In this document: piece after piece, positions 1 through 64,000 of the stretch | Layout of the letters: every line of letters starts with the position of its first letter | Numbering within the stretch: the stretch's first letter is position 1 | Source of the DNA: an uncultured Alphaproteobacteria bacterium | GTDB taxonomy: Bacteria > Pseudomonadota > Alphaproteobacteria > SP197 | Length of the DNA: 64,000 nt | Direction of reading: 5' to 3' | NCBI GenBank assembly: GCA_958295695.1 | Contig: OY282363.1 | Coordinates: forward strand, 62,001-126,000 | Program-made: the position numbers and the translations under genes | Notes under the pieces: model-generated | Databases searched by the model: none | What the model was told of the DNA's origin: nothing | The model's input: the letters and a program-made list of their open reading frames with translations, nothing else

Positions 1-310
1 GCATGCGGAAGTAGAGGCCGGTCCGGCCCGAGGTCTGGAGGTCGTAGACGCGCGCGAATCCGCCGTCGATCAGGCGCCGGCGCAATCCGATCCATGCGAA
101 GGGCCTGGCCAGCAGGCTCGGACGCTCGTCCGTCCAGACCTCGTCGAACCAGCCGCAGCGCGCGCCCCAGTCCGCGAAGGCCGGCGTCGTCAGCAGCGTG
201 AGGCGCGCCCGCCGGTGGCGGCGGCGGATCGCCGCGAAACAGCCGGTGGCGAGCACCCAGTCGCCGAGCGCGCCGTGCTTGATGACCAGGATTCTCTCGA
301 TGTCCGACAT
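1..310 (-). CDS. Glycosyltransferase family 9 protein (heptosyltransferase-like), C-terminus cut by window edge
   Basis: This is a partial gene read from an ATG at 310 on the minus strand, running off the left end of the window. The visible 103 residues begin MSDIERILVIKHGALGDWV. This is the usual N-terminus of GT-B glycosyltransferases of family 9 (a hydrophobic strand followed by a K-x-GxxGD loop), which transfer heptose or other sugars during lipopolysaccharide core synthesis at the inner face of the cytoplasmic membrane. The next segments (LTLLTTPAF, then an FDEVWTDERP stretch, then VYDLQTSGRTG) follow the family's pattern, where the last resembles the usual DLQ-x-S-x-R region. The catalytic C-terminal half is not in the window, so donor and acceptor cannot be assigned. 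The gene is divided from htpG by about 125 bp and reads in the same direction. Confidence 0.8.
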   Translation of the reverse strand, partial: MSDIERILVIKHGALGDWVLATGCFAAIRRRHRRARLTLLTTPAFADWGARCGWFDEVWTDERPSLLARPFAWIGLRRRLIDGGFARVYDLQTSGRTGLYFRM

Positions 311-435
311 GCCGGCGTCCGCGGGCCAACGGGAAAGCCGCCCGGCCCGGTTCCGCGTCATACTCCATGAACGCGGCGGGAACTCAACGTCATTGTCGGA
401 TGGGACGCGCGCATGTCCGGTCGGGGGCATCGGGA

Positions 436-2337
436 TCAGGCGGCCACCGCCTTCGCCATCGCATCGCTCATGCGCTTCGCGAAGCCGGCCGGGTCCTTCG
501 GCAGCTCGCCTTCCAGGATGAGCGCCTGGTCGAGCAGGAGCCGCGCCATCGCCTCGATGTCGCGGCTCGCGCCGTCGCCCTTCGCCCGGTCGCCCAGCGA
601 GCGGATCAGGGCGTGTTTCGGGTTGATCTCGAGGATGCGCTCGCTTTCGTCGTGGGTCTGGCCCGCGGCGCGCAGCATCTTCCGCAGCCGCGCGTTCATC
701 CCGCCCTCCTCGACCACGAGGCAGCAGGCCGAATCCGTCAGGCGCCTGGAGGCGCGCACGTTCTTCACCTGGCCTTCGAGCGCGAGCTTGATCATGGCGA
801 TGAGCGGCGCCGCGTCGCCGCCGGGTTCGTCGTCCGCCCCGTCGTCCGCGGCCTCGCCGCCGCCGATCCCGGAGAGGTCGATGTCGCCGCGGTTCACGCC
901 CACGAAGGGCGTCTCCCCGTAGGCGTCGACCGACATGGTCCAGAACTCGTCCACCGGATCGTCGAGCAGCAGCACCTCCACGCCCTTCGCCCCGAAGGCC
1001 TCCAGCATCGGGCTCGTCCTCATGGCCTCGGCCTTGTCGCCCGTCAGCATGTAGATGGCCTTCTGGCCCTCCTTCATGCGGCCCACGTAGTCGTCGAGGC
1101 CGACCCATCCCTCGGCTCCGGTGGAGCGGAAGCGGGCGAGCTTGAGGATATCGCCGCGCCGCTCGCCATCCTCGTAGATGCCTTCCTTCAGGACCTGCCC
1201 GAAGGTTTCCCAGAACGCGGCGTAGGCCGCCGGGTCCTTCCCGGCCTTCTTCTTGAGCTCGTTCAGCACGCGCTTGACGAGCGCCTTCGAGATCCTGGCC
1301 ACGACCGGGTTGTTCTGCAGCACCTCGCGGCTGACGTTGAGCGGCAGGTCCTCGCTGTCGACCGCGCCCTTGAGGAACCGCAGCCAGGGCGGCACGAGGC
1401 CCTCGCATTCGTCGGTGATGAAGACCTTGCGCACGTAGAGCTTGACGCCGTGGCGCCGCGCCGGATCGAACAGGTCGAAGGGCGCGGCCGTCGGCACGAA
1501 GAGCAGGCTGGTGTAGGCGATCACGCCCTCGGCCCTGTTGTGGAGCGTGAGCCAGGGTTCGTCGAAGGCGTGGCCCGCGTGGCGGTAGAACTCGATGTAC
1601 TGGTCCGGCGCGATCTCGGACTTCGGCCGGGTCCACAGGGCCGCAGCCTCGTTGACCTGACGCCGCCCGCCGTCGCCCGCGAGCCAGACCGGCAGCCCGA
1701 CGTGGTCGGAATAGGTCTTGACGACGGTCTCGACCCGCGCCGTCTCGGAGAACTCCGCGGCGTCCTTCTTGAGCCTGAGCTCGATCGCGGTGCCACGCGG
1801 CGCGTCGTCGGGCGCCTTCTCGATGGAATAACCGCCGCGGCCGTCCGAGGTCCAGCGCCACGCCTCGTCCGAGCCGGCTCGCCGGCTGGTGACCGCGACC
1901 TCGTCGGCGACCATGAAGGCGGCGTAGAAGCCGACGCCGAACTGGCCGATCAGGCCGACGCCGGACTTCTCCTTCTTCGCGAGATCCTTTTCGGCCTCGG
2001 CGAGCTCGGCGGCGAACTTCGCGGTGCCGGAGCCCGCGATGGTGCCCAGGTTCTCGACCAGCTCGTCGTGGGACATGCCGATACCGTTGTCGACGATCGT
2101 CAGGGTCCTCTTCCGGGCGTCCGGCGCGATCGCGATCGCGAGGTCGGGGTCGTCCTTCACTAGCGAGGCGTCGAGCTGGGCCTCGTAGCGCAGCTTGTCG
2201 CAGGCGTCCGAGGCGTTCGAGATCAGCTCGCGAAGGAAGATCTCGCGCTTCGAGTAGAGCGAGTTGACGACGATATCGAGGATCCGGTTGACCTCGGCCT
2301 GGAACTCGCGGCGTTCCCCGGTGGATGGCTCCGCCAT
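436..2337 (-). CDS. htpG: Chaperone protein HtpG (bacterial Hsp90)
   Basis: The 633-residue product is the cytosolic ATP-dependent chaperone HtpG, of normal family length. The N-terminal GHKL ATPase shows the ELISNASDA helix (residues 37-45, with the Asn that binds Mg-ATP) and the DNGIGM nucleotide-binding motif (83-88). Next come the GQFGVGFYAAF lid/glycine-rich segment and the middle domain with its conserved catalytic-loop Arg context (LPLNVSREVLQ). The C-terminal dimerisation domain follows. Start ATG at 2337 precedes the usual sequence TGERREFQAEV. The gene stands alone between the GT9 gene and the PqiA-like gene, all on the minus strand. Nothing in the upstream 90 bp clearly shows a heat-shock promoter. 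A very long antisense ORF spans it and is regarded as a high-GC shadow. Confidence 0.97.
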   Translation of the reverse strand: MAEPSTGERREFQAEVNRILDIVVNSLYSKREIFLRELISNASDACDKLRYEAQLDASLVKDDPDLAIAIAPDARKRTLTIVDNGIGMSHDELVENLGTIAGSGTAKFAAELAEAEKDLAKKEKSGVGLIGQFGVGFYAAFMVADEVAVTSRRAGSDEAWRWTSDGRGGYSIEKAPDDAPRGTAIELRLKKDAAEFSETARVETVVKTYSDHVGLPVWLAGDGGRRQVNEAAALWTRPKSEIAPDQYIEFYRHAGHAFDEPWLTLHNRAEGVIAYTSLLFVPTAAPFDLFDPARRHGVKLYVRKVFITDECEGLVPPWLRFLKGAVDSEDLPLNVSREVLQNNPVVARISKALVKRVLNELKKKAGKDPAAYAAFWETFGQVLKEGIYEDGERRGDILKLARFRSTGAEGWVGLDDYVGRMKEGQKAIYMLTGDKAEAMRTSPMLEAFGAKGVEVLLLDDPVDEFWTMSVDAYGETPFVGVNRGDIDLSGIGGGEAADDGADDEPGGDAAPLIAMIKLALEGQVKNVRASRRLTDSACCLVVEEGGMNARLRKMLRAAGQTHDESERILEINPKHALIRSLGDRAKGDGASRDIEAMARLLLDQALILEGELPKDPAGFAKRMSDAMAKAVAA

Positions 2338-2428
2338 GGCTCGAACCCCCCTGACGTTTCGGGCTGTCTGTGTGCTGATTTGGGGATCGGATCGGCCCCG
2401 TCAAGCCGCCGGGCCGTCTCCGCCGCGT

Positions 2429-2920
2429 CTACGCGGGCCGCGACGCCTTCTCCACCCCGCGTTCCAGGCGGTGGGCGCCGATCATGCCGGCGACGATCCC
2501 GGCGCAGAAGAAGTAGACGCCGAGATCGGCGGTGACCTCGGCCAGCAGGCCGAGCGACAGCATGGCGACCGCGAGCGCCACGAGGAACACGTCCATCATC
2601 GACCACTTGCCGAGCCTGACCGACCAGGCGAGCGCGCGCCGCGCCGCGCCGTGGCGGGGGTCGCGCGAGGCCCAGACCCAGACGGCCAGGCCGAGCTTGC
2701 CCAGGGGGAAGACGATCGAGAACAGGAGGATCACGATCCCCAGCGGAATGTCCTTGCCGGAGACGAGCGTCCAGACGCCCTCGGCGATCGACTTGCTGCT
2801 CCCGAAGACCCAGAACTTCTCGACCGTGAAGGCCGGCAGCGCCAGGCCCAGCAGCAGGCAGACCAGGGCCGCGGCCAGCAGCAGGCCCGTCAGCGCGTCG
2901 CGATGGAGGGCGGCGGTCAT
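2429..2920 (-). CDS. PqiA-like (paraquat-inducible protein A domain) inner-membrane protein
   Basis: The product is 163 residues if translation starts at the ATG at 2920 (MTAALHRDALTG). The frame stays open further upstream, but that part is Arg/Gly-rich and overlaps the divergent helicase gene, so it was not used. The protein carries a single PqiA domain with about four hydrophobic segments. It shows the family hallmarks TVEKFWVFGSSKS, FSIVFPLGKL and LGKWSMMDVF. PqiA proteins are integral membrane components linked to lipid transport and envelope homeostasis with MCE-domain partners. No MCE gene is adjacent here, and the single-domain form is common as a stand-alone gene in Alphaproteobacteria. 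The function of the orphan form is unknown. Confidence 0.85.
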   Translation of the reverse strand: MTAALHRDALTGLLLAAALVCLLLGLALPAFTVEKFWVFGSSKSIAEGVWTLVSGKDIPLGIVILLFSIVFPLGKLGLAVWVWASRDPRHGAARRALAWSVRLGKWSMMDVFLVALAVAMLSLGLLAEVTADLGVYFFCAGIVAGMIGAHRLERGVEKASRPA

Positions 2921-3156
2921 CGGGAGAGCGTGGCGAAACGGACCGGCGATGGCAACCGCGACCGGAGACGCGCCAGGGGGAGGAAGGCCGCGCCCGACGC
3001 CTTTCCTCCGGCCTTGGACGCCTTGGCCCGCGCATGCCGGCGGTCCAGTTCGTCGAGCGCTTCCTGTCCCCGCGCGGCGCCGCCGCGGGCGGCGGGCGCG
3101 GCCGACCCGCCGCCCGGAGGCTTGCAAACACCGCGCGCCGTGGCGATGCTGGGGCC

Positions 3157-5654
<2,498 letters not shown>

Positions 5655-5658
<4 letters not shown>

Positions 5659-6035
5659 GCGACGGCGCGACGCGCATCGACACGTGGCTCTGGCGCGCCC
5701 GCTTCTTCAAGAGCCGGACGCGCGCCGCCCGGCCGGTCGCCGGCGGGCTCGTCCGCGTCGACCGCGAGCGGGTCGCCAAGACCCACGGCGCGGTCCGGCC
5801 GGGCGATGTGCCGACCTTTCCTCGGGGCCGCGCCATCCGGGTGGTGAAGGTGGTCCGTCTCGGCCACGGGCGCGGTCCGGCGACGGAAGCGGCCGCGCTC
5901 TACGAGGACCTCGCGCCGCCGCCGGCCGCGGACGCCGAACCGGCGCCAGCGCGGCGCGAACGCGGCGGCGGCCGTCCGACGAAGGCCGACCGGCGCGCGA
6001 TGGACCGGTTCGCGCGGCGGCCGGACGCGCTTTGA
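5655..6035 (+). CDS. S4-domain RNA-binding protein (Hsp15/HslR-like)
   Basis: The 126-residue protein has an N-terminal S4 RNA-binding fold: RIDTWLWRARFFKSRT, then GGLVRVDRERVAKTH and VRPGDV. This is the pattern of Hsp15/HslR and related ribosome-associated proteins that bind 50S subunits carrying stalled nascent chains. The best start is the TTG at 5655. It overlaps the helicase stop codon and puts the S4 domain at residue 7, as in relatives. The C-terminus is basic and low in complexity. One oddity is RPVAGG where relatives usually have R-x-LV, a small change at the turn of the S4 motif. It is coupled to the upstream helicase gene, which suggests joint expression of two RNA-binding functions. 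Confidence 0.85.
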
Positions 6036-6067
6036 CCCGCCGGGCGGTCCTCTGCCATAAGGGTCGC

Positions 6068-6529
6068 ATGATCGGACGCGTCAAGGCGCTGCTGGGACTG
6101 GGCGTGGCCGCCGACGGGGCGCCGCCCGACGCGGACGCCGAGTTGCGGCTCGCCGCGGCCTGTATCCTCGTCGAGGCGTCGCTCGTGGACGGCCATGTCG
6201 ACGGCCGCGAGACCGCCCAGCTCACCGGCCTGCTCGCCGGCCATTTCGGCCTCGGCGCCGCCGACGCCGAGGCGCTGGTCGTCCGGGCCGCCGAGGTCGC
6301 CGAGGATGCGGCGGACTGGAACCGCTTCACGCGGGTGCTCAAGGCCGAATTCGACCGGAGCGAGCGCGTCGCCATGATGGAGATGCTCTGGCGGGTCGTG
6401 CTCGCCGACGGCGAGCTTCACGCCTACGAGGATTCGCTCGTGCGCCGGATCGCCGGCCTGCTGCACGTGGAGGACGGCGACCGGGCCCTCGCCCGCCGGC
6501 GGGCGGAAGCCGGGCTGGCGGGGGCCTGA
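6068..6529 (+). CDS. TerB-like (tellurite resistance protein B fold) protein
   Basis: The product is 153 residues, all alpha-helical in appearance, with two acidic metal-binding-type turns spaced as in TerB proteins: LVDGHVDGRE near residue 38 and LADGELHAYED near 119. The family is cytosolic and often appears in general stress or envelope loci. The tellurite phenotype belongs to the ter operon version, and no ter genes occur here. ATG 6068 lies 32 bp after the S4 gene, so it likely belongs to the same transcription unit. The function is not established for this chromosomal single-copy type. Confidence 0.8.
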   Translation: MIGRVKALLGLGVAADGAPPDADAELRLAAACILVEASLVDGHVDGRETAQLTGLLAGHFGLGAADAEALVVRAAEVAEDAADWNRFTRVLKAEFDRSERVAMMEMLWRVVLADGELHAYEDSLVRRIAGLLHVEDGDRALARRRAEAGLAGA

Positions 6530-6674
6530 ATCCGGCGCGGACCCGATTTGTCGCCGCGGCGCTTGACCCGGTATCGAAATCGCCTAGATAGTCATGGAGT
6601 CGCGCCATCTCGGGCGGCCCGTTCCGAATCGCCGCCGCCGACAGCGGCCCCTTGGGGGCGGCGAGGAGACGCGC

Positions 6675-7007
<333 letters not shown>

Positions 7008-7119
7008 CCGGGTCCGCCCGAGTCGGGCCGGGACCGCCCGGTCGGGCAAGGCGGAATCCGGCGCGGCCCCGCGGCCACCGGTCGAAGCTTCCGATTCCGT
7101 TCGTTCGGTGATAGGATGC

Positions 7120-7170
7120 GGCGTCTCCCCGGCATGGGGAGACGCCGGGAGGGCCGGCTTGCGTTGGCCC
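7120..7170 (+). promoter_or_regulatory. Two consecutive hairpins in the fdxA-carD gap (7008-7310)
   Basis: The 303-bp gap between fdxA and carD contains a perfect 11-bp inverted repeat, GGCGTCTCCCC / GGGGAGACGCC, with a 5-nt loop (7120-7146). A second hairpin, AGGGCC / GGCCCT, follows at about 7149-7170. Neither is followed by a clear run of T. They could end fdxA transcription or structure the carD 5' leader, since carD starts about 140 bp later. The rest of the gap shows no convincing gene. Confidence 0.5.
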
Positions 7171-7310
7171 TTTCCCTGTGCGGGCCTCCGGGAGGACGCA
7201 CGGAATCGAAGCATCACCGGACGCCGGCCGGCGAGTCGCCGAGGCTCGCCGCTGGGGTGCCGCGTCGCGCCGGAATCCGGGCGAACGCAACAGGGACGGG
7301 CAAGCAGACC

Positions 7311-7811
7311 ATGGCGACCGCGAACATCAGGCTCAAGGCCGGCGACCACGTCGTGTATCCGACCCATGGGGTCGGACTGGTCAGGGCCATCGAGGAACAG
7401 ACGATCGGCGAAGCCAGGCTGAAGATGGTCGTGGTACATTTCGAGCAGGACAAGATGATCCTGCGCGTGCCGACCCACAAGGTGGCGTCGTCGGGCATGC
7501 GCAAGCTGTCGTCGAAGGACATCATGAAGAGCGCGCTGACCACCCTGAAGGGCCGCGCCCGGGTCAAGCGGACCATGTGGAGCCGCCGCGCCCAGGAGTA
7601 CGAGGCGAAGATCAACTCCGGCGACCCCGTGTCGATCGCCGAGGTGGTGCGCGACCTCCATACCCGCGTCGGCCACGCCGACCAGTCCTACAGCGAGCGC
7701 CAGCTCTACGAGGCGGCGCTGGACCGGCTGTCGCGCGAACTGGCCGCGGTCGAGGGCGTCGAACCCTCCCAGGCCACGACCAAGATCGAGAAGACGCTGC
7801 AGGCCGCCTGA
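7311..7811 (+). CDS. carD: CarD/CdnL-type transcriptional regulator
   Basis: The 166-residue protein is a CarD/CdnL family factor. These bind the beta subunit of RNA polymerase and stabilise open promoter complexes, notably at rRNA promoters. The N-terminal RNA-polymerase-interacting Tudor-like domain spans about residues 8-65: GDHVVYPTHGVG and the MILRVP segment. The helical C-terminal DNA-contact domain follows, with KRTMWSRRAQEYEAKI, IAEVVRDLH and SERQLYEAALDRL. ATG 7311 is chosen because the domain starts at once. An upstream extension of the frame is Arg/Gly-rich and unlike the family. It follows fdxA, as in many alphaproteobacterial genomes. The downstream neighbour expected from synteny (the phosphatase-like gene at 9368) is displaced by a foreign block. 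Confidence 0.95.
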   Translation: MATANIRLKAGDHVVYPTHGVGLVRAIEEQTIGEARLKMVVVHFEQDKMILRVPTHKVASSGMRKLSSKDIMKSALTTLKGRARVKRTMWSRRAQEYEAKINSGDPVSIAEVVRDLHTRVGHADQSYSERQLYEAALDRLSRELAAVEGVEPSQATTKIEKTLQAA

Positions 7812-7854
7812 CGCGCCGGCCGCTTCCGGATTCCGCGAGGCGTTTGCCGGTCCG

Positions 7855-7877
7855 GCGGAGCGGGTGGGCCGCTCCGC
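7855..7877 (+). terminator. Candidate carD terminator hairpin
   Basis: A perfect 9-bp stem, GCGGAGCGG / CCGCTCCGC, with a 5-nt loop lies 44 bp after the carD stop. No T-tract follows, so if it is a terminator it is of the GC-rich, U-poor type. It could also be only a stabilising 3' structure. Confidence 0.35.
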
Positions 7878-7904
7878 GGCGGAAAGCGGAGGACCGCGCC
7901 GAAG

Positions 7905-8180
7905 GCCGCGAGGAAAACTCTCGAAGGCCGTGGCGCCATGGACAAAACCGGCGTCGCGTGTATGAAGGAACGGGCCACCGACGAGGTGAAGGCCAAGGTC
8001 GTGTCTTCCACTGACGCCGCGACTCTGCGATCCTTCTTGCGAGGTCATGCGAAGGCGGAGGCCGCGATCCGCACCGGCAAGCACGGAGCCATGGGACGGA
8101 TCGCGGCGGGCCCGTTCGGCAAGCGGCCCCGCTACCGCGACTCCGCCGCCGCCGGCCTGCGTTCGGGAGCGCGGACGTGA
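7905..8180 (+). pseudogene. Decayed ISXO2-like (IS1595 family) transposase fragment
   Basis: The frame around 7905-8180 reads GRGAMDKTGVACMKERAT, then VVSSTDAATLRSF, then a short tail ending PRYRDSAAAGLRSGART. This parallels the catalytic region and C-terminus of ISXO2-like transposases and also the second remnant in this window at 44517-45050 (GAVDKTIVAGVKDRA, STDAETPRSF, LRHRDPIADNG). Only about 85 codons survive. The N-terminal helix-turn-helix, the first catalytic Asp and the NGIES region are all missing. The C-terminus joins after an internal deletion. The stop codon (8178-8180) overlaps the start of the following methyltransferase. No terminal inverted repeats were recognised. Confidence 0.7.
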
Positions 8181-8929
8181 TGCGTATGGAAGCCCGCGCG
8201 CTCCCTCGCGGAGACCGGCCCCCGCGAAGGCGTCGGGTCCGCAACGGCGAGGCGACCAACGACCTGATTCTCAGCGCCTGCGCGGACGGGAACGATCGCC
8301 TTTTCCCACGCGTTCTCGACCTGTACGTGAAGCCCGGAAGCGCGATCGCGGACGTGACTTACGGGAAGGGCGTCTTCTGGCGACGCATTCCGTCGGATCG
8401 ATACGATCTGCGGGCGACCGACATTCGGGACGGGGTAGATTGCCGAGACCTGCCTTACGATGACGGGGAGATAGATTGCGTGGTCTTGGACCCACCCTAC
8501 ATGCACTCGCCGGGCGGGACCGCACACGAAGTTCACACGCCGTTCGAGGACCGCTATCGGAACAACGAAAGCGGCAACCGGACCGGGAGCAAGTACCACG
8601 AGGCCGTTCTGGACTTGTACCGCGAGGCGGGCCGCGAGGCGCATCGCGTCTTACACGACCGCGGTGTGCTGATTGTGAAATGTCAAGATGAGGTGTGCTC
8701 GAATCGCCAGAGGTTCACACATGTCGAAATCATGCGGATGTACGACGAAATGGGCTATGTCGCCGAGGATCTGTTCGTTGCCGTACGAAACAACCGCCCG
8801 GGTGTGAGCCGCGCCGTGCGCCAAGTCCACGCCCGCAAGAACCATTCGTATTTTCTCGTGTTCTGGAAGCGGGGCGAGAGCAGGGGCCAATGGGACATTC
8901 CAGTTCAACCCTGTGCGGCTCGACCGTGA
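8177..8929 (+). CDS. DNA methyltransferase (amino-methyltransferase, DPPY type)
   Basis: The 250-residue product has the AdoMet motif in the form ADVTYGKGVFWR (about residues 58-69) and a catalytic DPPYMHSP motif (about 104-111). Later segments (EAHRVLHDRGVLIVKCQDE, then VARKNHSYFLVFWK-like) match the end of the N6-adenine/N4-cytosine methyltransferase fold. It lacks a visible target-recognition insert, which fits small phage- or mobile-element-type orphan enzymes. No restriction gene is adjacent. Start choice is open among GTG 8177, ATG 8180 and ATG 8186. All overlap or abut the transposase-remnant stop. Base composition is visibly less GC-rich than the flanking carD region, which suggests horizontal origin. 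Confidence 0.8.
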   Translation: MMRMEARALPRGDRPPRRRRVRNGEATNDLILSACADGNDRLFPRVLDLYVKPGSAIADVTYGKGVFWRRIPSDRYDLRATDIRDGVDCRDLPYDDGEIDCVVLDPPYMHSPGGTAHEVHTPFEDRYRNNESGNRTGSKYHEAVLDLYREAGREAHRVLHDRGVLIVKCQDEVCSNRQRFTHVEIMRMYDEMGYVAEDLFVAVRNNRPGVSRAVRQVHARKNHSYFLVFWKRGESRGQWDIPVQPCAARP

Positions 8930-9137
8930 CTACGATTACCTGCTATGCCTCGGTATCTGCCCGCGTGAGATCGTCTTCAACATGTGGCGCAAAGGCGCGG
9001 TCGCCGAGAACCGCGCCGGGCGTCTTGTGCGAATGGCCGAAGGTCGGGCCGTTACCTGCAAGATCGCCAGGAAGCTGGAAGACATGGCGCCCATTGAGAC
9101 GTTGCCCGAGATGCTACGCGTAACCCTGGAATTGTAA
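8913..9137 (+). CDS. Small hypothetical protein overlapping the methyltransferase gene
   Basis: This 74-residue ORF starts at GTG 8913, overlapping the methyltransferase 3' end by 17 bp. It reads MRLDRDYDYLLCLGICP, then an EIVFNMWRKGAVAENRAG segment, and ends TLPEMLRVTLEL. Balanced composition with aromatic and hydrophobic residues suggests a real protein and not a shadow frame. No family is recognised. The overlap implies co-transfer and coupled translation with the methyltransferase. A role as an accessory protein of the methyltransferase or of the mobile block is inference only. Confidence 0.5.
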   Translation: MRLDRDYDYLLCLGICPREIVFNMWRKGAVAENRAGRLVRMAEGRAVTCKIARKLEDMAPIETLPEMLRVTLEL

Positions 9138-9148
9138 GGAACGCTTTC

Positions 9149-9314
9149 ATGCCCGAGAAACCGAAACCACGACCCGTGGCTCAAGCCCGCGGGCCATCGA
9201 CCCAGGAAGGCGGAGAAGGAAGTGGACATGTCCATCGACGTCTCGCCCGATGAGTTTCCCGACGCCGTCACGCGGTCCGTGAACATCGGGATCGCCGGCA
9301 AGCGCGACCGGTGA
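9149..9314 (+). pseudogene. Small frameshifted ORF (54-aa basic protein if repaired)
   Basis: The frame from ATG 9149 begins MPEKPK and soon becomes unlike a protein. The +1 frame continues HDPWLKPAGHRPRKAEKE, then VDMSIDVSPDEFPDAVTRSV and ends KRDR at 9314. Removing a single C near 9167-9168 joins the two into one sensible reading frame of about 54 residues. This suggests a 1-bp insertion in the genome or a sequence error. It sits 11 bp after the previous small ORF. No family is recognised. The rest of the gap to 9367 shows nothing. Confidence 0.45.
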
Positions 9315-9367
9315 AGGATCGGGACTGTCGTATGTAATCGCTCTCGTTCTCGGGGCCCCGACAGGCA

Positions 9368-10168
9368 ATGCTCGATCCCGACATCTTCGGCGTCCTGACC
9401 GCGTGGAACAGGGTCTGGGCGGTGGCGGCCGTTCATGGCGAACGCGGCCGTCTCGCGGCGCTTCACGATGCGCTGGCCGGACGTTTCCAGCCTCGCGACA
9501 GGGTGGTCTACCTGGGCGGCTACCTGGGTTTCGGCGGCGACGTGTGCGGGACGCTCGACGAGTTGATCGCCTTCCGCCGGGACCTGCTCGCCCGGCCGGG
9601 CGCGATCCCGCGGGACGTGGTGTTCCTGCGCGGCGCCCAGGAGGAGATGTGGCAGAAGCTTCTGCAGCTCCAGTTGGCCATGGATCCGTCCCGGGTCCTG
9701 GCCTGGATGCTCGAGCGCGGGGTCGCGGCCACGATCGGGGCCTATGGCGGGGTCGCGGCCGACGGTTTCGCCTCGGCCCGCGACGGCACGGTGAGCCTGA
9801 CCCGCTGGACCGGCCGGCTGCGCGCCGCGATGCACGCCCATCCCGGCCACCGCGAACTGCTGAGCCATCTCAAGCGCGCCTGCGTTACCGACGACGGCGC
9901 CATGCTGTTCGTGCACGCGGGCCTCGATCCCGGCCGGCCGATCGAGACCCAGCGCGACGCGTTCTGGTGGCGGCCGGCCGGTTTCACCGCCATGACGGAG
10001 CCCTACGGCGGCTTCAGGCTCGTCGTGCGCGGCCACGACCCGGACCGCGGCGGCGTCGCGATCGAGGACTTCAGGGCGACCATCGACGGCGACCGCGGGG
10101 AGGGCGGCCCGCTCGTCGCATGCTGCTTCGACCGCGGCTGCCGCGTCGTCGACCGGATCGAGGCTTGA
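9368..10168 (+). CDS. Metallophosphoesterase-fold protein with degenerate metal-binding motifs
   Basis: The 266-residue protein aligns in order with PPP-family phosphatases and diadenosine tetraphosphatases, but the signature motifs are altered. GDIHG is AAVHG (about residue 20), GDxxDRG is GGYLGFG (about 49) and GNHE is GAQE (about 82). The later LFVHAG and VRGHDP segments keep their His residues. Loss of the Asp, Asn and His metal ligands in motifs I-III argues against a normal dinuclear metal centre. A binding or regulatory pseudoenzyme is more likely. ATG 9368 gives a compact N-terminus. It reads in the same direction as carD, from which it is separated by the transposase/methyltransferase block. 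Confidence 0.75.
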   Translation: MLDPDIFGVLTAWNRVWAVAAVHGERGRLAALHDALAGRFQPRDRVVYLGGYLGFGGDVCGTLDELIAFRRDLLARPGAIPRDVVFLRGAQEEMWQKLLQLQLAMDPSRVLAWMLERGVAATIGAYGGVAADGFASARDGTVSLTRWTGRLRAAMHAHPGHRELLSHLKRACVTDDGAMLFVHAGLDPGRPIETQRDAFWWRPAGFTAMTEPYGGFRLVVRGHDPDRGGVAIEDFRATIDGDRGEGGPLVACCFDRGCRVVDRIEA

Positions 10169-10226
10169 ATCCGCGCCGCGCCGCCCGATGATGGGCGCCG
10201 TCCGGAACCGGAACGGGAAGCCCGCC

Positions 10227-11471
10227 ATGAGCCAGGGATTGCAGATCGACGCCGACCGCCTGTGGCGGTCGATCATGGAGATGGCCCGGATCGCCGCCAC
10301 GGAGAAGGGCGGCAACCGCCGTCTGGCGCTCACCGACGACGACAGGGAAGGCCGCGACCTCTTCGTCTCCTGGTGCGGGGACGCGGGCATGACCTGCACG
10401 GTCGACAAGATGGGCAACATCTTCGCCCGCCGGCCCGGCCGCGATCCCGACGCCGGTCCCGTCTCGACCGGCAGCCATCTCGACACCCAGCCCACCGGCG
10501 GCAAGTTCGATGGCGTCTACGGCGTCCTGGCGGGCCTCGAGGTCGTGCGCACGCTCAACGACGCCGGGGTCGAGACCGGGGCGCCGCTGGAGGTGATCTG
10601 CTGGACCAACGAGGAGGGCGCGCGCTTCTCGCCGGCCATGATCGGCTCCGCCGTCTTCGCGGGCGCGTTCGGCCTGGACTACGCCCACGGCCGGACCGAC
10701 GCCGAAGGCAAGACCCTGGGCGGGGAACTGGCGCGGATCGGATACCTCGGCCCGGAGGAGCCCGGCGGCCACGCGCTGGGCCATCACTTCGAGGCGCACA
10801 TCGAGCAGGGCCCGATCCTGGAGGCCGAGGGGAAACCGGTCGGCGTCGTGACCGGCGTGCAGGGCGTCCGCTGGTACGACATCGGGATCCGCGGCATGGA
10901 GGCCCACGCCGGGCCGACGCCCATGGAGGCGCGCAAGGACGCGGTCGTGGCCGCGGCCGAGCTGATCCGGCGTCTCGACGACAACGCCCTGGACGAAGGT
11001 CCCCACGGCCGGACGACCGTGAAGATCGCGCGCTGCGCGCCGGAGGGATCGCGCAACACGATCGCGGGCGAGGTCGCGCTCACGGTCGATATCCGCCACC
11101 CCGACCGGGACGCCTTCGACCGCCTGGACGCCGGACTGCGCCGGGCGGCGGCCGAGACCGCCGAGCTCAGGAAGGTCGGGATCGGCGTCGACGAGATCTG
11201 GGTCTCGCCGCCGGTCGTCTTCGACGCCGGCTGCGTCGACGCGGTGCGCCGCGCCGCCGCGCTGCTGGGCTACGGCCACATGGACATGGTCTCGGGGGCC
11301 GGCCACGACTCGGTCTATGTGAGCCGCGTCGCGCCGACCGCCATGATCTTCGTGCCCTGCGAGGGCGGCGTCAGCCACAACGAGATCGAGAACGCCGCCA
11401 GGGACGACCTCGAGGCGGGCTGCAACGTGCTGCTCCACGCCATGCTCGACCGCGCCGGCGCGCCCGGCTGA
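10227..11471 (+). CDS. Zn-dependent amidohydrolase of the allantoate / N-carbamoyl-amino-acid hydrolase family (M20 fold)
   Basis: The 414-residue enzyme belongs to the family of allantoate amidohydrolase, beta-ureidopropionase and N-carbamoyl-L-amino acid hydrolase. Metal ligands are visible in GSHLDTQPTGGKFDG (His and Asp), ICWTNEEGARF (Glu pair) and EAHIEQGPILE (His), with the C-terminal GAGHDSVYVSRVAP and GVSHNEIE ligand regions. The dimerisation domain shows GIRGMEAHAGPTPMEARKDA. ATG 10227 is chosen over an in-frame ATG at 10188 because family members begin just before IDADRLW. The exact substrate (ureido acid or allantoate) cannot be told from sequence. It stands alone, with a palindromic repeat behind it. 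Confidence 0.88.
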   Translation: MSQGLQIDADRLWRSIMEMARIAATEKGGNRRLALTDDDREGRDLFVSWCGDAGMTCTVDKMGNIFARRPGRDPDAGPVSTGSHLDTQPTGGKFDGVYGVLAGLEVVRTLNDAGVETGAPLEVICWTNEEGARFSPAMIGSAVFAGAFGLDYAHGRTDAEGKTLGGELARIGYLGPEEPGGHALGHHFEAHIEQGPILEAEGKPVGVVTGVQGVRWYDIGIRGMEAHAGPTPMEARKDAVVAAAELIRRLDDNALDEGPHGRTTVKIARCAPEGSRNTIAGEVALTVDIRHPDRDAFDRLDAGLRRAAAETAELRKVGIGVDEIWVSPPVVFDAGCVDAVRRAAALLGYGHMDMVSGAGHDSVYVSRVAPTAMIFVPCEGGVSHNEIENAARDDLEAGCNVLLHAMLDRAGAPG

Positions 11472-11530
11472 GCGCGCCCGTCCCCGGCGCGTTCGGGATT
11501 TGGCGGCCCGCCCGCCCCTTCCCTTCATCC

Positions 11531-11565
11531 CCTCGTCCCGAGCGGGTCCGAAGGACCGTATCGAG
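11531..11565. repeat. Dispersed palindromic intergenic repeat, copy 1
   Basis: The element reads CCTCGTCCCGAGCGGGTCC, then GAAGGACCGTATCGAG. It recurs in similar form at about 33192, 43179, 49378-49498 and 50934-51050. It has imperfect internal dyad symmetry (GGTCC/GGACC and CTCG/CGAG). It occupies the gap between convergently read genes. Confidence 0.6.
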
Positions 11566-11604
11566 AGCCTGCCCCGATCTTGCCGGAGGGAGGACGCCTC
11601 GCGC

Positions 11605-13083
11605 CTACTCCCGGACGATCTTGACCAGCATTCCGGGCTTGAGGTCGGCCTCCGACGCGAGGCCGTTGAGGACCGTGAAACGCTCGCGCCGGAGGTCGTC
11701 GAACTGCATCAGGCGGGCGAGGGAGTCGATGGTGTCGCCGCTCCGGACCTCGACCGCGCGCACGCGCAGCGGCTTCAGCGCCGCGGCCTCCTCGGGCGAG
11801 AGCCCGCGGAAACTGTGGGCGGCGCGCCGGAACGGCTCGGCCAGCGCGGACGCACGCGCGACGGGCGCGATGAAGACGAAGCGGTAGATCGCGCCCGCGC
11901 CGTGGCGGATGGCGAGAAAACGGACATCCGCGTCGCCCTGGCGCAGGGGCAGGCGGAGCCGGCCCGTGGCCGCGTCCATGCCGTTGACGTCGATGCGCTC
12001 CAGGTCGGCGAGCCGCGTCCCGCGTCCGACCTGCTCGTCGGCCCAGGCCCGCGCGTAGCCCGTCATCGGGCCGCCCGGGTCGGCCGCGCCGTCGAACAGG
12101 ATCGCCGCGCCGTCGCGGTCGAAGGCGGTGACGCGCCGGGGCGCGTTGACCATCCGGAAACCGTCCGGGACCCGGAAGGTCAGGCGCAGCTCGGGGTGGG
12201 AGAAGTCGCGGCCGCGCACGAAACCCTGGGCCGGGCTGTCGCCCCAGATCATGCCGTCGATCCGCCGCAGGTATTCGTCGCGCCCGAGATAGGGGTCGGC
12301 GAGGCCGGCGCGGGCGAGCCGGGCCGCCGCGACGACCCTGTCCTCGGTGCGCGGGTGGGTGGCGAACCAGCTCCCGGCGGGGTCCGGCTCGCCCTCCCGG
12401 AAGGCGATCCGGCGCGCGAGCTCCGAATGCCGTCCGAGCTGACGCAGGAAGCTCGCCATGGCGAGCGGGTCGTAGCCGGCGCGGGTCAGGTAGCGTACGC
12501 CGAGCTCGTCGGACTGCAGCTCCTGGCCGCGGCTGTAGCCCGCGATCCAGGCCCCGGCGCCCGTGTTGGCCAGATCCGAGACCGCGCGGTCCCGGAGCGC
12601 GGCGCCGATGGCGGCGACGCCGAGACCCGCCAGGACCTGCCGGGTCATGCGCTGCGCGCCGTGGCGCGCCGTGACATGGCCGATCTCGTGGCCGATCACG
12701 CCGGCCAGTTCGGCCTCGTTGTTGGCCAGCGCCATCAGGCCGCGCGTGACGTAGACATAGCCGCCGGGGATCGCGAAGGCGTTCACCATGTCGCTGTCGA
12801 GCAGGGTGAAGGTGAAGGGCTCCGTCGCCATCTCCGAGACGCCGTGGAGCCTGGAGGCGACCGTGGCGACATAGGCGTTGAGGCCGGGAAACTCCTCGTA
12901 GACGCCGAACTCGTCGAGCACCCGGGGATGGGCCTCGGCGCCGATCCGGCGTTCCTGCGCGGGCGAGACCAGGGTGAAGTCGTCCCGGCCCGTGGCGGGA
13001 TTGGTCGCGCAGCCGCCCGTCGCGGCGGCCAGCGCGCCGACGGCCGCGGCCAGGAAAAGGGAACGCAACCGGCGCGATGTCAC
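11605..13083 (-). CDS. Secreted M48-family Zn metalloprotease lipoprotein with C-terminal LysM-like domain
   Basis: The 492-residue protein begins at GTG 13083, overlapping the stop of the upstream SNase-like gene by 4 bp (GTGA). A signal segment precedes Cys25 in TGGCATNPATGR. This is the usual N-terminus of periplasmic M48 lipoproteins, though the lipobox residue at -3 is atypical. The catalytic motif HEIGH lies at 132-136 in VIGHEIGHVTARHG, with the third ligand Glu in the QELQSDELG segment near 188-193. A central domain of unknown role follows. The C-terminus (VRSGDTIDSLARLM and LKPGMLVKIV) looks like a LysM-type peptidoglycan-binding module. The family, which includes BepA/LoiP types, does protein quality control at the outer membrane. 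The role here is inferred. Confidence 0.88.
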   Translation of the reverse strand: MTSRRLRSLFLAAAVGALAAATGGCATNPATGRDDFTLVSPAQERRIGAEAHPRVLDEFGVYEEFPGLNAYVATVASRLHGVSEMATEPFTFTLLDSDMVNAFAIPGGYVYVTRGLMALANNEAELAGVIGHEIGHVTARHGAQRMTRQVLAGLGVAAIGAALRDRAVSDLANTGAGAWIAGYSRGQELQSDELGVRYLTRAGYDPLAMASFLRQLGRHSELARRIAFREGEPDPAGSWFATHPRTEDRVVAAARLARAGLADPYLGRDEYLRRIDGMIWGDSPAQGFVRGRDFSHPELRLTFRVPDGFRMVNAPRRVTAFDRDGAAILFDGAADPGGPMTGYARAWADEQVGRGTRLADLERIDVNGMDAATGRLRLPLRQGDADVRFLAIRHGAGAIYRFVFIAPVARASALAEPFRRAAHSFRGLSPEEAAALKPLRVRAVEVRSGDTIDSLARLMQFDDLRRERFTVLNGLASEADLKPGMLVKIVRE

Positions 13084-13946
13084 TCCAGCACCTCGATCGC
13101 CTCGGGATGGTCGATCTCCATCATCGGGCCGTTGTACCGGCCCGTCCAGCCGCGGACGCGGACGCGGACGCCCTCGAGCGCGAGCAGGTCCAGCGGGCCC
13201 TCGCGGAAGGCCGACCGGTCGTGGGGCGAGACCGTGACGGTCATGTCGGCGCGCCAGTCGTCGCCGAAGTTGACATAGACGCGGCGGTCGATCTCGGCGA
13301 CGCCCGCGACGACGCCCTCCACGACCTCGAAACGGTCGATGCGGACGCCGTCGGGGCGGCGGGCGTCCCGGACGGCGAAGAAGGGATCGGACCACAGCCC
13401 GGCGGAGGCGGCGCGGGCCGCCGCTTCGTGGCCCAGCATCGCGTCGGTGTGGGCGCGGTTGTCCGCGCGCGAAGAGACGCGCGCCAGGCCGGACCGGAGC
13501 ATGCGGCCCTGGACCCAGACGCCGTCGCCCGTCACGACATGCGCCAGCATCCGGCCGTGGCGGTCGACCGGCGTCTCGCCCGCGACGAGGGCGACGGTCC
13601 GGCCCAGGACGAGCGCCTCGAGCGCGTCCCTGGCCTCGAGCGCGAAGGGTTCGTCCGCCACCCAGCCGCGCCCGAGGGAGAGCCCCGGCGCCATGACGCC
13701 GACGAGGCGCGCCTCCGCGCCGCCCTCCAGCGCGATCGTGTCGCCGTCGATGACCTCGACGACCCGCGCGACCCGCGTCGCCGGGGCGGGTTCGGGGAAC
13801 TCCTGCGCGACGGCGGCGGCGGCCGGCAGCAGGGAAAGGACGGCGCGGACGGCGATGCTCCCGCGCCGGCGGCGCGGCGGCGCCCCCGCCGGTCCCGCGC
13901 GGCGTTCGCCGCCGCCACGCGCGGGCGCGGGCCTAGTCGTCCGCAA
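13080..13946 (-). CDS. Exported staphylococcal-nuclease-like (SNase/TNase) protein
   Basis: The 288-residue protein has a signal-type segment (VRAVLSLLPAAAAVAQEF) and then an SNase fold: VARVVEVIDGDTIAL, ARLVGVMAPGLS and LGRTVALVAGETPVDRHGRMLAHV. The usual catalytic Arg of RLxGIDAPE is altered. The segment is RLVGVMAPG, so the acidic residue after Pro is replaced, and nuclease activity is uncertain. A second half of about 120 residues ends with an OB-like segment (RVRVRGWTGRYNGP). The open frame starts at TTG 13946, overlapping the thioesterase gene. No better start is visible between it and the signal segment. It is coupled to the M48 gene downstream. Confidence 0.7.
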   Translation of the reverse strand: MRTTRPAPARGGGERRAGPAGAPPRRRRGSIAVRAVLSLLPAAAAVAQEFPEPAPATRVARVVEVIDGDTIALEGGAEARLVGVMAPGLSLGRGWVADEPFALEARDALEALVLGRTVALVAGETPVDRHGRMLAHVVTGDGVWVQGRMLRSGLARVSSRADNRAHTDAMLGHEAAARAASAGLWSDPFFAVRDARRPDGVRIDRFEVVEGVVAGVAEIDRRVYVNFGDDWRADMTVTVSPHDRSAFREGPLDLLALEGVRVRVRGWTGRYNGPMMEIDHPEAIEVLE

Positions 13947-14358
13947 TCAGCAGCGCCCGCAAGCCCGCCCGGATGTCGTCGGGCAGGGGTTTCTTCTCGC
14001 GCTTCGCGAGGTCGAAACAGACCGTCGAGCAGCGGCCCCGGGCGACGATCCCGCCCGTGTTCACGTTCGCCATGCGCGAGCGGAAGGTGAACGAAGTGTC
14101 GCCGATCCTCTCCACGCCGCTTTCGATCAGGAACGGATCGTTCGCCATCATCTCGCCGATGAAATCGAGCTCCATGCGGACATCGACGAAGCCGATCCCC
14201 TCCGCGTCCAGCCTCTCCCGCCGGGCGCCGGAGCGCTGGATCATGTGCCAGCCCGCCACGTCGAACTTCTCGTAGTAGCGCACCGTGTTCATGTGGCCCT
14301 GGTGGTCGCAGTCCCAGGCCGTCACCACGTTGCGGTGCGTCTCGATCCATCCGCCCAT
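13933..14358 (-). CDS. Hotdog-fold acyl-CoA thioesterase (YbgC/FadM type)
   Basis: The 141-residue product has the 4-hydroxybenzoyl-CoA-thioesterase-like hotdog fold. The N-terminal ETHRNVVTAWDCDHQGHMN contains the Asp-x-x-x-x-HMN catalytic turn of this group. GIGFVDVRMELDFIGEMM and SFTFRSRMANV supply the central strands. Enzymes of this type hydrolyse acyl-CoA thioesters in the cytosol. The substrate is not predictable. ATG 14358 gives the family length. It is first in a short minus-strand run with the SNase-like and M48 genes, overlapping the former by 14 bp. Confidence 0.85.
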   Translation of the reverse strand: MGGWIETHRNVVTAWDCDHQGHMNTVRYYEKFDVAGWHMIQRSGARRERLDAEGIGFVDVRMELDFIGEMMANDPFLIESGVERIGDTSFTFRSRMANVNTGGIVARGRCSTVCFDLAKREKKPLPDDIRAGLRALLIADD

Positions 14359-14416
14359 GGAGACCCGCTTAGCGCCGGCGCCGGGTTGTGGCAAGGCGGG
14401 CGAAGGAACGCGGCCG

Positions 14417-15250
14417 TCAGTCGAACCGCAGGACGATCGCGAGGCGCATCGCCGCGAGCCTGTTGTCGACCGTGTAGGACACGGGTCGTCGCGGGCTTCC
14501 GCTCCCGCAGCAGCGGTCGTCGCCGGAGAGGTTCGCGCGGTGGGTGGCGCGCCCGAAATCCAGATACAGGCCTTCCAGCCGCAGGACCCAGCCGTCGGCC
14601 AGGGCGGTTTCGACTCCGGCGGCGACCGTCCACCCGACCTTCGTCGCGCCGTCGCGGAAGGAATCGTCGGGATCGGGCCGCCAGGGCGTGGGCCGCGGCG
14701 GATCGACGCCGCGGTCGAGGCCCCGGTCGAGGTCGGTCAGGGCGTTGTCGATCCGCGCGACCGCCGGTCCCGCGGCGACGAAGAACGTCGCCGGCCCCGC
14801 GATCCGCTCGATTCCGACGCGCGCGGCGGCGATCCAGCGGTATTCGGAGACCGCCGTCTCGTCCGAGCCGCCCGGCGGCGGCTGGACGGCGACGACGCGG
14901 GGGTCGATCCGGTTCGTCGTCGCCGACGGACCGCCGAACGCGCCGTCGATCTCGATCCGCAGCGGCGCGCCGCCCACGGCGAACCGCTGGCCGACGAGGC
15001 CGCCGAAGACGAACCCGCTCTCGCGGTAGCCCACGGCCCAGCCGGGGTTTCCGGGATTCGAGAAGCCGTCCCGGTCGGCGATCCGGTTGTCCGCGCGGGC
15101 CATGCCGACGAAGGCGCCCGCATAGGTCTCGCCCCAGACGAAGGCCGCGCCGTCGTCCCCGGCGTTCGCGCCGCCGGCGAGCGCGAGCAGGACGGGCGCC
15201 GCGAAGGCCGCGCGCCGGAGACCGGCGCGGGACTCCCGTTTCGTCGCCAT
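14417..15250 (-). CDS. Outer-membrane beta-barrel protein (Omp25/OmpA-barrel type)
   Basis: The 277-residue protein has a cleavable signal segment (AAFAAPVLLALAGGANA) and alternating amphipathic strands, beginning with WGETYAGAFVGMARADN and ending in LAAMRLAIVLRFD. A terminal Phe-Asp pair follows an aromatic strand, as in small outer-membrane barrels of Alphaproteobacteria. Loop segments are rich in Pro, Asp and Gly, and one contains a Cys-Cys pair (GDDRCCGSG). ATG 15250 is chosen since it directly precedes the basic n-region. A porin or adhesin role is not assigned. Confidence 0.7.
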   Translation of the reverse strand: MATKRESRAGLRRAAFAAPVLLALAGGANAGDDGAAFVWGETYAGAFVGMARADNRIADRDGFSNPGNPGWAVGYRESGFVFGGLVGQRFAVGGAPLRIEIDGAFGGPSATTNRIDPRVVAVQPPPGGSDETAVSEYRWIAAARVGIERIAGPATFFVAAGPAVARIDNALTDLDRGLDRGVDPPRPTPWRPDPDDSFRDGATKVGWTVAAGVETALADGWVLRLEGLYLDFGRATHRANLSGDDRCCGSGSPRRPVSYTVDNRLAAMRLAIVLRFD

Positions 15251-15267
15251 CTTCCCCAACCCTCCCC

Positions 15268-15765
15268 TCAACGCCCGGGTCCCGCGTCTGTCCGGACCCG
15301 GGCCGTCCCGTCCGCGCCTGTCCTTGCGGCGGACGGGACGGGTCCGCTCCGGCTCCCCTGGATCACCGCGTGGACATCGATCTCCATGTCCATGTAGGGC
15401 CGCGCCAGGCCGGCGACCACGACCGTGTTCATCGCCACGGGGACGCCGCGCAGGCGGCGCGCGAGCACGCGGTGGACCGGTTCGATGAAGGCGCGGTCGG
15501 TAACCCAGACCTTGACCTTGCAGATGTCGTCGAATCGGGCGCCGGCCTCGCCCAGGAGCGTGGAGAGGTTGCGGACCGCCTGTTCGGTCTGTTCGGCCGG
15601 GTCGCCCAGGCCGTGGAACGCGCCGTCGAGGTCGTGGCCGGTCTGGCCGCGGATCGCCAGCCAGTCGCCCGCCCCGACCGCCATGCAGAGCCGGATGTCG
15701 AGGGCCTGCTGGCCGCGGTACCAGACGTTCGCGTCGAAGGGACGGAACCGTTCGTGGACGGTCAC
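15268..15765 (-). CDS. RidA/YjgF-family protein
   Basis: The 165-residue protein belongs to the RidA (YjgF/YER057c/UK114) family of small trimeric enamine/imine deaminases. It shows CMAVGAGDWLAIRGQTG, DPAEQTEQAVRNLSTLL, FDDICKVKVWVTD and the C-terminal RPYMDMEIDVHAVI. The canonical catalytic Arg region (normally near the C-terminus in a CxRP-x-VEID context) reads LARPYMDMEID, so the Arg is retained while the Cys is replaced by Ala. GTG 15765 overlaps the HpaB-type gene stop by 4 bp, so both are probably co-translated. The pairing suggests the RidA member clears a reactive intermediate made by the flavin monooxygenase. This is inference. Confidence 0.85.
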   Translation of the reverse strand: MTVHERFRPFDANVWYRGQQALDIRLCMAVGAGDWLAIRGQTGHDLDGAFHGLGDPAEQTEQAVRNLSTLLGEAGARFDDICKVKVWVTDRAFIEPVHRVLARRLRGVPVAMNTVVVAGLARPYMDMEIDVHAVIQGSRSGPVPSAARTGADGTARVRTDAGPGR

Positions 15766-17219
15766 GGCCGGGTCCCCACGACCCGGTCGGACAGCCCGGC
15801 GGCGGCCTTCACCTTGCGCTTCGGCCCCTCGAAGTCGAAGGTCGCGTATTCGGCGGCGAGGTGGGCGAAGGGCGGCGACTGGGCGAACAGCGCGAAGGTC
15901 AGCCGGTGGCCGGCGTGGTCGGAGTTCACGAGGTCGCGGGCGTAGGCCAGGAGCCTGCGCCTGTCGTCGGCGCGCCAGCGGTCGTTCACCGTGTAGAACT
16001 TCTCCATCCAGGGCGCGGTCTGCGCTCCGGCGAACTCGGAGGCGTCCGGCGTGACGCAGATCTGTCCGCCGACCAGCTCGCGGGTCAGGTGCGTCATCGC
16101 CGGCAGCCCCGTGCAGGCGTGGATGCGCCCGGCGTAGAGCGTCGACTGGTGCGGCATGACCAGCCCGCCGGGCGAGGGCCGGGCCATCTCGATCGCGGCC
16201 AGGACGTGGGCGTGGACGCCCTCGCGCCATGCCGCCAGCGTGGCGAGCTTCTCGCGCACGGCCGGCAGCCGGTCGATCCCGGTCTGCTCGGCGTTGAACT
16301 TGGCGGCGCCGATCAGCAGGTCGGCCAGGCGCAGGATGCGGATGACGAAGGGCAGCGCGCTGTAGCGGTGCAGCATGGAGCGGATGAAGCCGGCCGCCCC
16401 GGTGTGCCGGTAGAAGAAGATGTCCTCCCAGGGGATCGTCACGTCGTCGAAGACGAGCAGCGTGTCGATCTCGTCGAAGCGGGCCGTCGAGGGATAGTCC
16501 TCGGCCGACCGGTCCCGCCGGTGGCTCGCCCGGCAGATGTGCTTCAGGCCCGGCGCGCCCATGGGGCACATGAAGCCCAGGGCGTAGTCCGACATCGACT
16601 CGTCGCCCCAGTCGGCGACGGTCGGCTTCACGAAGGCCTGGTGGGCGTAGGCCGCCGCCGTTTCGTATTTGGCGCCGCGCACGACGACGCCGGCGTCCGT
16701 CTCCCTCACCGCGTGGAGCAACATGTCGGGGTCCCGCTCCCGGGGCGGGCGCGAGCGGTCGCCCTTGGGGTCCGTGTTGCCGGAGACGGTGAAGAGGTCG
16801 CCGCGGAAGGCGCGGTCGACGTGGCGCGCGATGTTGGACGTGTGCTCCGGGGCGATCCCGTCGAGCATGTCGCGCCCGTCGAGCAGGGACCACAGGGCGC
16901 CGACGGTCTCGTCGCCGAGGCGGAAGGCCACGCCCTCGATCTCGTCCATCACCGTGTCGACCCAGCGCCACTTGGCGCGCAGGTCGCCTTTGGTCCGCGG
17001 CGGCTGGCCCGCGACGGAGCAGGCCTCGCCGTCGTCGGCCGCGACCGTCATGGCGTCGCGGTGGACGTCCTCGTGGGCCATGTCGTAGACCCGCGCGCGC
17101 ACGTCCACCATCGGCTTGAACGCCGGATGCGACGGCACGTCCGCCACCCGCTCGCCGTCGATCCAGACCTCGCGCCCGTCGCGGATCGACTCGATGTAAT
17201 CCCGCCCGGTCAGCAGCAT
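15762..17219 (-). CDS. HpaB-family FADH2-dependent aromatic hydroxylase (4-hydroxyphenylacetate 3-monooxygenase type)
   Basis: The 485-residue product matches the HpaB/PvcC family in length and order. It has MLLTGRDYIESIRDGREVW at the N-terminus, a central AKYETAAAYAHQAFVKPT segment, then FDDVTIPWEDIFFYRH and GLVMPHQSTLYAGR, and a C-terminal acyl-CoA-dehydrogenase-like helical domain. Such enzymes use FADH2 from a separate reductase to ortho-hydroxylate phenols. No HpaC-type reductase is adjacent. Substrate is therefore open: 4-hydroxyphenylacetate or other phenolic. It is first in an operon with the RidA-like gene. The divergent autotransporter gene shares its 197-bp upstream gap. Confidence 0.85.
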   Translation of the reverse strand: MLLTGRDYIESIRDGREVWIDGERVADVPSHPAFKPMVDVRARVYDMAHEDVHRDAMTVAADDGEACSVAGQPPRTKGDLRAKWRWVDTVMDEIEGVAFRLGDETVGALWSLLDGRDMLDGIAPEHTSNIARHVDRAFRGDLFTVSGNTDPKGDRSRPPRERDPDMLLHAVRETDAGVVVRGAKYETAAAYAHQAFVKPTVADWGDESMSDYALGFMCPMGAPGLKHICRASHRRDRSAEDYPSTARFDEIDTLLVFDDVTIPWEDIFFYRHTGAAGFIRSMLHRYSALPFVIRILRLADLLIGAAKFNAEQTGIDRLPAVREKLATLAAWREGVHAHVLAAIEMARPSPGGLVMPHQSTLYAGRIHACTGLPAMTHLTRELVGGQICVTPDASEFAGAQTAPWMEKFYTVNDRWRADDRRRLLAYARDLVNSDHAGHRLTFALFAQSPPFAHLAAEYATFDFEGPKRKVKAAAGLSDRVVGTRP

Positions 17220-17244
17220 GGCCCGTCTCCCGGGGGAGACGATA

Positions 17245-17273
17245 GAGCGGTTCCGGCCTTGCCGGAACCGCCC
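17245..17273. repeat. GAGCGGTTCCGG palindrome, copy 1
   Basis: This is an inverted repeat with an 11-bp perfect stem, GCGGTTCCGGC / GCCGGAACCGC, and a CTT loop, lying 26 bp upstream of the HpaB-type start. A near-identical element precedes the enoyl-CoA hydratase gene at 40343-40371. A decayed version may lie at about 26112. Confidence 0.6.
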
Positions 17274-17349
17274 CGGGACCGCCGAGGCGCCGGCCCCGAG
17301 CCGGCGAACCGCCGGATTCCGCGCACGACCGCTCCCGAACAAACCGGGA

Positions 17350-17381
17350 CCCCCTTGCGGGGGGGGGTAGGGTATGCATAC
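17350..17381 (+). promoter_or_regulatory. Poly-G tract and palindrome upstream of the autotransporter gene
   Basis: Five C, TTGC, then nine consecutive G (17359-17367) are followed by the palindrome GTATGCATAC (17372-17381), 35-60 bp upstream of the autotransporter ATG. The C5/G9 pair can also form a hairpin. Homopolymer tracts at this position vary in length by slippage in several surface-protein genes of other bacteria. Here it is only a candidate. Confidence 0.5.
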
Positions 17382-17416
17382 TCCGCGCCGATTCGGACGT
17401 AAGCGGAGGAGACGAC

Positions 17417-20302
17417 ATGCGCGCGATCCCTTGCATCGGTGGAACGCGACCCCGCGGCCGGCGCGCCGCGCGCCGGATGGGGCTCGCCGGCGGGCTGGCG
17501 CTGGCCGCCGCCCTGGCCGCCGCGCCGGAAGGCGCGCGGGCGCAACTGGCCAGGTGTTCGCCCACCGTCGCCACCGACGCCGAGGCTCTGCGCGCCACCC
17601 ACGTTTGCGCGGACACAAACGCCGACGGCGCGGATTACGGCGGCATCGCGATCGCCACCTCGTCCATGGAGGCGAACCACCTGAAGCTCGTCATCGGGAA
17701 CGGCGTCGTCGTGGACGGCTCGAACCACTCGAATCTGGCGTTGGGATACAGCCCCGCGGACAGCGCGGTCGTCTACCACAACAGCGGAAAGAACGTCGAG
17801 ATCGTCGTCGAGCCCGGCGCCACCATCTATCACAGCGTCGATCAGACCTCGGAGTCCACCGTAGGCGGCTACGCCTTGCGGGGCTACTCCCATGGCGGAG
17901 GCGTCGTCATCGATTTCTCGGGCGCGATCACCCACAAGGAGGCGGCGCATGGCGACCGCAACCGTCACGCGATCGGCCTGGTGGCGAGGAGCGGCGACGC
18001 CGCCACCCGCAACGGGGGCGGCGGCCTTGTCGTCACGCTGCGGAAGGGAAGCCGCATCGTGAACAAGGGAACCCCCGATTCCGATGGCATCTCCGACGGC
18101 GTCGCCAACGGCGTCTATGCGCACATGGAGGGGACCGGCGACATCGGGATCGTCCTCGAGCGGGGTTCGACGATCGATACGTCCGCCACCAAGGGGTGGC
18201 CCCTCCTGGGCTGGCAAGTGGGGAGCAACGCGGAAGGGACGTCCGAAGGCGGCGATATCGCGATCGACATCCGCGAGGGCGCGGTCGTCCGCGCCGGGGA
18301 AACCTTCGCCGCGGTCCGCGCCTTCATCGGAGCCGCGGGCGACGGAACCCAGATCGGCCGGATCGACATCTCGACGGCGGGCGCGATCGACGTCGCGCGG
18401 GGACGCGGCGTCTGGGCATGGGTGAACGCCGGCAACACGCTGGTGGACGACCCGGAGACGGAAGCGAACGAGGGGCACGTCATCGCCGTGAAGGGCGGCT
18501 CCGTCGTCGCGCGCACCGCGGACGCCATCCTCGCCCAGAACGCCGGCGGCGCGAGCGCCTTCACGATCCTGGTGGCCGAGGGCGCCTTGGTGCGCGCCGT
18601 GGCCGACCCGGACGCGGCGGAGGACGATCCCGGGGTCTCCGCCATCCGGGTGTCGCGCGCCGTGGCGGCCGGGGAGGGCGCGGTCGACCGCGTCGTCGTC
18701 GACGGCGCGGTCGAAGCGATGGGCGGGGACGGCGCCGCCATCGTCATGGAGCGCGGCGGCGCGGTGACGGTCGGGGCGACCGGGCGCGTCGGCGCGGATT
18801 CCGGCCTCGCCATCGCGAGCGGGAGCGCGCCGCCCGAAAGTCCGCCGGCGGACTACGAGGCGCCGGAGAGCGACCTGACGGTGACGGTGGCCGCCGGCGG
18901 TCGGGTGACGGGCGACATCCGTGTGCTGTACGCCGGCGACCTGATGGCGACGATCGCGGGCATGGTGACGGGCGACATCGAGGGTCTGGGCGCGGGCGAT
19001 CACACGGTGACGGTGTCGGAAGGCGGCGTGGTGACGGGGACGATCCATCTGGCGGCGAGCGAGGTGACGGTCGGCGGCTCGGTCGGGCATGTGCTGTTCG
19101 ACGGGGGCGGAACGGTGACGGTCCTCGCGAACGGCCGGATCGGGGACGTGGACGGCGTCTCGATCCTGAGCAAAAGGGGCGAGCTCGTCGTGGTGATCGT
19201 CGATGGCGACGGGCGGCCGGACGGCGCCGCGCCCCGGCTCACGGGGCGGATCGTGGAGAGGGGCGGCGCGCCGAAGGTGCTGTTCCAGGCGGCGGACGGA
19301 CGGCGCCGCGCGCTGGGAGGGCTGGGTACGGACAAGTCGGCTCCGTTCGGGGCCTTCGACGTGGGTGTCGTGGCGGACGCGGACGGCAGCGTACGGGTGA
19401 CGCCCGATTACGCGCCGCGTTCGCGGGTCTACGAGGCGCTGCCGTCGGTGCTGCTGGGTCTGAACGGCCCGCCGGCCTACCGCGACCGGCTGGCGGCGGC
19501 GCGCTCGCCGAACGGCGCGTGGGCGCGGGTGGAGGCCGGCGGCGGCGCGCGCAAGGCCAGCCGCTCGACCTCGACCGCCGCCCTCGCCTGGGACCGCCGC
19601 GTCCACGGCGTGCGGACGGGGCTGGACATCCCCCTGGGGCCGGACGCCCTGGCCGGGGTGTCGATTCACCACCGGCGCGCCACGGCGAAGCTGGCGGCGG
19701 GCGACGGCAAGATCGAGGCGTCGGGGACCGGGTTCGGCCTGTCGGGGACGTGGTGGCTCGATGACGGCGTCTATGTCGACGGGCAGGTCTCGGCGACATG
19801 GTACGAGGCGGACCTGACCTCGGGGACGCGGGGAACGCTGAAGTCGGGAGCCAGGGGGTTCGGCCACGCGCTGGGCCTAGAGGCGGGCCGGCGGATCGCG
19901 TTGGGCCTGGACGACCTGACGCTGACGCCGCGGGCGCGGTTGGCGCGCTCGGAGGTGGACATGGACGGCTTCGCGGACAGCCAGGGGGCGCGGGTGTCCC
20001 TGGACGCGGGGCGGAGCATGACCGGCGGCGCGGGCCTGCTGGTGGAGACGGCGGGGACCGGGGAAAGCCGGCTGTTCGGCTCTCTGGACGTGGAGCGGGC
20101 GTTCTCGTCGAAGACGCGGGTGACGGTATCGGGGACGGAGTTGCCGTCGTCGTCGCGGGCGACCTGGGCGCGGCTCACGCTGGGCGGGTCGCACGAGTGG
20201 GGCGAGGGCCGCTACGCGCTGGAGGGCGCGGCGACCTACGCCGCCGCGCGCGGCGGCAACCGCGACTACGGCGGCGGGTTGAGCCTCAAGCTGCGGTTCT
20301 GA
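17417..20302 (+). CDS. Type V secretion autotransporter (classical, beta-barrel C-terminus)
   Basis: The 961-residue protein starts at ATG 17417 behind a strong GGAGGAG ribosome binding site. A long basic n-region precedes the signal core (GLAGGLALAAALAAAPEGARA). Residues of about 45-640 are repetitive beta-helix-like passenger sequence rich in Gly, Asp and Val, with recurring units such as VTVxxGGxVTGDI. The last 250-270 residues form an autotransporter barrel: SPNGAWARVEAGGG, SGTGFGLSGTWW, GHALGLEAGRRIAL, and a final GGGLSLKLRF ending in the aromatic Phe recognised by the BAM complex. It should be exported by Sec and inserted in the outer membrane with a surface-exposed passenger. No catalytic triad is evident, so adhesin or surface-layer roles are more likely than protease. 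The 3' half of the coding sequence is especially Gly-codon rich. Confidence 0.9.
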   Translation: MRAIPCIGGTRPRGRRAARRMGLAGGLALAAALAAAPEGARAQLARCSPTVATDAEALRATHVCADTNADGADYGGIAIATSSMEANHLKLVIGNGVVVDGSNHSNLALGYSPADSAVVYHNSGKNVEIVVEPGATIYHSVDQTSESTVGGYALRGYSHGGGVVIDFSGAITHKEAAHGDRNRHAIGLVARSGDAATRNGGGGLVVTLRKGSRIVNKGTPDSDGISDGVANGVYAHMEGTGDIGIVLERGSTIDTSATKGWPLLGWQVGSNAEGTSEGGDIAIDIREGAVVRAGETFAAVRAFIGAAGDGTQIGRIDISTAGAIDVARGRGVWAWVNAGNTLVDDPETEANEGHVIAVKGGSVVARTADAILAQNAGGASAFTILVAEGALVRAVADPDAAEDDPGVSAIRVSRAVAAGEGAVDRVVVDGAVEAMGGDGAAIVMERGGAVTVGATGRVGADSGLAIASGSAPPESPPADYEAPESDLTVTVAAGGRVTGDIRVLYAGDLMATIAGMVTGDIEGLGAGDHTVTVSEGGVVTGTIHLAASEVTVGGSVGHVLFDGGGTVTVLANGRIGDVDGVSILSKRGELVVVIVDGDGRPDGAAPRLTGRIVERGGAPKVLFQAADGRRRALGGLGTDKSAPFGAFDVGVVADADGSVRVTPDYAPRSRVYEALPSVLLGLNGPPAYRDRLAAARSPNGAWARVEAGGGARKASRSTSTAALAWDRRVHGVRTGLDIPLGPDALAGVSIHHRRATAKLAAGDGKIEASGTGFGLSGTWWLDDGVYVDGQVSATWYEADLTSGTRGTLKSGARGFGHALGLEAGRRIALGLDDLTLTPRARLARSEVDMDGFADSQGARVSLDAGRSMTGGAGLLVETAGTGESRLFGSLDVERAFSSKTRVTVSGTELPSSSRATWARLTLGGSHEWGEGRYALEGAATYAAARGGNRDYGGGLSLKLRF

Positions 20303-20303
20303 A

Positions 20304-20322
20304 CCGAAGGCGTCCCCTTCGG
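20304..20322 (+). terminator. Candidate autotransporter terminator hairpin
   Basis: The stem CCGAAGG / CCTTCGG with a 5-nt loop begins one base after the autotransporter stop. No T run follows. It merges into a copy of the dispersed GC-rich repeat (GGCAAGCTCGGGACAGGCTC, 20321-20340), so it may be part of that element. Confidence 0.4.
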
Positions 20323-20379
20323 CAAGCTCGGGACAGGCTCTCGACACGCGCCCCGAGGCGCCGCCGGGACGGGCCTCCG

Positions 20380-21375
20380 TCAGTACTGCCGCCGCGGGTC
20401 GACGCGGTTCTTCAGGGGGCGGCCGGCGAGGAAACGCTCCAGGTTGGCGAAGAAGCCGTCGAGGGTCCTGGGGATGTAGGTCAGGGCGTCGTCGGACGAG
20501 CAGTGCGGCGAGAGGATCAGGTTGGGCGCGGCCCACAGCCGCGAGTCGCGCGGCGGGGGTTCGGGATCGAACACGTCGAGAACGGCACCCGCCAGATGGC
20601 CGCTCTCCAGCAGGTCGCACAGCGCGTCGTAGTCGACGACCCGGGCCCGGCCCATGTTGAGCAGCGTCGCCCCGGGCTTCAGGGACTCCAGCCGCGCGCG
20701 GTTCAGGAGGCCGTCGGTCCCGTCGGTCAGCGGCGCCATGGCGACCACCGTGTCGGCCTCGGGCAGCACCTCGTCGATCCGGCGCGCGTCGACGACGCGG
20801 TCGGCCCAGCGGAACGGGCGGCCCGTCCGGGTGACGCCGAGCACGGTCATGCCGAGCCTGCGCTTGAGCCAGCGGGCCGTCGCCCCGCCCATGCCGCCGA
20901 GGCCGACCACCGCGGCCACGCCGCCCTCGATGCGCGTGGTGAAACGCTTCTCCCAGCGCCGCTCCGGCTTGTTCGTGGCGAAGAACGGCAGGCCGTGGGC
21001 CATGGCGAGGACGGCCGCGCCGGCGAACTCCGCGGCCTTCTCGGCGTGGACGCCGCTGTTGTTGGTGAGCTTCAGCCCGCGCCAGACCCAGTCGAAGGGC
21101 TGGAGATGCTCCGTTCCCGCGCCGGTGAGCGCGATCCAGCGGAGCTTGGGCGCCATCGCGCGGAGCTCCGCGCGGGGGAAGCGCCAGCCGATCAGGATGT
21201 CGGCGTCGGCGACGCCGTCCGCGAAGCGGTCGTGCTCCCAGCTCCAGTCGAAGCGCAGGCGCCGCGCGAGCGCCGCGTGCCTCCCGCGGGCCGCCGCGAC
21301 CCGGGCCTCCGTGACCCAGAACACCTCCGGCTGCGACGACAGCGCGGCGACGTGGACCTTGAGCGTCCCTACCAT
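20380..21375 (-). CDS. D-2-hydroxyacid dehydrogenase family protein (NAD(P)-dependent)
   Basis: The 331-residue enzyme has the two-domain 2-hydroxyacid dehydrogenase fold. The Rossmann motif is AAVVGLGGMGGATARWL, and the catalytic region includes MAPLTDGTDGLLN and NMGRARVVDYDAL (Arg). The Glu is in DVFDPEPPPRDS and the His in LSPHCSSD. Substrates in this family include glyoxylate/hydroxypyruvate and larger 2-keto acids. It is the last gene of a four-gene minus-strand operon, 13 bp after the Rieske oxygenase. It probably reduces or oxidises a 2-oxo or 2-hydroxy acid formed in the pathway. The substrate is not predictable. Confidence 0.85.
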   Translation of the reverse strand: MVGTLKVHVAALSSQPEVFWVTEARVAAARGRHAALARRLRFDWSWEHDRFADGVADADILIGWRFPRAELRAMAPKLRWIALTGAGTEHLQPFDWVWRGLKLTNNSGVHAEKAAEFAGAAVLAMAHGLPFFATNKPERRWEKRFTTRIEGGVAAVVGLGGMGGATARWLKRRLGMTVLGVTRTGRPFRWADRVVDARRIDEVLPEADTVVAMAPLTDGTDGLLNRARLESLKPGATLLNMGRARVVDYDALCDLLESGHLAGAVLDVFDPEPPPRDSRLWAAPNLILSPHCSSDDALTYIPRTLDGFFANLERFLAGRPLKNRVDPRRQY

Positions 21376-21388
21376 CCCCGCCGCGCCG

Positions 21389-22531
21389 TCACGGGCCGAG
21401 CACCCGGTCGAGCACCCAGTTGTCGATGGCGTGGACGAGGGGCTCCATGTGGCTGAAGCGGCCGGGCGCCGCGAAGGGCGAGGACAGCCCGGCCTGCTGC
21501 CGTTCGGAGATGGCGTTGTCCTCGGCGATCGACTTGTTCCAGCGCTCGTAGTAGGCGCCGACCAGCTCGTCGAAATCGTCGCGTCCGGTCGTCTCGCCGG
21601 GGAAGCAGGAGCCGACGATCAGCCTGGTCCGGGCCGGGCCGACCGGGTGCAGCTCCAGCCACCACATGCAGTCGTAGGTGAGCCCGAACATGGTCGAGGG
21701 GTTGATGAGGATGTAGTAGGTGCCGCGGGCCGCGTCGCCCTCGAGGGTCGGGATATGGGGGAACCCCCTGGCTCCCGGCAGCAGCGCGCGGCTGCCGGTG
21801 TGCCGGGTGAAGAGGCCGCAATATTCGCCGGCGGCGGGAATCGGCGGGTTGTGGTCCCGTTTCTGCTTCTGGATCGTCTGCTGGTGCACCGTCGGGACGT
21901 GGTAGCTCTCCATGGCGTTCTCGACGTAGACCTTCCAGTTGCAGGCGAGCTCGTATTCGGCCCGGCGCGTCGTGGCCATGGTCTCCAGGCCGTAGGAGGC
22001 GAGCGTTTCGGGCAGGTCTCCCAGCCAGTCGGAGAGCGGCGGCGCGGCGCGGTCGAAATTGAGGAACAGGAAGCCCGCCCAGGTCTCCAGCCGCAGTTCG
22101 ACCAGCCCGAAGTCCTTCCGGTCGAAGCCCGCCGTCTCGTCCATCTCCATGGCGCCGATCAGCCGGCCGTCGTCGATGGCGTAGGTCCAGGCGTGGTAGG
22201 GGCAGGAGAACGCCCGGCAGTTGCCCTCGCCCTCCGCCACCTTCGCGCCGCGGTGGCGGCAGGAGTTGGCGAAGGCGCGGACCCCGCCGTCGCGCCCGCG
22301 CGCGATCACGACCGGCGCGCCGGCGAACTCGAAGGCGGCGTAGTCGCCGGGGGCGGGAACCCGGTCCTCGCGGCCGACGAAGTTCCAGACCTTGAGGAAG
22401 ATCGTCTCCACCTCGCGGCGGAAGAAGCTCTCGGACGTGTAGCAGTCGGGAGGCAGGGTCCAGGCCTCGAGCAGCGGTTTCCTGACGGCGGCGTACCGGG
22501 CCGGATCGAACGGGTTGTCGACGGCGGTCAT
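21389..22531 (-). CDS. Rieske-type non-heme iron oxygenase, alpha subunit (quaternary amine / aromatic ring oxygenase family)
   Basis: The 380-residue protein has a Rieske [2Fe-2S] site, with CRHRGAKV supplying Cys and His and CPYHAWTY supplying the second pair. The catalytic mononuclear iron domain follows, with ESYHVPTVHQQT providing two His and a later Asp. The size and spacing match single-component alpha subunits such as those that demethylate glycine betaine, proline betaine or carnitine, as well as some aromatic oxygenases. The ATG 22531 overlaps the stop of the upstream MttB-family gene (ATGA). No reductase or ferredoxin gene lies in the operon, so electron donors must come from elsewhere. 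Confidence 0.88.
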   Translation of the reverse strand: MTAVDNPFDPARYAAVRKPLLEAWTLPPDCYTSESFFRREVETIFLKVWNFVGREDRVPAPGDYAAFEFAGAPVVIARGRDGGVRAFANSCRHRGAKVAEGEGNCRAFSCPYHAWTYAIDDGRLIGAMEMDETAGFDRKDFGLVELRLETWAGFLFLNFDRAAPPLSDWLGDLPETLASYGLETMATTRRAEYELACNWKVYVENAMESYHVPTVHQQTIQKQKRDHNPPIPAAGEYCGLFTRHTGSRALLPGARGFPHIPTLEGDAARGTYYILINPSTMFGLTYDCMWWLELHPVGPARTRLIVGSCFPGETTGRDDFDELVGAYYERWNKSIAEDNAISERQQAGLSSPFAAPGRFSHMEPLVHAIDNWVLDRVLGP

Positions 22532-24099
22532 GATCGTTGCGTCTCCTCCTTCTTGCGCCGGGCGACGAAGGCGTCGAGCTCCTCGGCGACGGCCTTGTCC
22601 AGCGCGGGGGCCTCGAACGCGCGCAGGAGCTCCTTCCAGATGGCGTTGGCCCGCTCGGTCGCCGTCCTCGCGCCGTCCTCCTCCCAGGTCTCGAAGTTGC
22701 GCCAGTCCGACAGGAGCGGATCGTAGAACGCGTTCTCGTAGCGCTCCAGCGTATGCGCCGCGCCGAAGAAGTGGCCGCCGGGCCGGACCTCGGCGATCGC
22801 GTCGAACGCCAGGCTGTCGTCGTCGATCGTCATGGGCTGGAGGAACTCCGACATCATCTGCAGCATCTCGGCGTCCAGCACGGCCTTCTCGAAACTCGCG
22901 GTGAGCCCGCCCTCGAGCCAGCCCGCGCCGTGGTGCACCAGGTTGGCGTGGCCCATCGCCGCGCCCCAGATCGACATCTCCGACTCGTAGGCCGCCTGGG
23001 CGTCGACGGCGTTCGACGCGGTCGTGTTGCTCGACCGGTAGGGCAGGCCGTAGCGCCGCGCGAGCTGGCCGCCCGCGAGGCAGGCCTTGGCGTATTCCGG
23101 CGTGCCGAAGGCCGGCGCGCCGGTCTTCATGTCCACGTTGCTGGTGAAGCCTCCGTAGAACACCGGCGCGCCCGGCGCGACCGCCTGGACGAAGGCGATG
23201 CCCGCGAGCCCCTCGGCGTTCTGCTGCACCAGCGCCCCCGGAATGGTCGCGGGGGACATCGCGCCCGACAGGGTGAAGGGCGTCAGCGAGACCGCCTGTC
23301 CGTTCTCCGCGGCCTCCATCAGGCCGTCCAGCATCGGCCCGTCGATGCGGCGCGGCGAGTTGACGTTGATCGTGGTGAAGACGCCGGGCTCGTTGCGGAT
23401 CTCGTCCCGGGTCATGCCGCGGGCGATGCACAGCATGTCGATGGCGTCGGACATGCGCCGGCGTCCGAGCCCCGTGGCGTGCCAGGCCTTGTCGGAGTCG
23501 GCCAGGATCGCGCGCACGCAGTCGAGGTGGCGCGTCTCGGCGTCGAGGTCGATGGGCGCGATGGGCACGCCGCCGCACAGGTGCAGGATGTTGAGGCTCT
23601 GCGTCAGGCGGATGAAGTTCCGGTAGTCGGCGAAGGTCCCCGGCCGCCGGCCGCCGTCGAGGTCGCTCGCGTTGGGCGGCCCGCCGACCGAGTTGAAGGC
23701 GATGCGGTTGGCCCCGAAGGTCACCGCGCGCTCCGGGTTGCGCGGCGTGAGCGTGAACTCCGACGGGGCCCTGGCCACCAGCTCCGTCACCAGCCCCCGG
23801 TCGAAGCGCGCGACGCTGGCGTCCGGGTCCACGTCGGCGCCGGCCGCCTTCAACCGGGCGAGCGCCGTCTCCGAGAGGAACTCGACGCCGAGCTCCTCGA
23901 GCACCCTGAGCGACGTCTCGTGGATCGCCTCGACGTGGTCGGCCGAGAGGACCTCGATCGGCCGGTAGGGGTTCCTCAGGCGCCGCCACGGGAGCTGCTT
24001 GACCGCGGCGGCGCCCGCCCGCCGCCCGCGCCGCCGGCTCTCGCGCCGGCTCACGGTCCGCCGCCGCGGCCGAAGGGTCCGGGACGGGCCATCACACAT
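22528..24099 (-). CDS. MttB-family (trimethylamine methyltransferase-like) protein without pyrrolysine
   Basis: The 523-residue protein fits the MttB/COG5598 family. It begins with NPYRPIEVLSADHVEAIHE and ETSLRVLEELGVEFLSE. The middle carries the TIM-barrel segments (INVNSPRRIDGPML, VFYGGFTSNVDMKTGAP) and the end the MSIWGAAMGHANLVHHGAGW region, followed by EGGLTASFEKAV. There is no in-frame amber codon, so it belongs to the non-pyrrolysine group. The group includes glycine betaine, proline betaine and carnitine methyltransferases that pass a methyl group to a corrinoid protein. No corrinoid protein gene is adjacent. ATG 24099 overlaps the stop of the hydrolase gene by 8 bp. In-frame sequence further upstream is Arg-rich and unlikely. 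Confidence 0.85.
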   Translation of the reverse strand: MCDGPSRTLRPRRRTVSRRESRRRGRRAGAAAVKQLPWRRLRNPYRPIEVLSADHVEAIHETSLRVLEELGVEFLSETALARLKAAGADVDPDASVARFDRGLVTELVARAPSEFTLTPRNPERAVTFGANRIAFNSVGGPPNASDLDGGRRPGTFADYRNFIRLTQSLNILHLCGGVPIAPIDLDAETRHLDCVRAILADSDKAWHATGLGRRRMSDAIDMLCIARGMTRDEIRNEPGVFTTINVNSPRRIDGPMLDGLMEAAENGQAVSLTPFTLSGAMSPATIPGALVQQNAEGLAGIAFVQAVAPGAPVFYGGFTSNVDMKTGAPAFGTPEYAKACLAGGQLARRYGLPYRSSNTTASNAVDAQAAYESEMSIWGAAMGHANLVHHGAGWLEGGLTASFEKAVLDAEMLQMMSEFLQPMTIDDDSLAFDAIAEVRPGGHFFGAAHTLERYENAFYDPLLSDWRNFETWEEDGARTATERANAIWKELLRAFEAPALDKAVAEELDAFVARRKKEETQRS

Positions 24100-26104
24100 G
24101 GTCTCGCGGGATCGTCTCGTCCCAGCGGCGCTCGAAGATCCTCCGGTCGCCCTCATGGGCCTCGATACTGGCGGTTATGCGGAAGCAGCCGTCCCCGCAG
24201 GCGAAGGTCAGCCGGGTTTCCGTCCGCGGCCTCCAGTCGCCGCGCGCCGCCTCGACGACGCGCGTCATGTCGGCGCGCGCGCTCCCGGGGTCGCCCTCGA
24301 CGATGGTGAACGTCTCTTCCGACCGCTTGGCGACGACGAGGCCGATATCCTCGATCAGGACGCGCCCCGTATCCTCCTCGTGGCGCAGGACCAGCGCGCC
24401 CGCGCCGATGTCCCGGGTCAGGGCGCGGCGGAACCCGGCGGGCTCGATCGCGCGGGCGGGATGCGCGGGCGGGAACTCCGGGGCCTCGAACGCCGTCTCG
24501 CCGCCGCCGTCGTGGACCGGCAGGTCGAGCCGGGCGTCGCGGGTGTCGAGCGTCAGGGTCGCCGGTTCCGGCGCCGGCCAGGCGATGGGCCAGTAGCTGG
24601 TCGAGATCGCCAGCCGGATGCGCCGGCCGGGCCGGAAACGGTAGGCGACGTCGTTCAGGCGGACCGCGACGCGCTCCATCCGGCCGGGAGTCATCGGCTC
24701 CGGCGTCTCGTGCGAAGCGCGGTGGGACAGGTTGAGCAGGCCATAGGTCACCCGGCTGGAGCGGCCGTCCTCGGCGACCTCGTTGAGCCGGACGGCGATC
24801 ATGCCCCGCGGCCGGTCGATCGAGAGGGCGAGGCGGAGCACGGGCGCGCCGAGGATGGCGACCGGCTCCTCGAGGGGCCCGGTCTCGAAGCAGAGCGAGA
24901 GCCGGTCGTCGATGCGCTGGTCGCCCTGGTATTCGGGCCCCGCGCCGCCGCCGTCGCGCGGGCACCATTCGCCGCCGCCCGCGCCGCAGGCCAGGGGCGA
25001 GCCGTGGCGCAGCGTCACGGCCTCGCCGCCGTCCGCCGACAGGGTCCCGTCCCCGAGCGCCAGGGACAGCCGGCCGTTCCGCGGCGGCGGCCAGGCCGTT
25101 TCGCTGAACCAGCGCCCGCCCACATGGAAGGCCATGGGGTGCGGCCCGAGATCTTCCTGCATCCAGAGGTTCAGGGCGGGCTCGCGGTCGATTCCGTTGT
25201 CGATCCCCTTGAGCCAGCGGTCCCACCAGCGCAGGCCGTCCTGCAGGAAGCCGACGGGTTCGCCCGGCGTCCCGAAATGGGGGTAGACGTGGGTCCAGGG
25301 CCCGACCAGCGCGCGCTTCGGTCCGGGCAGATGCTCCATGAGGCGCAGGAGCGCGTTGGTGTAGCCGTCGGTCCAGCCGCCGACGGCGTAGACGGCGGCC
25401 TCGATGGCGCCGTAGTCCTCGCACACGGAGCCGTGCTTCCAGAACGTGTCGCGCCGCTGGTGGCGGGTCCAGCCGATCGGCGGGCAGCCGGTCCTCCCGA
25501 GCCGCTCCAGCCACATGTCGCGCCAGCGCTCGCCCACCGTCTCGGGGTCGGGCCAGCGGGAGACGCAGGAGAAGATGCCGCCGCCCCAGCTGACGCCGTC
25601 GTTCAGCAGGCAGCCGCCCATGTAATGGACATCGTCGTTGTAGCGGTCGTCGGTCGAGCAGCAGGTGACGATGGCCCTGAGCGAGGGCGGGCGGCGGGCG
25701 GCGACCTGCAGGGCGGCGAAACCGCCCCAGGAAATCCCGATCATGCCGGTCGCGCCGCTGCACCAGGGCCGGGCCGCGATCCAGGCCAGCGCCTCGCAGA
25801 TATCGTCCTGCTCGCCCGCGAGGTATTCGTCGAGCAACAGGCCGTCGGAATCCCCGGAGCCCGCGATGTCGAGGCGGATGGCGGCGTAGCCGTGGCCGGC
25901 CCACCAGGGATGGGTCAGGGCGTCGCCGAGGACGGTGCCGTCGAGCCGCCGGTAGGGGATGGATTCCACGATCGCCGGCACGGGGTCGCTCCCGGCGTCC
26001 GTCGGGAGCCACACGCGGGCGGCGAGCCGCCGTCCGTCGGCCAGAGGAATCCAGAGGGTGCGGACCTCGTCGATGGCGCGCGGGAAGGCGGTGCGGACGG
26101 TCAT
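24092..26104 (-). CDS. CocE/NonD (peptidase S15) family hydrolase
   Basis: The 670-residue enzyme has the S15 alpha/beta-hydrolase plus C-terminal jelly-roll architecture, as in cocaine esterase, alpha-amino-acid ester hydrolase and some acylases. The nucleophile is in [12 protein letters not shown] (Ser), the acid in VGGWTDGYT (Asp) and the His in [11 protein letters not shown]. The second half ([21 protein letters not shown] and onward) is the usual X-Pro dipeptidyl-peptidase C-terminal domain, followed by about 100 extra residues. It is the first gene of the operon, with start ATG 26104. It could release a betaine or other amine from an ester or amide before the MttB-type and Rieske enzymes act. 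This is inference from context. Confidence 0.85.
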
Positions 26105-26151
26105 CGCGCGATGCTAGAGCGGATCGCGGCCGTGCGGAACCGGCCGGCGGC

Positions 26152-26417
26152 TCACTCCGCCGCGCGCCCCGGGACGAGGTCCCGCGGGGTGGCCATGCCG
26201 AGCGGGTCGCGGTCGCGGTCGACGACGACGGCGCGCGACAGGCCGTGGCGGACCGGCGGACGGACCGCGTAGCTGGCCCGCATGTCGGACGGCGGGGTCG
26301 GGACCGGCTTCGACACGATCTCGTAGACGTAGACCCGGTCGGGCGCCCTGTTCCTGGCGACCGCCTCGCCGGCGATGTCGGAGACGGCGGGCAGGCCGAA
26401 TTCGTCGTTTCCGTCGC
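26152..26417 (-). pseudogene. CBS-domain protein remnant (C-terminal part)
   Basis: Read from about 26417 to a TGA at 26152, the frame gives [20 protein letters not shown], then [19 protein letters not shown], then [18 protein letters not shown] and [13 protein letters not shown]. This is the end of one CBS domain and most of the next: a strand, VPPDMR-type turn, GLSRAVVVD and G-x-x-TxxDL. The N-terminal part is missing and the frame runs without a plausible start into an unrelated sequence upstream. It is therefore a truncated gene. Its neighbour is the DUF1538 remnant in a different frame. Confidence 0.65.
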
Positions 26418-26674
26418 GCCGAAACCGAGGCAGAAGGCGAAGCCCGGGAGCGCCCCCAGGCTACCCTTGCGCGCGAACGCTTGCGCCATGGCCTCGCCCA
26501 GCGGAAAGAGGCCGGTCTCCAGTCCCTGGATGAAGAGCGCGAGGCCCGCGACGACGCAGAGCAGGCCGACGAGCGCCCCGCCCGTGTCCGGGAAGGGTTG
26601 CCGCGGCACGACGACCTGGAAGAAGGCGATGACCGGGACGATCGGCGCGAGGTCGCGCGGCGCGCCGAATTCCA
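26418..26674 (-). pseudogene. DUF1538-type membrane protein remnant
   Basis: The frame reads [40 protein letters not shown] and [18 protein letters not shown], ending [12 protein letters not shown]. These are the hydrophobic helices and the polar GLFPLGEA segment typical of one DUF1538 repeat, whose members are multi-pass membrane proteins of unknown transport function. After about 85 codons the sequence changes to the CBS remnant in another frame at about 26412-26425. A deletion that fused two genes is the simplest reading. Confidence 0.6.
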
Positions 26675-26870
26675 ACGGTCGCCCCGCGTTCCGCGTGCGC
26701 GCGAAGCGGGGCGCGCCGGCCCGGACTCCCGAACGCGGGAAAGGCCGCCGGATCCGTCGATCCATCCACCGGTCCGGCCGCGTTCATGCAACCGACTCTT
26801 GACGCCCGCGAGAGCGCGACCGCTTATGGCGCATGGCGAAGAACCGGCCCGGTCCCCGTCCCGCCGCCGC

Positions 26871-29800
26871 ATGAACATCCGCCTTCCCTTCGACGGAACG
26901 CTGTTCTCCGGCGACTTCCTGTCCGAAACCGTGACGGAGGATCCCGACTGGCGATCGCTCGACGCGGCGGCGCTCGACGACCTGGAAACGGACCTCCTGG
27001 CGGTCTTCGACCCCTTCCCGACCGGTGGAACGCCGAACGAAAGCCAGACCGAGGAGGATCTGATCTGGCCGGTCCTGGAGCGGCTCGGCTGGACGGCGAG
27101 CCTGCGCCAGCAGAACCTGAGCGCCGCCGGCCGGCGGGACGTGCCGGACGGCCTGCTGTTCGCGGACGCGGCGGCGAAGAGCCGGGCCAACGCCCTCCCC
27201 GAGGAATGGCGGCGCTACGGGCTCGGCCTCGCGGTCGTGGAGTCGAAGCGCTGGGGGCGTCCGCTCGATCGCCGTTCGGGACAGGCGGGCGAGGACCTGG
27301 CCCCCTCGACCCAGATGCTGCGCTACCTGCGGCGGGTCGACGACCTGACGACCGGCCAGCTGCGCTGGGGCGTCCTCACCAACGGCGCGAAGTGGCGGCT
27401 CTACTGGCAGGGCGCGCGGTCGGTCTCCGAGCAGTTCTTCGAGGCCGATCTTCCCGCGCTCCTCGATCTTCCCGGTCGCGACGACGGGTTGTTCGCTCTC
27501 GGCGAGGCCCAACGCCGCCACTGGCTCGGGCTGTTCGCGCTGGTCTTCCGGCGCGAGGCTTTCCTGCCGGGCGCCGCCGACGCGCGCACGTTCCACCAAC
27601 GCGCCATCGACGAGGGCCGGTACTACGAGGAGCGCGTCGCCGCCAACCTCTCCAATGTCGTCTTCGACCGGGTCTTCCCCGGGCTGGTCCGCGCCATCGC
27701 CGACGCCGCGCCCGACGCGCCCCTGCCGGAGGCGCGCGACGCGGCCCTGATCCTTCTCTACCGGCTGCTGTTCCTGCTCTACGCCGAGGACCGCGACCTG
27801 ACGCCGGTCCGCGACCCGCGCTACGACGACTATTCGCTGCGCGACAGGGTGCGCGGCGATGTCGGCCGCCGCATGGACGAGGGCGGCGCCTTCTCCGACA
27901 TGGCCGCCCGCTACTGGTCGGCCATCGACGATCTGTGCCGCGCCATCGATTCGGGCGACGCCGCCCTCGGTCTGCCGCCCTACGACGGCGGCCTGTTCGA
28001 CCGGGAGCGCGCGCCGCTCCTCGGGAGGATCCGGCTCGGCGACAGGGCGATGGCCGAGGTCATCGACGCGCTGTGCTTCGAACGGACGGACGAGGGCCGC
28101 CGCTACATCAACTACCGCGACCTCGGCGTCCAGCAGCTCGGCTCGATCTACGAACGGCTGCTCGAATACGAGCCCGTCCGCGACGGAGACGAAATCGCCA
28201 TCCGGCCCAACGTCTTCGCGCGCAAGGGCTCGGGCAGCTACTACACGCCCGACGATCTCGTGGGCCTGATCCTCGAGGAGGCGGTCGGTCCCCTGGCCGA
28301 CGCGCGCATGGACGCCTTTACGGCCAGGGCGAGCGAGCTCGACGCGAGTCCCATGCGGGAAGGGAACGGGATCGCGCGACTCGAGGCGCTCGACCCCGCC
28401 GAACGGTTGCTCGACCTGAAGGTCTGCGACCCGGCCATGGGATCGGGGCACTTCCTGGTCGCCCTCGTGGACTACCTCGCCGACCGGACGATCGCGGCCA
28501 TGGCGGAGGCGGCGAACGCCGCGGAAGGCTACGTCTCGCCGCTGGCCGACCGGATCGAGGACATCCGCGCCACCATCCTGGGCAACGCCCGGGAACGCGG
28601 CTGGGCGATCGATCCGGCGCGGCTCGACGACCGCCACATCGTCCGGCGCATGGTGCTGAAACGCTGCGTCTACGGGGTCGACAAGAACCCCATGGCGGTG
28701 GAGCTGGCCAAGGTCGCGCTGTGGCTCCACACCTTCACGGTGGGCGCGCCGCTCTCCTTCCTGGACCACCATCTGCGCCGCGGCGACAGCCTGTTCGGGG
28801 CCTGGGCGCGGACCGGCATGGACCGCGCCGCGGAATACGACGCGCCGCTCCTGCTGCACGCGCCGATGCGCGAGGCCGTCTCCGCGGCGGCCGGGATGCG
28901 GACGGTCGAGGAGCTCACCGACGCCGAGATCGCCGAGGCTCACCGGTCGGCCGGAGGCTTCGCCGAGGTGGAGGCGATGACGGCGCCGCTCGACCGGTTC
29001 CTGTCCCTGGTCCACGCCCTCGACTGGCTCGGCGTCCGCGACAACGGGGACAAGGCGGCGCTGCGCGCGTTCTTCGACGGCCAGTTCGGCGACCCCGTCG
29101 AGGTCGCCATGGGCGAGGCGGAGCCCGGCAACGGGCGGCCCGAGGCCGTCCGCTTCACGGAACTGCTGACGGAGGCCCGCGCGCTCGTCGCCGAAGAACG
29201 GTTCTTCAACTGGCAGCCGGCGTTCCCCGGCGTCTGGACGGATTGGGAGAGCGCCGAACGCAAGGGCGGCTTCGACGCCGTGGTCGGCAATCCGCCCTGG
29301 GACCGGATGAGGCTCGAACCGGTCGAGTGGTTCGCCCAGCGCAGGCCGGACATCGCCTTGGCGCGCCGCGCCGCCGACCGCAAGCGCATGGTCGCGGCGC
29401 TGGAACGGGACGGCGACCCGCTGGCGGAGGACTATGCGGCGGCGAACGAACGGGTGGCGATGGCGATCCGCATGGCGCGGGACTCGGGCGAGTATCCGCT
29501 GTTGTCCAACGGCGACATGAACCTCTATGCGCTGTTCGTCGAACGCGCGATGGCGCTGGTCAAGCCCGACGGCATGGTCGGGCTCCTCACGCCGTCGGGC
29601 GTCGCCTCGGACAAGACCGCGGCGCGCTTCTTCAGGGGCGTGTCGACCGAGGGGCGGCTGAAGGCGCTCTACGACTTCGAGAACCGGCGCACGCGCCACG
29701 GCGAGCCGCCCTTCTTTCCCGACGTGGACAGCCGCTTCAAGTTCTGCGTCTTCGTCGCCAGCCCCTCGCCCTTCGACGGCCCGGCCGAATGCGCCTTCTT

Positions 29801-30947
29801 CCTTCAGGGCGTGTCCGAGCTCGACGATCCCGAGCGCCGCTTTCCGCTGACGGCGGAGGATTTCGCCCGCGTCAACCCGAACACCGGCACCGCGCCCGTC
29901 TTTCGCACCCGCCGCGACGCGGAACTCACGACCGCGATCTACGGCCGCCTGCCGGTGCTGGTGGACCGCTCGTCCGGCAAGGAAACGAAGGCGTGGCCGG
30001 TGAGATACACGCGCATGTTCGACATGTCGCTCGACTCCCGCCTGTTCCGCACCCGAGAAGAACTGGAGAAAGGAGAAGGCGTTTGGCCCATCGGCGGCAA
30101 CCGCTTCGACAGCCCGGCGGGCCAGTGGCTGCCCTTGTATCAGGGCATGATGGTGCAGGCGTTCGACCACCGCGCCGCCAGCGTCGTCGTCAACCCGGAG
30201 AACCTGCACCGCCCCGCGCAACCCGAACCGGCCACGCTCCATCGGCGCCGGGACCCGGAGTGGCTGCCCGATCCGCAGTTCTGGGTGTTGCGGAGCGAGA
30301 CGTCGTTTCCAACAGCTCCCTACCTGCTCGGGTTCAAGGACGTGACCGCGCCGACGAACGTTCGATCCATGATCGCCGCCCTGATTCCGAGTTCCGGGGT
30401 GGGGAACACGCTTCCCGTCCTGGCGGCGGAGGACGGGGCGGCGCCCGACGCCGCGCTGCTTCTCGCCAACTTCAACGCCGTGCCGTACGACTACGTGGCG
30501 CGTCAGAAGATCCAGGGCCAACACCTCAACTGGTACATCGTCGAACAGCTCCCCGTAGTCCCGCCCGACCGCTACGAGGCCGTCCGCTTCGGGCCGAAGA
30601 CGGCGGGAGAGATCGTCCGCGAGGCGGTGCTGGAGCTGACCTACACGGCCCACGACATGGCGCCCTTCGCCCGCGACATGGGCCATGTGGACGCCGCCGG
30701 CGCCGTCCCGCCGCCCTTCGTGTGGGACGAGGACCGCCGCCTGCGGCTGCGCGCCAAGCTGGACGCGCTCTATTTCCACCTCTACGGCGTCGCCGGCCGC
30801 GACGACATCCGCCACGTCTGGTCCACCTTCCCCATCGTCGAGCGCGAGGAAACCGCCGCCCACGGCCGCTACCTCTCCCGCGACCTCTGCCTCGCCTGGA
30901 CGAACGCGCTGGCCGCCGGCGACCCGGACGCGGAGATCGTGTTGTGA
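26871..30947 (+). CDS. Single-polypeptide type II (IIG-like, Eco57I-type) restriction-modification enzyme
   Basis: The 1358-residue protein combines nuclease and methyltransferase. An N-terminal PD-(D/E)xK-like site is suggested by DVPDGLLF (about residue 92) and VVESKRW (about 123). A helical linker follows. The methyltransferase has the [13 protein letters not shown] entry segment, AdoMet motif [19 protein letters not shown] (about 521) and catalytic NPPWDRMRL (about 806). The last 400 residues include a probable target-recognition domain. The [10 protein letters not shown] context is typical of N6-adenine enzymes of this class. The start is taken at ATG 26871 (MNIRLPFDG); ATG 26826 in the same frame is the alternative. 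It lies 122 bp before two small genes of unknown function. It is the longest intact gene of the window's accessory DNA. Confidence 0.88.
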
Positions 30948-31068
30948 GGATTTTCCCACGGGGGCTTGGCGATCGTGTCGGCCATTCCGGATACTACGCC
31001 GCCGCGTTCGGTCGCCCTCGCCGAAAGAATCGAGACAATGGGCGGCCCACGGGTGAGGATGGGATGCG

Positions 31069-31536
31069 ATGATCGATTCGCTTGTGTCGAATGACGATCT
31101 GGACGGCCATCGCACGGCCTTGAAGCGGGTGACGAACCCGGGAGCGCGCTGGCGGAAGAAACCCGGACGGCAGTCGCAGCGGAACTTCACCGTCGAGTCC
31201 GACGACGGTTCGGTCTATCTGCTCTATCTTCGGCAGAATCTGGACGACAAGAAGGATTTCTCCTGCGGTCTCTCATGGATACAAAGGAGCGGAAAGCCTC
31301 TCAGCCTCGTTCGCTACAACGGTTCGAGCCACATCCACGGCGGAATCCGCTATCGCCGCCATGTTCATCGCGCCTCGGCCGAGGCCCTTGCCGCGGGAAG
31401 GAAAATCGACAGCCATGCCGACGAGACGGACCGCTACGCGACACTGGAGGGCGCGCTGGCCTGTCCGATCGAGGACTGCGGCGTCCGGGGTCTGACCGCG
31501 CGCCACGACGAGAGGGATTTGTTCGATGGCCCTTGA
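31069..31536 (+). CDS. Hypothetical protein resembling DUF6978 family
   Basis: The 155-residue product has a mixed alpha/beta pattern: [55 protein letters not shown] and [19 protein letters not shown]. It resembles proteins of the DUF6978 type, which are often found beside DUF1828 genes, but this is recognition by pattern only. The function is unknown. It overlaps the next gene by 11 bp, so the two form a unit. Base composition is less GC-rich than the metabolic genes around, consistent with acquisition. A link to the upstream restriction-modification gene is inferred from position and orientation. Confidence 0.65.
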
Positions 31537-32308
31537 CCGGGAACGTCTGGAAGATCTCCTGTGCGAGCGTCTGTGCGCGAATGTCCGCGTTCACCGGCGC
31601 GACGACGACGTGCTCATGCTGGAGTCGCCCTTCGCCTTTCCAGACGGCGACCGCTATCCCGTCTATCTTTCCGAGACGGCGGCGGGAGGCGTGAAGCTGA
31701 GCGATCGCGGCCACACGCTGATGCACGTCGGCTACGAGCACGATGTGGATGCGTTCTACGACGGTGCGCGCGCCTCTCTCCGCGAACAGATCGTCCGCGA
31801 ATGCGGCATCGAGGAAGAAGAGGGCGTCTTTTCCATCGAAGTATCGCCGGAACGGGTCGCCGACGCCCTCTTCGGATTCGGCCAGGCGCTGACAAAAATC
31901 CACGACCTGACCTTTCTGAGTCGGGATCGCGTGGCTTCGACATTCTACGAGGATTTGAGATTCTTGCTGTTCACGATGGTAGACGAGGAGAGCGTCGATA
32001 CGGACTACATTCCAGCCGATGTTCCGAAGGGGGACAACTATCCGGTCGATTACCGCTTGCGGGGTCGGGACGGCGGGCCGGTGTTCCTCTACGGCGTTCC
32101 GAGCCGCGACAAGGCGCGGTTGACGACCATCATGCTGTCCCACTTCCTGCTTCACGGCCTCGCGTTCGAATCCGTGATCGTGTTCGCCGACCAGCAGGAG
32201 ATTCCCCGGCTCGATGTCGCCCGTCTCACCAATGTCGCCGGGACGGCGGTGGCCTCGCTCGACGCGGCAACCGATCTTCGCCGCAAGCTCGACCGGCTGG
32301 CGGCGTGA
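31526..32308 (+). CDS. DUF1828 / DUF1829 domain protein
   Basis: The 260-residue protein appears to carry both domains. An N-terminal DUF1828-like part ([37 protein letters not shown]) covers about residues 1-110. A C-terminal DUF1829-like part (PVDYRLRGRDGGPVFLYGV, SHFLLHGLAFESVIVFADQ) covers about 150-245. These domains occur in prophages and accessory regions and have no established biochemistry. The DGDRYPVYLSE and LSDRGHTLMHVG segments suggest a compact beta-rich nucleic-acid-type fold, but that is speculation. It is coupled to the upstream gene by an 11-bp overlap. Together with the IIG-like enzyme it makes a candidate three-gene defence or toxin-antitoxin locus. Confidence 0.75.
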   Translation: MALDRERLEDLLCERLCANVRVHRRDDDVLMLESPFAFPDGDRYPVYLSETAAGGVKLSDRGHTLMHVGYEHDVDAFYDGARASLREQIVRECGIEEEEGVFSIEVSPERVADALFGFGQALTKIHDLTFLSRDRVASTFYEDLRFLLFTMVDEESVDTDYIPADVPKGDNYPVDYRLRGRDGGPVFLYGVPSRDKARLTTIMLSHFLLHGLAFESVIVFADQQEIPRLDVARLTNVAGTAVASLDAATDLRRKLDRLAA

Positions 32309-32344
32309 CCCGGCCTGGTTTGTCGCCTTGCGATGCCGCGCCGG

Positions 32345-33106
32345 TCAGCTCCGGCCGGAGGTGGAGCCGCCGTCGAGGGGCAGGGCGGCGCCCGTCACGA
32401 AGGCCGCGTCGTCGCTCGCGAGGTAGGCGATGGCCCTGGCGACCTCGGCCGGGAGCGCGATGCGCTTGAGCGGGGCGTAGTCGGCCAGCGCCCGCTCGCG
32501 GGCCGCGGGGTCGTCCGCCTTGTCGATGCCGTCGCGGCGCACCATGTCGGTGTCGACGTAGCCGGGGCAGACGCAGTTGACGCGGACGCCGGGCGCGAGC
32601 TCCAGGGCGAGCGCGCGGGTCAGGTTCACGACGCCGCCCTTGGACGCGCAGTAGGCCGAAAGCCCGGTCTCGCCCATCAGGCCGGCGTCCGAGGCGATGT
32701 TGACGATGGCGCCCCCGGCGGCCCGCAGGTGCGGCAGCGCCGCCTGGCAGCAGAAGAACGTGCCCTTGAGGTTGATGTCGACGGTGGCGTCCCACAGCGC
32801 CTCGTCCGTCTCCGCGAAGGCCGCGGCGACGCCGACGCCGGCCGAGTTCACGAGGATGTCGAGCCCTCCCAGGGCCTCCGCCGCGGCCCGGACCGCCGCC
32901 CGGCAGCCCGCCGCCGTCGAGACGTCGCCGGGCGCGGCGTGGAACCGTTCGCCGCCGCCCAGGCGCGCGACGCCGTCGCGGGTCGAGTCCGCCGTCCTGC
33001 CGTTGACCGCCACCCGCGCGCCTCTCGCCGCGAACTCCCCGGCCGTCGCGCGGCCGATGCCCCTCGACGAGCCGGTCACCAGAACCCGCTTGTCCGTGAA
33101 ATCCAT
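32345..33106 (-). CDS. Short-chain dehydrogenase/reductase (SDR)
   Basis: The 253-residue enzyme is a classical SDR. The cofactor motif GSSRGIGRA lies near residue 13, NSAG near 89, the catalytic Ser in IVNIASDAG, and Tyr/Lys in AYCASKGG near 152-156. The C-terminal PGYVDTDMV segment and GAALPLDGGS end are typical. It likely oxidises or reduces an alcohol/ketone with NAD(P). Substrate is not predictable. ATG 33106 gives the normal length. It stands between the DUF1828/1829 gene (convergent) and glpK. Confidence 0.9.
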   Translation of the reverse strand: MDFTDKRVLVTGSSRGIGRATAGEFAARGARVAVNGRTADSTRDGVARLGGGERFHAAPGDVSTAAGCRAAVRAAAEALGGLDILVNSAGVGVAAAFAETDEALWDATVDINLKGTFFCCQAALPHLRAAGGAIVNIASDAGLMGETGLSAYCASKGGVVNLTRALALELAPGVRVNCVCPGYVDTDMVRRDGIDKADDPAARERALADYAPLKRIALPAEVARAIAYLASDDAAFVTGAALPLDGGSTSGRS

Positions 33107-33191
33107 GGCCGCCTCCCCCATCCGTCCGGCAGTCTACCGCGATTCTCCCCGGCGCGCGCCGGGGACCGGCCCCTCGCCCTTCGACACGCCG

Positions 33192-33228
33192 CCTCGTCCC
33201 GAGGCGGTCCGAGGGACCGCATCGAGGG
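33192..33228. repeat. Dispersed palindromic intergenic repeat, copy 2
   Basis: The sequence CCTCGTCCCGAGGCGGTCCG, followed by AGGGACCGCATCGAGGG, is another copy of the element at 11531. It lies in the gap between the SDR and glycerol kinase genes. Confidence 0.6.
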
Positions 33229-33235
33229 ACCCGCT

Positions 33236-34729
33236 CTATCGCTCCGCCGTCAGGGTCCGCCTCACGGCGTCGCGCCAGCCTTCGTGGCGGGCGTCGGCGT
33301 CCGCCCGGGCGATCCGGGGGGTGAAGCGGCGGTCGAGCGCCCAGTCCCCGGCGAAGCCGTCCATGCCGGGCCAGACGCCGGCCTTCCGGCCCGCCAGCCA
33401 GGCCGCGCCGAGCGCGGTGGTCTCGGTCATCGCCGGGCGGTCGACGGCCGCGCCGGTGATGTCGGCGAGGAACTGCATGGTCCAGTCGCTCGCGGCCATG
33501 CCGCCGTCGACGCGCGGCGCGGCGTCGGCGTCCGAGGCCCGCCAGTCGGCGCGCATGGCCTCCCACAGGTCGCGGGTCTGGTAGCCCACGCTTTCGAGCG
33601 CGGCCCGCGCCAGCTCCCTCGGCCCGGTGTCGCGGGTCAGCCCGTGGAGCGCGCCGCGCGCCTCGGCGTCCCACCACGGCGCGCCGAGGCCCGTGAAGGC
33701 GGGCACGAGGTAGACCCGCTGTCCGGGGTCCGCGGCCTCGGCCAGCGGCCCGGTCTCGGCGGCCTCGGCGATCAGGCCCAGGCCGTCGCGCAGCCACTGC
33801 ACGGCCGCGCCCGCGGTGAAGATCGCGCCCTCCAGGGCGTAGACGGTCTCGCCGTCGAGGCGCCAGGCGATCGTGGTGAGCAGGCGGTTGCCGGAGGACA
33901 CGGGCCGGCCGCCGGTGTTGAGGAGGGCGAAGCAGCCGGTGCCGTAGGTCGCCTTCATCATGCCGGGCCGGAAGCAGGCCTGGCCGATGGCCGCCGCCTG
34001 CTGGTCGCCGGCGACGCCGAGAATGGGCGCGGCCGCGCCCAGGATTTCGGGCCGCGCCACCCCGAAGTCGGCGCTGCTGTCGCGGACCTCGGGCAGCATG
34101 GCCATGGGCGCGCCGAAGAGGCGGCAGAGGTCCTCGTCCCAGCGGTTCTCGCGGATGTCGTAGAGCAGGGTGCGGCTGGCGTTGGTCGCGTCGGTGGCGA
34201 AGACGCTCCCGCCGGTGAGCCGCCAGACCAGGTAGCTGTCGACCGTGCCGAAGCACAGTTCGCCGGCCTCGGCCCTGGCGCGGGCGCCCTCGACGCGGTC
34301 GAGCAGCCAGGCGATCTTGGTCGCGGAGAAGTAGGGGTCGATCGGCAGGCCCGTGCGTTCGGTCGCCATGGCCTCGTGCCCGCCGTCCCGGAGCGCGCGG
34401 CAGGCCGCCGCGGTGCGCCGGTCCTGCCAGACGATCGCGTTGTGGATCGGCCGGCCCGTGGCGCGCTCCCACACCAGGGTCGTCTCGCGCTGGTTGGCGA
34501 CGCCGACGGCGGCCAGACGGGACGCCTCGACGCCCGCCCCGGCCAGCGCGTCGCGGCAGGCCGCCACCGTGGCGCGCCAGATCTCCTCGGGGTCGTGCTC
34601 CACCCATCCGGACCGGGGCAGGAGCGGAGCGATCTCCCGCGAGGCCATCGCCGCGACGCGGCGGTCGGCGCCGAACACGAGCGCCCGGCTGGAGGTGGTG
34701 CCCTGGTCGATCGCGAGTATGGAGCTCAT
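33236..34729 (-). CDS. glpK: Glycerol kinase
   Basis: The 497-residue FGGY-family kinase phosphorylates glycerol to glycerol 3-phosphate in the cytosol. Signatures include the N-terminal [16 protein letters not shown] phosphate-binding loop, [45 protein letters not shown] and the second ATPase motif [18 protein letters not shown]. The substrate-binding [11 protein letters not shown] is present. Length and motif order are normal. No glpD or glpF is adjacent, so it is not in a complete glycerol operon here. The ATG overlaps the stop of a small ORF upstream (ATGA), described in the next entry. Confidence 0.95.
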
Positions 34730-35104
34730 CGCCCGCGCGCTCCCCGTTGCGCGGCCCCGGCCGGGCCCGGGCGGCCGGACGGCGGACCGCGGGGACGCGG
34801 CGTGGATGACGGGCCCCGGGGCCCGCGGGAGGAGGAAGGGCGGGGACGCGGCGTGGATCTCGCCCGCGCCGCCGCCACGCTCTCGAGGCGGGAGGGCGCG
34901 TGGCCGAGGGGCTGCGACAGGAACGACATCCGCATGTTCACCATGTAGACGACGTCGAACCGCGGCGCGAATCGGCGGGGTCGACGCCCGGCGGGCCGAG
35001 CGGCGCCGGGATCGTCGCCGTCGCGGGCGGGATGCCGCAAAGGTCGAGGTCCGCGGCCTCCGCGGGCGTGGCGCCGCCCGCGAAGATCGCGCCCGGCGCC
35101 GGGG
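34730..35104 (-). other. Gap between PPK2-type and glpK genes with two short coupled ORFs of doubtful status
   Basis: Two short minus-strand ORFs fill this 375-bp gap. The first starts GTG 35108 overlapping the PPK2-type stop and ends at 34938. It encodes about 56 residues including [20 protein letters not shown] and [20 protein letters not shown]. The second runs ATG 34944 to 34726, begins [20 protein letters not shown] and becomes Pro/Arg/Ser-rich. Its stop overlaps the glpK ATG. A direct repeat CGGGGACGCGGCGTGGAT occurs twice (about 34789 and 34842). The chain of stop/start overlaps is notable, but neither ORF is recognised and the composition is partly low in complexity. They may be one frameshifted gene. 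Confidence 0.3.
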
Positions 35105-36586
35105 TCACGCCTTCAGAGCGGCCTCCAGGCGCCCGCACAGCGTCTCCAGCACGGCGACGCGGGCGTGGCGCTTGTCGTTGGCGGCGACGAGCGTCCACGG
35201 CGCGACGCCGCCGCCGGTCCGTTCCACCATGTCGCCGATGGCGCGGGCGTAGTCGTCCCACTTCTCGCGGTTGCGCAGATCCTCGTCGGTCAGCTTGTAG
35301 CGCTTGTGGCCGGTCTTCTTGCGCGCCTCGAAACGCCGCTCCTGCTCGTCCCGGTCGATCGAAAGCCAGAACTTGGCGACGACGACGCCGCGATCGGCGA
35401 GACTCTCCTCGAAGTCGTTGATCTCGCCGTAGGCGCGCATCCAGTCCGCCTCGGCGGCGAAACCCTCGACGCGCTCGACCAGCACCCGTCCGTACCAGGA
35501 ACGGTCGAAGATCGTCGTGTGCCCCAGGCGCGGCACGCGCCTCCAGAAACGCCACAGGTAGGGATGCAGGCGCTCTTCCTCGGTGGGCGCGGCGATGCGG
35601 ACGACACGGCAGTAGCGGGTGTCGAGCGCGGCGGTCGCGCGGCGGATGGCGCCGCCCTTGCCCGCCGCGTCGTGGCCTTCGAAGACGGCGACCAGGGCGC
35701 GCTCGCGGAAACGCCCGTCGCGCGAGAGCAGGTTCAACCGGCCCTGGAGCTCGACCAGGCGTCTCCCGTAGTCCGCCTTGGGGATCGACGCCGAGAGATC
35801 GACGCTCCCGAGCGCGTCGCGGCCGGCGGCGCCGGGCGGCGCCGCCGCCGGGGCCGACCCGGAGCCGCGCGGTCCTCCCTCGAGCCGGTCGTCGAGGGCG
35901 GCCAGCAGCCCGCGGCCCACTGTGATGTTGCGATAGGCCTCGTCGGCGCCCTCGACCACGATCCAGGGCGCGTGGCCGCGGTCGGTCCGGCGCAGCATGA
36001 ATTCGGACGTCGCGTGGAACGAGTCGTACATCCCGAACCGCTCCCAGTCGGTGTCGGCGACGCGCCAGCGGGTCGTCCTGTCGCGCTCCAGGGCCTTCAG
36101 GCGGCGCTTCTGTCCCGCCTTCGACAGGTGGAGCCAGAACTTCAGGATGAGCGCGCCTTCCGCCGCGAGCATGGCCTCGAAACGGACGATCCGGTCGAGG
36201 ACGCGCTCCAGGTCGCCTTGGCCGCTCCTGCCGTAGACCCGGTCGAGCAACGGCCGCGAGTACCAGGACCCGAAGAAGATCCCGATCTTCCCGCGCGGCG
36301 GCAGGACGCGCCAGAAGCGCCACATGTCCGGGCGTTCGCGCTCTTCGTCGCTGGTTTCGCCCATGCCGTTGGTCTCGATCAGGCGCGGGTCCATCCAGGC
36401 GTTGAGCGTGTTGATCGTGGGCCCCTTGCCCGCGCAGTCGACGCCGCCGACCAGGATGACGACGGGGAACGCCTTCGATTCGGCCAGCCGGAACTGCGCC
36501 TTCAGCAGGGCCTCGCGGAGTCCGGGCTGCTCGGCCTTGTAGCGGGCCTTGGACATCCTGTGTCCCAACTCCGCCGATTCGAACAT
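35105..36586 (-). CDS. pap: Two-domain PPK2-family polyphosphate:AMP phosphotransferase
   Basis: The 493-residue protein contains two PPK2 domains in tandem. The first has the Walker A variant GGVDCAGKGPTINTLN near residue 45 and the second FEGHDAAGKGGAIRRA near 290. Both have the lid motif (FWRVLPPRGKIGIFFGSWYS in the first, RFWRRVPRLGHTTIFDRSWY in the second). Two-domain PPK2 enzymes use polyphosphate to phosphorylate AMP to ADP, with the second domain carrying activity. The first domain's GKGP and GSWYS changes from GKGG and RSWY are consistent with a non-catalytic role. ATG 36586 places the first domain correctly. A Pro/Ala-rich linker joins the domains. Confidence 0.9.
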   Translation of the reverse strand: MFESAELGHRMSKARYKAEQPGLREALLKAQFRLAESKAFPVVILVGGVDCAGKGPTINTLNAWMDPRLIETNGMGETSDEERERPDMWRFWRVLPPRGKIGIFFGSWYSRPLLDRVYGRSGQGDLERVLDRIVRFEAMLAAEGALILKFWLHLSKAGQKRRLKALERDRTTRWRVADTDWERFGMYDSFHATSEFMLRRTDRGHAPWIVVEGADEAYRNITVGRGLLAALDDRLEGGPRGSGSAPAAAPPGAAGRDALGSVDLSASIPKADYGRRLVELQGRLNLLSRDGRFRERALVAVFEGHDAAGKGGAIRRATAALDTRYCRVVRIAAPTEEERLHPYLWRFWRRVPRLGHTTIFDRSWYGRVLVERVEGFAAEADWMRAYGEINDFEESLADRGVVVAKFWLSIDRDEQERRFEARKKTGHKRYKLTDEDLRNREKWDDYARAIGDMVERTGGGVAPWTLVAANDKRHARVAVLETLCGRLEAALKA

Positions 36587-36885
36587 CGCCCCCCCTTCCG
36601 GCCGCCGTCCGAAACGGCGATCCCGGCGCGGGCAGTTTGGTCCCGGCCCGCGTCTTGTCAAATTGACCGTCTCCGGGCGCCACGGCATCCTCGGTCCACG
36701 ATCGACGGCGTCCCGCTCGATCTGTCCGGCGCGATCCGCGAAGGCGACCGCGCCGCGCCGGGACCGGCGAGGACGGGAACATGCCGTCCCGCCGTCGATC
36801 CGCGGTCGTCGACGATCCGGCGGCGGCCGGCCGGCTTCCGGAGCGGCGGGCCTCCCGAGCCGCGCCGAAGGGAGGAGAGGTTGCG

Positions 36886-37125
36886 ATGTTCTGGGTCTAC
36901 ATGGTCATCCTGTTCGCCGGATTGCTCACCGTCGCCGTCGGCCTCATCATGGCGATGGGCCTGCTGAGCCTGGGCCAGGCCTTCGGCGCCTTCCACTCCG
37001 ACGAGATCCGCGAGCACACCGACACCAAGCAGCCCAACGTGCTCCGCAAGGTCGCCCGGGTCCTGGCCGTGGGCCTGGGCCTCAGCGCCGTCGGCTTCCT
37101 GCTCATGATCCTCGCCGGGGCGTGA
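36886..37125 (+). CDS. Small hypothetical inner-membrane protein
   Basis: The 79-residue product has two transmembrane segments (VYMVILFAGLLTVAVGLIMA near the N-terminus and VLAVGLGLSAVGFLLMILAG at the C-terminus). A polar loop between them contains FHSDEIREHTDTKQPNVLRK. ATG 36886 follows a good GGAGGAGAGG ribosome binding site. The composition is clearly protein-like, but no family is recognised. Flanking genes are on the opposite strand, so it is monocistronic. Confidence 0.7.
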   Translation: MFWVYMVILFAGLLTVAVGLIMAMGLLSLGQAFGAFHSDEIREHTDTKQPNVLRKVARVLAVGLGLSAVGFLLMILAGA

Positions 37126-37152
37126 GGCGCGCCGGGGACCGGCCCCGGGCCG

Positions 37153-38901
37153 TCAGGCGCGCGAGGCGTTCGCGATCGTCCGCGCCAGCGCTCCGGCCAG
37201 CGGCATGTCCTCGGCCATGTAGAACCGCGCGGTCTCGCTCTTGGCCTCCAGAAAGGCCGGGTCGCCGCGTCCTTCCTCCCGCAGCCGCTTGGCGGCGACG
37301 GCCTGGCGCAGGAGCTGCCAGCCGCCGGCGACGGTGCCGAAGAGGCGCTGGTAGGTCGTGGCCTGGGCGAGCACGGCGTCCCGGTCCGCGGCCATCGTCC
37401 CGGCGACCCATTGGGTGGCTCCGCGCAGACGGTCGAGGCCCGACGACACGGCCTCGGCGAGGCCGGTCTCGCCGGCCGCGCGCGCGGCGTCGGCGTCGGC
37501 CGCGATCGCGTCGAACAGGACGCGGGCGGCGGCGCCGCGGTCGCGGGCGATCTTGCGGCCCACGAGGTCGATGGCCTGGACGCCGTTGGTCCCCTCGTAG
37601 ATCGGCAGGACGCGGGCGTCGCGGTAATGCTGGGCCGCGCCGGTTTCCTCGATGAAGCCCGCGCCGCCGTGGACCTGCACGGCCTCCGACGCGATCTGGA
37701 CCCCGCCGTCGGTCGCCCAGGACTTCACCACCGGCGTCAGCAGTTCGAAGAGGGCCCGGTCTCGGGCGGCCTCGTCCGAACCGCCGCCGCGCTCGGCCCG
37801 GTCGAAGCGCGCGGCGGTCCAGTAGACCAGGCCGCGGGCCGCCTCGGTGCGCGCCTTCATCCAGGCCAGCATGCGCCGGACATCGGGATGGTTGTCGATG
37901 GTGACCGCGCGGCCGCCGCGCGCGCCCTGCACCCGCCCGGCGGCGTGGGCCGCGGCGGCCTGGCGGGCGCGTTCGCCGATGGCGAGCCCCTGCAGGCCCA
38001 CGGCGAGGCGCGCGTTGTTCATCATGGTGAACATGCAGGCGAGCCCCCCGTGCTCCTCGCCCACGAGGAAGCCCGTGGCGCCGCCGCCGTCGCCATAGGC
38101 CATGACGCAGGTCGGACTGCCCTTGACGCCGAGCTTCCTCTCCAGGGAGACGGCCCTCAGGTCGTTCCTTTCGCCCAACGCGCCGTCCGGCTTCACGAGA
38201 TACTTCGGCACGAGGAAAAGCGAGACGCCCTTCACGCCGTCCGGCGCGCCGGGCAGGCGGGCGAGCACCATGTGCACGATGTTCCCGGTCAGCTCGTGTT
38301 CGCCGTAGGTGATGAAGATCTTCTGTCCGACGACGCGGTACGCGCCGTCGCCGGCCCGTTCGGCGCGGGTGGCGAGGCGCGCGAGGTCGGTTCCGGCCCC
38401 CGGCTCGGTCAGGTTCATGGTGCCCGACCAGACGCCCGCGACCATGTTGGGGAGGTAGGTCCGCTTCTGCTCCTCGGTCCCGTGGCGCAGCAGCAGTTCG
38501 ATGGCGCCCTTCGTGAGGAGCGCGCCGACCGAGAACGCCATGTTGGCCGATTCGAACATTTCCGAAACCGCCATCGCCAGCGTCCAGGGCAGGCCCTGCC
38601 CGCCATGGGCCTCCGGAAACGAGAGGCCGTTCCAGCCGCCGGCGACATAGGCGTCATGGGCCTTGCGGAAGCTCTCGGGCAGGCGGACGACGCCGTTCTC
38701 CAGCGTCGCGCCCTCGAGGTCGCCGTCCCGGTTGGCCGGCGCCAGCACCTCCCCGGCCAGGCGGCCGGCCTCCGCCAGCAGCGCCCCGACCAGCTCGCCG
38801 TCCTCCGCCGCGCCGCCCCACAGGCGCGCCAGATCGCCGAAACGCGCCTGGGCGTCGAGCGCGAAGCGGATGTCATCGACGGGCGCTGCGTAGGCGGTCA
38901 T
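37153..38901 (-). CDS. Acyl-CoA dehydrogenase (DmdC/FadE-type with C-terminal extension)
   Basis: The 582-residue flavoprotein has the acyl-CoA dehydrogenase fold: SFPEAHGGQGLPWTLAMAVS, GTMNLTEPGAGTDLARL, KIFITYGEHELTGNIVHMVL, and VHGGAGFIEETGAAQHYRDA in the C-terminal helical domain. The catalytic Glu is in LPIYEGTNGVQAIDL. The length and the extra C-terminal helical segment place it in the larger subgroup that includes 3-methylmercaptopropionyl-CoA dehydrogenase (DmdC) and long-chain enzymes. Substrate cannot be told. ATG 38901 gives the family start (MTAYAAPVDDI). It stands alone and converges with the small membrane protein gene. Confidence 0.9.
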   Translation of the reverse strand: MTAYAAPVDDIRFALDAQARFGDLARLWGGAAEDGELVGALLAEAGRLAGEVLAPANRDGDLEGATLENGVVRLPESFRKAHDAYVAGGWNGLSFPEAHGGQGLPWTLAMAVSEMFESANMAFSVGALLTKGAIELLLRHGTEEQKRTYLPNMVAGVWSGTMNLTEPGAGTDLARLATRAERAGDGAYRVVGQKIFITYGEHELTGNIVHMVLARLPGAPDGVKGVSLFLVPKYLVKPDGALGERNDLRAVSLERKLGVKGSPTCVMAYGDGGGATGFLVGEEHGGLACMFTMMNNARLAVGLQGLAIGERARQAAAAHAAGRVQGARGGRAVTIDNHPDVRRMLAWMKARTEAARGLVYWTAARFDRAERGGGSDEAARDRALFELLTPVVKSWATDGGVQIASEAVQVHGGAGFIEETGAAQHYRDARVLPIYEGTNGVQAIDLVGRKIARDRGAAARVLFDAIAADADAARAAGETGLAEAVSSGLDRLRGATQWVAGTMAADRDAVLAQATTYQRLFGTVAGGWQLLRQAVAAKRLREEGRGDPAFLEAKSETARFYMAEDMPLAGALARTIANASRA

Positions 38902-39001
38902 CCGGGGCTCCGGGACACGTGGCCGGACGGGAGGAAATCGACTATCACGGGCGGCGGCCCCGGACCAGCGGGCCTCCCCTTCCCTCCGGCGGGTTTCCAC
39001 C

Positions 39002-39247
39002 ATGAGCGAGACGACCGGCGGCGGCGTCCACCTCGAGATCGCCAACCGCTTCATCGAACAGGCCAACGCCATGATCGAGGCCGGCGACGACGCCGAGGCC
39101 GTGGGTCTCGCCATGACCCACGCGGCGGCCAACTTCACCGCCTTCGCCGCGGCGCTGAACGAAGGCCGCCGCGAGGAGCTCGGCGCCGTCGCGGACGAGT
39201 ATCGCCGCCTGCTCCACGCCTACTTCGACAACCGCGTCCGGGCCTGA
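39002..39247 (+). CDS. Small helical protein resembling DUF3144
   Basis: The 81-residue product is almost all helical: EIANRFIEQANAMIEAGDD, AVGLAMTHAAANFTAFAAAL and ELGAVADEYRRLLHAYFDNR. This resembles DUF3144 proteins, which are small cytosolic proteins of unknown role. ATG 39002 lies 100 bp from the divergent acyl-CoA dehydrogenase gene and 11 bp before the transporter gene. It is probably co-transcribed with the transporter. Confidence 0.65.
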   Translation: MSETTGGGVHLEIANRFIEQANAMIEAGDDAEAVGLAMTHAAANFTAFAAALNEGRREELGAVADEYRRLLHAYFDNRVRA

Positions 39248-39258
39248 CCGCGGCCGTC

Positions 39259-40188
39259 ATGCCGGTTCCGCCCCGCGGCCCCGCGCCCGCGCCGAATCGC
39301 CACAGGCACGCGCCGGCCGCGGCGATCGGCCTGTGGGTGCTCGCCGCCTTCCTCTTCACGTCGCAGGCGGCGATCCTGAAGTGGCTCGCGCCCGACTATC
39401 ACGTCACGGAAATCCTGTTCGGCCGGTCCCTGGTCGTCGTGGCCGGCGCGACCGTGCTCCTGCTGCGCGGCTCCGGCCTGGGCGCGCCCTTCCGCACGAG
39501 GAAGTTCCGCTTCCACGCCCTGCGCTTCCTGTGCTTCCTCGTGGCGCTCACGGCGTTCATCGAGGCGGTGCGCCGGATCTCGCTCGCCGACGCGGTCGCC
39601 GTGACGTTCGCCGCGCCGCTTCTGATGACGGCCCTCAGCGTGCCGCTCCTCGGCGAGAAGGTCGGCGTCCGGCGCTGGTCGGCGGTCGGGATCGGCCTCA
39701 TGGGCGTCCTGGTCATCGCCAATCCCTCGACCGGCGTCTTTCAGGTCGCGGCGCTCTGGGCCCTGCTCTCGGCGCTGGCCTACGCCCTCGCCATCATCGT
39801 CACCCGCATCGCGACGCGGACCGAGGAGACCGTCGTCACCGTGTTCTGGCTCAACGCGCTCTATGTCGTCCTGATGCCCGTCTTCGCGCCCTTCGCCTGG
39901 ACCGCGCCGACCTGGGGCGCGGTCGCCCTGATGGCCGGATGCGGCCTCATCGTCCTGGTCGCCCAGCTCGTCGCCGTCGAGGCCTGCGTGCGCGCGCCGC
40001 CCCAGGTCCTGGCGCCCTTCGACTACACCGCGCTGATCTGGGCCGCGCTGCTGGGCTATGCCGTCTGGGGCGACCTGCCGACCCGGGCCGCGCTCGCCGG
40101 CGCGGCGATCCTGATCGCGAGCGGCCTTTACGTGCTCTGGCGCGAGACGCGGCGGGCGCGCGCCCGGCCCTCCGGCGGCGAGGCGTAG
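39259..40188 (+). CDS. EamA/DMT-superfamily transporter
   Basis: The 309-residue integral membrane protein has ten hydrophobic segments arranged as two EamA repeats (about 20-150 and 165-290). Landmarks are ILFGRSLVVVAGATVLLL, ISLADAVAVTFAAPLLMTAL, RWSAVGIGLMGVLVIANPS and FDYTALIWAALLGYAVWGDL. Such drug/metabolite transporters export small metabolites. No substrate can be proposed. ATG 39259 lies 11 bp after the DUF3144-like gene. Confidence 0.88.
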   Translation: MPVPPRGPAPAPNRHRHAPAAAIGLWVLAAFLFTSQAAILKWLAPDYHVTEILFGRSLVVVAGATVLLLRGSGLGAPFRTRKFRFHALRFLCFLVALTAFIEAVRRISLADAVAVTFAAPLLMTALSVPLLGEKVGVRRWSAVGIGLMGVLVIANPSTGVFQVAALWALLSALAYALAIIVTRIATRTEETVVTVFWLNALYVVLMPVFAPFAWTAPTWGAVALMAGCGLIVLVAQLVAVEACVRAPPQVLAPFDYTALIWAALLGYAVWGDLPTRAALAGAAILIASGLYVLWRETRRARARPSGGEA

Positions 40189-40342
40189 AAGGGTCCGGCC
40201 GGGTCCGTCTCCGCCGGCCGTCCCCGCCCGATCGCGAAGACGCGGTCGGCCCCGGCGTCGACGAAGCGGCGGCCGGCCTCCGCTTGCGGTCGGGGGGCGC
40301 GGTCCGGCTCTCGCGGACGCCGTCGCGCGGCGCCGTGCGATG

Positions 40343-40371
40343 GAGCGGTTCCGGTCGAACCGGAACCGCTC
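40343..40371. repeat. GAGCGGTTCCGG palindrome, copy 2
   Basis: A perfect 13-bp inverted repeat, GAGCGGTTCCGGT / ACCGGAACCGCTC, with a CGA loop lies 31 bp before the enoyl-CoA hydratase ATG. Copy 1 is at 17245-17273. Both lie just upstream of a gene start. Confidence 0.65.
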
Positions 40372-40402
40372 TAAGGTCGCGCGGAATCGCGGGAGCAGGG
40401 AC

Positions 40403-41185
40403 ATGGGCGATCGGGTCCGAACGCGGGTCGACGGCCGCGTCTTCGAGGTGACTCTCGACAATCCCAAGGCGAACGCCATCTCCGCGGCGGTCAGCCGGGA
40501 GATGAACGAGGCGTTCATCCGCTTCCGCGACGATCCCGACCTGTGGGTCGCGATCCTGACGGGCGCGGGCGACAGGTTCTTCTGCGCGGGCTGGGACCTC
40601 AACGACGGCGCCCGGGAAGAGCCCGACAAGGATTTCGGACCCTACGGCTTCGGCGGCCTGGGCCGCATGTTCGACCTCGACAAGCCCGTCGTCATGGCGG
40701 TCAACGGCTACTGCGTCGCCGGCGGCTTCGAGCTGGCGCTCGCCGGCGACATCATGGTGGCCGCCGAGAACGCCGAGTTTTTCCTGTCGGAGGTCAATGT
40801 CGGTCTCGCGACCTCGGGCGCGAGCGTCTCGCGGCTGCTCGCGCGCCTGCCGCGCCACGTCGCGCTGGAGCTGCTGTTCACGGGCCGCCGCATGGCGGCG
40901 CGGGAGGCCCGCGACCTCCGCCTCGTCAACCGCGTCGCGCCCCGGGGCCGGGCGATGGAGGCCGCGCGCGAGATCGCCGCCTCGATCGCCGCCGCCGCGC
41001 CGCTCTCGGTGCGGGCGGAAAAGCAGATGGTCAACCTTCTCGGCGGCCTCCCGCCCGAGGAGGCCGACCGCCTGGAGGCCGAGGGCGCGCTCACGGCCAA
41101 GGCGCTGGTCTACGCCTCCGAGGACTGCCGCGAGGGCGCCCGCGCCTTCCTCGAAAAGCGCAAGCCCGTGTGGCGGGGACGCTAG
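40403..41185 (+). CDS. Enoyl-CoA hydratase/isomerase family protein (CaiD-like)
   Basis: The 260-residue crotonase-fold enzyme has TLDNPKANAISAAVSREM, the oxyanion-hole segments AGDRFFCAGWDLNDGA and VNGYCVAGGFELALAGDIMV, and SEVNVGLATSG with the second catalytic position. The FCAGWDL segment and later residues resemble crotonobetainyl-CoA hydratase (CaiD), but other enoyl-CoA hydratases are possible. The usual second catalytic Glu of the hydratases is in the ..FLSEVNVG region. ATG 40403 is the family start; an in-frame ATG at 40340 would add a basic tail. It ends 25 bp before the PBP gene. Confidence 0.88.
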   Translation: MGDRVRTRVDGRVFEVTLDNPKANAISAAVSREMNEAFIRFRDDPDLWVAILTGAGDRFFCAGWDLNDGAREEPDKDFGPYGFGGLGRMFDLDKPVVMAVNGYCVAGGFELALAGDIMVAAENAEFFLSEVNVGLATSGASVSRLLARLPRHVALELLFTGRRMAAREARDLRLVNRVAPRGRAMEAAREIAASIAAAAPLSVRAEKQMVNLLGGLPPEEADRLEAEGALTAKALVYASEDCREGARAFLEKRKPVWRGR

Positions 41186-41210
41186 GGCGGACAGGCTCGG
41201 GACGCGGCCC

Positions 41211-43169
41211 TTGACGAGGAAGCGGGCGACGAAGGCGTCCGCGCGGCGCCGGCCGCGGCGCCGGCGGCGGTTCCGCGCGGTTCTGCGCTGGAGCGCGGCG
41301 GTCTTCGTCTGGCTCTCGCTCGCCGTCGCGGGCCTGGTCGCCTGGCACCTGCTGGACCTGCCGGACCCCGCGGACGCCGCGAGCCGGCGCGCGCCCTCCG
41401 TGACCGTTCTGGGGGCCGACGGCCGGACGCTCGCGACCTACGGCGAGCTCCACGGCGAGACGCTCCACTTCGAGGATCTGCCCGAGACGCTCGTCCGGGC
41501 GGTGGTCGCCACCGAGGACCGGCGCTTCTTCGAGCATGGCGGGATCGACCCGCGGGGCGTCGTCCGCGCGGCCTGGGCCAACCTCCGCGCCGGCGGCGTG
41601 GTCCAGGGCGGCAGCACGATCACCCAGCAGGTCGCCAAGAACCTCTTCCTCACGCCCGAACGCTCGTTCCGGCGCAAGGTCCGGGAGGCGCTCCTGGCGC
41701 TGCGGCTCGAGAGGCGCTTCACCAAGGAGGAGATCCTCGCGATCTACCTCAACCGGGTCTATCTGGGCGCGGGGACCTATGGCGTCGACGCCGCGGCCCG
41801 GCGCTACTTCGGCAAGTCGGCCCGCGACCTGACGCTGCCCGAGGCCGCCACGATCGCGGGCCTGCTCAAGGCGCCCTCGCGCCATAACCCGGCGGCCGAT
41901 CCCGCGGCGGCGCGCCGGCGCGCCGGCGCGGCGCTCGACAACATGGTCGAGGCCGGCTTCATCGGCGAGGAGACCGCGCGCGCCGCCCGCGCCGCGCTTC
42001 TCGAGCCGGCCGGCGGCCGTCCCGCCGGCGGCGACGCCCGCTACGCGGCCGACTGGGTCGTCGCGCGGGCCGCCGACCACATCGGCGTCGCCCGCCGGGA
42101 CCTCGTCATCGCCACCACCCTCGATCCCGGCCTCCAGCGCGCCGCGCGGGACGCGCTCGCGGCGGGGCTCGCGGGCGAGGGGGCCGAACGCGGCGCGGGC
42201 GAGGGCGCGCTCGTCTCCATGGCGGCCGACGGCGCCGTGCTCGCCATGGTCGGCGGTTCGGGCTACGGCGCGACCCAGTTCAACCGCGCCGTCCAGGCCC
42301 GGCGCCAGCCCGGCTCGGCCTTCAAGCTCTTCGTCTACCTCGCCGCCCTCGAGGCGGGCCTCCTCCCCGGCGACACGGTCGAGGACCGGCCGGTCTCGAT
42401 CGACGGCTGGAGCCCCCGGAACTTCCACGGCCGGTTCGACGGGCCGATGACGCTGACCGAGGCGCTGGCGGCCTCGACCAACACCGTCGCCGCGGACCTC
42501 GCCTGGCGCGTCGGCGTCGGCAACGTGATCGAGGCCGCCCACCGGCTGGGCCTCGACCGGACGATGCCCGCCGTCCCGAGCCTCGCGCTCGGCGCCACGG
42601 AGGTCTCGCCGCTGGAGTTGACCGCCGCCTACGCCACCGTCGCCAACCAGGGCTTCGCCGTCTGGCCCTACGTCATCGTGGAGATCCGCGCGCGCGACGG
42701 CGACCTGCTCTACCGCCGCCGGGAGACGCCGCCGCCGCGCGTGGTCGAACCGGACGTCCAGGCCCGGCTGGCCGCCATGCTGGAGGCCGCGATGGAGACC
42801 GGCACCGGACGGGCGGCGCGGATCGCCTGGCCCGCCGGCGGCAAGACCGGCACCAGCCAGGACCATCGCGACGCCTGGTTCGTCGGCTTCACCCGCCAGG
42901 TCGTCACCGGCGTCTGGGTCGGCAACGACGACGGCGCGGCCATGGACGGCGTCACCGGCGGCGGCCTGCCGGCCCGCGTCTGGGCCGCCTACATGGCGGA
43001 GGCCCAGCGGGGCCGGCCGCCGCTCGCGCTGGTCGATTCCGCGGCCCGGACCGCGCCGGACCCCGCCCCGGACGGCGGCGGCCTCGCGGGCCTGATCGAC
43101 GACCTGCTGGACGAACTCGGCGCCGCCGGCGCGGACGACCCGGACCGGGAGAAAGGCCGGGACCGCTGA
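41211..43169 (+). CDS. Bifunctional penicillin-binding protein (PBP1A family: transglycosylase and transpeptidase)
   Basis: The 652-residue inner-membrane enzyme polymerises and cross-links peptidoglycan. A basic cytoplasmic tail and one TM helix (AAVFVWLSLAVAGLVAWHLL) are followed by the GT51 glycosyltransferase, with EDRRFFEHGGIDPRG and GGSTITQQVAKNLFL. The transpeptidase has SxxK as PGSAFKLF, SxN as AASTNTVA and KTG as GGKTGTSQD. It is shorter than the E. coli PBP1A type because no OB insert is visible. Start is taken as TTG 41211 since no ATG precedes the TM helix in frame. Codon choice is strongly GC3. Confidence 0.93.
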   Translation: MTRKRATKASARRRPRRRRRFRAVLRWSAAVFVWLSLAVAGLVAWHLLDLPDPADAASRRAPSVTVLGADGRTLATYGELHGETLHFEDLPETLVRAVVATEDRRFFEHGGIDPRGVVRAAWANLRAGGVVQGGSTITQQVAKNLFLTPERSFRRKVREALLALRLERRFTKEEILAIYLNRVYLGAGTYGVDAAARRYFGKSARDLTLPEAATIAGLLKAPSRHNPAADPAAARRRAGAALDNMVEAGFIGEETARAARAALLEPAGGRPAGGDARYAADWVVARAADHIGVARRDLVIATTLDPGLQRAARDALAAGLAGEGAERGAGEGALVSMAADGAVLAMVGGSGYGATQFNRAVQARRQPGSAFKLFVYLAALEAGLLPGDTVEDRPVSIDGWSPRNFHGRFDGPMTLTEALAASTNTVAADLAWRVGVGNVIEAAHRLGLDRTMPAVPSLALGATEVSPLELTAAYATVANQGFAVWPYVIVEIRARDGDLLYRRRETPPPRVVEPDVQARLAAMLEAAMETGTGRAARIAWPAGGKTGTSQDHRDAWFVGFTRQVVTGVWVGNDDGAAMDGVTGGGLPARVWAAYMAEAQRGRPPLALVDSAARTAPDPAPDGGGLAGLIDDLLDELGAAGADDPDREKGRDR

Positions 43170-43178
43170 GGCCCGCCC

Positions 43179-43240
43179 CCTTCGGCCAGCCCGGGACAGG
43201 CCCTCGATACGGTCCCTCCGGGACCCGCTCGGGACGAGGG
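43179..43240. repeat. Dispersed palindromic intergenic repeat, copy 3
   Basis: CCTTCGGCCAGCCCGGGACA, followed by a tail containing CTCGATACGGTCCCTCCGGG and ending GGACGAGGG, is the fullest copy of the family. It lies just after the PBP stop. The 445-bp gap 43170-43614 holds this repeat and the small ORF remnant listed next, and nothing else recognised. Confidence 0.65.
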
Positions 43241-43259
43241 GGATGTCCCGTTGGAGGTT

Positions 43260-43452
43260 ATGTGGGAAAGCGCCGAACCGCCATCGACCTTCCCGCTTCG
43301 GCGAGCGAGGGACAGGGCCGATCTCCACGGGCCGGGCCAGCGCTTTCACCGCTTCCTCGAACGTCGCGCCGACCCGCGCGGCTTCCGGTTCGGCTGGGCC
43401 GGCAGTCCGCGCGCGCCGGCTTCGCGGCGCGATGTTTCGGCTTGTCGGTCAT
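43260..43452 (-). pseudogene. Small frameshifted ORF downstream of the second methyltransferase
   Basis: From ATG 43452 the frame reads MTDKPKHRAAKPARA. The adjacent frame gives PAEPEAARVGATFEEAVKAL and ARPVEIGPVPRSPKREG. Together they look like a small basic protein of the DKPK...TFEEAVKALA kind broken by a frameshift. A comparable broken small ORF (MPEKPKHDPW...) follows the first methyltransferase at 9149. Low confidence. Confidence 0.35.
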
Positions 43453-43614
43453 TTGAACGGACCCCCCGAATTGCCGTTGACGGGTACGGGCTTGCCTGCC
43501 CGCGGCTCGATTCCCGGATGGCGGAACACCGCGCGATTTGCGATACGAAACGGCCTTCCGGATCGCCGAAATCTCCCGACCCGGAGGCAGTTTCACGCGG
43601 CGATCGAACACGGC

Positions 43615-44520
43615 TCACACAGCCAGCTTGGCCAGCACGGGGATCGCGGCGCGGCCCATCTCGTAGTACTCGGCGTTGTGCTCCAGACCGATGCTCCGGA
43701 TTCCGCAAGCCGTCGCGGCGGCGAGAGTCGATCCCGACCCCGCAAACGGATCCAGCACAACGCCTTTGCCCAACGGCAGGCTGGAACGCACCAGGGGCCG
43801 CAGGAACGCTTGAGGTTTCAGCGAAGGATGCGGGGCCGCTTCCCGCTCTCGCTTGCGCGCCGGCGACGCCTCGATCAAATCCTTGAATGGCTCCCGTTCC
43901 GACAAACGCCGCAGGCCGCCGGTCGCCCACTCGCGGAGGTTCTCCCGGACCGTCCCTTCGCAGGGCCGCCGGAAGATGCCCCATGGCTCGAAGCAGGACT
44001 TCGGCATGACCGTGACATTCGGAAACTCGTCATGCGCGTTCTTGGGACGGTCCCCGCCGCGCAGCGTGTGCACGACTCGGACCAGAGTGCCGCGAATCTC
44101 GAACCCCATCGCCGCGAATGAATCGGACACCAGATGGGACAGGAGCGGATTGCTCGCCACGAAGACATGAGCGCCGGGAACGAGGACCGGATAGAGCAGT
44201 TTCGCGAAGCGGGCAAAGAACGTCCGTATCTCGTCTTTCTCGTCATCCTTGAGAACGGTGAATCTTGGAACGGGTTGTCGTTGGCGCCCGTCGAAAGACG
44301 GTGGGATGCGCCAAACGCCACCCCTGCCGCTCTTGCGTTTCTCAAGCTGGTCGGGAGTGTATTCCACCAAACCGTAGGGTGGGTCCGTCACGACCGCATG
44401 GATGGATCGCTCTTCGGCGGCGCTCAACCACGAGAAAGCGTCCTTGTGAAGGAACTCATGGAGCGTGGCCTCGAGACCCAACTTCGGTTCCAGGGCGGGA
44501 CCGAGCGCGGCGTCGCTCAT
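43615..44520 (-). CDS. Site-specific DNA methyltransferase (beta-class N6-adenine/N4-cytosine)
   Basis: The 301-residue enzyme has catalytic motif IV TDPPYGLVEY near residue 45 and, near the C-terminus, LKPQAFLRPLVRSSLPLGKG followed by AdoMet motif I VLDPFAGSGSTLAAA near 270. This is the order of the beta class. LVPGAHVFVASNPLLSHLV represents the region after the catalytic motif. No restriction gene is adjacent, so it appears to be an orphan. The ATG overlaps the stop of the transposase remnant (ATGA). Base composition is lower in GC than parB and the PBP gene. The C-terminus (RSIGLEHNAEYYEMGRAAI) is typical. Confidence 0.88.
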   Translation of the reverse strand: MSDAALGPALEPKLGLEATLHEFLHKDAFSWLSAAEERSIHAVVTDPPYGLVEYTPDQLEKRKSGRGGVWRIPPSFDGRQRQPVPRFTVLKDDEKDEIRTFFARFAKLLYPVLVPGAHVFVASNPLLSHLVSDSFAAMGFEIRGTLVRVVHTLRGGDRPKNAHDEFPNVTVMPKSCFEPWGIFRRPCEGTVRENLREWATGGLRRLSEREPFKDLIEASPARKREREAAPHPSLKPQAFLRPLVRSSLPLGKGVVLDPFAGSGSTLAAATACGIRSIGLEHNAEYYEMGRAAIPVLAKLAV

Positions 44521-45050
44521 GCCCGCGCTCCCAAGTCCGGCCCGTTGTCGGCGATCGGGTCGCGGTGGCGGAGCCTCTTGCCGACCGTCCGGCGGACGAT
44601 CCCGGCCATCCGGTCGGGCATGTCGACGCCGCGCCGGGTCGAGAACTCCATGACGCGGCGATCGAGATGCCTGGCCGACAGCTTGTGGACGGTCCCCTTA
44701 TGCGCCCTCTCGGGCATGTTCCAGAAGCTCTCGATCCCTTGGGTGCTCGCCATGCCCCGGACATACCCGCCGACGCCATGGCGGACCGTTTCGCGCGTGA
44801 AGTCGCGGGCCGGCCCCCGATAGCCGCCGTGCTCGTCCGTACGGACCGCGGCGCCGGCCTCCACGTTTCCCCGGACGAAGGATCGCGGAGTTTCGGCGTC
44901 GGTGGAAGGAACGACTCCGGCGCGGATTTCGTTGGCGGCGCGGTCCTTTACGCCCGCGACGATCGTTTTGTCCACGGCGCCGCGCCGGTCGATGTCCAGG
45001 TCCCGACACAGCTTCATGCTCGACACGGATTTCAGGCCGGTCGGCGGCGG
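44517..45050 (-). pseudogene. Decayed ISXO2-like (IS1595 family) transposase
   Basis: The frame reads GLKSVSSMKLCRDLDI, then jumps to DRRGAVDKTIVAGVKDRAA, STDAETPRSFVRGN, VRTDEHGGYRG, GMASTQGIESFWNM and HKLSARHLDRRVMEFSTRR, and ends RLRHRDPIADNGPDLGARA. The order and motifs match ISXO2-like transposases. These have a helix-turn-helix, a DDE-like core with NGIES, and the PxHLDR helix. Between CRDLDI and DRRGAV the region containing the first catalytic Asp is missing, so it is inactive. The stop overlaps the methyltransferase start. No inverted terminal repeats were identified. Confidence 0.75.
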
Positions 45051-45079
45051 ACAGGCGTATCGAAGGGGCGCGCGCGCTT

Positions 45080-45961
45080 TCAGACGCGGGGCGGGGGACG
45101 TTCCAGGCGGGCGATGGCGTCGTCGAGCTGTTCTGGGGCGGAGTAGTGCAGGATCAGGCGGCCCCCCTCGCCCTTCCGCGCGATCTCGACCTTCAGGCCG
45201 GTGGCCTCCGCGAGCCGCGTCCGCAGCGCCCGGAGGTCGGCGTCCTCGCCGTCGTCCCGCCGCGTCCGCCGGCGTTCCCGCCCCGGCTCGCCGGCGGGCG
45301 CCCGCGCCCGCGCCTCGGTCTCGCGCACCGACAGGCCGAGCCGGACGACCGTCTCGGCGAGCCCTCCCGGATCGGCGGCGGCGAGCAACGCGCGGCCGTG
45401 GCCGGCCGAGAGCTTGCCGCGCTCGAGCAGGACGCGGACCGACGCCGGGAGCTGGAGCAGGCGGACGGTGTTGGCGACATGGGCCCGGCTCCGGCCGACG
45501 ACGCCGGCGACGTCGGTCCGGTTCAGGCCGAACTCCTCGCGCAGCCGCTCGTAGCCGGCCGCCTCCTCGAGGGGGCCGAGGTCCGCGCGCTGAAGGTTCT
45601 CGACCAGCCCCGTCTCCAGGACCTCGCGGTCGGACATCTCGCGCACGATGACCGGGACCTCGTGGATCCGCGCCATCTGGGCCGCGCGCCAGCGCCGCTC
45701 GCCGGCGACGATCTCGAGCATGGCGCCGTCCTCCGGCGCGGGCCGCGCCACGATCGGCTGCATCATGCCGCTGCGCCGCAGGCTCTCGGCGAGGAGGAGG
45801 AGCTCGTCCTCGTCGAACCGGACGCGGGGCTGGAGGCGTCCGGGCCGGAGCGCGGCGACCGGGACCCGGCGCAGGTCGCCGCCGTCGCCGTCCCACGCCG
45901 GGGGGATGGCCTCGGCGAGCAGGGCCGCGAGGCCCCGGCCCAGGACCCGCTCCCCGCTCAC
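45080..45961 (-). CDS. parB: Chromosome-partitioning protein ParB
   Basis: The 293-residue protein is the parS-binding CTPase. N-terminal features include VLGRGLAALLAE. Box I (VPVAALRPGRLQPR) and box II (IVAGERRWRAAQMARIHEV, the CTP-binding GERRxRA) are followed by ETGLVENLQRADLGPLEEAA and the helix-turn-helix GLNRTDVAGVVGRSRAHVAN. The C-terminal dimerisation domain ends the protein. GTG 45961 overlaps the parA stop by 4 bp. It sits close to six parS sites (49.3-54.0 kb). In relatives holA usually lies downstream. Here a transposase remnant and a methyltransferase follow instead. Confidence 0.96.
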   Translation of the reverse strand: MSGERVLGRGLAALLAEAIPPAWDGDGGDLRRVPVAALRPGRLQPRVRFDEDELLLLAESLRRSGMMQPIVARPAPEDGAMLEIVAGERRWRAAQMARIHEVPVIVREMSDREVLETGLVENLQRADLGPLEEAAGYERLREEFGLNRTDVAGVVGRSRAHVANTVRLLQLPASVRVLLERGKLSAGHGRALLAAADPGGLAETVVRLGLSVRETEARARAPAGEPGRERRRTRRDDGEDADLRALRTRLAEATGLKVEIARKGEGGRLILHYSAPEQLDDAIARLERPPPRV

Positions 45962-46782
45962 CGGCCCGCCCCGCGCGCCGCCGCCCGGTCGCGCCGCAGC
46001 ATCTCGCCCGCCAGATGGACGTAGGCCTGCGCGCCGGCGCTGCGGAAGGCGTGGAGCATCGCGGGCTTGCCGTGGGACGGCGCCTCGCTCACCCGGACGT
46101 TGCGCGGGATCACCGTGTCGTAGACCGCGCCCCCCATCGTCCTGCGCACGTCGTCCACGACCTCCCGGGCGAGCCGGTTGCGCTTGTCGAACATGGTCAG
46201 CACGATGCCGCAGACCCTCAGGCCCGGGTTGTAGGCGGCGCGCACCCGCTCCACCGTGTCGAGCAGCAGCGACAGCCCCTCCAGCGCGAAGAACTCGCAC
46301 TGCAGGGGCACCAGCACCTCGTCGGCGGCGACCAGCGCGTTGAGCGTCAGCAGGCCCAGCGCCGGCGGGCAGTCGATCAGCACGAGGTCGTAGCCGCCGG
46401 CCAGCCCGGCCAGCGCGGCCTTCATGCGGTTCTGCCGCTCCGGGACGCCGGCCAGCTCGATCTCCGCGCCGGAGAGGTCGACGGTGGCGGGGACGAGGTC
46501 GAGGCCGGGAACGGCCGTCGCCGTCGGCGCGACCGGCCCGCCGGCGAGCAGGTCGTAGGTCGTCTGGCGCCGCGCCCGCGGCGCGACGCCCAGCCCGGTG
46601 CTCGCGTTGCCCTGGGAATCGCCGTCGACGATCAGCACCCGGCGGCCCACGGCGGTCAACGCCGTCGCCAGGTTGATCGCCGTCGTGGTCTTGCCGACCC
46701 CGCCCTTCTGGTTGGCCACCGCGACGATCCGTCGGGCGCCGTCATACCCGTCGTTCCGGGCGAGAGACGGAGTCGCACCCAT
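45958..46782 (-). CDS. parA: Chromosome-partitioning ATPase ParA (Soj)
   Basis: The 274-residue P-loop ATPase has the deviant Walker A KGGVGKTTTAINLA, VLIVDGDSQGNAS (Walker A'), DLVLIDCPPALGLLTLNAL (Walker B) and PLQCEFFALEGLSLLLDTV. It drives segregation of ParB-parS complexes. ATG 46782 is preferred. It lies 20 bp downstream of the rsmG stop and has a GGGA ribosome binding site. An ATG at 46815 would add an odd extension overlapping rsmG. The gene is coupled to parB. Confidence 0.95.
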   Translation of the reverse strand: MGATPSLARNDGYDGARRIVAVANQKGGVGKTTTAINLATALTAVGRRVLIVDGDSQGNASTGLGVAPRARRQTTYDLLAGGPVAPTATAVPGLDLVPATVDLSGAEIELAGVPERQNRMKAALAGLAGGYDLVLIDCPPALGLLTLNALVAADEVLVPLQCEFFALEGLSLLLDTVERVRAAYNPGLRVCGIVLTMFDKRNRLAREVVDDVRRTMGGAVYDTVIPRNVRVSEAPSHGKPAMLHAFRSAGAQAYVHLAGEMLRRDRAAARGAGR

Positions 46783-46801
46783 GTCGTTCCCATATGTTGT
46801 G

Positions 46802-47416
46802 TCACAGCCGGTCATCGTAATACAACCTGTCGATCAGGAGAAGGGAGCTTCGCGGGTCCGTCACACTCGGCCGACGAGTGTACCACAAGTGCCACTCGTG
46901 CGCCACGGCCCTCAGCTCGTCCTCCGCGGACGCGCCCTTGGGGAAGATCGCGAGGCTGCCCTCGGCCATGAACCGGGCCGCCACCGGGACCAGGCGGTCG
47001 AGCGGCGCGACGGCCCGGGCCGTCACCACATGGGCGGGCTCGGCGGGCAGGGCCTCGGCGCGGCGGGCGTGGATCGTCGGCGCGACCCCGGCCGCGCCGG
47101 CGGCGGCGTGGAGGAAGGCAGCCTTCTTGCCGTCGCTCTCGACCAGTTCGACCCCCCGGACGCCCAGGATCGCCAGCACCAGCCCCGGCAGGCCGGCGCC
47201 GCTGCCGATATCGACCAGCCGACGGCACCCCGGCGGCACGAACCGCGCGATCTGGCCGCAATCGAGGATGTGGCGGCGCCACACGTCGCCTTCCGAGCCG
47301 GGTCCGATCAGGTTGAGGCGGGACCGCCAGTCGAGCAGCGTCGCGACATAGGCCTCCAGCCGCTCGCGCGTCTCCCCCGAGACGCCGAGCCGGGCGCACG
47401 CCTCGTCCGCGGTCAC
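46802..47416 (-). CDS. rsmG: 16S rRNA (guanine-527-N7)-methyltransferase RsmG
   Basis: The 204-residue protein (also called GidB) methylates G527 of 16S rRNA. It shows [15 protein letters not shown], then the AdoMet motif [32 protein letters not shown] and [17 protein letters not shown] 47416 overlaps the mnmG stop by 4 bp. The order mnmE-mnmG-rsmG-parA-parB is the conserved gid/par cluster. Confidence 0.96.
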
Positions 47417-49275
47417 GCGGCGCGCCGCCGGACGTGGGCGACCAGCGCCTGGAGCGCCGCCGGCGTCACGCCCGGGACGCGGGCGGCCTGGCCCAGGGTG
47501 GCGGGCCGCGAGGCCAGCAGCTTCTCCCGCATCTCGGCGGAGAGCCCGCCCACGGCGCCGTAGTCGAGCGCCGCCGGCAGCGCCAGCGCCTCGTCGCGCC
47601 GGAACGCCGCGATGTCGGCCTCCATGCGCCCGACATAGCCGGCGTAGCGCCCGGCGATCTCCACCTGCCGCAGCGCGTGCCGGGGCCAGCCGGCGATCTC
47701 CGGCCAGATCGCCGCGAGGCGTCCGGCCGTCGCGCCGCGGCAGGCGAAGAGGTCGATCGGGCCGCGCCGGCGGCCGTCGCGGTTGACCTCGAGGCCGGCG
47801 GCCCGCGCCTCGTCCGGCGTGGCCGTCAGGACGGCGGCGCGGGCGAACGCCCGCTCCACCTCGCGCTCGCGCCGGGCGAAGGCGGCGGCCCGGCGGGCGC
47901 CGACGCAGCCGACGGCGAGGCCCTTGGGCGTGAGCCGCAGGTCGGCGTTGTCGGCGCGCAGCAGGAGCCGGTACTCGGCCCGGCCGGTGAACATCCGGTA
48001 GGGTTCCGTCGCTCCGCGGGTGACGAGGTCGTCGATCATGACCCCCAGGTAGGCCTCGGCGCGGTCGAAACGGACCGGGGCGGACCCGGCGGCGCGGGCG
48101 GCGGCGTTGATCCCCGCCACGAGCCCCTGGCCGGCGGCCTCCTCGTAACCGGTGGTGCCGTTGATCTGGCCCGCCAGGAACAGGCCCGGGACGCGCCGCG
48201 CCTCGAGGGTGTGGCCGAGCTCGCGGGGATCGACGAAGTCGTATTCGATGGCGTAGCCGTAACGCTCGATCGCGGCCTTGCCCAGGCCGGGCACGGTCGC
48301 CACCATGGCGTCCTGGACGTCGCGCGGCAGCGAGGTCGAAAGCCCGTTGGGATAGACGGCGCGGGTGTCGAGGCCCTCCGGCTCCAGGAAGACCCGGTGG
48401 CCCGGCTTCCCGGCGAAGCGCGCCACCTTGTCCTCGATCGACGGGCAGTAGCGGGGCCCCGGCCCGCCGATCCGGCCCGAGAGGGCCGGCGACCGGTCGA
48501 GGTTGGCCCGCACGACGGCGTGGGTCGCCCCGGTCGTGCCCGTGACGTGGCAGGGGACCTGGGGCGTCCCGATGGCGCCGGTCAGCCACGAGAACGGCGT
48601 CGGCGGGTCGTCGCCGGGCTGTTCCGCGCAGGCGTCCCAGTCGATCGTGCGGCCGTCCAGCCTGGGCGGCGTCCCGGTCTTGAGCCGCCCGAGCCGGAAG
48701 CCGAGGCGCTCCAGCGTCAGGGCGAGGCCCAGCGCCGGCGCGTCGCCGAGACGGCCCGCGGGCCAAGTCTCCTCGCCCCTGTGGATCCGGCCGCGCAGGA
48801 AGGTGCCGGTCGTCACCACCGCCGCGCCGCAGGCCAGCCGCCGCCCGTCCGCCAGCACCACGCCGGAGACGGCCCCGGCGCGGTCGAGCGCCACGTCGTC
48901 GACTTCGCCCTCCAGGATCGACAGGTTCGGCGAGTCCGCCAGCAGGTCGCGGACCGCCGCCGCGTAGAGGGTCCGGTCCGCCTGGGCCCTGGGTCCGCGC
49001 ACGGCCGGGCCCTTGCTGGCGTTCAGCATGCGGAACTGGATGCCGGCGCGGTCGGCGGCCCGGGCCATGACGCCGTCCAGCGCGTCGATCTCGCGCACGA
49101 GATGGCCCTTGCCGAGCCCGCCGATCGCGGGATTGCACGACATCGCGCCGATGGTGGCCCGCCCGTGGGTCGCGAGCAGGGTCGCCGAGCCGAGCCGGGC
49201 CGCGGCGGAAGCCGCCTCCGCGCCGGCGTGGCCGCCGCCGATCACGATCACGTCCCAGGAGGAGCCGTCCGCCAT
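47413..49275 (-). CDS. mnmG: tRNA uridine-5-carboxymethylaminomethyl modification protein MnmG (GidA)
   Basis: The 620-residue FAD protein works with MnmE in forming the cmnm5 group on U34 of tRNAs. The N-terminal dinucleotide-binding motif is [21 protein letters not shown]. Other signatures are [20 protein letters not shown] and [34 protein letters not shown] is highly conserved, as is [19 protein letters not shown]. Length is normal. ATG 49275 is the family start; an ATG at 49284 is in the same frame. Confidence 0.97.
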
Positions 49276-49326
49276 GGCGCGCACTGTAGGCCCGTCGCCC
49301 CGCCGTTCAAAGCGGGTTCCACCGGC

Positions 49327-49340
49327 GTTTCACGTGAAAC
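49327..49340. promoter_or_regulatory. parS site 1
   Basis: The perfect palindrome GTTTCACGTGAAAC, ParB's binding core, lies 52 bp upstream of mnmG. Confidence 0.9.
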
Positions 49341-49377
49341 GCTTCCCGCCATCCCCGGGAGCGGGAGCGGGGCCGCG

Positions 49378-49498
49378 CCCCTCGATACGCGGGGCGAGGG
49401 AGAGGTTGGGCGGGACACGAGCAAGAAATCCTCCTCCCGGGCGGGTCCCGAAGGGACCGTATCGAGGGACGAGCCCTCGACAGGCCGGGGACAGGCGA
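49378..49498. repeat. Dispersed palindromic repeats between parS 1 and parS 2
   Basis: Two copies of the GC-rich palindromic family lie here: CCCTCGATACGCGGGGCGAG (about 49378-49400) and CGGGTCCCGAAGGGACCGTA with tail TCGAGGGACGAGCCCTCGAC (about 49440-49480). They fill the mnmG-mnmE gap together with parS sites 1 and 2. Confidence 0.6.
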
Positions 49499-49509
49499 AG
49501 ACGGACCGC

Positions 49510-49523
49510 GTTTCACGTGAAAC
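49510..49523. promoter_or_regulatory. parS site 2
   Basis: A perfect GTTTCACGTGAAAC lies 15 bp after the mnmE stop codon (mnmE is read on the minus strand, so this is downstream of it). Confidence 0.9.
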
Positions 49524-49537
49524 GCCCGCCGCCGCCC

Positions 49538-50842
49538 TCACTTCCCGATGCAGAACTCGGCGAAGACGCGGTCGAGCACGTCCTCGATATCGACCCGGCC
49601 GGTGATCCGCCCGAGGGCCGTGGCGGCGAGGCGCAGGTCCTCGGCGGCCAGCTCGGCCCCGGCGGCGGCGGCGGCCCGGTCGAGCGCGGCGGCGGCCTGC
49701 TCCAGCGCGGCCCGGTGGCGCTCCCGCGTGGGCGACGGGCTGGCGCCCTTCCAGGCCGCCTCGAAGCGCCGGGCCATGAGGGAGACGAGGCCGTCGAGGC
49801 CCTCGCCGGTCGCGCAGGAGACCGCGATGTCGGCCCCGGCCCCGGCGGCGGCGAGGTCGCGTTTGGTCGCCACCAGGAGCGCGCCCGGCCCCGCCTCGGG
49901 GGCGACGGCGGGCCGGGTCTCCTCCCAGCGCGCGGCGTCGACCAGCAGCAGGCGCAGGTCGGCCGTCCGCGCCTTCTCGCGGGCGCGCCGCACGCCCTCC
50001 CGCTCGACCGCGCCGGCGGCCTCGCGCAGGCCGGCGGTGTCGGCCAGGGTCACGGGATAGCCGGCGATGTCGAGCGTCGCCTCCACCACGTCGCGGGTGG
50101 CGCCCGCCTCCTCCGAGACGATCGCGGCCTCCCGGCGGGCGAGCGCGTTCAGCAGGCTCGACTTGCCGACGTTGGGCGCGCCGAGGATCGCGACGTGGAG
50201 GCCGGCGCGCAGCCGCTCGCCCCGGCGGTCGTCGGCGAGGTGCGCGCGGATCTCGCCGGCCAGCCGCCGGGCCGCGCCGCCCAGGCCGTCTCCCAGCGTC
50301 TCCGGCAGGTCCTCGTCGGAGAAGTCGATCAGGGCCTCGGCCTCCGCGAGGCGGGCCAGGACCGCCTCGCGCCAGCCGTCGTAGCGGGCGCGCAGGGACC
50401 CGTCCATCTGGGCCAGGGCCTGGTCCCGCTGGCGCGCCGTCGCGGCCTCCACGAGGTCCGCGACGGCCTCGGCGGCGGTCAGGTCGAGCTTGCCGCCCAG
50501 CACGGCCCGGCGGGTGAACTCGCCGGGTTCGGCGGGCCGGAGCCCCGGCGCGCGGGACAGGGCCTCGAGGACGCCCCGCACCACCGCCCGGCCGCCGTGG
50601 ACGTGGAACTCGGCCATGTCCTCGCCGGTCGCGCTCGCCGGTCCCGGAAACCACAGGACCAGCGCCCGGTCGAGCCGGCCGCCGCCGTCGGGGTCGGTCA
50701 GGACGCGCAACGCGGCCACGCGCGGTTCCGGCCGGGCCCGCCCCGTCAGGGCCTCGACCGCCACGCCGGCCGCCGGACCGCTGACGCGGATCACCGCCAC
50801 CGCCGCGCGGCCCGGCGCCGAGGAGAGCGCGTAGATCGTCAC
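49538..50842 (-). CDS. mnmE: tRNA modification GTPase MnmE (TrmE)
   Basis: The 434-residue GTPase pairs with MnmG. The N-terminal tetrahydrofolate domain begins TIYALSSAPGRAAVAVIRVS, and the helical domain shows FTRRAVLGGKLDLTAAEAVA. The G domain has GAPNVGKSSLLNALA (G1), VTLADTAGLREA (G3) and a TKRD version of the N/TKxD G4. The C-terminus ends with the catalytic CIGK. GTG 50842 is the start, 11 bp from parS site 3. It is the last recognisable gene of the gid/par block. The usual upstream neighbour rho is absent and a restriction cassette lies beyond. Confidence 0.96.
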   Translation of the reverse strand: MTIYALSSAPGRAAVAVIRVSGPAAGVAVEALTGRARPEPRVAALRVLTDPDGGGRLDRALVLWFPGPASATGEDMAEFHVHGGRAVVRGVLEALSRAPGLRPAEPGEFTRRAVLGGKLDLTAAEAVADLVEAATARQRDQALAQMDGSLRARYDGWREAVLARLAEAEALIDFSDEDLPETLGDGLGGAARRLAGEIRAHLADDRRGERLRAGLHVAILGAPNVGKSSLLNALARREAAIVSEEAGATRDVVEATLDIAGYPVTLADTAGLREAAGAVEREGVRRAREKARTADLRLLLVDAARWEETRPAVAPEAGPGALLVATKRDLAAAGAGADIAVSCATGEGLDGLVSLMARRFEAAWKGASPSPTRERHRAALEQAAAALDRAAAAAGAELAAEDLRLAATALGRITGRVDIEDVLDRVFAEFCIGK

Positions 50843-50876
50843 GGGCGGGAGCGTTTCACGTGAAACGCGGGACCGG
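50811..50876. repeat. mnmE-start/parS duplicated segment, copy A (functional)
   Basis: This 66-bp segment contains the first ten or so mnmE codons, the GTG start, an 11-bp spacer and parS site 3. Copies B (51227-51291) and C (53981-54041) repeat it. A and B differ by about five substitutions and one indel. Confidence 0.8.
50853..50866. promoter_or_regulatory. parS site 3
   Basis: A perfect GTTTCACGTGAAAC lies 11 bp upstream of the mnmE GTG start, inside copy A of the duplicated segment. Confidence 0.9.
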
Positions 50877-50933
50877 CCCGCGCGCCATGCCCGAATCGTC
50901 CCCGGCGGCCGGCCGCTCGGCCGCCGGACGGGC

Positions 50934-51050
50934 CCGTCCCTCGATACGGCGCCGGCGCGCCACCTCGGGATGAGGGGAGTTCGCGCTTTGTCCCCACCCG
51001 AAATTCTCCCTCGCCCCGGGTAGCGGCCGAAGGCCGCGTATCGAAGGGCG
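50934..51050. repeat. Dispersed palindromic repeats between parS 3 and parS 4
   Basis: GTCCCTCGATACGGCGCCGG with CACCTCGGGATGAGGGGA (50934-50979), and TCGCCCCGGGTAGCGGCCGA with AGGCCGCGTATCGAAGGGCG (51011-51050), are divergent copies of the palindromic family. The gap 50867-51441 otherwise holds parS 4 and 5 and repeat copy B. Confidence 0.5.
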
Positions 51051-51058
51051 CCGCCAGC

Positions 51059-51072
51059 GTTTCACGTGAAAC
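51059..51072. promoter_or_regulatory. parS site 4
   Basis: A perfect GTTTCACGTGAAAC lies in the gap between mnmE and the R-M cassette. Its flanks do not match those of sites 3, 5 and 6. Confidence 0.9.
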
Positions 51073-51226
51073 GACGCATCGGACGGCGCGATGTCGTCGC
51101 CGAGTCGCCGCCTGTCGATCGTCGCCACCGCCTTGTCCCCGAGCGCCCGCCATCGAACCGATAACCCGTCGCGCGGAACCGGGCAAACGCCGATCCGGCG
51201 CCGGACGGGCGGATCGAGGCGAGCGG

Positions 51227-51291
51227 CCCGGCGCCGGGGAGAGGGCATGGACCGTCACGGGCGGAGCGTTTCACGTGAAACGCGGGACCGG
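51227..51291. repeat. mnmE-start/parS duplicated segment, copy B (decayed)
   Basis: On the minus strand this reads GTG then TVHALSPAPGR, a decayed copy of the MnmE N-terminus (TIYALSSAPGR), with parS site 5 at the same spacing. It is about 90 percent identical to copy A by eye over 65 bp. It lies 150 bp from the end of the nuclease gene. Confidence 0.8.
51268..51281. promoter_or_regulatory. parS site 5
   Basis: A perfect GTTTCACGTGAAAC lies within copy B of the mnmE-start duplication, next to the 3' end of the restriction cassette. Confidence 0.9.
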
Positions 51292-51441
51292 ATCGTGCGC
51301 GGCCGCGCGGCGCCTCGGGACGAGGGACATCGCGCTTCGTCTCCGCCCGACACTCCGCCCCGAGGCGCCCACCGCGGCCGGGCGCGCCGGACTTTCAAGG
51401 CGGGCCATCGAGGCGAAGGAGTGGAATCGAAGCTCTCCCCG

Positions 51442-52290
51442 CTACAACTGGCGCGGTTCGTCGATGAAGTCCTTCAGGAGCCGATCGAGATCGCGGTAGA
51501 TCGTGGCGGCCGAGAAGTGTTCCGCGAGATCCGCGAGGATTCGGGCGCGCGGGCGGGCGTCGACCATTTTGGGATCGCGCGATGCCCAGTCACGGCCCGG
51601 ATGGAGGGTGTCCCAGGGGGACCGACGGTTGGAGCGGGTCGAGGGCGCGTCGCCGTGCTTCCCCAAGCCGAAACAGATGTCCGTCTCGTTGTTCCAGACC
51701 GGCCGGAACAGGTCGATGAGGTAATCCTCGGCCGCGCCTTGCCAGCCGGTCTGGACCACGAGAAAGCGGCAGTCGAAGTCGGCGGGGTCGAGCGTGCCTT
51801 TCGTCTTGCCGATGTTCCTCGGGCGATCCCTAAGGCGATCGTGGAGCCGGGAACCCTGGTCCACGGGCGTCCTGGCGGTGTCCGACGCCGGATCCGCCTT
51901 GCCGACGTAGATCGGGGTTTCGGCGCCGCGGATAGGCGCGTAGGGAACGAACCCGCCCCTGTAGTAGAGGGCGTAGACTCCGGAGCCGTGAAAGCGCTCG
52001 ACGGCCGGCAGGGGCGCGCGCGGTTGGGCGACCGTGGCGAGGGCGATGAACCGCCCGACCGTGGCGGGATCGCCCGGATCGAACACGAACCGGGGCCACC
52101 GGACCGGGTCGAGGTCCCGCGACAGCGTCCCGGCTCGGTCCACCAGCGCGCGAAGCCCGGCGTCGATCCGTCGGAACGCCGCCGGCGAGGCCCGGCCCGC
52201 GCCGGCGGCCTCGGAGAGAGCGGCCAGTCCGGCGTCGAGGCGTTCGAGACCCTCCGCGACGGCGGCGTTCCGCTCCCGCCGCCGGTTCAT
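51442..52290 (-). CDS. Eco29kI-family GIY-YIG restriction endonuclease
   Basis: The 282-residue protein matches the Eco29kI family of type II restriction enzymes with a GIY-YIG nuclease core. GVYALYYRGGFVPYAPI supplies the GIY-like motif, TPIYVGKADP the YIG-like motif, GSRLHDRLRDR the Arg, and CRFLVVQTGWQGAAEDYLID the Glu. NNETDICFGLGKHGD and NRRSPWDTLHPGRDWA are family-specific DNA-contact segments. Eco29kI itself cuts CCGCGG; the specificity of this homologue is inferred, not shown. ATG 52290 overlaps the stop of the methyltransferase gene (ATGA). The N-terminal 80 residues are helical. Confidence 0.85.
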   Translation of the reverse strand: MNRRRERNAAVAEGLERLDAGLAALSEAAGAGRASPAAFRRIDAGLRALVDRAGTLSRDLDPVRWPRFVFDPGDPATVGRFIALATVAQPRAPLPAVERFHGSGVYALYYRGGFVPYAPIRGAETPIYVGKADPASDTARTPVDQGSRLHDRLRDRPRNIGKTKGTLDPADFDCRFLVVQTGWQGAAEDYLIDLFRPVWNNETDICFGLGKHGDAPSTRSNRRSPWDTLHPGRDWASRDPKMVDARPRARILADLAEHFSAATIYRDLDRLLKDFIDEPRQL

Positions 52291-53462
52291 CGGCCGTTCC
52301 CGCGACATTCCTCGAGGCGCTCCCGGATGCTCGCGGCGACGACCTCGGCCAGGGCGACGGGGACCGCGTTGCCGAGTTGGCGCATGGTCTCCGTCCAGGA
52401 GCCATGGAACAGGAAGCCGTCGGGGAACGTCTGGAGACGCGCGCTCTCGCGCACCGAGAAGTAGCGCACGGCGCCATCGGGGCGGCGAAGCATGTTCTCG
52501 CCGCCGGGCACGCCGTGATCGCCCGCCTTGAGGGTCTTGGCCGGCTCGTCATGGGGGCTCCCGGTGTGTCCCGGATAGCTCCGCGCGCCCGGCTGGAAGC
52601 GGTGGTTCCGGTGACGCGAGGCGGCCTCGGGCTCCCATTCGGGATCGGGCAAACCGGACAGCGCGTCCCGCACGGTGCGCCATGGCGCCGCGGGCGGCTT
52701 CGTCCGAAGGCGCTCCACGGCGTCGGCGAGGCGCCCGTCGGGCGCGCGGCCGGGCCGCGGCAGGCCATGGGACTCCCAATACTCGCCCGAACGCCACTGC
52801 GACCACAGAAGGGCCCGCCGGGAATGCGTCGGCCGGGGGAAGGTCCACTCGACGCCGAGGTCGGCCCGGAAGCCGACGATGAAGACCCGCTCGCGGCGCT
52901 GCGGAACGCCGAAATCGGCGGCGTTCAGGACGCGGGCGACAACCCGGTAGGCCAGATCGTCGGCCGGGCCGCGCGCGTGACGCCGCTCCAGACGGGCGAG
53001 GTGGTCGCCCCATCCCTCGTCCGCGCGGCGGACACACTCGGGATAGGCGAGCTGGAGGCGGATGTACTCGAAGTAATTGGCGAAGGCCCGCCTCGTCAGG
53101 CCCTTGACGTTCTCGAACAGGAAGGCGCGCGGCCGGAGCTCCCGCACCGCGCGGATGGCCTGCGGGAACATGTCCCGCCCGTCGAGACGGCCGCGGTGCT
53201 TTCCCCCCAGGGAGAAGGGCTGACAAGGGGGGCCGCCGGACACCAGGTCCATCCCGCCGCCGAGGGACTCGAAGCCGAAGTCCCGGACATCGCCCTGGAC
53301 CAGGGGCCAATGGACGAGAGGGTCCAGGCCCCGGTCCCGGTTCTCCCGGATCGTGTCGCAGCAATAGCGGTCCCGTTCGAGCACGGCGACGGGCGCGAAG
53401 CCCGCGCGGCTCACGCCGACGCCCAGCCCCCCCGCGCCGGCGAAAAGCTCAACCGCCCGCAC
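52287..53462 (-). CDS. C5-cytosine DNA methyltransferase (Dcm/M.Eco29kI type)
   Basis: The 391-residue enzyme has motif I LFAGAGGLGVGVSRAGF, motif IV SGGPPCQPFSLGGKHRG with the catalytic Cys, motif VI LFENVKGL, motif VIII PQRRERVFIVGF and motif X RQLGNAVPVALAEVV. The target-recognition region lies between VIII and X. It protects sites of the adjacent nuclease. GTG 53462 overlaps vsr by 14 bp. The three genes vsr, methyltransferase and nuclease form one overlapping cassette. Confidence 0.93.
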   Translation of the reverse strand: MRAVELFAGAGGLGVGVSRAGFAPVAVLERDRYCCDTIRENRDRGLDPLVHWPLVQGDVRDFGFESLGGGMDLVSGGPPCQPFSLGGKHRGRLDGRDMFPQAIRAVRELRPRAFLFENVKGLTRRAFANYFEYIRLQLAYPECVRRADEGWGDHLARLERRHARGPADDLAYRVVARVLNAADFGVPQRRERVFIVGFRADLGVEWTFPRPTHSRRALLWSQWRSGEYWESHGLPRPGRAPDGRLADAVERLRTKPPAAPWRTVRDALSGLPDPEWEPEAASRHRNHRFQPGARSYPGHTGSPHDEPAKTLKAGDHGVPGGENMLRRPDGAVRYFSVRESARLQTFPDGFLFHGSWTETMRQLGNAVPVALAEVVAASIRERLEECRGNGR

Positions 53463-53880
53463 GGTCTCCCTCCAGAAAGGCTCGAATGTCGTTCTTCATG
53501 CGTTCCCCGTAGCCGATCCGGCACTCCCACACAACAAGCACGTCCCAGCCCAGTTCGCTCAACCTCGCCCGGTTCTCCAGGTCCCGGCGGCGATTGCCCT
53601 CCAGCTTGGTTTTCCAGAAACCGAGGCGCGACTTGGGCAGGCGCGCCAGCTTGCAAGCCGGGTCGGGATGGCGATGCCAGAAGCATCCATGCACAAATAT
53701 AGCCTTTTTCCGGCTTGGAAACACCAAATCCGGTGTTCCCGGCAGATCGCGGCGATGCAGGCGGTAGCGGTAGCCCATGCCGTGGACCAGACGCCGGACG
53801 ACCATTTCGGGCTTGCTGTCCTTGCCGCGAACGCGGCTCATGCGCTCGCTGCGCTCCGCCTCGGTGAGCGTGTCGGCCAT
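53449..53880 (-). CDS. vsr: Very short patch repair endonuclease Vsr
   Basis: The 143-residue enzyme nicks next to T:G mismatches that arise when 5-methylcytosine deaminates, so it accompanies C5 methyltransferases. Signatures are RSERMSRVRGKDSKPEMVVR, DLPGTPDLVFPSRKKAIFVH and GCFWHRHPD, with FWKTKLEGNRRRD and GWDVLVVWECRI. The catalytic Asp is in TPDLVF. ATG 53880 is the family start. It is first in the cassette. Confidence 0.93.
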   Translation of the reverse strand: MADTLTEAERSERMSRVRGKDSKPEMVVRRLVHGMGYRYRLHRRDLPGTPDLVFPSRKKAIFVHGCFWHRHPDPACKLARLPKSRLGFWKTKLEGNRRRDLENRARLSELGWDVLVVWECRIGYGERMKNDIRAFLEGDRAGG

Positions 53881-53980
53881 GCGGGCCCCGCGACCTCCAT
53901 CTTCTCCAAACGCGCGAGGCCATTGTGGCCCAGGCTTCGCCGGTCATCGAGAGGATGCCGTCCCCGGCCGCGCCGCCAAG

Positions 53981-54041
53981 CCCGGAGAAGGGGACGCGGA
54001 CCGTCCCGGGCGGGAGCGTTTCACGTGAAACGCGGGCCCGG
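53981..54041. repeat. mnmE-start/parS duplicated segment, copy C (most decayed)
   Basis: This segment repeats CCGTCNCGGGCGGGAGC plus parS site 6 and GCGGGNCCGG. On the minus strand the start codon GTG has become GGG, and TVRVPFSG replaces TVHALSPAPG. It lies 100 bp beyond vsr, so copies B and C flank the whole R-M cassette as direct repeats. Confidence 0.7.
54018..54031. promoter_or_regulatory. parS site 6
   Basis: A perfect GTTTCACGTGAAAC lies in copy C on the far side of the R-M cassette. Confidence 0.9.
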
Positions 54042-54146
54042 CTCGCGGTATGCCGCCGCCGCATTGTCGCATGGTCCGCCAAGGTCACGATCGCATCGCA
54101 ACGGCAAGCACGGCCCGCCCGGAAATCGGTGGGACATGGGGGAGTG

Positions 54147-54424
54147 TCAGGCTCGACCCCGCGACCGGACCGCCGTGAACGCCCAGACGAGCGCCGCCAC
54201 CCAGCCCAAGAGCGTCCAACCGACAAGGATGTTGAGAGCCAGGATCGCAACCCGCTGGTGGTGGCCACGCATGAAGGCGATCACCGAAGGCTGGAAGTAG
54301 AGCAGAATCAGGACAGTCGACGCGATCAAGAGAAAATTCGGATCGAATCCGGTAAGCTGGTCGGCGGCATGAGCTGGGAAGCAAAACCGATCGGCGCCGC
54401 GAGAAGGGCGGGAGTACGGTACAC
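54147..54424 (-). pseudogene. Superinfection-immunity (Imm_superinfect) membrane protein gene with a probable 1-bp frameshift
   Basis: A GTG at 54424 behind a GAGGAGA ribosome binding site starts YRTPALLAAPIGF, a signal-type segment, but the frame ends in a stop at 54326. In the neighbouring frame follow FPAHAADQLTGFDPNF, STVLILLYFQPSVIAFMRGH, HQRVAILALNILVGW and TLLGWVAALVWAFTAVRSRG. This is the two-helix superinfection-immunity domain (PF14373-like; YFxPxxIAFxRGHHQ, NxxxGWTxxGWxxAL). Adding one base to the A-tract at 54383-54386 joins them into a 92-residue secreted/inner-membrane protein. The family is named after a T4 protein that blocks DNA entry by related phages. Either the gene is broken or the tract carries a sequence error. 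If the frame is truly broken, TTG 54329 could give a 60-residue product. Confidence 0.7.
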
Positions 54425-55016
54425 GGATTGTCTCCTCGACAATGAGAACGAACCTATCGCGCCTACCTGTGTCGTCGAACGAAGACGAGGAAAACCGTCC
54501 CCGGTCGGCGACATTGGGGGACGGAGACCGAACCGCCAAAGCTACGCCCCCAGCCCTCGCCTCGAGGCGCCCCGCCGGCCTTGTCCGGGGATGGATCCCG
54601 TATCCGTCCCCGCGCGGCCACGCTCTCCGCGGCGCGAGACGCGGCGGCCGGCGGTCGCGGAGCGGCCGCACGGATCGAACCCGCTTCGAGGAGTCGTCGA
54701 ACACGGACTATTGCGCTCAAAAATGGGCGCGTCTGTCCTCGACCGGTATCGGCGCCGGGTCGCACGATGACCGCATGAACGGGCGGCGGTCCGTCGCGAG
54801 GGTGCGCAAATGGGCGCGGAGGCTGATGGGCGTTTTCCGGATGCGCACACCGAAAGTCACCCGCGCGCCTTTGATCGTCGACATCACGGCCGCGGCACCC
54901 CACAGCCGGTCGAGCACGGTCCCCATGCTGTCATGGCCGAACTCGTGACACATGAAACGGTGCAAAACCAGGCGGTTCCCAAGGCAAGCGCCTCCTGTCG
55001 GTCGCACGGGCGTCTG
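54425..55016. other. Gap of about 590 bp without a recognised gene
   Basis: Several ORFs are open in this stretch, but none resembles a protein family and their composition is that of high-GC shadow frames. One minus-strand ORF (54717-55007) contains the segment LHRFMCHEFGHDSMGTVLDR, which has a chance HEFGH motif. It lacks any further peptidase feature. No repeat copy was seen here. Confidence 0.4.
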
Positions 55017-56285
55017 TTACCAGTCGGCGATGGTCGCCAGCCCGTGATTCTGGATCTGGTGGCGGATCAGATAGCTGGAGACGCCGAATTGCGCGCCGAG
55101 TTCGTCCACCCGTTCCGGTTCCACCGGCCCACCGTTCAGGCGCCGGCGCAGGGCCTCGGCCGGCGCCAGAAACTCCGCCGCGAAGGCGCGCGATTGCGCT
55201 TGGCGGCTCGTCGCCAGCGAGCTGAGGATCGTCGGCCCTGGCTCGGACCGGTCCAGATAGTCGCCCAAGGCGCGCGCCATCAGGAAGCGCCTGCCCGTTT
55301 CGCCGCGTGGGGCCATCGTACATGCCGGCGTATCTGCCGCCACCAGCCCGTCGATGCGCGTCGAGGGCGGCTGCGTTTCGCTCCAGTGAAGCGACAGAGG
55401 CCCCTCCGAGGTAAAGTCGAAACGGGCGTCGCCACTGTCCAGCGCCCGGTGGGCGGAGCGCGCCAAGTGGTAGCCCCGTTTCCAAGGTGGGGCGGCAGTC
55501 ATCGACGGCAGAGCCTTGCGTATCTCCTGCCAGTCGTCACCACTCTTCGCGTCGCGGAGAGTTTCGAGGGAGGCAGCCAGCCACGCGCTCGTCTGCGGCG
55601 CCGAGTCCGTGTCGGCGGCCGCCAAGGCATCGTCGCGCAGGGATGGAGCGGCATCCTTCCAAAGCTTCACGATGGCGTCGGCCAGATGGTCCGGAACATC
55701 GAAGGGATCGGCGCCGAGCAGGGCGGCGGCGCGACAGAACTGCCGCTCGTCGCGGTCGAGCGTGTTGACCGCCGTCCATTCGTCGCCGAGCGCGCCCGGG
55801 GCGACATCCTGGCTCCGCAGCCTTTCAAGCACGGCCTCGACGAGGGTGCGACATTCCCTCTCCAACGTCGCGGGATCGACGTCGCCCGCTTCGCCGGGTT
55901 CGGCGACGAACTCGATCCGGGCATGGCTCGGCCTGTAAGGCCTCCACCGCAGGCGCATACGCTCCGGCGTCGGCGCCATGGCGAGCCAAGGGAGGACGAA
56001 ACCATCGCCGGCGAAGGCCAGATTGTGCCGGGCCTCGAAATCGGGCTTCTGTTCCCCCACGTTCTCGACTTCATGGAAGAGGTGCCACCAGTGGACGGCC
56101 AGCCACTCCGCGACGCCGGCCAGGGGAACCACGACGTGGTCCCGATAGGTCCGGCTCGAACGGTCGACCACCGAGGTGACGACCGCGCCGCCCGCTTCGA
56201 TGGAGAGCGCGGCCATGGTCGCGCGCGCGCGCTCGTCCTGGGAAGGCGGAGCCTCCACCCAATCGAAGCGAAAGCGGACGCTCAT
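55017..56285 (-). CDS. ImmA/IrrE-like protein with degenerate catalytic motif
   Basis: The 422-residue product ends with the hallmark of ImmA/IrrE metallopeptidases: SRAFAAEFLAPAEALRRRL, then a final alpha/beta tail (FGVSSYLIRHQIQNHGLATI). The preceding helix, where family members have AHELGHHL (HExxH), reads MARALGDYL here. His-Glu and the second His are replaced, so zinc binding is lost. The first 300 residues contain a large N-terminal region beginning SVRFRFDWVEAPPSQDERAR, with WRPYRPSHARIEFVAEPGE. No helix-turn-helix is apparent. ATG 56285 overlaps the stop of the gene before it (ATGA), so the two are translated together. ImmA-type proteins normally cleave repressors in phages and mobile elements. 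This one could act by binding only. Confidence 0.8.
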   Translation of the reverse strand: MSVRFRFDWVEAPPSQDERARATMAALSIEAGGAVVTSVVDRSSRTYRDHVVVPLAGVAEWLAVHWWHLFHEVENVGEQKPDFEARHNLAFAGDGFVLPWLAMAPTPERMRLRWRPYRPSHARIEFVAEPGEAGDVDPATLERECRTLVEAVLERLRSQDVAPGALGDEWTAVNTLDRDERQFCRAAALLGADPFDVPDHLADAIVKLWKDAAPSLRDDALAAADTDSAPQTSAWLAASLETLRDAKSGDDWQEIRKALPSMTAAPPWKRGYHLARSAHRALDSGDARFDFTSEGPLSLHWSETQPPSTRIDGLVAADTPACTMAPRGETGRRFLMARALGDYLDRSEPGPTILSSLATSRQAQSRAFAAEFLAPAEALRRRLNGGPVEPERVDELGAQFGVSSYLIRHQIQNHGLATIADW

Positions 56286-56680
56286 GGCAAGCCCCGGACC
56301 TGTTGACACGATTCCAGCGGATAACCGTGATACTCCCCCGATCCCGGCGAGTTCGGACAGGCTTCGAACACGGTACCGCCTTGGCGGTACCAGACATAGC
56401 GCGGGAAACCCCGATCCCATGTCCCGGTGTGGCCGGCCCTCACGGCATCCTGGAGCCAGCCCTCGACGAGGCGCCGGCGGTTCGCCAGATTACCGGGGCA
56501 CAGGCTCGCATCGGGGCGGTGGCGAGGCATCCCGGCGAAGCCGGGGCGGTCCTTGTGGTAGGGGCTGCCGACATAGCGACATGCCTCCGCCGCCTGCGCC
56601 AGATTGGCGCCGACGGGCGGTGGCGCGACCTTCTTCGCCTTCGGGTTGCCACGCCGACGCCGGGGGTTCGGTGCCTTCAC
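56282..56680 (-). CDS. Hypothetical protein, partner of the ImmA/IrrE-like protein
   Basis: The 132-residue product begins at GTG 56680, with AGGGAG 10 bp upstream. An ATG at 56722 in frame lacks a ribosome binding site and lies among promoter-like sequence (a TTGACA box at 56730-56735). It has a basic N-terminus (KAPNPRRRRGNPKAKK) and then CRYVGSPYHKDRPGFAG, DASLCPGNLANRRRLVEGWL and RGFPRYVWYRQGGTVFEA, ending SGEYHGYPLESCQQ. The Cys/His/Tyr/Trp-rich core suggests a compact, possibly nucleic-acid-binding or nuclease-like fold. No named family is recognised. The 4-bp overlap with the ImmA-like gene makes a two-gene module. Confidence 0.7.
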   Translation of the reverse strand: MKAPNPRRRRGNPKAKKVAPPPVGANLAQAAEACRYVGSPYHKDRPGFAGMPRHRPDASLCPGNLANRRRLVEGWLQDAVRAGHTGTWDRGFPRYVWYRQGGTVFEACPNSPGSGEYHGYPLESCQQVRGLP

Positions 56681-56722
56681 GATACGGTGTCTCCCTATAG
56701 CAAATTGCGTAGATTCTAACAT

Positions 56723-57312
56723 GCTGGATTGTCAAGCGCGTGTCCCAGGGAAGGTCTGATCGAGCTGCTTGGTTATGCGGAGGGAGTATTCCCGATGCCC
56801 GATGGGACTTGGCGAAGCGCCATTGAGTCTTGGAACCCCCGGTTTCGATGCCCCGGCGGTTTCCGTACCGTTTAGATGAGTCGCTTCCGCCTCACGCCAG
56901 CGCCAGATGGCGCTCGCCGATCATCAGGATTGGCGATTTGGCCGTTCATCCGTTTTCCAACACCAGTGTTTCCGTAACTATATGAATATACAGGAATATC
57001 AGGCATCCGAAAAAGCGCGATCCTATCGGACACAACAATCAACACAACGGCAACACGGGGAGGCACTCCGGAACGGGATGCCGATTCCGGCGATCGCGCG
57101 ACCCGTCATGGCCGATCCCGGCCGGCGCGACGCCGGCTTGGCGGGCAGTTTCACGTGTCTCAACCGTCGGCCCGCGCTAGGCCCACGGTCAGCCCCGCGC
57201 CGGTTGGGGAAGCGCGTCGCCGCGACCGTTGGCGAGGCGGCCCGATCCGCTCCCGAGCGCCTGGACCGGCGCGGGGGTTGTGCGTCAACGCAGGCTTGGG
57301 CGATCCGCGCCC
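56723..57312. other. Gene-free gap with an AT-rich core
   Basis: The 590-bp stretch holds no convincing gene. Its middle (about 56925-57060) is far richer in A and T than the rest of the window and contains ACTATATGAATATACAGGAA. A TTGACA box for the gene at 56680 lies at 56730-56735 on the minus strand. The degenerate parS listed next is at 57148. The low-GC island may be a mobile-element scar or promoter region. Confidence 0.5.
57148..57161. promoter_or_regulatory. Degenerate parS-like sequence
   Basis: GTTTCACGTGTCTC keeps the left ten bases of the parS core and loses three of the last four. It could be a decayed seventh site. Confidence 0.3.
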
Positions 57313-57552
57313 TCAGCCCTTGTCCCCGCCGGCCGCGGCCTGTTTCCAGAGGCGCGTCATGCGGTCCACGCCCTCGGCCGAGGCGCCCATCCAGGCCTTG
57401 AGGGCGGCCTCGGGGTCGAACTGTCCGGCCGCCTCGGCCAGCCGCGCCCCGAGGCCGGCCAGAATCTCCTCCTGGAGCGGGCCGATGTCGGGCAGGCCGA
57501 GGGCCGCGCGGGCCTCCTCGGGCGTGCAGTCGATCTCGATCGTGACCTTCAT
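57313..57552 (-). CDS. DUF6489-type small protein
   Basis: The 79-residue protein reads KVTIEIDCTPEEARAALGLP, then DIGPLQEEILAGLGARLAEA and DPEAALKAWMGASAEGVDRM, ending WKQAAAGGDKG. It matches the short DUF6489-type proteins of Alphaproteobacteria, which start with a beta strand plus D-C-T-P-x-E-A and a helical remainder. Function is unknown. ATG 57552 lies 97 bp from the divergent DUF255 gene. Confidence 0.75.
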   Translation of the reverse strand: MKVTIEIDCTPEEARAALGLPDIGPLQEEILAGLGARLAEAAGQFDPEAALKAWMGASAEGVDRMTRLWKQAAAGGDKG

Positions 57553-57648
57553 GGACGCCTCCCGCCGGTTTCCGGGCTTGTGATCGCCGTCTCCGGCGGT
57601 CAGGTTACGGGGTCCTTCCCCCCCGACGCAACGGCCGGACGCCGCCCG

Positions 57649-59691
<2,043 letters not shown>

Positions 59692-60008
59692 ACGCCCGTC
59701 CTCCCCGGACTCTCGCGCCGACGCGCCGCGCGGCGGCGCCCCGGCCATCGCGTTCGGGATCGGGGGACGGGAGAATCGCGCTCGCGAGACTCGCCCCGCG
59801 GCGACCGCGCCGGTCGCGACCGGTCCGCCCGCCCCGGAGACACGGCGCGCCGCCCCTTCGGTCCGGCTTCGCGGCGATCCGGGCGCGGGCCATGCGGCGG
59901 CCTCGATCGTGGACCGGGCCATGCGGCGGGAACCGTCCGGTTTTCAAGTCTGGCCATCCGCGCCGGGATCGTAGCAGAGTGGCGCCGGCAAAGGGAGGAG
60001 GGCGCGCC
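59692..60008. other. Gap between DUF255 and quinone oxidoreductase genes
   Basis: The 317-bp gap is Arg/Pro-coding in all frames and shows no recognised gene, repeat copy or hairpin. A GGGAGGAGGG ribosome binding site near 59992-60001 serves the next gene. Confidence 0.5.
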
Positions 60009-60980
60009 ATGGCGACGGCGATACGCATCCACGAGACCGGGGGGCCGGAGGCGCTCCGCGTCGAGGAGGTCGAGGTCGGAGAGCCCGGGCCGGGCGAGGT
60101 CCGCATCCGGCACACGGCGGTCGGGCTCAACTTCATCGACACCTACCACCGGTCGGGCTCCTATCCCATGAGCCTTCCGGCGACGCTGGGCCGGGAGGCC
60201 GCGGGCGCGGTCGAGGCCGTGGGCGAGGGCGTGACGGGCCTCGCCCCCGGCGACCGGGTGGCCTATCCGCTGGTGGCCGGCGCCTACTGCACGGAGCGCA
60301 CGATCGCGGCCGACCGGCTGGTCAGGCTGCCGGACTCGGTGGACGACGCCACGGCCGCCGCCATGATGCTCAAGGGCACGACCGTGGAATACCTGCTGTG
60401 CCGCACCTTCCCGGTCCGGGCGGGCCAGACGATCCTGTTCCACGCGGCGGCCGGCGGCGTCGGGCTGATCGCCTGCCAGTGGGCGAGCGCCATCGGCGCG
60501 ACGACGATCGGCACGGTCTCGACCGACGCCAAGGCCGAGCTCGCGGCGGCCCACGGCTGCGACCACCCGATCGTCGCCCCGCGCGAGGACATCGCCCGGC
60601 GGGTCGCCGAGATCACCGGCGGCGAGGGCGTGCCCGTGGTCTACGACTCCGTCGGGGCCGACACCTTCGACGCCTCGCTCGCCTCGCTGGCCCCGCGCGG
60701 CCTGATGGTCTCCTTCGGCCAGTCGTCGGGGCCGGTGGCGAGCTTCGATCCCGTACGGCTGGCCCAGGGCGGCTCGCTGTTCTACACGAGGCCCGGGCTC
60801 GCGGACTACATCGCGACGCGCGAGGACCTGGAGCTCTCCGGGGCCCGGCTCTTCGACATGGTCGGCGCCGGCAAGGTGGCGATCCGGGTGAACCAGACCT
60901 ACCCGCTGACCGAGACCGCGCGGGCCCACCGCGACCTCGAGAGCCGCGGGACGACCGGCTCCACGGTACTGCTGCCATGA
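60009..60980 (+). CDS. Quinone oxidoreductase (zeta-crystallin-like, NADPH-dependent)
   Basis: The 323-residue enzyme is an MDR-superfamily quinone oxidoreductase without zinc. The N-terminal ETGGPEALRVEEVEVGEPGP is typical. The cofactor-binding AAAGGVGLIACQWASAIGAT, TVSTDAKAELAAAHGCDHPI and VYDSVGADTFDASLASLAPR follow. The C-terminal segment ends STVLLP. ATG 60009 is the family start. It is the first of two closely related tandem genes and overlaps the second by 4 bp. Confidence 0.92.
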   Translation: MATAIRIHETGGPEALRVEEVEVGEPGPGEVRIRHTAVGLNFIDTYHRSGSYPMSLPATLGREAAGAVEAVGEGVTGLAPGDRVAYPLVAGAYCTERTIAADRLVRLPDSVDDATAAAMMLKGTTVEYLLCRTFPVRAGQTILFHAAAGGVGLIACQWASAIGATTIGTVSTDAKAELAAAHGCDHPIVAPREDIARRVAEITGGEGVPVVYDSVGADTFDASLASLAPRGLMVSFGQSSGPVASFDPVRLAQGGSLFYTRPGLADYIATREDLELSGARLFDMVGAGKVAIRVNQTYPLTETARAHRDLESRGTTGSTVLLP

Positions 60981-61954
60981 CCGCGACCGTCGCGGCCGTC
61001 CGCCTCCACGAGCACGGCGGGCCCGAGGTCCTGCGGCCCGGACGGGTGACGCTGGGCGAACCGGGACCCGGCGAGGCGCGGGTCCGCAACGCCGCGATCG
61101 CGCTGAACTTCTACGACGTCTACGAGCGCGCCGGCCTCTATCCCCTCGCGCTCCCGGCCACGCCCGGCTCGGAGTCCGCCGGCTCGGTCGAGGCCGTGGG
61201 CGAGGGCGTGACGGACATCGACGTGGGCGACCGGGTCGCCGTCCTGACCGGCCCCGGCAACTACGCCGAGGCGATGAACGCGCCCGCGGACCGGCTCGTG
61301 CGCCTGCCCGACGGCATCGACGAGAGGACCGCCGCGGCGGCGGCGACCAAGGCCATGACCGTGGAGTTCCTGCTGGAGCGCTGCGTCCCGGTCCGGCGCG
61401 GCCAGACCATCCTGTTCCACGCGGCGGCCGGCGGCGTGGGCCTGATCGCCTGCCAGTGGGCCAGGGCGCTGGGCGCCCGGGTCATCGGGACGGTCTCGAC
61501 CGAGGCCAAGGCCGACCTCGCGCGGCGGAACGGCTGCGACCTGCCGCTCCTGCTCGACGACGACTGGGTGGGCCGGGTGCGCGAGGAGACCGGCGGCGAG
61601 GGCGTGCCCGCGGTCTACGATTCCATCGGCAGGACGACCTTCGAGAAGAGCCTGGCCTGCCTGGCCCGCCGCGGCGCCCTGGTGAGCTTCGGCCAGTCCT
61701 CGGGCGAGCCGGACCCGTTCCGCCCGCTCCTGCTGGCGCGGATGGGGTCGGTCTTCGTCACCCGGCCCACGATGGACGACTACGCCGCCACGCGCCGGGA
61801 GCTGCTGGCCAGCGCCGGCCGCGCCTTCTCGATGATCGCCAAGGGCAAGGTGACGGTCACCGTCGGCCAGACCTTCCGGCTCGCCGAGGCCGCCGAGGCG
61901 CACCGCGCGCTGGAAGGCCGGCGCACGGCCGGCTCCACGGTGATCCTGCCGTGA
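60977..61954 (+). CDS. Quinone oxidoreductase paralogue (tandem copy)
   Basis: The 325-residue enzyme repeats the upstream gene's architecture: RLHEHGGPEVLRPGRVTLGE, RGQTILFHAAAGGVGLIACQ, TVSTEAKADLARRNGCD and YDSIGRTTFEKSLACLARRG, ending STVILP. The shared segments are nearly identical over the cofactor site, so a tandem duplication is likely, with divergence in the substrate part (for example ALNFYDVYERAGLY for LNFIDTYHRSGSY). ATG 60977 overlaps the first gene's stop. Confidence 0.92.
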   Translation: MTATVAAVRLHEHGGPEVLRPGRVTLGEPGPGEARVRNAAIALNFYDVYERAGLYPLALPATPGSESAGSVEAVGEGVTDIDVGDRVAVLTGPGNYAEAMNAPADRLVRLPDGIDERTAAAAATKAMTVEFLLERCVPVRRGQTILFHAAAGGVGLIACQWARALGARVIGTVSTEAKADLARRNGCDLPLLLDDDWVGRVREETGGEGVPAVYDSIGRTTFEKSLACLARRGALVSFGQSSGEPDPFRPLLLARMGSVFVTRPTMDDYAATRRELLASAGRAFSMIAKGKVTVTVGQTFRLAEAAEAHRALEGRRTAGSTVILP

Positions 61955-62093
61955 GCGCGCGGGGCGGCGTGTTCGACGCCGCGAAGTCCAGAGGCGCGGA
62001 CTGGCGGCGTCGGGACTTTCGGCCGGGTCGCGGCCGTGACCCTGGTGGCGACGATCGCCCGCGCCCCGATCTAGACGCCGGGACCCCAAGCCC

Positions 62094-62573
62094 ATGAAAC
62101 GTCCGATCCTTCTCCTCGCCGCCGCCCTGTCGCTGTGTCCCGCCGCGCCGTCCCCGGCCGGGGACGTGACCGACTTGGACCGCTTCCAGCTCTGGAACGA
62201 CTGCCGGCCCATGTACTTGGTCGTCGAAACGCTGGACCGGGACGCGGACGACATCGGGCTGACGAGGGAGGCCATCGGGACCGCCGCGCGCAGCAGGCTG
62301 AGGGCGGCGCGCCTCTACGACGGCGACGCGGTGGCTCCATATCTGTATGTGAACGTGAATGTGTCCCGTTCGACATTCGGCTTGAGCGTCGAGTACAACA
62401 AATGGATGTCCGATCCCGCGTCCGGCGAATCGGGCGCGGCCTCGACTTGGGATCGTGGCGCCATTGGAACGCACGGTGGGGACGCGGGCTACATCCTGTC
62501 GAGCGTGTCGCAGATCATGGACATCTTCATCGACGAGTACCTGCGCGTGAACGAGGACGCCTGCCCGCGCTGA
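62094..62573 (+). CDS. Small secreted protein of unknown function
   Basis: The 159-residue product has a signal peptide (RPILLLAAALSLCPAAPSPAG) and a mature domain with FQLWNDCRPMYLVVETLDRD, GTAARSRLRAARLYDG and PYLYVNVNVSRSTFGLSVEY, then SQIMDIFIDEYLRVNEDACP. The two Cys residues (in NDCRP and DACPR) could form a disulphide in the periplasm. No family is recognised. ATG 62094 lies 140 bp after the oxidoreductase pair. Some codons are less GC-biased than in its neighbours. Confidence 0.65.
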   Translation: MKRPILLLAAALSLCPAAPSPAGDVTDLDRFQLWNDCRPMYLVVETLDRDADDIGLTREAIGTAARSRLRAARLYDGDAVAPYLYVNVNVSRSTFGLSVEYNKWMSDPASGESGAASTWDRGAIGTHGGDAGYILSSVSQIMDIFIDEYLRVNEDACPR

Positions 62574-62602
62574 CGCGGGGGAAGGGTTCGCGCATCCGCC
62601 CC

Positions 62603-63076
62603 TCACGGCGCCGGGCACCAGCTCCCGCGCCGGCCGCCGTCGTAAGCGCGGGCGTGGCCGGAGGCGACCAGGGCGCGGGCGAGCGAGCGGCCGTCCACGA
62701 CCAGGTCGGCCACGACGCGCCCGCCCCACTTGTCCCATGCGGGATCGCGCGTCGCGACCGTGCGCGCGGGCGCCAGGGCCGCCTCGACGAAGGCCGCCGC
62801 GGCTTCGCCCGCCGCGCGCTCCGCCTCGCAGGCCGCCCGGCCGCCCCTCTCCGGCGCGTCCACGCCGCGCAGCCGCACCGAGAGCCGCGCCAGCTCCGGC
62901 GCCGCGATGTCCGGCGAGGCGTCGACCCGGACCGTATCGCCGTCCACGACCCGGACGACGGGCCATTCGTAATCGGCGCCCCAGGCCGTCGCGGCGCCGA
63001 CACAGAGGACGGCCGAAAAGGCGAGCGGGCGCCGGACGAGCCGGGAAACGGGCCGGTTCGATCGTCGTCCGGGCAC
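62603..63076 (-). CDS. Exported SNase-like nuclease, second copy in window
   Basis: The 157-residue product has a signal-type segment (LAFSAVLCVGAATAWGADYE) and a compact staphylococcal-nuclease fold. VVRVVDGDTVRVDASPDI and LSVRLRGVDAPERGGRAACE hold Asp, Arg and Glu positions of the active site. WDKWGGRVVADLVVDGRSLA and LVASGHARAYDGG complete the fold. RLRGVDAPE is well preserved, unlike in the larger homologue at 13080. It likely degrades nucleic acid in the periplasm or outside. GTG 63076 is the start in the open frame. Confidence 0.82.
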   Translation of the reverse strand: MPGRRSNRPVSRLVRRPLAFSAVLCVGAATAWGADYEWPVVRVVDGDTVRVDASPDIAAPELARLSVRLRGVDAPERGGRAACEAERAAGEAAAAFVEAALAPARTVATRDPAWDKWGGRVVADLVVDGRSLARALVASGHARAYDGGRRGSWCPAP

Positions 63077-63136
63077 GGCTTGTTTTCTCTTCGTTCTCCT
63101 TCCGCGAGCGGGATATGGGGTTTCGGCCCCGCGGCG

Positions 63137-63211
63137 TCAAGCCGGGTCGGACACGAACTTGCGGAAGATGGCCCGGGCGCCGGCCCGGAGGGGATCGAAC
63201 GCGGCGCTCAT
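63137..63211 (-). CDS. Possible 24-residue small ORF
   Basis: ATG 63211 follows a GGGAGGGACGC sequence that looks like a strong ribosome binding site. The ORF encodes SAAFDPLRAGARAIFRKFVS and ends DPA at 63137. It lies between dnaQ and the SNase-like gene on the same strand. Being short, it is uncertain. The composition, with an amphipathic basic helix, would suit a small membrane-binding peptide. Confidence 0.35.
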   Translation of the reverse strand: MSAAFDPLRAGARAIFRKFVSDPA

Positions 63212-63277
63212 GCGTCCCTCCCCGTGTCCGGCCGGCCTCACCGCGCGTCCGCCCTCGACGAAAGCGCCCGCCGCGTC

Positions 63278-63964
63278 TCAGCGCGGGGAGCGGCGCCAGA
63301 TCGGATCGGCGACGTGACGGTCGAGGAAGGCGGCGTGGCGCGCTTCCTCCTCTGCGGTGGCGGCGTGGGGACGGGCCTCGCGCGCCTCGCGCGGCGCCCC
63401 GGACCCCGGGGCGGCGGAGGCCGCCGGGCCGCCGCCGAAAGCCAGGCCGGCCTGCCGGCCGCCCATGAGCTCCAGGTAGACCTGGGCCAGGAGTTCGGCG
63501 TCGAGCAGCGCGCCGTGGCGCGCGCGGGCCGAGGCGTCGACGTCGAAGCGCTTCATCAGGGCGTCGAGGCTGTTGGCTTGGCCGGGATACTGCCCGCGGG
63601 CCAGCGCCAGGGAATCGGTGACGCGCGCGCCGCTGACCGGCTCCAGCCCCTCCATCCTGAGCTCGTTGTTGAGGAACGCGAGGTCGAACTCCGCGTTGTG
63701 GATCACGATCCGGCTGTCGCCCAGGAACGCCAGCAGGTCGGCCGCCCTGTCCCGGAACAGCGGCTGGCGGGCGAGGAAGGCGTCGGTCAGGCCGTGCACC
63801 TCGAAGGCCTCGCGCTCGTTCTCGCGCCGCGGGTTGAGATAGGTCTGCCACGTCCGGCCGGTGGGGACGTGGTTCACGAGCTCGACGCAGCCGATCTCCA
63901 CGATCCGGTGCCCCGCGAGGACGTCGAGACCGGTGGTCTCGGTATCGAGGACGACTTCGCGCAT
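63278..63964 (-). CDS. dnaQ: DNA polymerase III epsilon subunit (3'-5' proofreading exonuclease)
   Basis: The 228-residue protein has the DEDD exonuclease motifs. Exo I is VVLDTETTGLDVL near residue 5, Exo II HNAEFDLAFLNNEL near 90, and Exo III HGALLDAELLAQVY near 150 with the conserved His and Asp. It removes mispaired 3' ends within the polymerase III core. The C-terminal tail after 165 is Pro/Ala-rich and corresponds to the alpha-binding linker. ATG 63964 is the start. dnaQ near the gid/par block is common in Alphaproteobacteria. Confidence 0.95.
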   Translation of the reverse strand: MREVVLDTETTGLDVLAGHRIVEIGCVELVNHVPTGRTWQTYLNPRRENEREAFEVHGLTDAFLARQPLFRDRAADLLAFLGDSRIVIHNAEFDLAFLNNELRMEGLEPVSGARVTDSLALARGQYPGQANSLDALMKRFDVDASARARHGALLDAELLAQVYLELMGGRQAGLAFGGGPAASAAPGSGAPREAREARPHAATAEEEARHAAFLDRHVADPIWRRSPR

Positions 63965-64000
63965 GGGATCCCGGGGCCGGCGGGGCGAGCCTACACGGTC

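Follow-up and report, generated by a model that had tools for sequence, protein, structure and literature searches.

The stretch between carD and the next gene in the window (the whole 64,000-nucleotide stretch of DNA analysed) is very probably a decayed ISXO2-type insertion sequence of the IS1595 family that carried a type II restriction-modification (R-M) system as its passenger. Positions 7878-9342 form a one-ended remnant of such an element, with all components running in one direction: a transposase remnant, a methyltransferase, the second half of an endonuclease, a frameshifted small ORF and an inverted repeat (Table 1). The space from the transposase remnant to the right repeat is occupied by genes that are dispensable for transposition. 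The intact form consists of a left inverted repeat, transposase, methyltransferase, PD-(D/E)XK endonuclease, small ORF and right inverted repeat, and would insert with an 8-bp target duplication.

Table 1. Features of the remnant at carD, of a second module in the window and of the two complete relatives. Coordinates are those of the window, or of the locus where one is named.
Feature	Position	Strand	Basis or remark
carD	7311-7811		CarD domains (Pfam)
ISXO2/IS1595 transposase remnant	7878..8180	+	profile positions 153-225 and 301-320 on ORF 7812-8177; PF12762
DNA methyltransferase (N6/N4 amino-methylase type, DPPY motif)	8177..8929	+	N6_N4_Mtase, phrog_24333, PADLOC
C-terminal half of cognate type II restriction endonuclease	8886..9137	+	protein alignment, DNA alignment, PADLOC and fold of intact relatives
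Terminal small ORF of the element family (..SIDVSPDEFPDAVTRSVNI..)	9138..9314	+	profile match 9138-9311, the window sequence being among the five used to build the profile
Right terminal inverted repeat	9323-9342	-	AGCGATTACATACGACAGTC read inward; weight-matrix score 11.3
Gene downstream of insert	start 9368		
Second module	43253-45160	-	transposase remnant, ATGA overlap, different methyltransferase, broken MTDKPK-type small ORF, right repeat
Second-module methyltransferase	43615-44520	-	no stop inside
Second-module right inverted repeat	43253-43272		weight-matrix score 6.1
L025 inverted repeats	2931-2956 / 5337-5362		8-bp target duplication AAACTTTG
L040 inverted repeats	1-37 / 2764-2800		

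The window copy follows carD, and relatives have nothing inserted at this site. Forty related genomes were compared, with the window genome searched too, and 18 loci (L099-L116) hold carD and the gene at 9368 side by side. The insert is absent from all 18, none of them contains the methyltransferase, and where 1,559 nt separate the two genes in the window, these loci have 58 to about 415 nt between them. The right end was located with a weight matrix built from 18 inverted repeats of other elements, 9323-9342 not included, and scanned along both strands of the 64 kb. This repeat ranks first among 127,962 positions and strands, and the runner-up is the right end of the window's second such module. 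The same scan found no left inverted repeat in the window; of the two repeats predicted near 7880 and near 9340 in the preliminary description, the right one exists and the left one was not found. Because the left end is lost, no target duplication is visible for the window copy. A GC-rich stem at 7855-7877, read by eye within the first 67 bases past carD, abuts the transposase remnant, and relatives have a stem followed by a T run (also read by eye) at the matching place behind carD. The start of the element therefore seems to coincide with the carD terminator.

The IS1595-kind DDE transposase survives in the window as a remnant. The ORF from 7938 matches Pfam DDE_Tnp_IS1595 with an E value of 0.0026, and a whole-genome search matches the same domain at 7871-8089 (4.8e-6). 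A profile built from two intact ISXO2-type relatives is matched at positions 153-225 and then at 301-320, meaning that a middle fragment of the DDE domain is joined to the C-terminus. The N-terminal half is missing, and so are about 75 residues between the two matched parts, among them the catalytic-E region. As had been described, the C-terminus ends inside the methyltransferase start, where the TGA at 8178-8180 overlaps the GTG at 8177-8179. The remnants beside this R-M pair in the window (7878-8180), in L042 and in L085 are each missing a similar internal part that includes the catalytic-E region, and keep their C-terminus next to the methyltransferase. These deletions may have a single shared origin; their junctions differ, and the three methyltransferases form no clade.

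Complete elements with the same passenger are found among 30 related methyltransferase-endonuclease loci. In L025, from a record titled Silicimonas sp. MAG, an intact transposase frame (PF12762, 3.5e-38; zinc ribbon PF12760, 1.7e-6), a methyltransferase, an endonuclease and the small ORF lie between inverted repeats. L040, from a Nitrospirales MAG, has the same gene order and an intact transposase frame, and its endonuclease frame is broken. Genes not needed for transposition are therefore located between the IS ends in both. L042 retains a broken transposase, the methyltransferase-endonuclease pair, the small ORF and a right repeat (score 18.6), L085, L031 and L032 hold transposase remnants only, and L022 has just a right-repeat-like site (score 14.3, against a maximum of 12.1 elsewhere). 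With L022 counted on its inverted-repeat score alone, 7 of the 30 R-M loci are ISXO2-positive. The other 23 gave no transposase match and no convincing inverted repeat, so the R-M cassette also lives outside ISXO2 elements and is not tied to this vehicle. The candidate rule that the cassette is always ISXO2-borne was rejected on this count. A methyltransferase without transposase had been named beforehand as the observation that would speak against a passenger; it does occur, in these 23 loci, and overturns 'always a passenger' but leaves this copy unaffected.

The same 23 loci, and the many ways in which R-M systems move, would also suit a cassette that came alone or on another vehicle and beside which an ISXO2 element landed afterwards. 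Such an order of events is very unlikely and is largely refuted for L025 and L040, where the inverted repeats enclose transposase, methyltransferase, endonuclease and small ORF, in L025 together with a target duplication. The right repeat of the window lies beyond the small ORF, and the overlap of transposase stop and methyltransferase start seen in the window recurs in L025 (GTGA) and L040 (ATGA), the kind of intact ISXO2-like element with an adjoining methyltransferase that had been proposed as a check. Judging from these sequences, the R-M pair would move inside ISXO2-type ends. The proposal that the methyltransferase arrived as an ISXO2 passenger is borne out by the two complete elements, the right repeat in the window and the 18 empty sites; it was incomplete as to content, since the passenger is the methyltransferase plus its restriction endonuclease.

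That endonuclease is represented in the window by the 74-codon ORF beginning at GTG 8913. This ORF, listed previously, is real, and it is the readable part of the C-terminal portion of a restriction endonuclease of ~165 aa. Its homologue is the next gene after the methyltransferase in 30 of the 80 loci with a methyltransferase relative, and the endonuclease is full-length in 28 of these 30, the exceptions being L040 and L041. D65 and E74-x-K76 hardly vary in the family alignment and make up the D...ExK pattern of PD-(D/E)XK nucleases. Intact relatives match the PADLOC model REase_II (6e-14 for L012, 1e-13 for L025), and the AlphaFold model of the L012 protein (pLDDT 90.7) resembles I-Ssp6803I (Z 11.1, rmsd 3.0, 121 residues) and NhoI (Z 9.9, rmsd 3.6, 115 residues). 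A PD-(D/E)XK-type fold is predicted for the family on this basis; no Pfam family was found for it, and a sequence search against the PDB gave no match. The restriction enzymes nearest in fold, NhoI and Eco15I, act on methylated DNA according to their entry titles. A methyl-dependent nuclease may be considered here as well, and Z values near 10 point to a shared fold only.

Alignment at the DNA level indicates that a single deletion of roughly 0.26 kb took the start of the endonuclease with its D...ExK residues and fused the end of the methyltransferase to the downstream part, which begins at A83 of the family alignment, just behind ExK. With the catalytic half deleted, the window copy is a remnant and not a working R-M system, and its endonuclease is dead. 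The terminal ORF has also decayed: the homologous frame is open at 9138-9311 and does not include the MPEKPK start at 9150, which lies in another frame, in agreement with the frameshift noted previously. It is most unlikely that these two small ORFs instead function together with the methyltransferase, for instance as regulator or inhibitor. In favour of a functional partner, the 74-codon ORF has an open frame that starts with GTG, and it is still 77% identical to the corresponding part of the closest endonuclease; however, it starts just past the catalytic ExK of a protein that is full-length in nearly all of its loci, one clean deletion joins the two genes, and the terminal ORF is frameshifted.

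The methyltransferase component of the type II R-M system is present in the window. Its identification as a DNA methyltransferase, made in the preliminary description, is supported by matches to Pfam N6_N4_Mtase (8.6e-9) and to the PHROG family phrog_24333 (1.5e-60); a sequence search against the PDB gave no useful match. In comparison with its relatives the gene contains no stop or frameshift up to residue ~240 of 250, and the deletion junction has taken the place of its last few residues. The gene would now stand as an orphan methyltransferase, and it may be open simply because the decay is young. Relatives at 66-80% identity come, by the record titles of the present set, from Alphaproteobacteria, Chloroflexi, Cyanobacteria, Acidobacteria, Nitrospirales, Poribacteria and others. 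A solitary gene of phage or host origin without relation to restriction, which the match to a phage methyltransferase family might suggest, is scarcely credible, given that an endonuclease accompanies the closest relatives in 30 of 80 loci and that the window retains the second half of that endonuclease. A reading of the module as a transposase plus a solitary methyltransferase was rejected, as the 74-codon ORF aligns over its whole length with the endonuclease second half. A second, frame-broken relative of the window methyltransferase, 54-63% identical to it, is found in the window genome at L095 (G000:C1:161687-162353, minus strand), with no detectable endonuclease partner at that locus.

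Related elements were surveyed with the L025 transposase as query, in 41 related genomes and then in 385 genomes of the class. The searches gave 20 and 38 transposase matches (one common to both), of which 40 were fetched; copies from the window genome itself, those located at contig ends and some of the weaker matches were left out. An inverted-repeat pair usable as element ends was obtained for 31 of the 40 copies and was not found for nine (L170, L171, L175, L178, L191, L195, L201, L203, L205). Dropping three identical copies leaves 28 distinct elements, in which the repeat pairs of L202 and L204 are weak. The delimited elements measure 2.0 to 4.5 kb and begin mostly with GGG(A/G)ATTATATAC. 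Exact zero-offset 8-bp duplications are present in 12 of the 31 (L174, L176, L177, L180, L187, L189, L192, L193, L194, L196, L197, L199).

The 28 elements contain 67 ORFs of 70 aa or more, which were compared with Pfam and PADLOC; as the ORFs were called mechanically, some are spurious. R-M or DNA-modification genes occur in 14 of the 28: L167, L168, L169 (Mom), L177 (methyltransferase assigned by reading its sequence), L179, L180 (BglII type), L183, L188 (NotI type), L192 (XcyI type), L193, L194, L196, L200 and L206. The passenger of L169, at 4393-5118 of the locus, is a Mom-family DNA-modification gene (PF25680, 7.4e-14). The remaining 14 have no R-M or Mom gene, and several have unknown or ordinary ORFs only, such as an EamA transporter. 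PIN-domain genes are present in L173 and L183, and an IrrE-type gene in one element (L172 by its sequence). The best PADLOC methyltransferase-type model matches 10 of the 67 passenger ORFs at 1e-5, and models of this kind match none of the 88 ORFs that flank the surveyed elements (all 23 matched families inspected). In Pfam these flanking controls gave one REase-ARP and one CAP12 TIR domain among the best 25 of 85 families. One genome, G312, holds an element with transposase, methyltransferase and BglII-type endonuclease in four copies (L180, L181, L182, L184), which show no difference over the compared 2.66 kb and have different flanks. Two of them have their own duplications (AATTTTAA and TTTTTTTA). 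L181 has on its left the sequence that L182 has on its right, an arrangement that recombination between copies would be expected to produce.

Two aspects of the layout recur in these elements. The first ORF of at least 90 codons starts at an NTG overlapping the transposase TGA (ATGA or GTGA) in 14 of 39 distinct loci, a set made up of the survey together with L025 and L040. The same overlap in the window (GTGA) and in its second module (ATGA) comes on top of this count. The genes starting at this overlap are mutually unrelated (L168, L169, L170, L180, L183, L196 and more). The other aspect is the small ORF, which occupies the same place in L025, L040 and L042 as in the window and carries the pattern (I/R)xATPE(E/Q)xAxA at the end of many elements; Pfam returned no family for it. 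A survey profile of 15 sequences matches 18 of the 39 loci at E < 1e-6, only 6 of the 18 being independent of the profile because 12 of the 15 sequences came from the loci searched. Two matches are exceptional, in L193 not adjoining the right end and in L198 on the other strand. Some copies have an RGRP stretch, which we take to be AT-hook-like. As a guess, the small ORF could encode a helper acting at the element ends.

A sequence of events can be proposed from this layout. Passenger genes would be read from the transposase transcript, and the NTGA overlap could couple their translation to that of the transposase; it is a layout, not proof of coupling. Addiction to the R-M system would guard the insertion sequence against loss. 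Once inserted, the window copy would have been stripped of its left end, of the transposase 5' half and of an internal stretch; the catalytic half of the endonuclease would have gone and the small ORF would have fallen out of frame, with the methyltransferase staying open. The endonuclease is expected to be lost before the methyltransferase, because a cell that loses the methyltransferase first cuts its own DNA, and the present state of the window copy fits such an order of decay. Extended to the whole group, ISXO2-type elements might be a widespread chassis for exchangeable R-M, toxin-antitoxin and DNA-modification cassettes, docked at the transposase stop through NTGA with translation tied to it, and closed by a conserved protein of ~55 residues (with AT-hook-like RGRP in some copies) that aids the transposase at AT-rich ends. 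Cassette addiction would protect the IS, and both would prosper. This extension is offered tentatively, as a possibility that we would not call probable.

Insertion sequences with passenger genes are known as 'transporter IS' (tIS), as PMC3129680 sets out, and the suggestion that IS1595-family elements sometimes carry such genes accords with it and with PMC5704250. In the latter, tISCpe8 and MTnSag1/tISSag10 are IS1595-family elements with 25-bp inverted repeats, mobilisation is treated for tISCpe8 and MTnSag1, and the tISCpe8 passenger is, by a title cited there, an antibiotic-resistance gene. The present elements share with IS1595 transporter IS the PF12762 transposase domain, the inverted repeats, the 8-bp duplications and passengers dispensable for transposition. 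They differ from tISCpe8 and MTnSag1 in carrying full R-M systems, in the NTGA overlap with the transposase and in the conserved small ORF behind. Tn7-like transposons are likewise vehicles of diverse defence systems, R-M being the commonest (Benler et al., PMC8649781). However, Tn7-like elements are large and combine several core genes with long cargo, whereas the ISXO2-type elements here have 2-4.5 kb and one transposase gene. As in type II R-M systems in general (PADLOC MTase_II/REase_II), methyltransferase and PD-(D/E)XK endonuclease are adjacent in the relatives; by contrast, the window endonuclease is without its catalytic half, and the family has neither Pfam model nor PDB sequence match.

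The pair 'IS1 - site specific DNA methyltransferase' appears as an over-represented neighbour pair in PMC9208149; given the kinship of IS1 with IS1595, some of the pattern seen here may already have been noted in that paper. Type I R-M genes lie near several IS, IS1595 among them, according to PMC10214660; R-M passengers of IS1595 elements are not described in the available parts of that paper or of PMC5704250. Passenger-carrying IS1595 elements and Tn7-like transposons with R-M cargo are thus already known. Searches of the literature on ISXO2 with restriction-modification and on ISCARN110 yielded nothing, and no prior description was found for R-M as dominant cargo, for the NTGA overlap or for the terminal small ORF. 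Methyltransferase passengers are mentioned for some IS. IS1595 elements with full R-M passengers were not found described in the literature searched, and methyltransferase passengers may be mentioned in the founding paper of the family, Siguier 2009.

How type II R-M systems pass from one phylum to another is a long-standing question. An insertion sequence of 2-4 kb with R-M as a unit offers a concrete, testable vehicle for them, and the many other R-M-type cargoes of related elements may help to explain their spread between bacteria. The start/stop overlap suggests a specific rule of capture and expression. Because the endonuclease described here has no Pfam family, 'ISXO2-like transposase' annotations are a useful bait for new restriction enzymes.

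Other modules occur in the window genome. The minus strand of the window holds, at 43253-45160, a second module of the same build as that at 7878-9342. A locus at about 3.2946-3.2956 Mb of G000:C1 (L093:4600-5629) contains what is left of the C-terminus of a C5-methyltransferase and of an HNH-like ORF, with a terminal small ORF of the same kind behind them, all identified by reading the sequence, and is probably a third decayed passenger element.

Follow-up and report, generated by a model that had tools for sequence, protein, structure and literature searches.

Insertion sequences of the IS1595 family that carry passenger genes, known as transporter IS (tIS), include tISCpe8 and MTnSag1/tISSag10 (Siguier, Gagnevin & Chandler 2009, via passages of PMC5704250 and PMC11891212). 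They combine an IS1595-type DDE transposase with terminal inverted repeats (TIRs) of ~25 bp, a target duplication and passengers inside the TIRs, as do the intact relatives described here. The known passengers in those passages are resistance genes or regulators, whereas here they are methyltransferase (MT) and restriction-modification (RM) genes, and relative to the systems covered there the present elements add an ATGA or GTGA overlap at the transposase end and, close to the right TIR, a small protein that is conserved. Methyltransferase passengers are named for tIS in PMC11891212, which cites IS220 of the IS1380 family; these are alike in having a methyltransferase as an IS passenger gene but belong to another transposase family, and recurrent RM pairs are not described in the parts concerned. 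Type II RM systems that leave orphan MT relics are comparable as MT and nuclease pairs in which the nuclease is lost first, with the difference that the pair here lies within a defined IS1595-type transposable unit. The literature searched, mostly non-subscription papers, yielded no description of RM genes as recurrent, exchangeable, start-stop-coupled IS1595 cargo.

The stretch of DNA analysed here (64 kb, hereafter the window) contains two modules of the same layout on opposite strands, as the original prediction had it: module 1 at 7938-9342 on the plus strand and module 2 at 43253-45080 on the minus strand. Both are very probably dead copies of an IS1595-family tIS that would have consisted of a left TIR, a transposase, a translationally coupled MT or RM cargo, a small protein and a right TIR, with the nuclease since lost and the MT frame left open. 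The features are as follows.

7938-8180, plus strand: transposase remnant with a GTGA overlap to the MT at 8177-8180 (PF12762, E=0.0026)
8177-8929, plus strand: DNA methyltransferase, intact, motif I before DPPY (PF01555, E=9e-9)
8874-9137, plus strand: C-terminal half of a type II restriction enzyme (phmmer E=9e-34 to residues 83-166 of the enzyme in element L082)
9150-9315, plus strand: small terminal protein, frameshifted, MPEKPK... / HRPRKAEKEVDMSIDVSPDEFPDAVTRSVNI (jackhmmer family member; 0/1000 shuffles as high)
9317-9342, minus strand: degraded right TIR AGCGATTACATACGACAGTCCCGATC (best TIR-matrix match on the minus strand of the window)
43253-43278, plus strand: degraded right TIR GGAGGTTATGTGGGAAAGCGCCGAAC, compare GGGGATTATGTAGGAAAGTGCCGA in L047 (best TIR-matrix match on the plus strand of the window)
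43296-43456, minus strand: conserved small terminal protein, frameshifted remnant, MTDKPK... / ...GATFEEAVKALARPVEIG (family-consensus alignment)
43543-43608, minus strand: stub like the N-terminus of the PD-(D/E)XK-like protein that follows the MT homologues in L176-L179, with the PD..ExK core absent (FDRRVKLPPGREISAIRKAVSY compared with FDPSVPLPPGLDIASIRRAIDY)
43615-44520, minus strand: N6/N4 DNA methyltransferase, intact, 301 aa, TDPPYG before DPFAGSGST (PF01555 N6_N4_Mtase, E=1e-18)
44517-44520, minus strand: ATGA overlap of 4 nt between transposase TGA and methyltransferase ATG (direct reading of the complement)
44517-45080, minus strand: 3' half of a decayed IS1595/ISXO2-type transposase (PF12762 DDE_Tnp_IS1595, E=4e-21)

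The transposase remnant of module 2 reaches 76 bits against PF12762 (cut-off 27), is 49-53% identical to intact relatives and abuts the parB stop; over 50 aa it shares 58% identity with the remnant in module 1. Alignment with the intact relatives reveals internal deletions, loss of the N-terminus and 5' end together with the left TIR, and a missing block with VEVDET.., which in the relatives holds the first DDE aspartate. Without its N-terminus and first catalytic aspartate, this predicted protein is a dead remnant of an IS1595 (ISXO2-like) family member and not an active one. A transposase stop overlapping the MT start codon on the parB side had been predicted, and the overlap was read directly as ATGA. 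The predicted transposase remnant is likewise of IS1595 type, with the corrections that it is a 3' part carrying internal deletions and that the module extends beyond the limits first given to it, as far as the degraded right TIR. Neither this transposase nor this MT lies within 1.5 kb of parB in any of the 14 further family genomes that have a parB match, which makes the insertion lineage-specific within the set compared.

The two MTs were predicted to be of different classes, and their motif order is indeed opposite. That of module 2, with catalytic motifs of the DPPY and FxGxG types, matches PADLOC MTase_II (PDLC03215, E=3e-111) and has homologues of 60-68% identity in five genomes. In four genomes (L176-L179) the gene after the MT homologue encodes a PD-(D/E)XK-like protein with an invariant P-D...E-x-K, and in L179 a decayed IS1595 transposase, itself behind a TIR-like left end, is joined to the MT homologue by an ATGA overlap, with the nuclease-like ORF then following. 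The stub of module 2 lies at the expected place behind the MT and is short (22-24 residues), the remainder of the nuclease-like protein being gone; 2/1000 codon shuffles score equally high, and we regard it with moderate confidence as a putative nuclease remnant. Pfam holds no match for the candidate nuclease of either module or for the small terminal protein, PADLOC likewise has none for the module 2 nuclease-like protein, and the fold prediction for an intact homologue of the latter gave a pLDDT of 42 and no usable model. In L177 and L178, where no IS1595 remnant was detected, the module 2-type pair of MT and nuclease-like genes precedes a NUDIX gene, so RM pairs of this kind occur independently of the element as well. 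A plasmid collection contained homologues of the module 2 MT at 53-61% identity, the two inspected adjoining other genes with no IS1595 seen, and no homologue of the nuclease-like protein; a scan of viral contigs with the same MT found no relative.

For module 1, the guide is the intact element L082, which has TIRs, an 8-bp target duplication, a GTGA overlap, and an MT with a type II restriction enzyme (PADLOC REase_II, E=1e-13). The module 1 MT is 74% identical to its counterpart there. The half of the predicted module 1 nuclease that would carry the D..ExK core has been deleted and the rest is fused into the 3' end of the MT, with the junction within the last MT codons; the deletion is evident from comparison with L082.

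The original prediction described both MTs as trailed by a small basic ORF, a frameshifted one beginning MTDKPK in module 2. The MTDKPK ORF is present at 43456, and its frameshifted continuation, 'ARVGATFEEAVKALARPVEIG', belongs by homology to a conserved small-protein family (0/1000 codon shuffles as high), although the region between it and the MT opens with the restriction-enzyme-like stub. In module 1 the description holds for the ORF at 9150-9315, while the one before it, at 8913-9137, is the C-terminal restriction-enzyme half. The small trailing ORFs come from two sources, namely restriction-enzyme remnants (8874-9137 and the putative stub at 43543-43608) and a conserved protein of ~60 aa. 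This small-protein family (YQPSKAELEE..TPEELARAVLRPV) is found near the right end, often 40-100 nt inside it, in many elements with different cargo.

The best TIR-matrix match on each strand of the window lies at a module end, in the expected place and orientation right behind the small-protein remnant; the scores fall within the range of shuffled windows and are not significant alone, so that the assignment rests on position. These degraded right TIRs are the only ends left, and as the left TIRs and target duplications of both copies are gone, transposition of the window copies is not directly demonstrable. Passengers between TIRs are seen in relatives, including L082, and in the window the same position follows from homology and gene order only.

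Elsewhere in the same genome, a third module (L185) consists of a transposase, a GTGA overlap, an MT and a further ORF. At least 8 N6_N4 methyltransferase genes in this genome score far above the family cut-off, and only some adjoin IS1595 remnants. At ~470-1129 of L006 (C1:3294500-3301000), the apparently decayed end of a cytosine methyltransferase and an HNH nuclease are followed by an intact small YQPSKAE protein, and this locus is probably one more remnant of such an element. In L007 (C1:3262500-3267500), a CRISPR array at ~2660-3610 (repeat CTCCTAACCCCTCATGGGGAGCGATGAC, at least 15 units) adjoins a helicase-like reading frame and what is left of a decayed IS1595-type transposase.

Of 289 genomes searched at class level with the transposase, 34 contained relatives; another 80 loci came from scanning 84,980 species genomes. 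TIRs and target duplications were sought around each transposase, and removal of near-duplicates left 72 elements with recognizable ends (GGGRATTATATAC...). Almost all of them are flanked by exact 8-bp target duplications, and the passengers sit downstream of the transposase, within the ends. Tabulating the genes behind the transposase 3' ends, as had been suggested, placed an MT inside the ends of 35 of these 72 elements, in several unrelated MT classes. MT genes numbered 28 in 105 kb of passenger DNA and 6 in 453 kb of flank from the same contigs (p=2e-15), a contrast that may be inflated in favor of passengers because the MT profiles were built from passenger MTs. Independently, Pfam assigned 21 of 22 sampled cargo MTs to N6_N4_Mtase, with C5, N6_Mtase, MT-A70 and D12 classes in others. 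Putative DNA methyltransferases are the commonest recognizable cargo of this IS1595 lineage, often accompanied by a predicted restriction enzyme.

Going beyond the original prediction, the predicted cargo is often an RM pair, complete and of type II in several elements. Inside the TIRs lie an MT with a BglII-type nuclease (L104, L141), a C5-MT with an NgoFVII-type (L123) or GIY-YIG (L043) nuclease, and an MT with HNH (L040) or fused to it (L085); an XcyI-type nuclease accompanies an MT match in L056, and N6_Mtase proteins are the cargo of L048, L066, L081 and L119, with an HSDR_N domain in L066. About half of the elements have no recognized MT, and other cargo includes an EamA transporter, proteases, a regulator and proteins of no recognized kind, so the cargo is not exclusively MT. 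A family of 133-147 aa proteins, with no Pfam family, begins at the transposase stop (ATGA) in L041 (2580-3005), L044 (3560-3985, minus strand), L047 (2577-2978) and L055 (2553-2996), with the MT following it in L041 and L044. The transposase and its RM cargo would be moved by the element as one unit, and we infer RM activity of the cargo.

ATGA or GTGA overlaps occur at 16 of 31 co-directional MT loci compared with 1 of 17 convergent ones, and transposases end in TGA at 18 of 31 compared with 1 of 17 (Fisher p=0.0005, approximate since the loci are related). The transposase 3' end reads ..SGAR(S/T) TGA; no ribosome-binding role is claimed for the conserved SGARS codons, as convergent elements conserve this tail too. 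Random deletion as the origin of the overlaps is rejected, since the same overlaps occur in intact elements flanked by exact target duplications (L082 GTGA, L141 ATGA), and the architecture in the window is inherited from intact elements. The transposase 3' end would supply the start codon of the cargo (ATGA or GTGA), and since the stop of the one gene contains the start of the other, ribosomes probably re-initiate there to translate the cargo, so that the two genes would be translationally coupled in vivo.

The proposal that the modules represent a recurrent cargo type and not one copied element agrees with the unrelated MT classes and with the transposases of L082, L086 and L091, which are 76-85% identical while their MTs have no significant or only marginal similarity. 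Such pairings point to cargo exchange at the transposase/cargo junction, where cargo may have been swapped between closely related transposases. On the transposase tree the cargo state changes 27 times compared with 36.8 in shuffles and is therefore clustered yet often changing; the position of the window transposase in this tree is unreliable owing to a long branch.

The truncation of the window transposases by deletion and the occurrence of module 2-type MT genes without an IS (L177, L178) would also suit a chance juxtaposition, in which a resident MT gene was struck twice by abutting IS1595 insertions or deletions that created the overlaps. We consider this highly improbable, given that the same overlap lies within TIRs and exact 8-bp duplications in L082 and L141, that three modules in one genome all have ATGA or GTGA, and that MTs recur in nearly half of the bounded elements. 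Methylation controls some other IS elements, and several elements here have an MT with no recognized nuclease, as would be expected if the MT served the transposon itself, methylating element DNA for control of transposition or protection of an intermediate, and were not RM cargo. This reading is unlikely in view of the many unrelated MT classes swapped between close transposases, the restriction-enzyme genes that often adjoin the MTs and the elements that lack a recognized MT.

A more serious, though still doubtful, alternative concerns the present state of the two MTs, which may have been domesticated as functional orphan methylases selected for a host role. Their frames and catalytic motifs have been kept while the transposase, nuclease and small ORF decayed, and both differ from their homologues mainly at third codon positions. 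That pattern, however, mostly reflects time spent within functional elements, and the decay may be recent; the GC content of the MTs (0.62-0.64, compared with ~0.77 in neighboring genes) together with the third-position differences fits recent acquisition of the coding sequence. For the favored reading of both modules as dead tIS copies, decay after insertion would have cut the transposase, removed the left end and deleted the nuclease core with the MT frame left open, in keeping with the two modules, in each of which the transposase is broken, the nuclease core gone and the MT open. A functional cognate restriction enzyme is deleted in both, with a candidate beside the homologous MTs in L082 and L176-L179. 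Loss of the nuclease first should be survivable and loss of the MT first should not, so open MTs with broken nucleases would be the expected relics, and both window MTs are probably now orphan or residual methylases.

Finally, there is about an even chance that this IS1595 lineage is a general vehicle for RM genes across phyla, chiefly in the microbiomes of sponges, with the stop/start junction as a translational port for exchangeable MT or RM cassettes and the terminal small protein required for the element's movement or for control of its cargo. Transposases of Acidobacteriota and Pseudomonadota are up to 75% identical, and on plasmids more distant IS1595 elements (38%) have other neighbors. 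Many loci appear to come from sponge-microbiome genomes: their records bear names like Spongia_Bin9 or belong to the RHO/COS/IRC/CAR/APA series, and these names agree with the sponges studied in PMC8163846. An enrichment of RM genes in the genomes of sponge symbionts has been reported (PMC5649159, PMC8163846), and evidence for lateral transfer between the symbionts is lacking according to PMC8163846. RM systems are widespread and their vehicle is often not known; small transposable units with exact duplications and RM genes in several phyla are a concrete candidate. The overlap of transposase stop and cargo start suggests immediate expression of new cargo, and the half-deleted nucleases point to a route by which orphan methyltransferases can arise.

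Follow-up and report, generated by a model that had tools for sequence, protein, structure and literature searches.

The window, a stretch of 64,000 nucleotides from an uncultured alphaproteobacterium, carries two overlapping genes whose products are referred to here as the partner and the large protein (Table 1). The coordinates, the two-gene layout and the ATGA overlap given in the original prediction were all confirmed from the sequence: the ATG of the large gene (56285-56283) overlaps the TGA of the partner gene (56284-56282). In L008, another alphaproteobacterial chromosome, the partner gene has an ATG at the codon where the window gene has GTG. A scan for promoters and terminators returned no element. 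The partner is rich in Cys, Tyr and Trp, as predicted (four, six and three residues, respectively). Its conserved residues are Y36, G38, H42, K43, C61, P93, W97, Y117 and G119, C61 being the sole conserved cysteine.

Table 1. Features of the locus, with positions in the window
Feature	Positions	Strand	Basis or remark
Approximate island, 6.5 kb	50867..57345		Between mnmE and conserved gene at 57346
Restriction-modification (R-M) cassette	51442..53880	-	Eco29kI-type endonuclease 51442-52308, C5 methylase 52287-53462, Vsr 53449-53880
Superinfection immunity domain ORF (PF14373)	54147..54704	-	Pfam
Mobile segment	55004..56746		95.5% shared with L008; flanks unrelated
Large gene, 422 aa, proposed antitoxin	55017..56285	-	Degenerate M78 (ImmA/IrrE-like) C-terminal domain
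Pseudo-M78 domain, residues 262-422	55020..55502	-	hhalign, hmmsearch
Q362 replacing third zinc ligand Glu	55200..55202	-	33/33 and alignment
R338-A-L-G-D342 replacing HExxH (H->R, E->A, H->D)	55260..55274	-	R338 33/33, D342 30/33
N-terminal domain, residues 1-160, motif LA.W....WW	55806..56285	-	Best solved-structure match CdiI 5ffp_A
Partner gene, 132 aa, proposed toxin, GTG start	56282..56680	-	ATGA overlap with large gene
AGGGAGA, Shine-Dalgarno-like, before partner GTG	56690..56696	-	Sequence

The ImmA/IrrE (M78) domain forms the last ~160 residues of the large protein. MARALGDYL and the AFAAEFLAPAEALRRRL signature both lie within it, as originally described. When the domain is aligned to intact M78 proteins, AHELGH lies opposite ARALGD and the glutamate ligand opposite Gln362, and every metal-binding and catalytic position is changed. 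Among 33 distinct homologues, R338, Q362 and R366 are invariant and D342 is present in 30, and none of the 33 carries the HExxH motif of an active peptidase. Since R338 and Q362 are kept throughout, the zinc-site residues were replaced and then maintained, which rules out random decay of the site. Judged by this conservation, the dead site is a preserved, non-catalytic site.

The relationship to M78 proteins is clear from profile comparisons. The pseudo-M78 profile built from the 33 homologues matches 11 canonical HExxH M78 proteins from related genomes (hhalign, 97.9%, E 3e-13), and the dead-domain HMM retrieves the intact Xre-M78-type proteins L098 and L129 (hmmsearch, E about 1e-10). Two subfamily members pass the Pfam Peptidase_M78 gathering cut-off of 22 bits (L014 with 29.0 bits, L009 with 24.8), and the large protein of the window, with 15.1 bits, stays under it. 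The prediction that the fold is kept stands as far as homology is concerned. The structural model does not support it: residues 264-374 have a pLDDT under 50, so that retention of the fold rests on sequence only. No M78 chain occurs among the PDB matches of the whole large model, in which this domain is poorly modelled, and a sequence search of the large protein against solved structures gave no match.

The N-terminal domain (residues 1-152) is predicted to resemble the immunity protein CdiI of Burkholderia dolosa (5ffp_A; Z 7.6, rmsd 3.4, 120 aligned residues, next-best matches Z 4.8), a score within the range reached by models without a clear match. In contrast to CdiI, with which it shares 13% identity, it forms part of a larger protein. 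The annotated plasmid stretches examined show no cdi genes beside the pair. Structure comparison also gave weak matches of the C-terminal tail to helix-turn-helix (HTH) proteins, and capP, at E 0.005, was the only and weak PADLOC match.

Loss of HExxH, whose generality in the linked subfamily had been posed as a question, holds within the dead clade and fails outside it. A search with the N-terminal domain alone found L183, whose N-terminal domain is homologous (E 1.5e-11) and whose M78 domain, next in the chain, bears an intact AHEFFH together with EKRANAFAAMLLMP. Directly upstream lies a partner with the motifs YRGSSKHK, LCP and WHGFPIP. A divergent version occurs on Agrobacterium tumefaciens pAt (L184), where a partner-like gene (E 3e-4) is joined by an ATGA overlap to an M78 protein with intact HExxH. 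Relatives of this kind had been named in advance as evidence against the original prediction; they rule out universal loss across the module and indicate that the loss is derived. In a tree of M78 domains, all dead proteins group together in a single clade that includes no intact protein (UFBoot 75). The dead state most likely arose once; with clade support moderate and the partner matches short, the evidence for this is good though not definitive. A third candidate, Azospirillum L185, was rejected: its M78 domain is intact and its upstream gene is unrelated to the partner. The L183 locus (857-2967), a module of this kind whose M78 site is intact, offers the best comparison for experiments.

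The pair is a genuine two-gene module, as originally proposed, and the partner was never found alone. In 32 of 33 distinct loci a partner or partner remnant lies directly upstream of the large gene, and in one family the same nine of 18 genomes were found via either protein. Homologues occur in Alphaproteobacteria, Betaproteobacteria, another Pseudomonadota class, Acidobacteriota (L009) and Desulfobacterota (L011), and an Opitutales MAG (L010) carries a remnant; weak matches in L006, L007, L020 and L021 were left out of the analysis. The distribution is patchy: about five of 385 sampled genomes of the window's class have a full-length copy, and further copies reside on plasmids. Group alignments run against viral contigs in four scans added little beyond L041-L043.

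The sole exception to the linkage lies on Rhizobium etli plasmid pRetIE4771b, where a TumE-family gene (PF20126, over cut-off) occupies the partner's place and precedes a dead-M78 large protein with a fused N-terminal HTH. TumE-TumA are toxin-antitoxin pairs by experiment, and one TumE family member inhibits protein synthesis (PMC10584680). The TumE (DUF6516) domain is confined to this variant. The usual partner, in contrast, shows no similarity to R. etli TumE (hhalign 0.1%) and has no Pfam match, which rules it out as a TumE relative.

Lesions of the module are asymmetric. At five loci the large gene is intact and the partner broken: the N-terminal two thirds are absent (L011), an internal deletion has occurred (L056), ~120-150 bases with stops are inserted (L057, about 9119-9748), the 5' part is replaced (L059), or a frameshift falls within the YHGYP motif (L054, possibly a sequencing error). 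In L055, which also has a frameshifted partner, the large gene runs off the contig. Among the loci examined, the converse state, a damaged large gene beside an undamaged partner, is absent; L010 retains parts of both genes, and of the L176 module just the C-terminal portion of the large gene survives. The partner accounts for 24% of the coding length, and if lesions fell by length alone the chance of this outcome is about 0.003 for four events and 0.0008 for five; the loci are mostly in multi-contig draft assemblies, and L054 is closely related to L056. Such an asymmetry would be expected of a partner that does harm when the large protein is absent. For the large gene, dN/dS between L054 and L056 is 0.36; the values between the window and L008 (0.53 and 0.76) reflect too few changes to be useful.

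We regard the mobile pair as probably a RosmerTA-like toxin-antitoxin-type module, in which the partner would be the toxin and the dead-protease protein the antitoxin. The two genes overlap, are tightly linked and are mobile, as in type II toxin-antitoxin systems. A regulatory or sensing role had been predicted for the large protein; an antitoxin fits better because of the partner-only lesions, the TumE gene in the partner's place and the CdiI-like N-terminal domain. The small first gene would thus supply a toxin, and the second a large antitoxin composed of an immunity-like N-terminal domain, a helical middle and the M78 domain. Since the zinc site is replaced by an Arg-Asp-Gln set, neutralisation in the dead clade would have to occur by binding and not by zinc-dependent cleavage. 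In the weakest step of the scheme, the M78 remnant and its C-terminal HTH-like tail would probably serve as a scaffold or sensor through which phage infection or another stress releases the toxin. A bolder and less probable reading is that of a toxin-antitoxin family new to science: in a single event an ImmA-type protease would have become an antitoxin that acts by binding alone, its new conserved Arg-Asp-Gln pocket possibly holding a trigger ligand, and a new family of small toxins would be paired with it.

The partner has no family match in PADLOC, Pfam, NCBIfam or PHROGs, only a chance-level sequence match to solved structures (E 1.1) and none in a structure search against viral structures. 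In a more specific form of the toxin-antitoxin reading, fully compatible with it, the partner would be a toxin of the RelE/ParE type (BECR fold) and, most likely, an RNase. Of the 17 structural matches listed for the partner model, 11 are RelE, ParE or HigB-type toxin-antitoxin chains or CDI chains, and the gene that replaces the partner in R. etli is of the TumE family, with its one member known to inhibit protein synthesis. However, all matches have Z <= 3.2 with Foldseek E >= 1.3, and the model has a pLDDT of 72 and a low-confidence centre, which leaves this assignment possible and rather doubtful. Although each is weak alone, the CdiI match of the large protein and the matches of the partner model are, taken together, suggestive of a toxin and immunity pair.

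The genomic setting bears on a second explanation. Compared with L008, the window shows no similarity on either side of the shared segment within the 13 kb compared; the pair alone is the unit that moves, and its transfer was recent. In five congeneric genomes mnmE directly adjoins the gene at 57346, so that 50.87-57.34 kb is an insertion in the window genome, and the island holds the R-M cassette, the superinfection-immunity ORF and the pair. No tRNA insertion target lies within 50000-60000 of the window. The immunity-type gene (PF14373) and the R-M genes (Eco29kI-type endonuclease, C5 methylase, Vsr) named as neighbours in the original prediction are indeed present. Elsewhere, a Massilia plasmid copy lies beside dptFGH, an A. 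tumefaciens pAt2 copy between restriction genes, and chromosomal neighbours include IetAS, AbiE, AbiU and a DRT. This company would suit a two-component phage defence that is not a toxin-antitoxin system, with the dead-M78 protein as sensor of a phage product and the partner as an effector that does no harm until activated. Many other chromosomal neighbours are housekeeping genes, however, and a pure sensor is not expected to persist once its partner is lost; we consider this account unlikely. The predicted clustering with defence genes is clear in the window and on two plasmids, one of Massilia and one of A. tumefaciens, whereas at 17 chromosomal loci the PADLOC excess is only modest (about 8 of 95 neighbours versus about 4 of 84 control proteins, counts estimated from overlapping family rows), and the module is thus not confined to defence islands.

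The polarity of the toxin-antitoxin reading could also be reversed, with a toxic or active large protein restrained by the small partner. In PD-lambda-2, which comprises a HigB-like gene and an Xre-peptidase fusion, the fusion is toxic alone and rescued by the HigB-like partner (PMC9519451). Yet a toxic large protein should be selected against at the five loci where only the partner is broken, which makes this arrangement highly improbable. A further alternative, in which the large protein controls transcription of neighbouring genes and the partner acts as co-regulator, is likewise very unlikely: M78 proteins do control Xre repressors (PMC2701414) and the C-terminal tail has weak HTH matches, but the repressor-cutting protease is dead and the pair is common to L008 without any neighbour.

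The toxin-antitoxin reading places the module close to several described systems. ImmA-domain proteins are a known antitoxin hub, with the toxin gene first in 58%; RosmerTA (RmrT-RmrA) and the ImmA hub of NetFlax (node D25) combine ImmA-domain antitoxins with varied toxins (PMC10440598). The likeness comprises two genes, the ImmA/M78-domain protein as presumed antitoxin of a variable toxin, and a link to phage defence. In contrast to these systems, the zinc site of the window family is absent and replaced, the predicted fold of its N-terminal domain is CdiI/Whirly-like, whereas D25 proteins frequently carry an HTH, and the partner belongs to no annotated family. Where RosmerTA has an ImmA protease domain beside the toxin, the window has a homologous domain that is catalytically dead, the related L183 and L184 being intact. 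M78 genes beside RelE and PIN toxins were noted in 2009 (Makarova, PMC2701414). Xre-COG2856 modules and PD-lambda-2 likewise encode an M78 protein beside a toxin-like gene; COG2856 proteins are described with HExxH and are linked or fused to an Xre domain (PMC2701414), whereas the window family has neither. The module appears to work like RosmerTA, the M78-toxin pairs and PD-lambda-2, but lacks the catalytic residues of an M78 peptidase and differs in its N-terminal domain and its unannotated partner. We found no published description of the module in the open-licence literature, an incomplete sample.

Whether ImmA-domain antitoxins act by proteolysis or by binding is not settled in the literature searched. 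The dead clade, occurring beside intact modules with a related partner, makes this question directly testable. If the proposal is true, the partner represents an unannotated toxin family spread over the five groups of homologues named above (Alphaproteobacteria, Betaproteobacteria, another Pseudomonadota class, Acidobacteriota and Desulfobacterota).

Some further observations concern the surroundings of the pair. On the Massilia sp. H6 plasmid (L069) the pair directly follows dptFGH, with a HipA gene nearby and no dnd modification genes annotated in the stretch examined. In R. etli (L070), the TumE-family gene and the HTH-dead-M78 fusion span 10925-12888, and a CBASS cyclase gene lies ~12 kb away. 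Directly downstream of the window pair, a short ORF on the reverse strand (54717-55007) contains a HExxH-like MCHEFGHD and has no family match; part of its sequence recurs in similar form elsewhere in the genome, and it is probably not a protease gene. Finally, the palindromic sequence CGTTTCACGTGAAACG, which resembles the ParB-binding parS, occurs six times near parAB (49326, 49509, 50852, 51058, 51267 and 54017; chance expectation 0), and the last three of these sites lie inside the inserted island.
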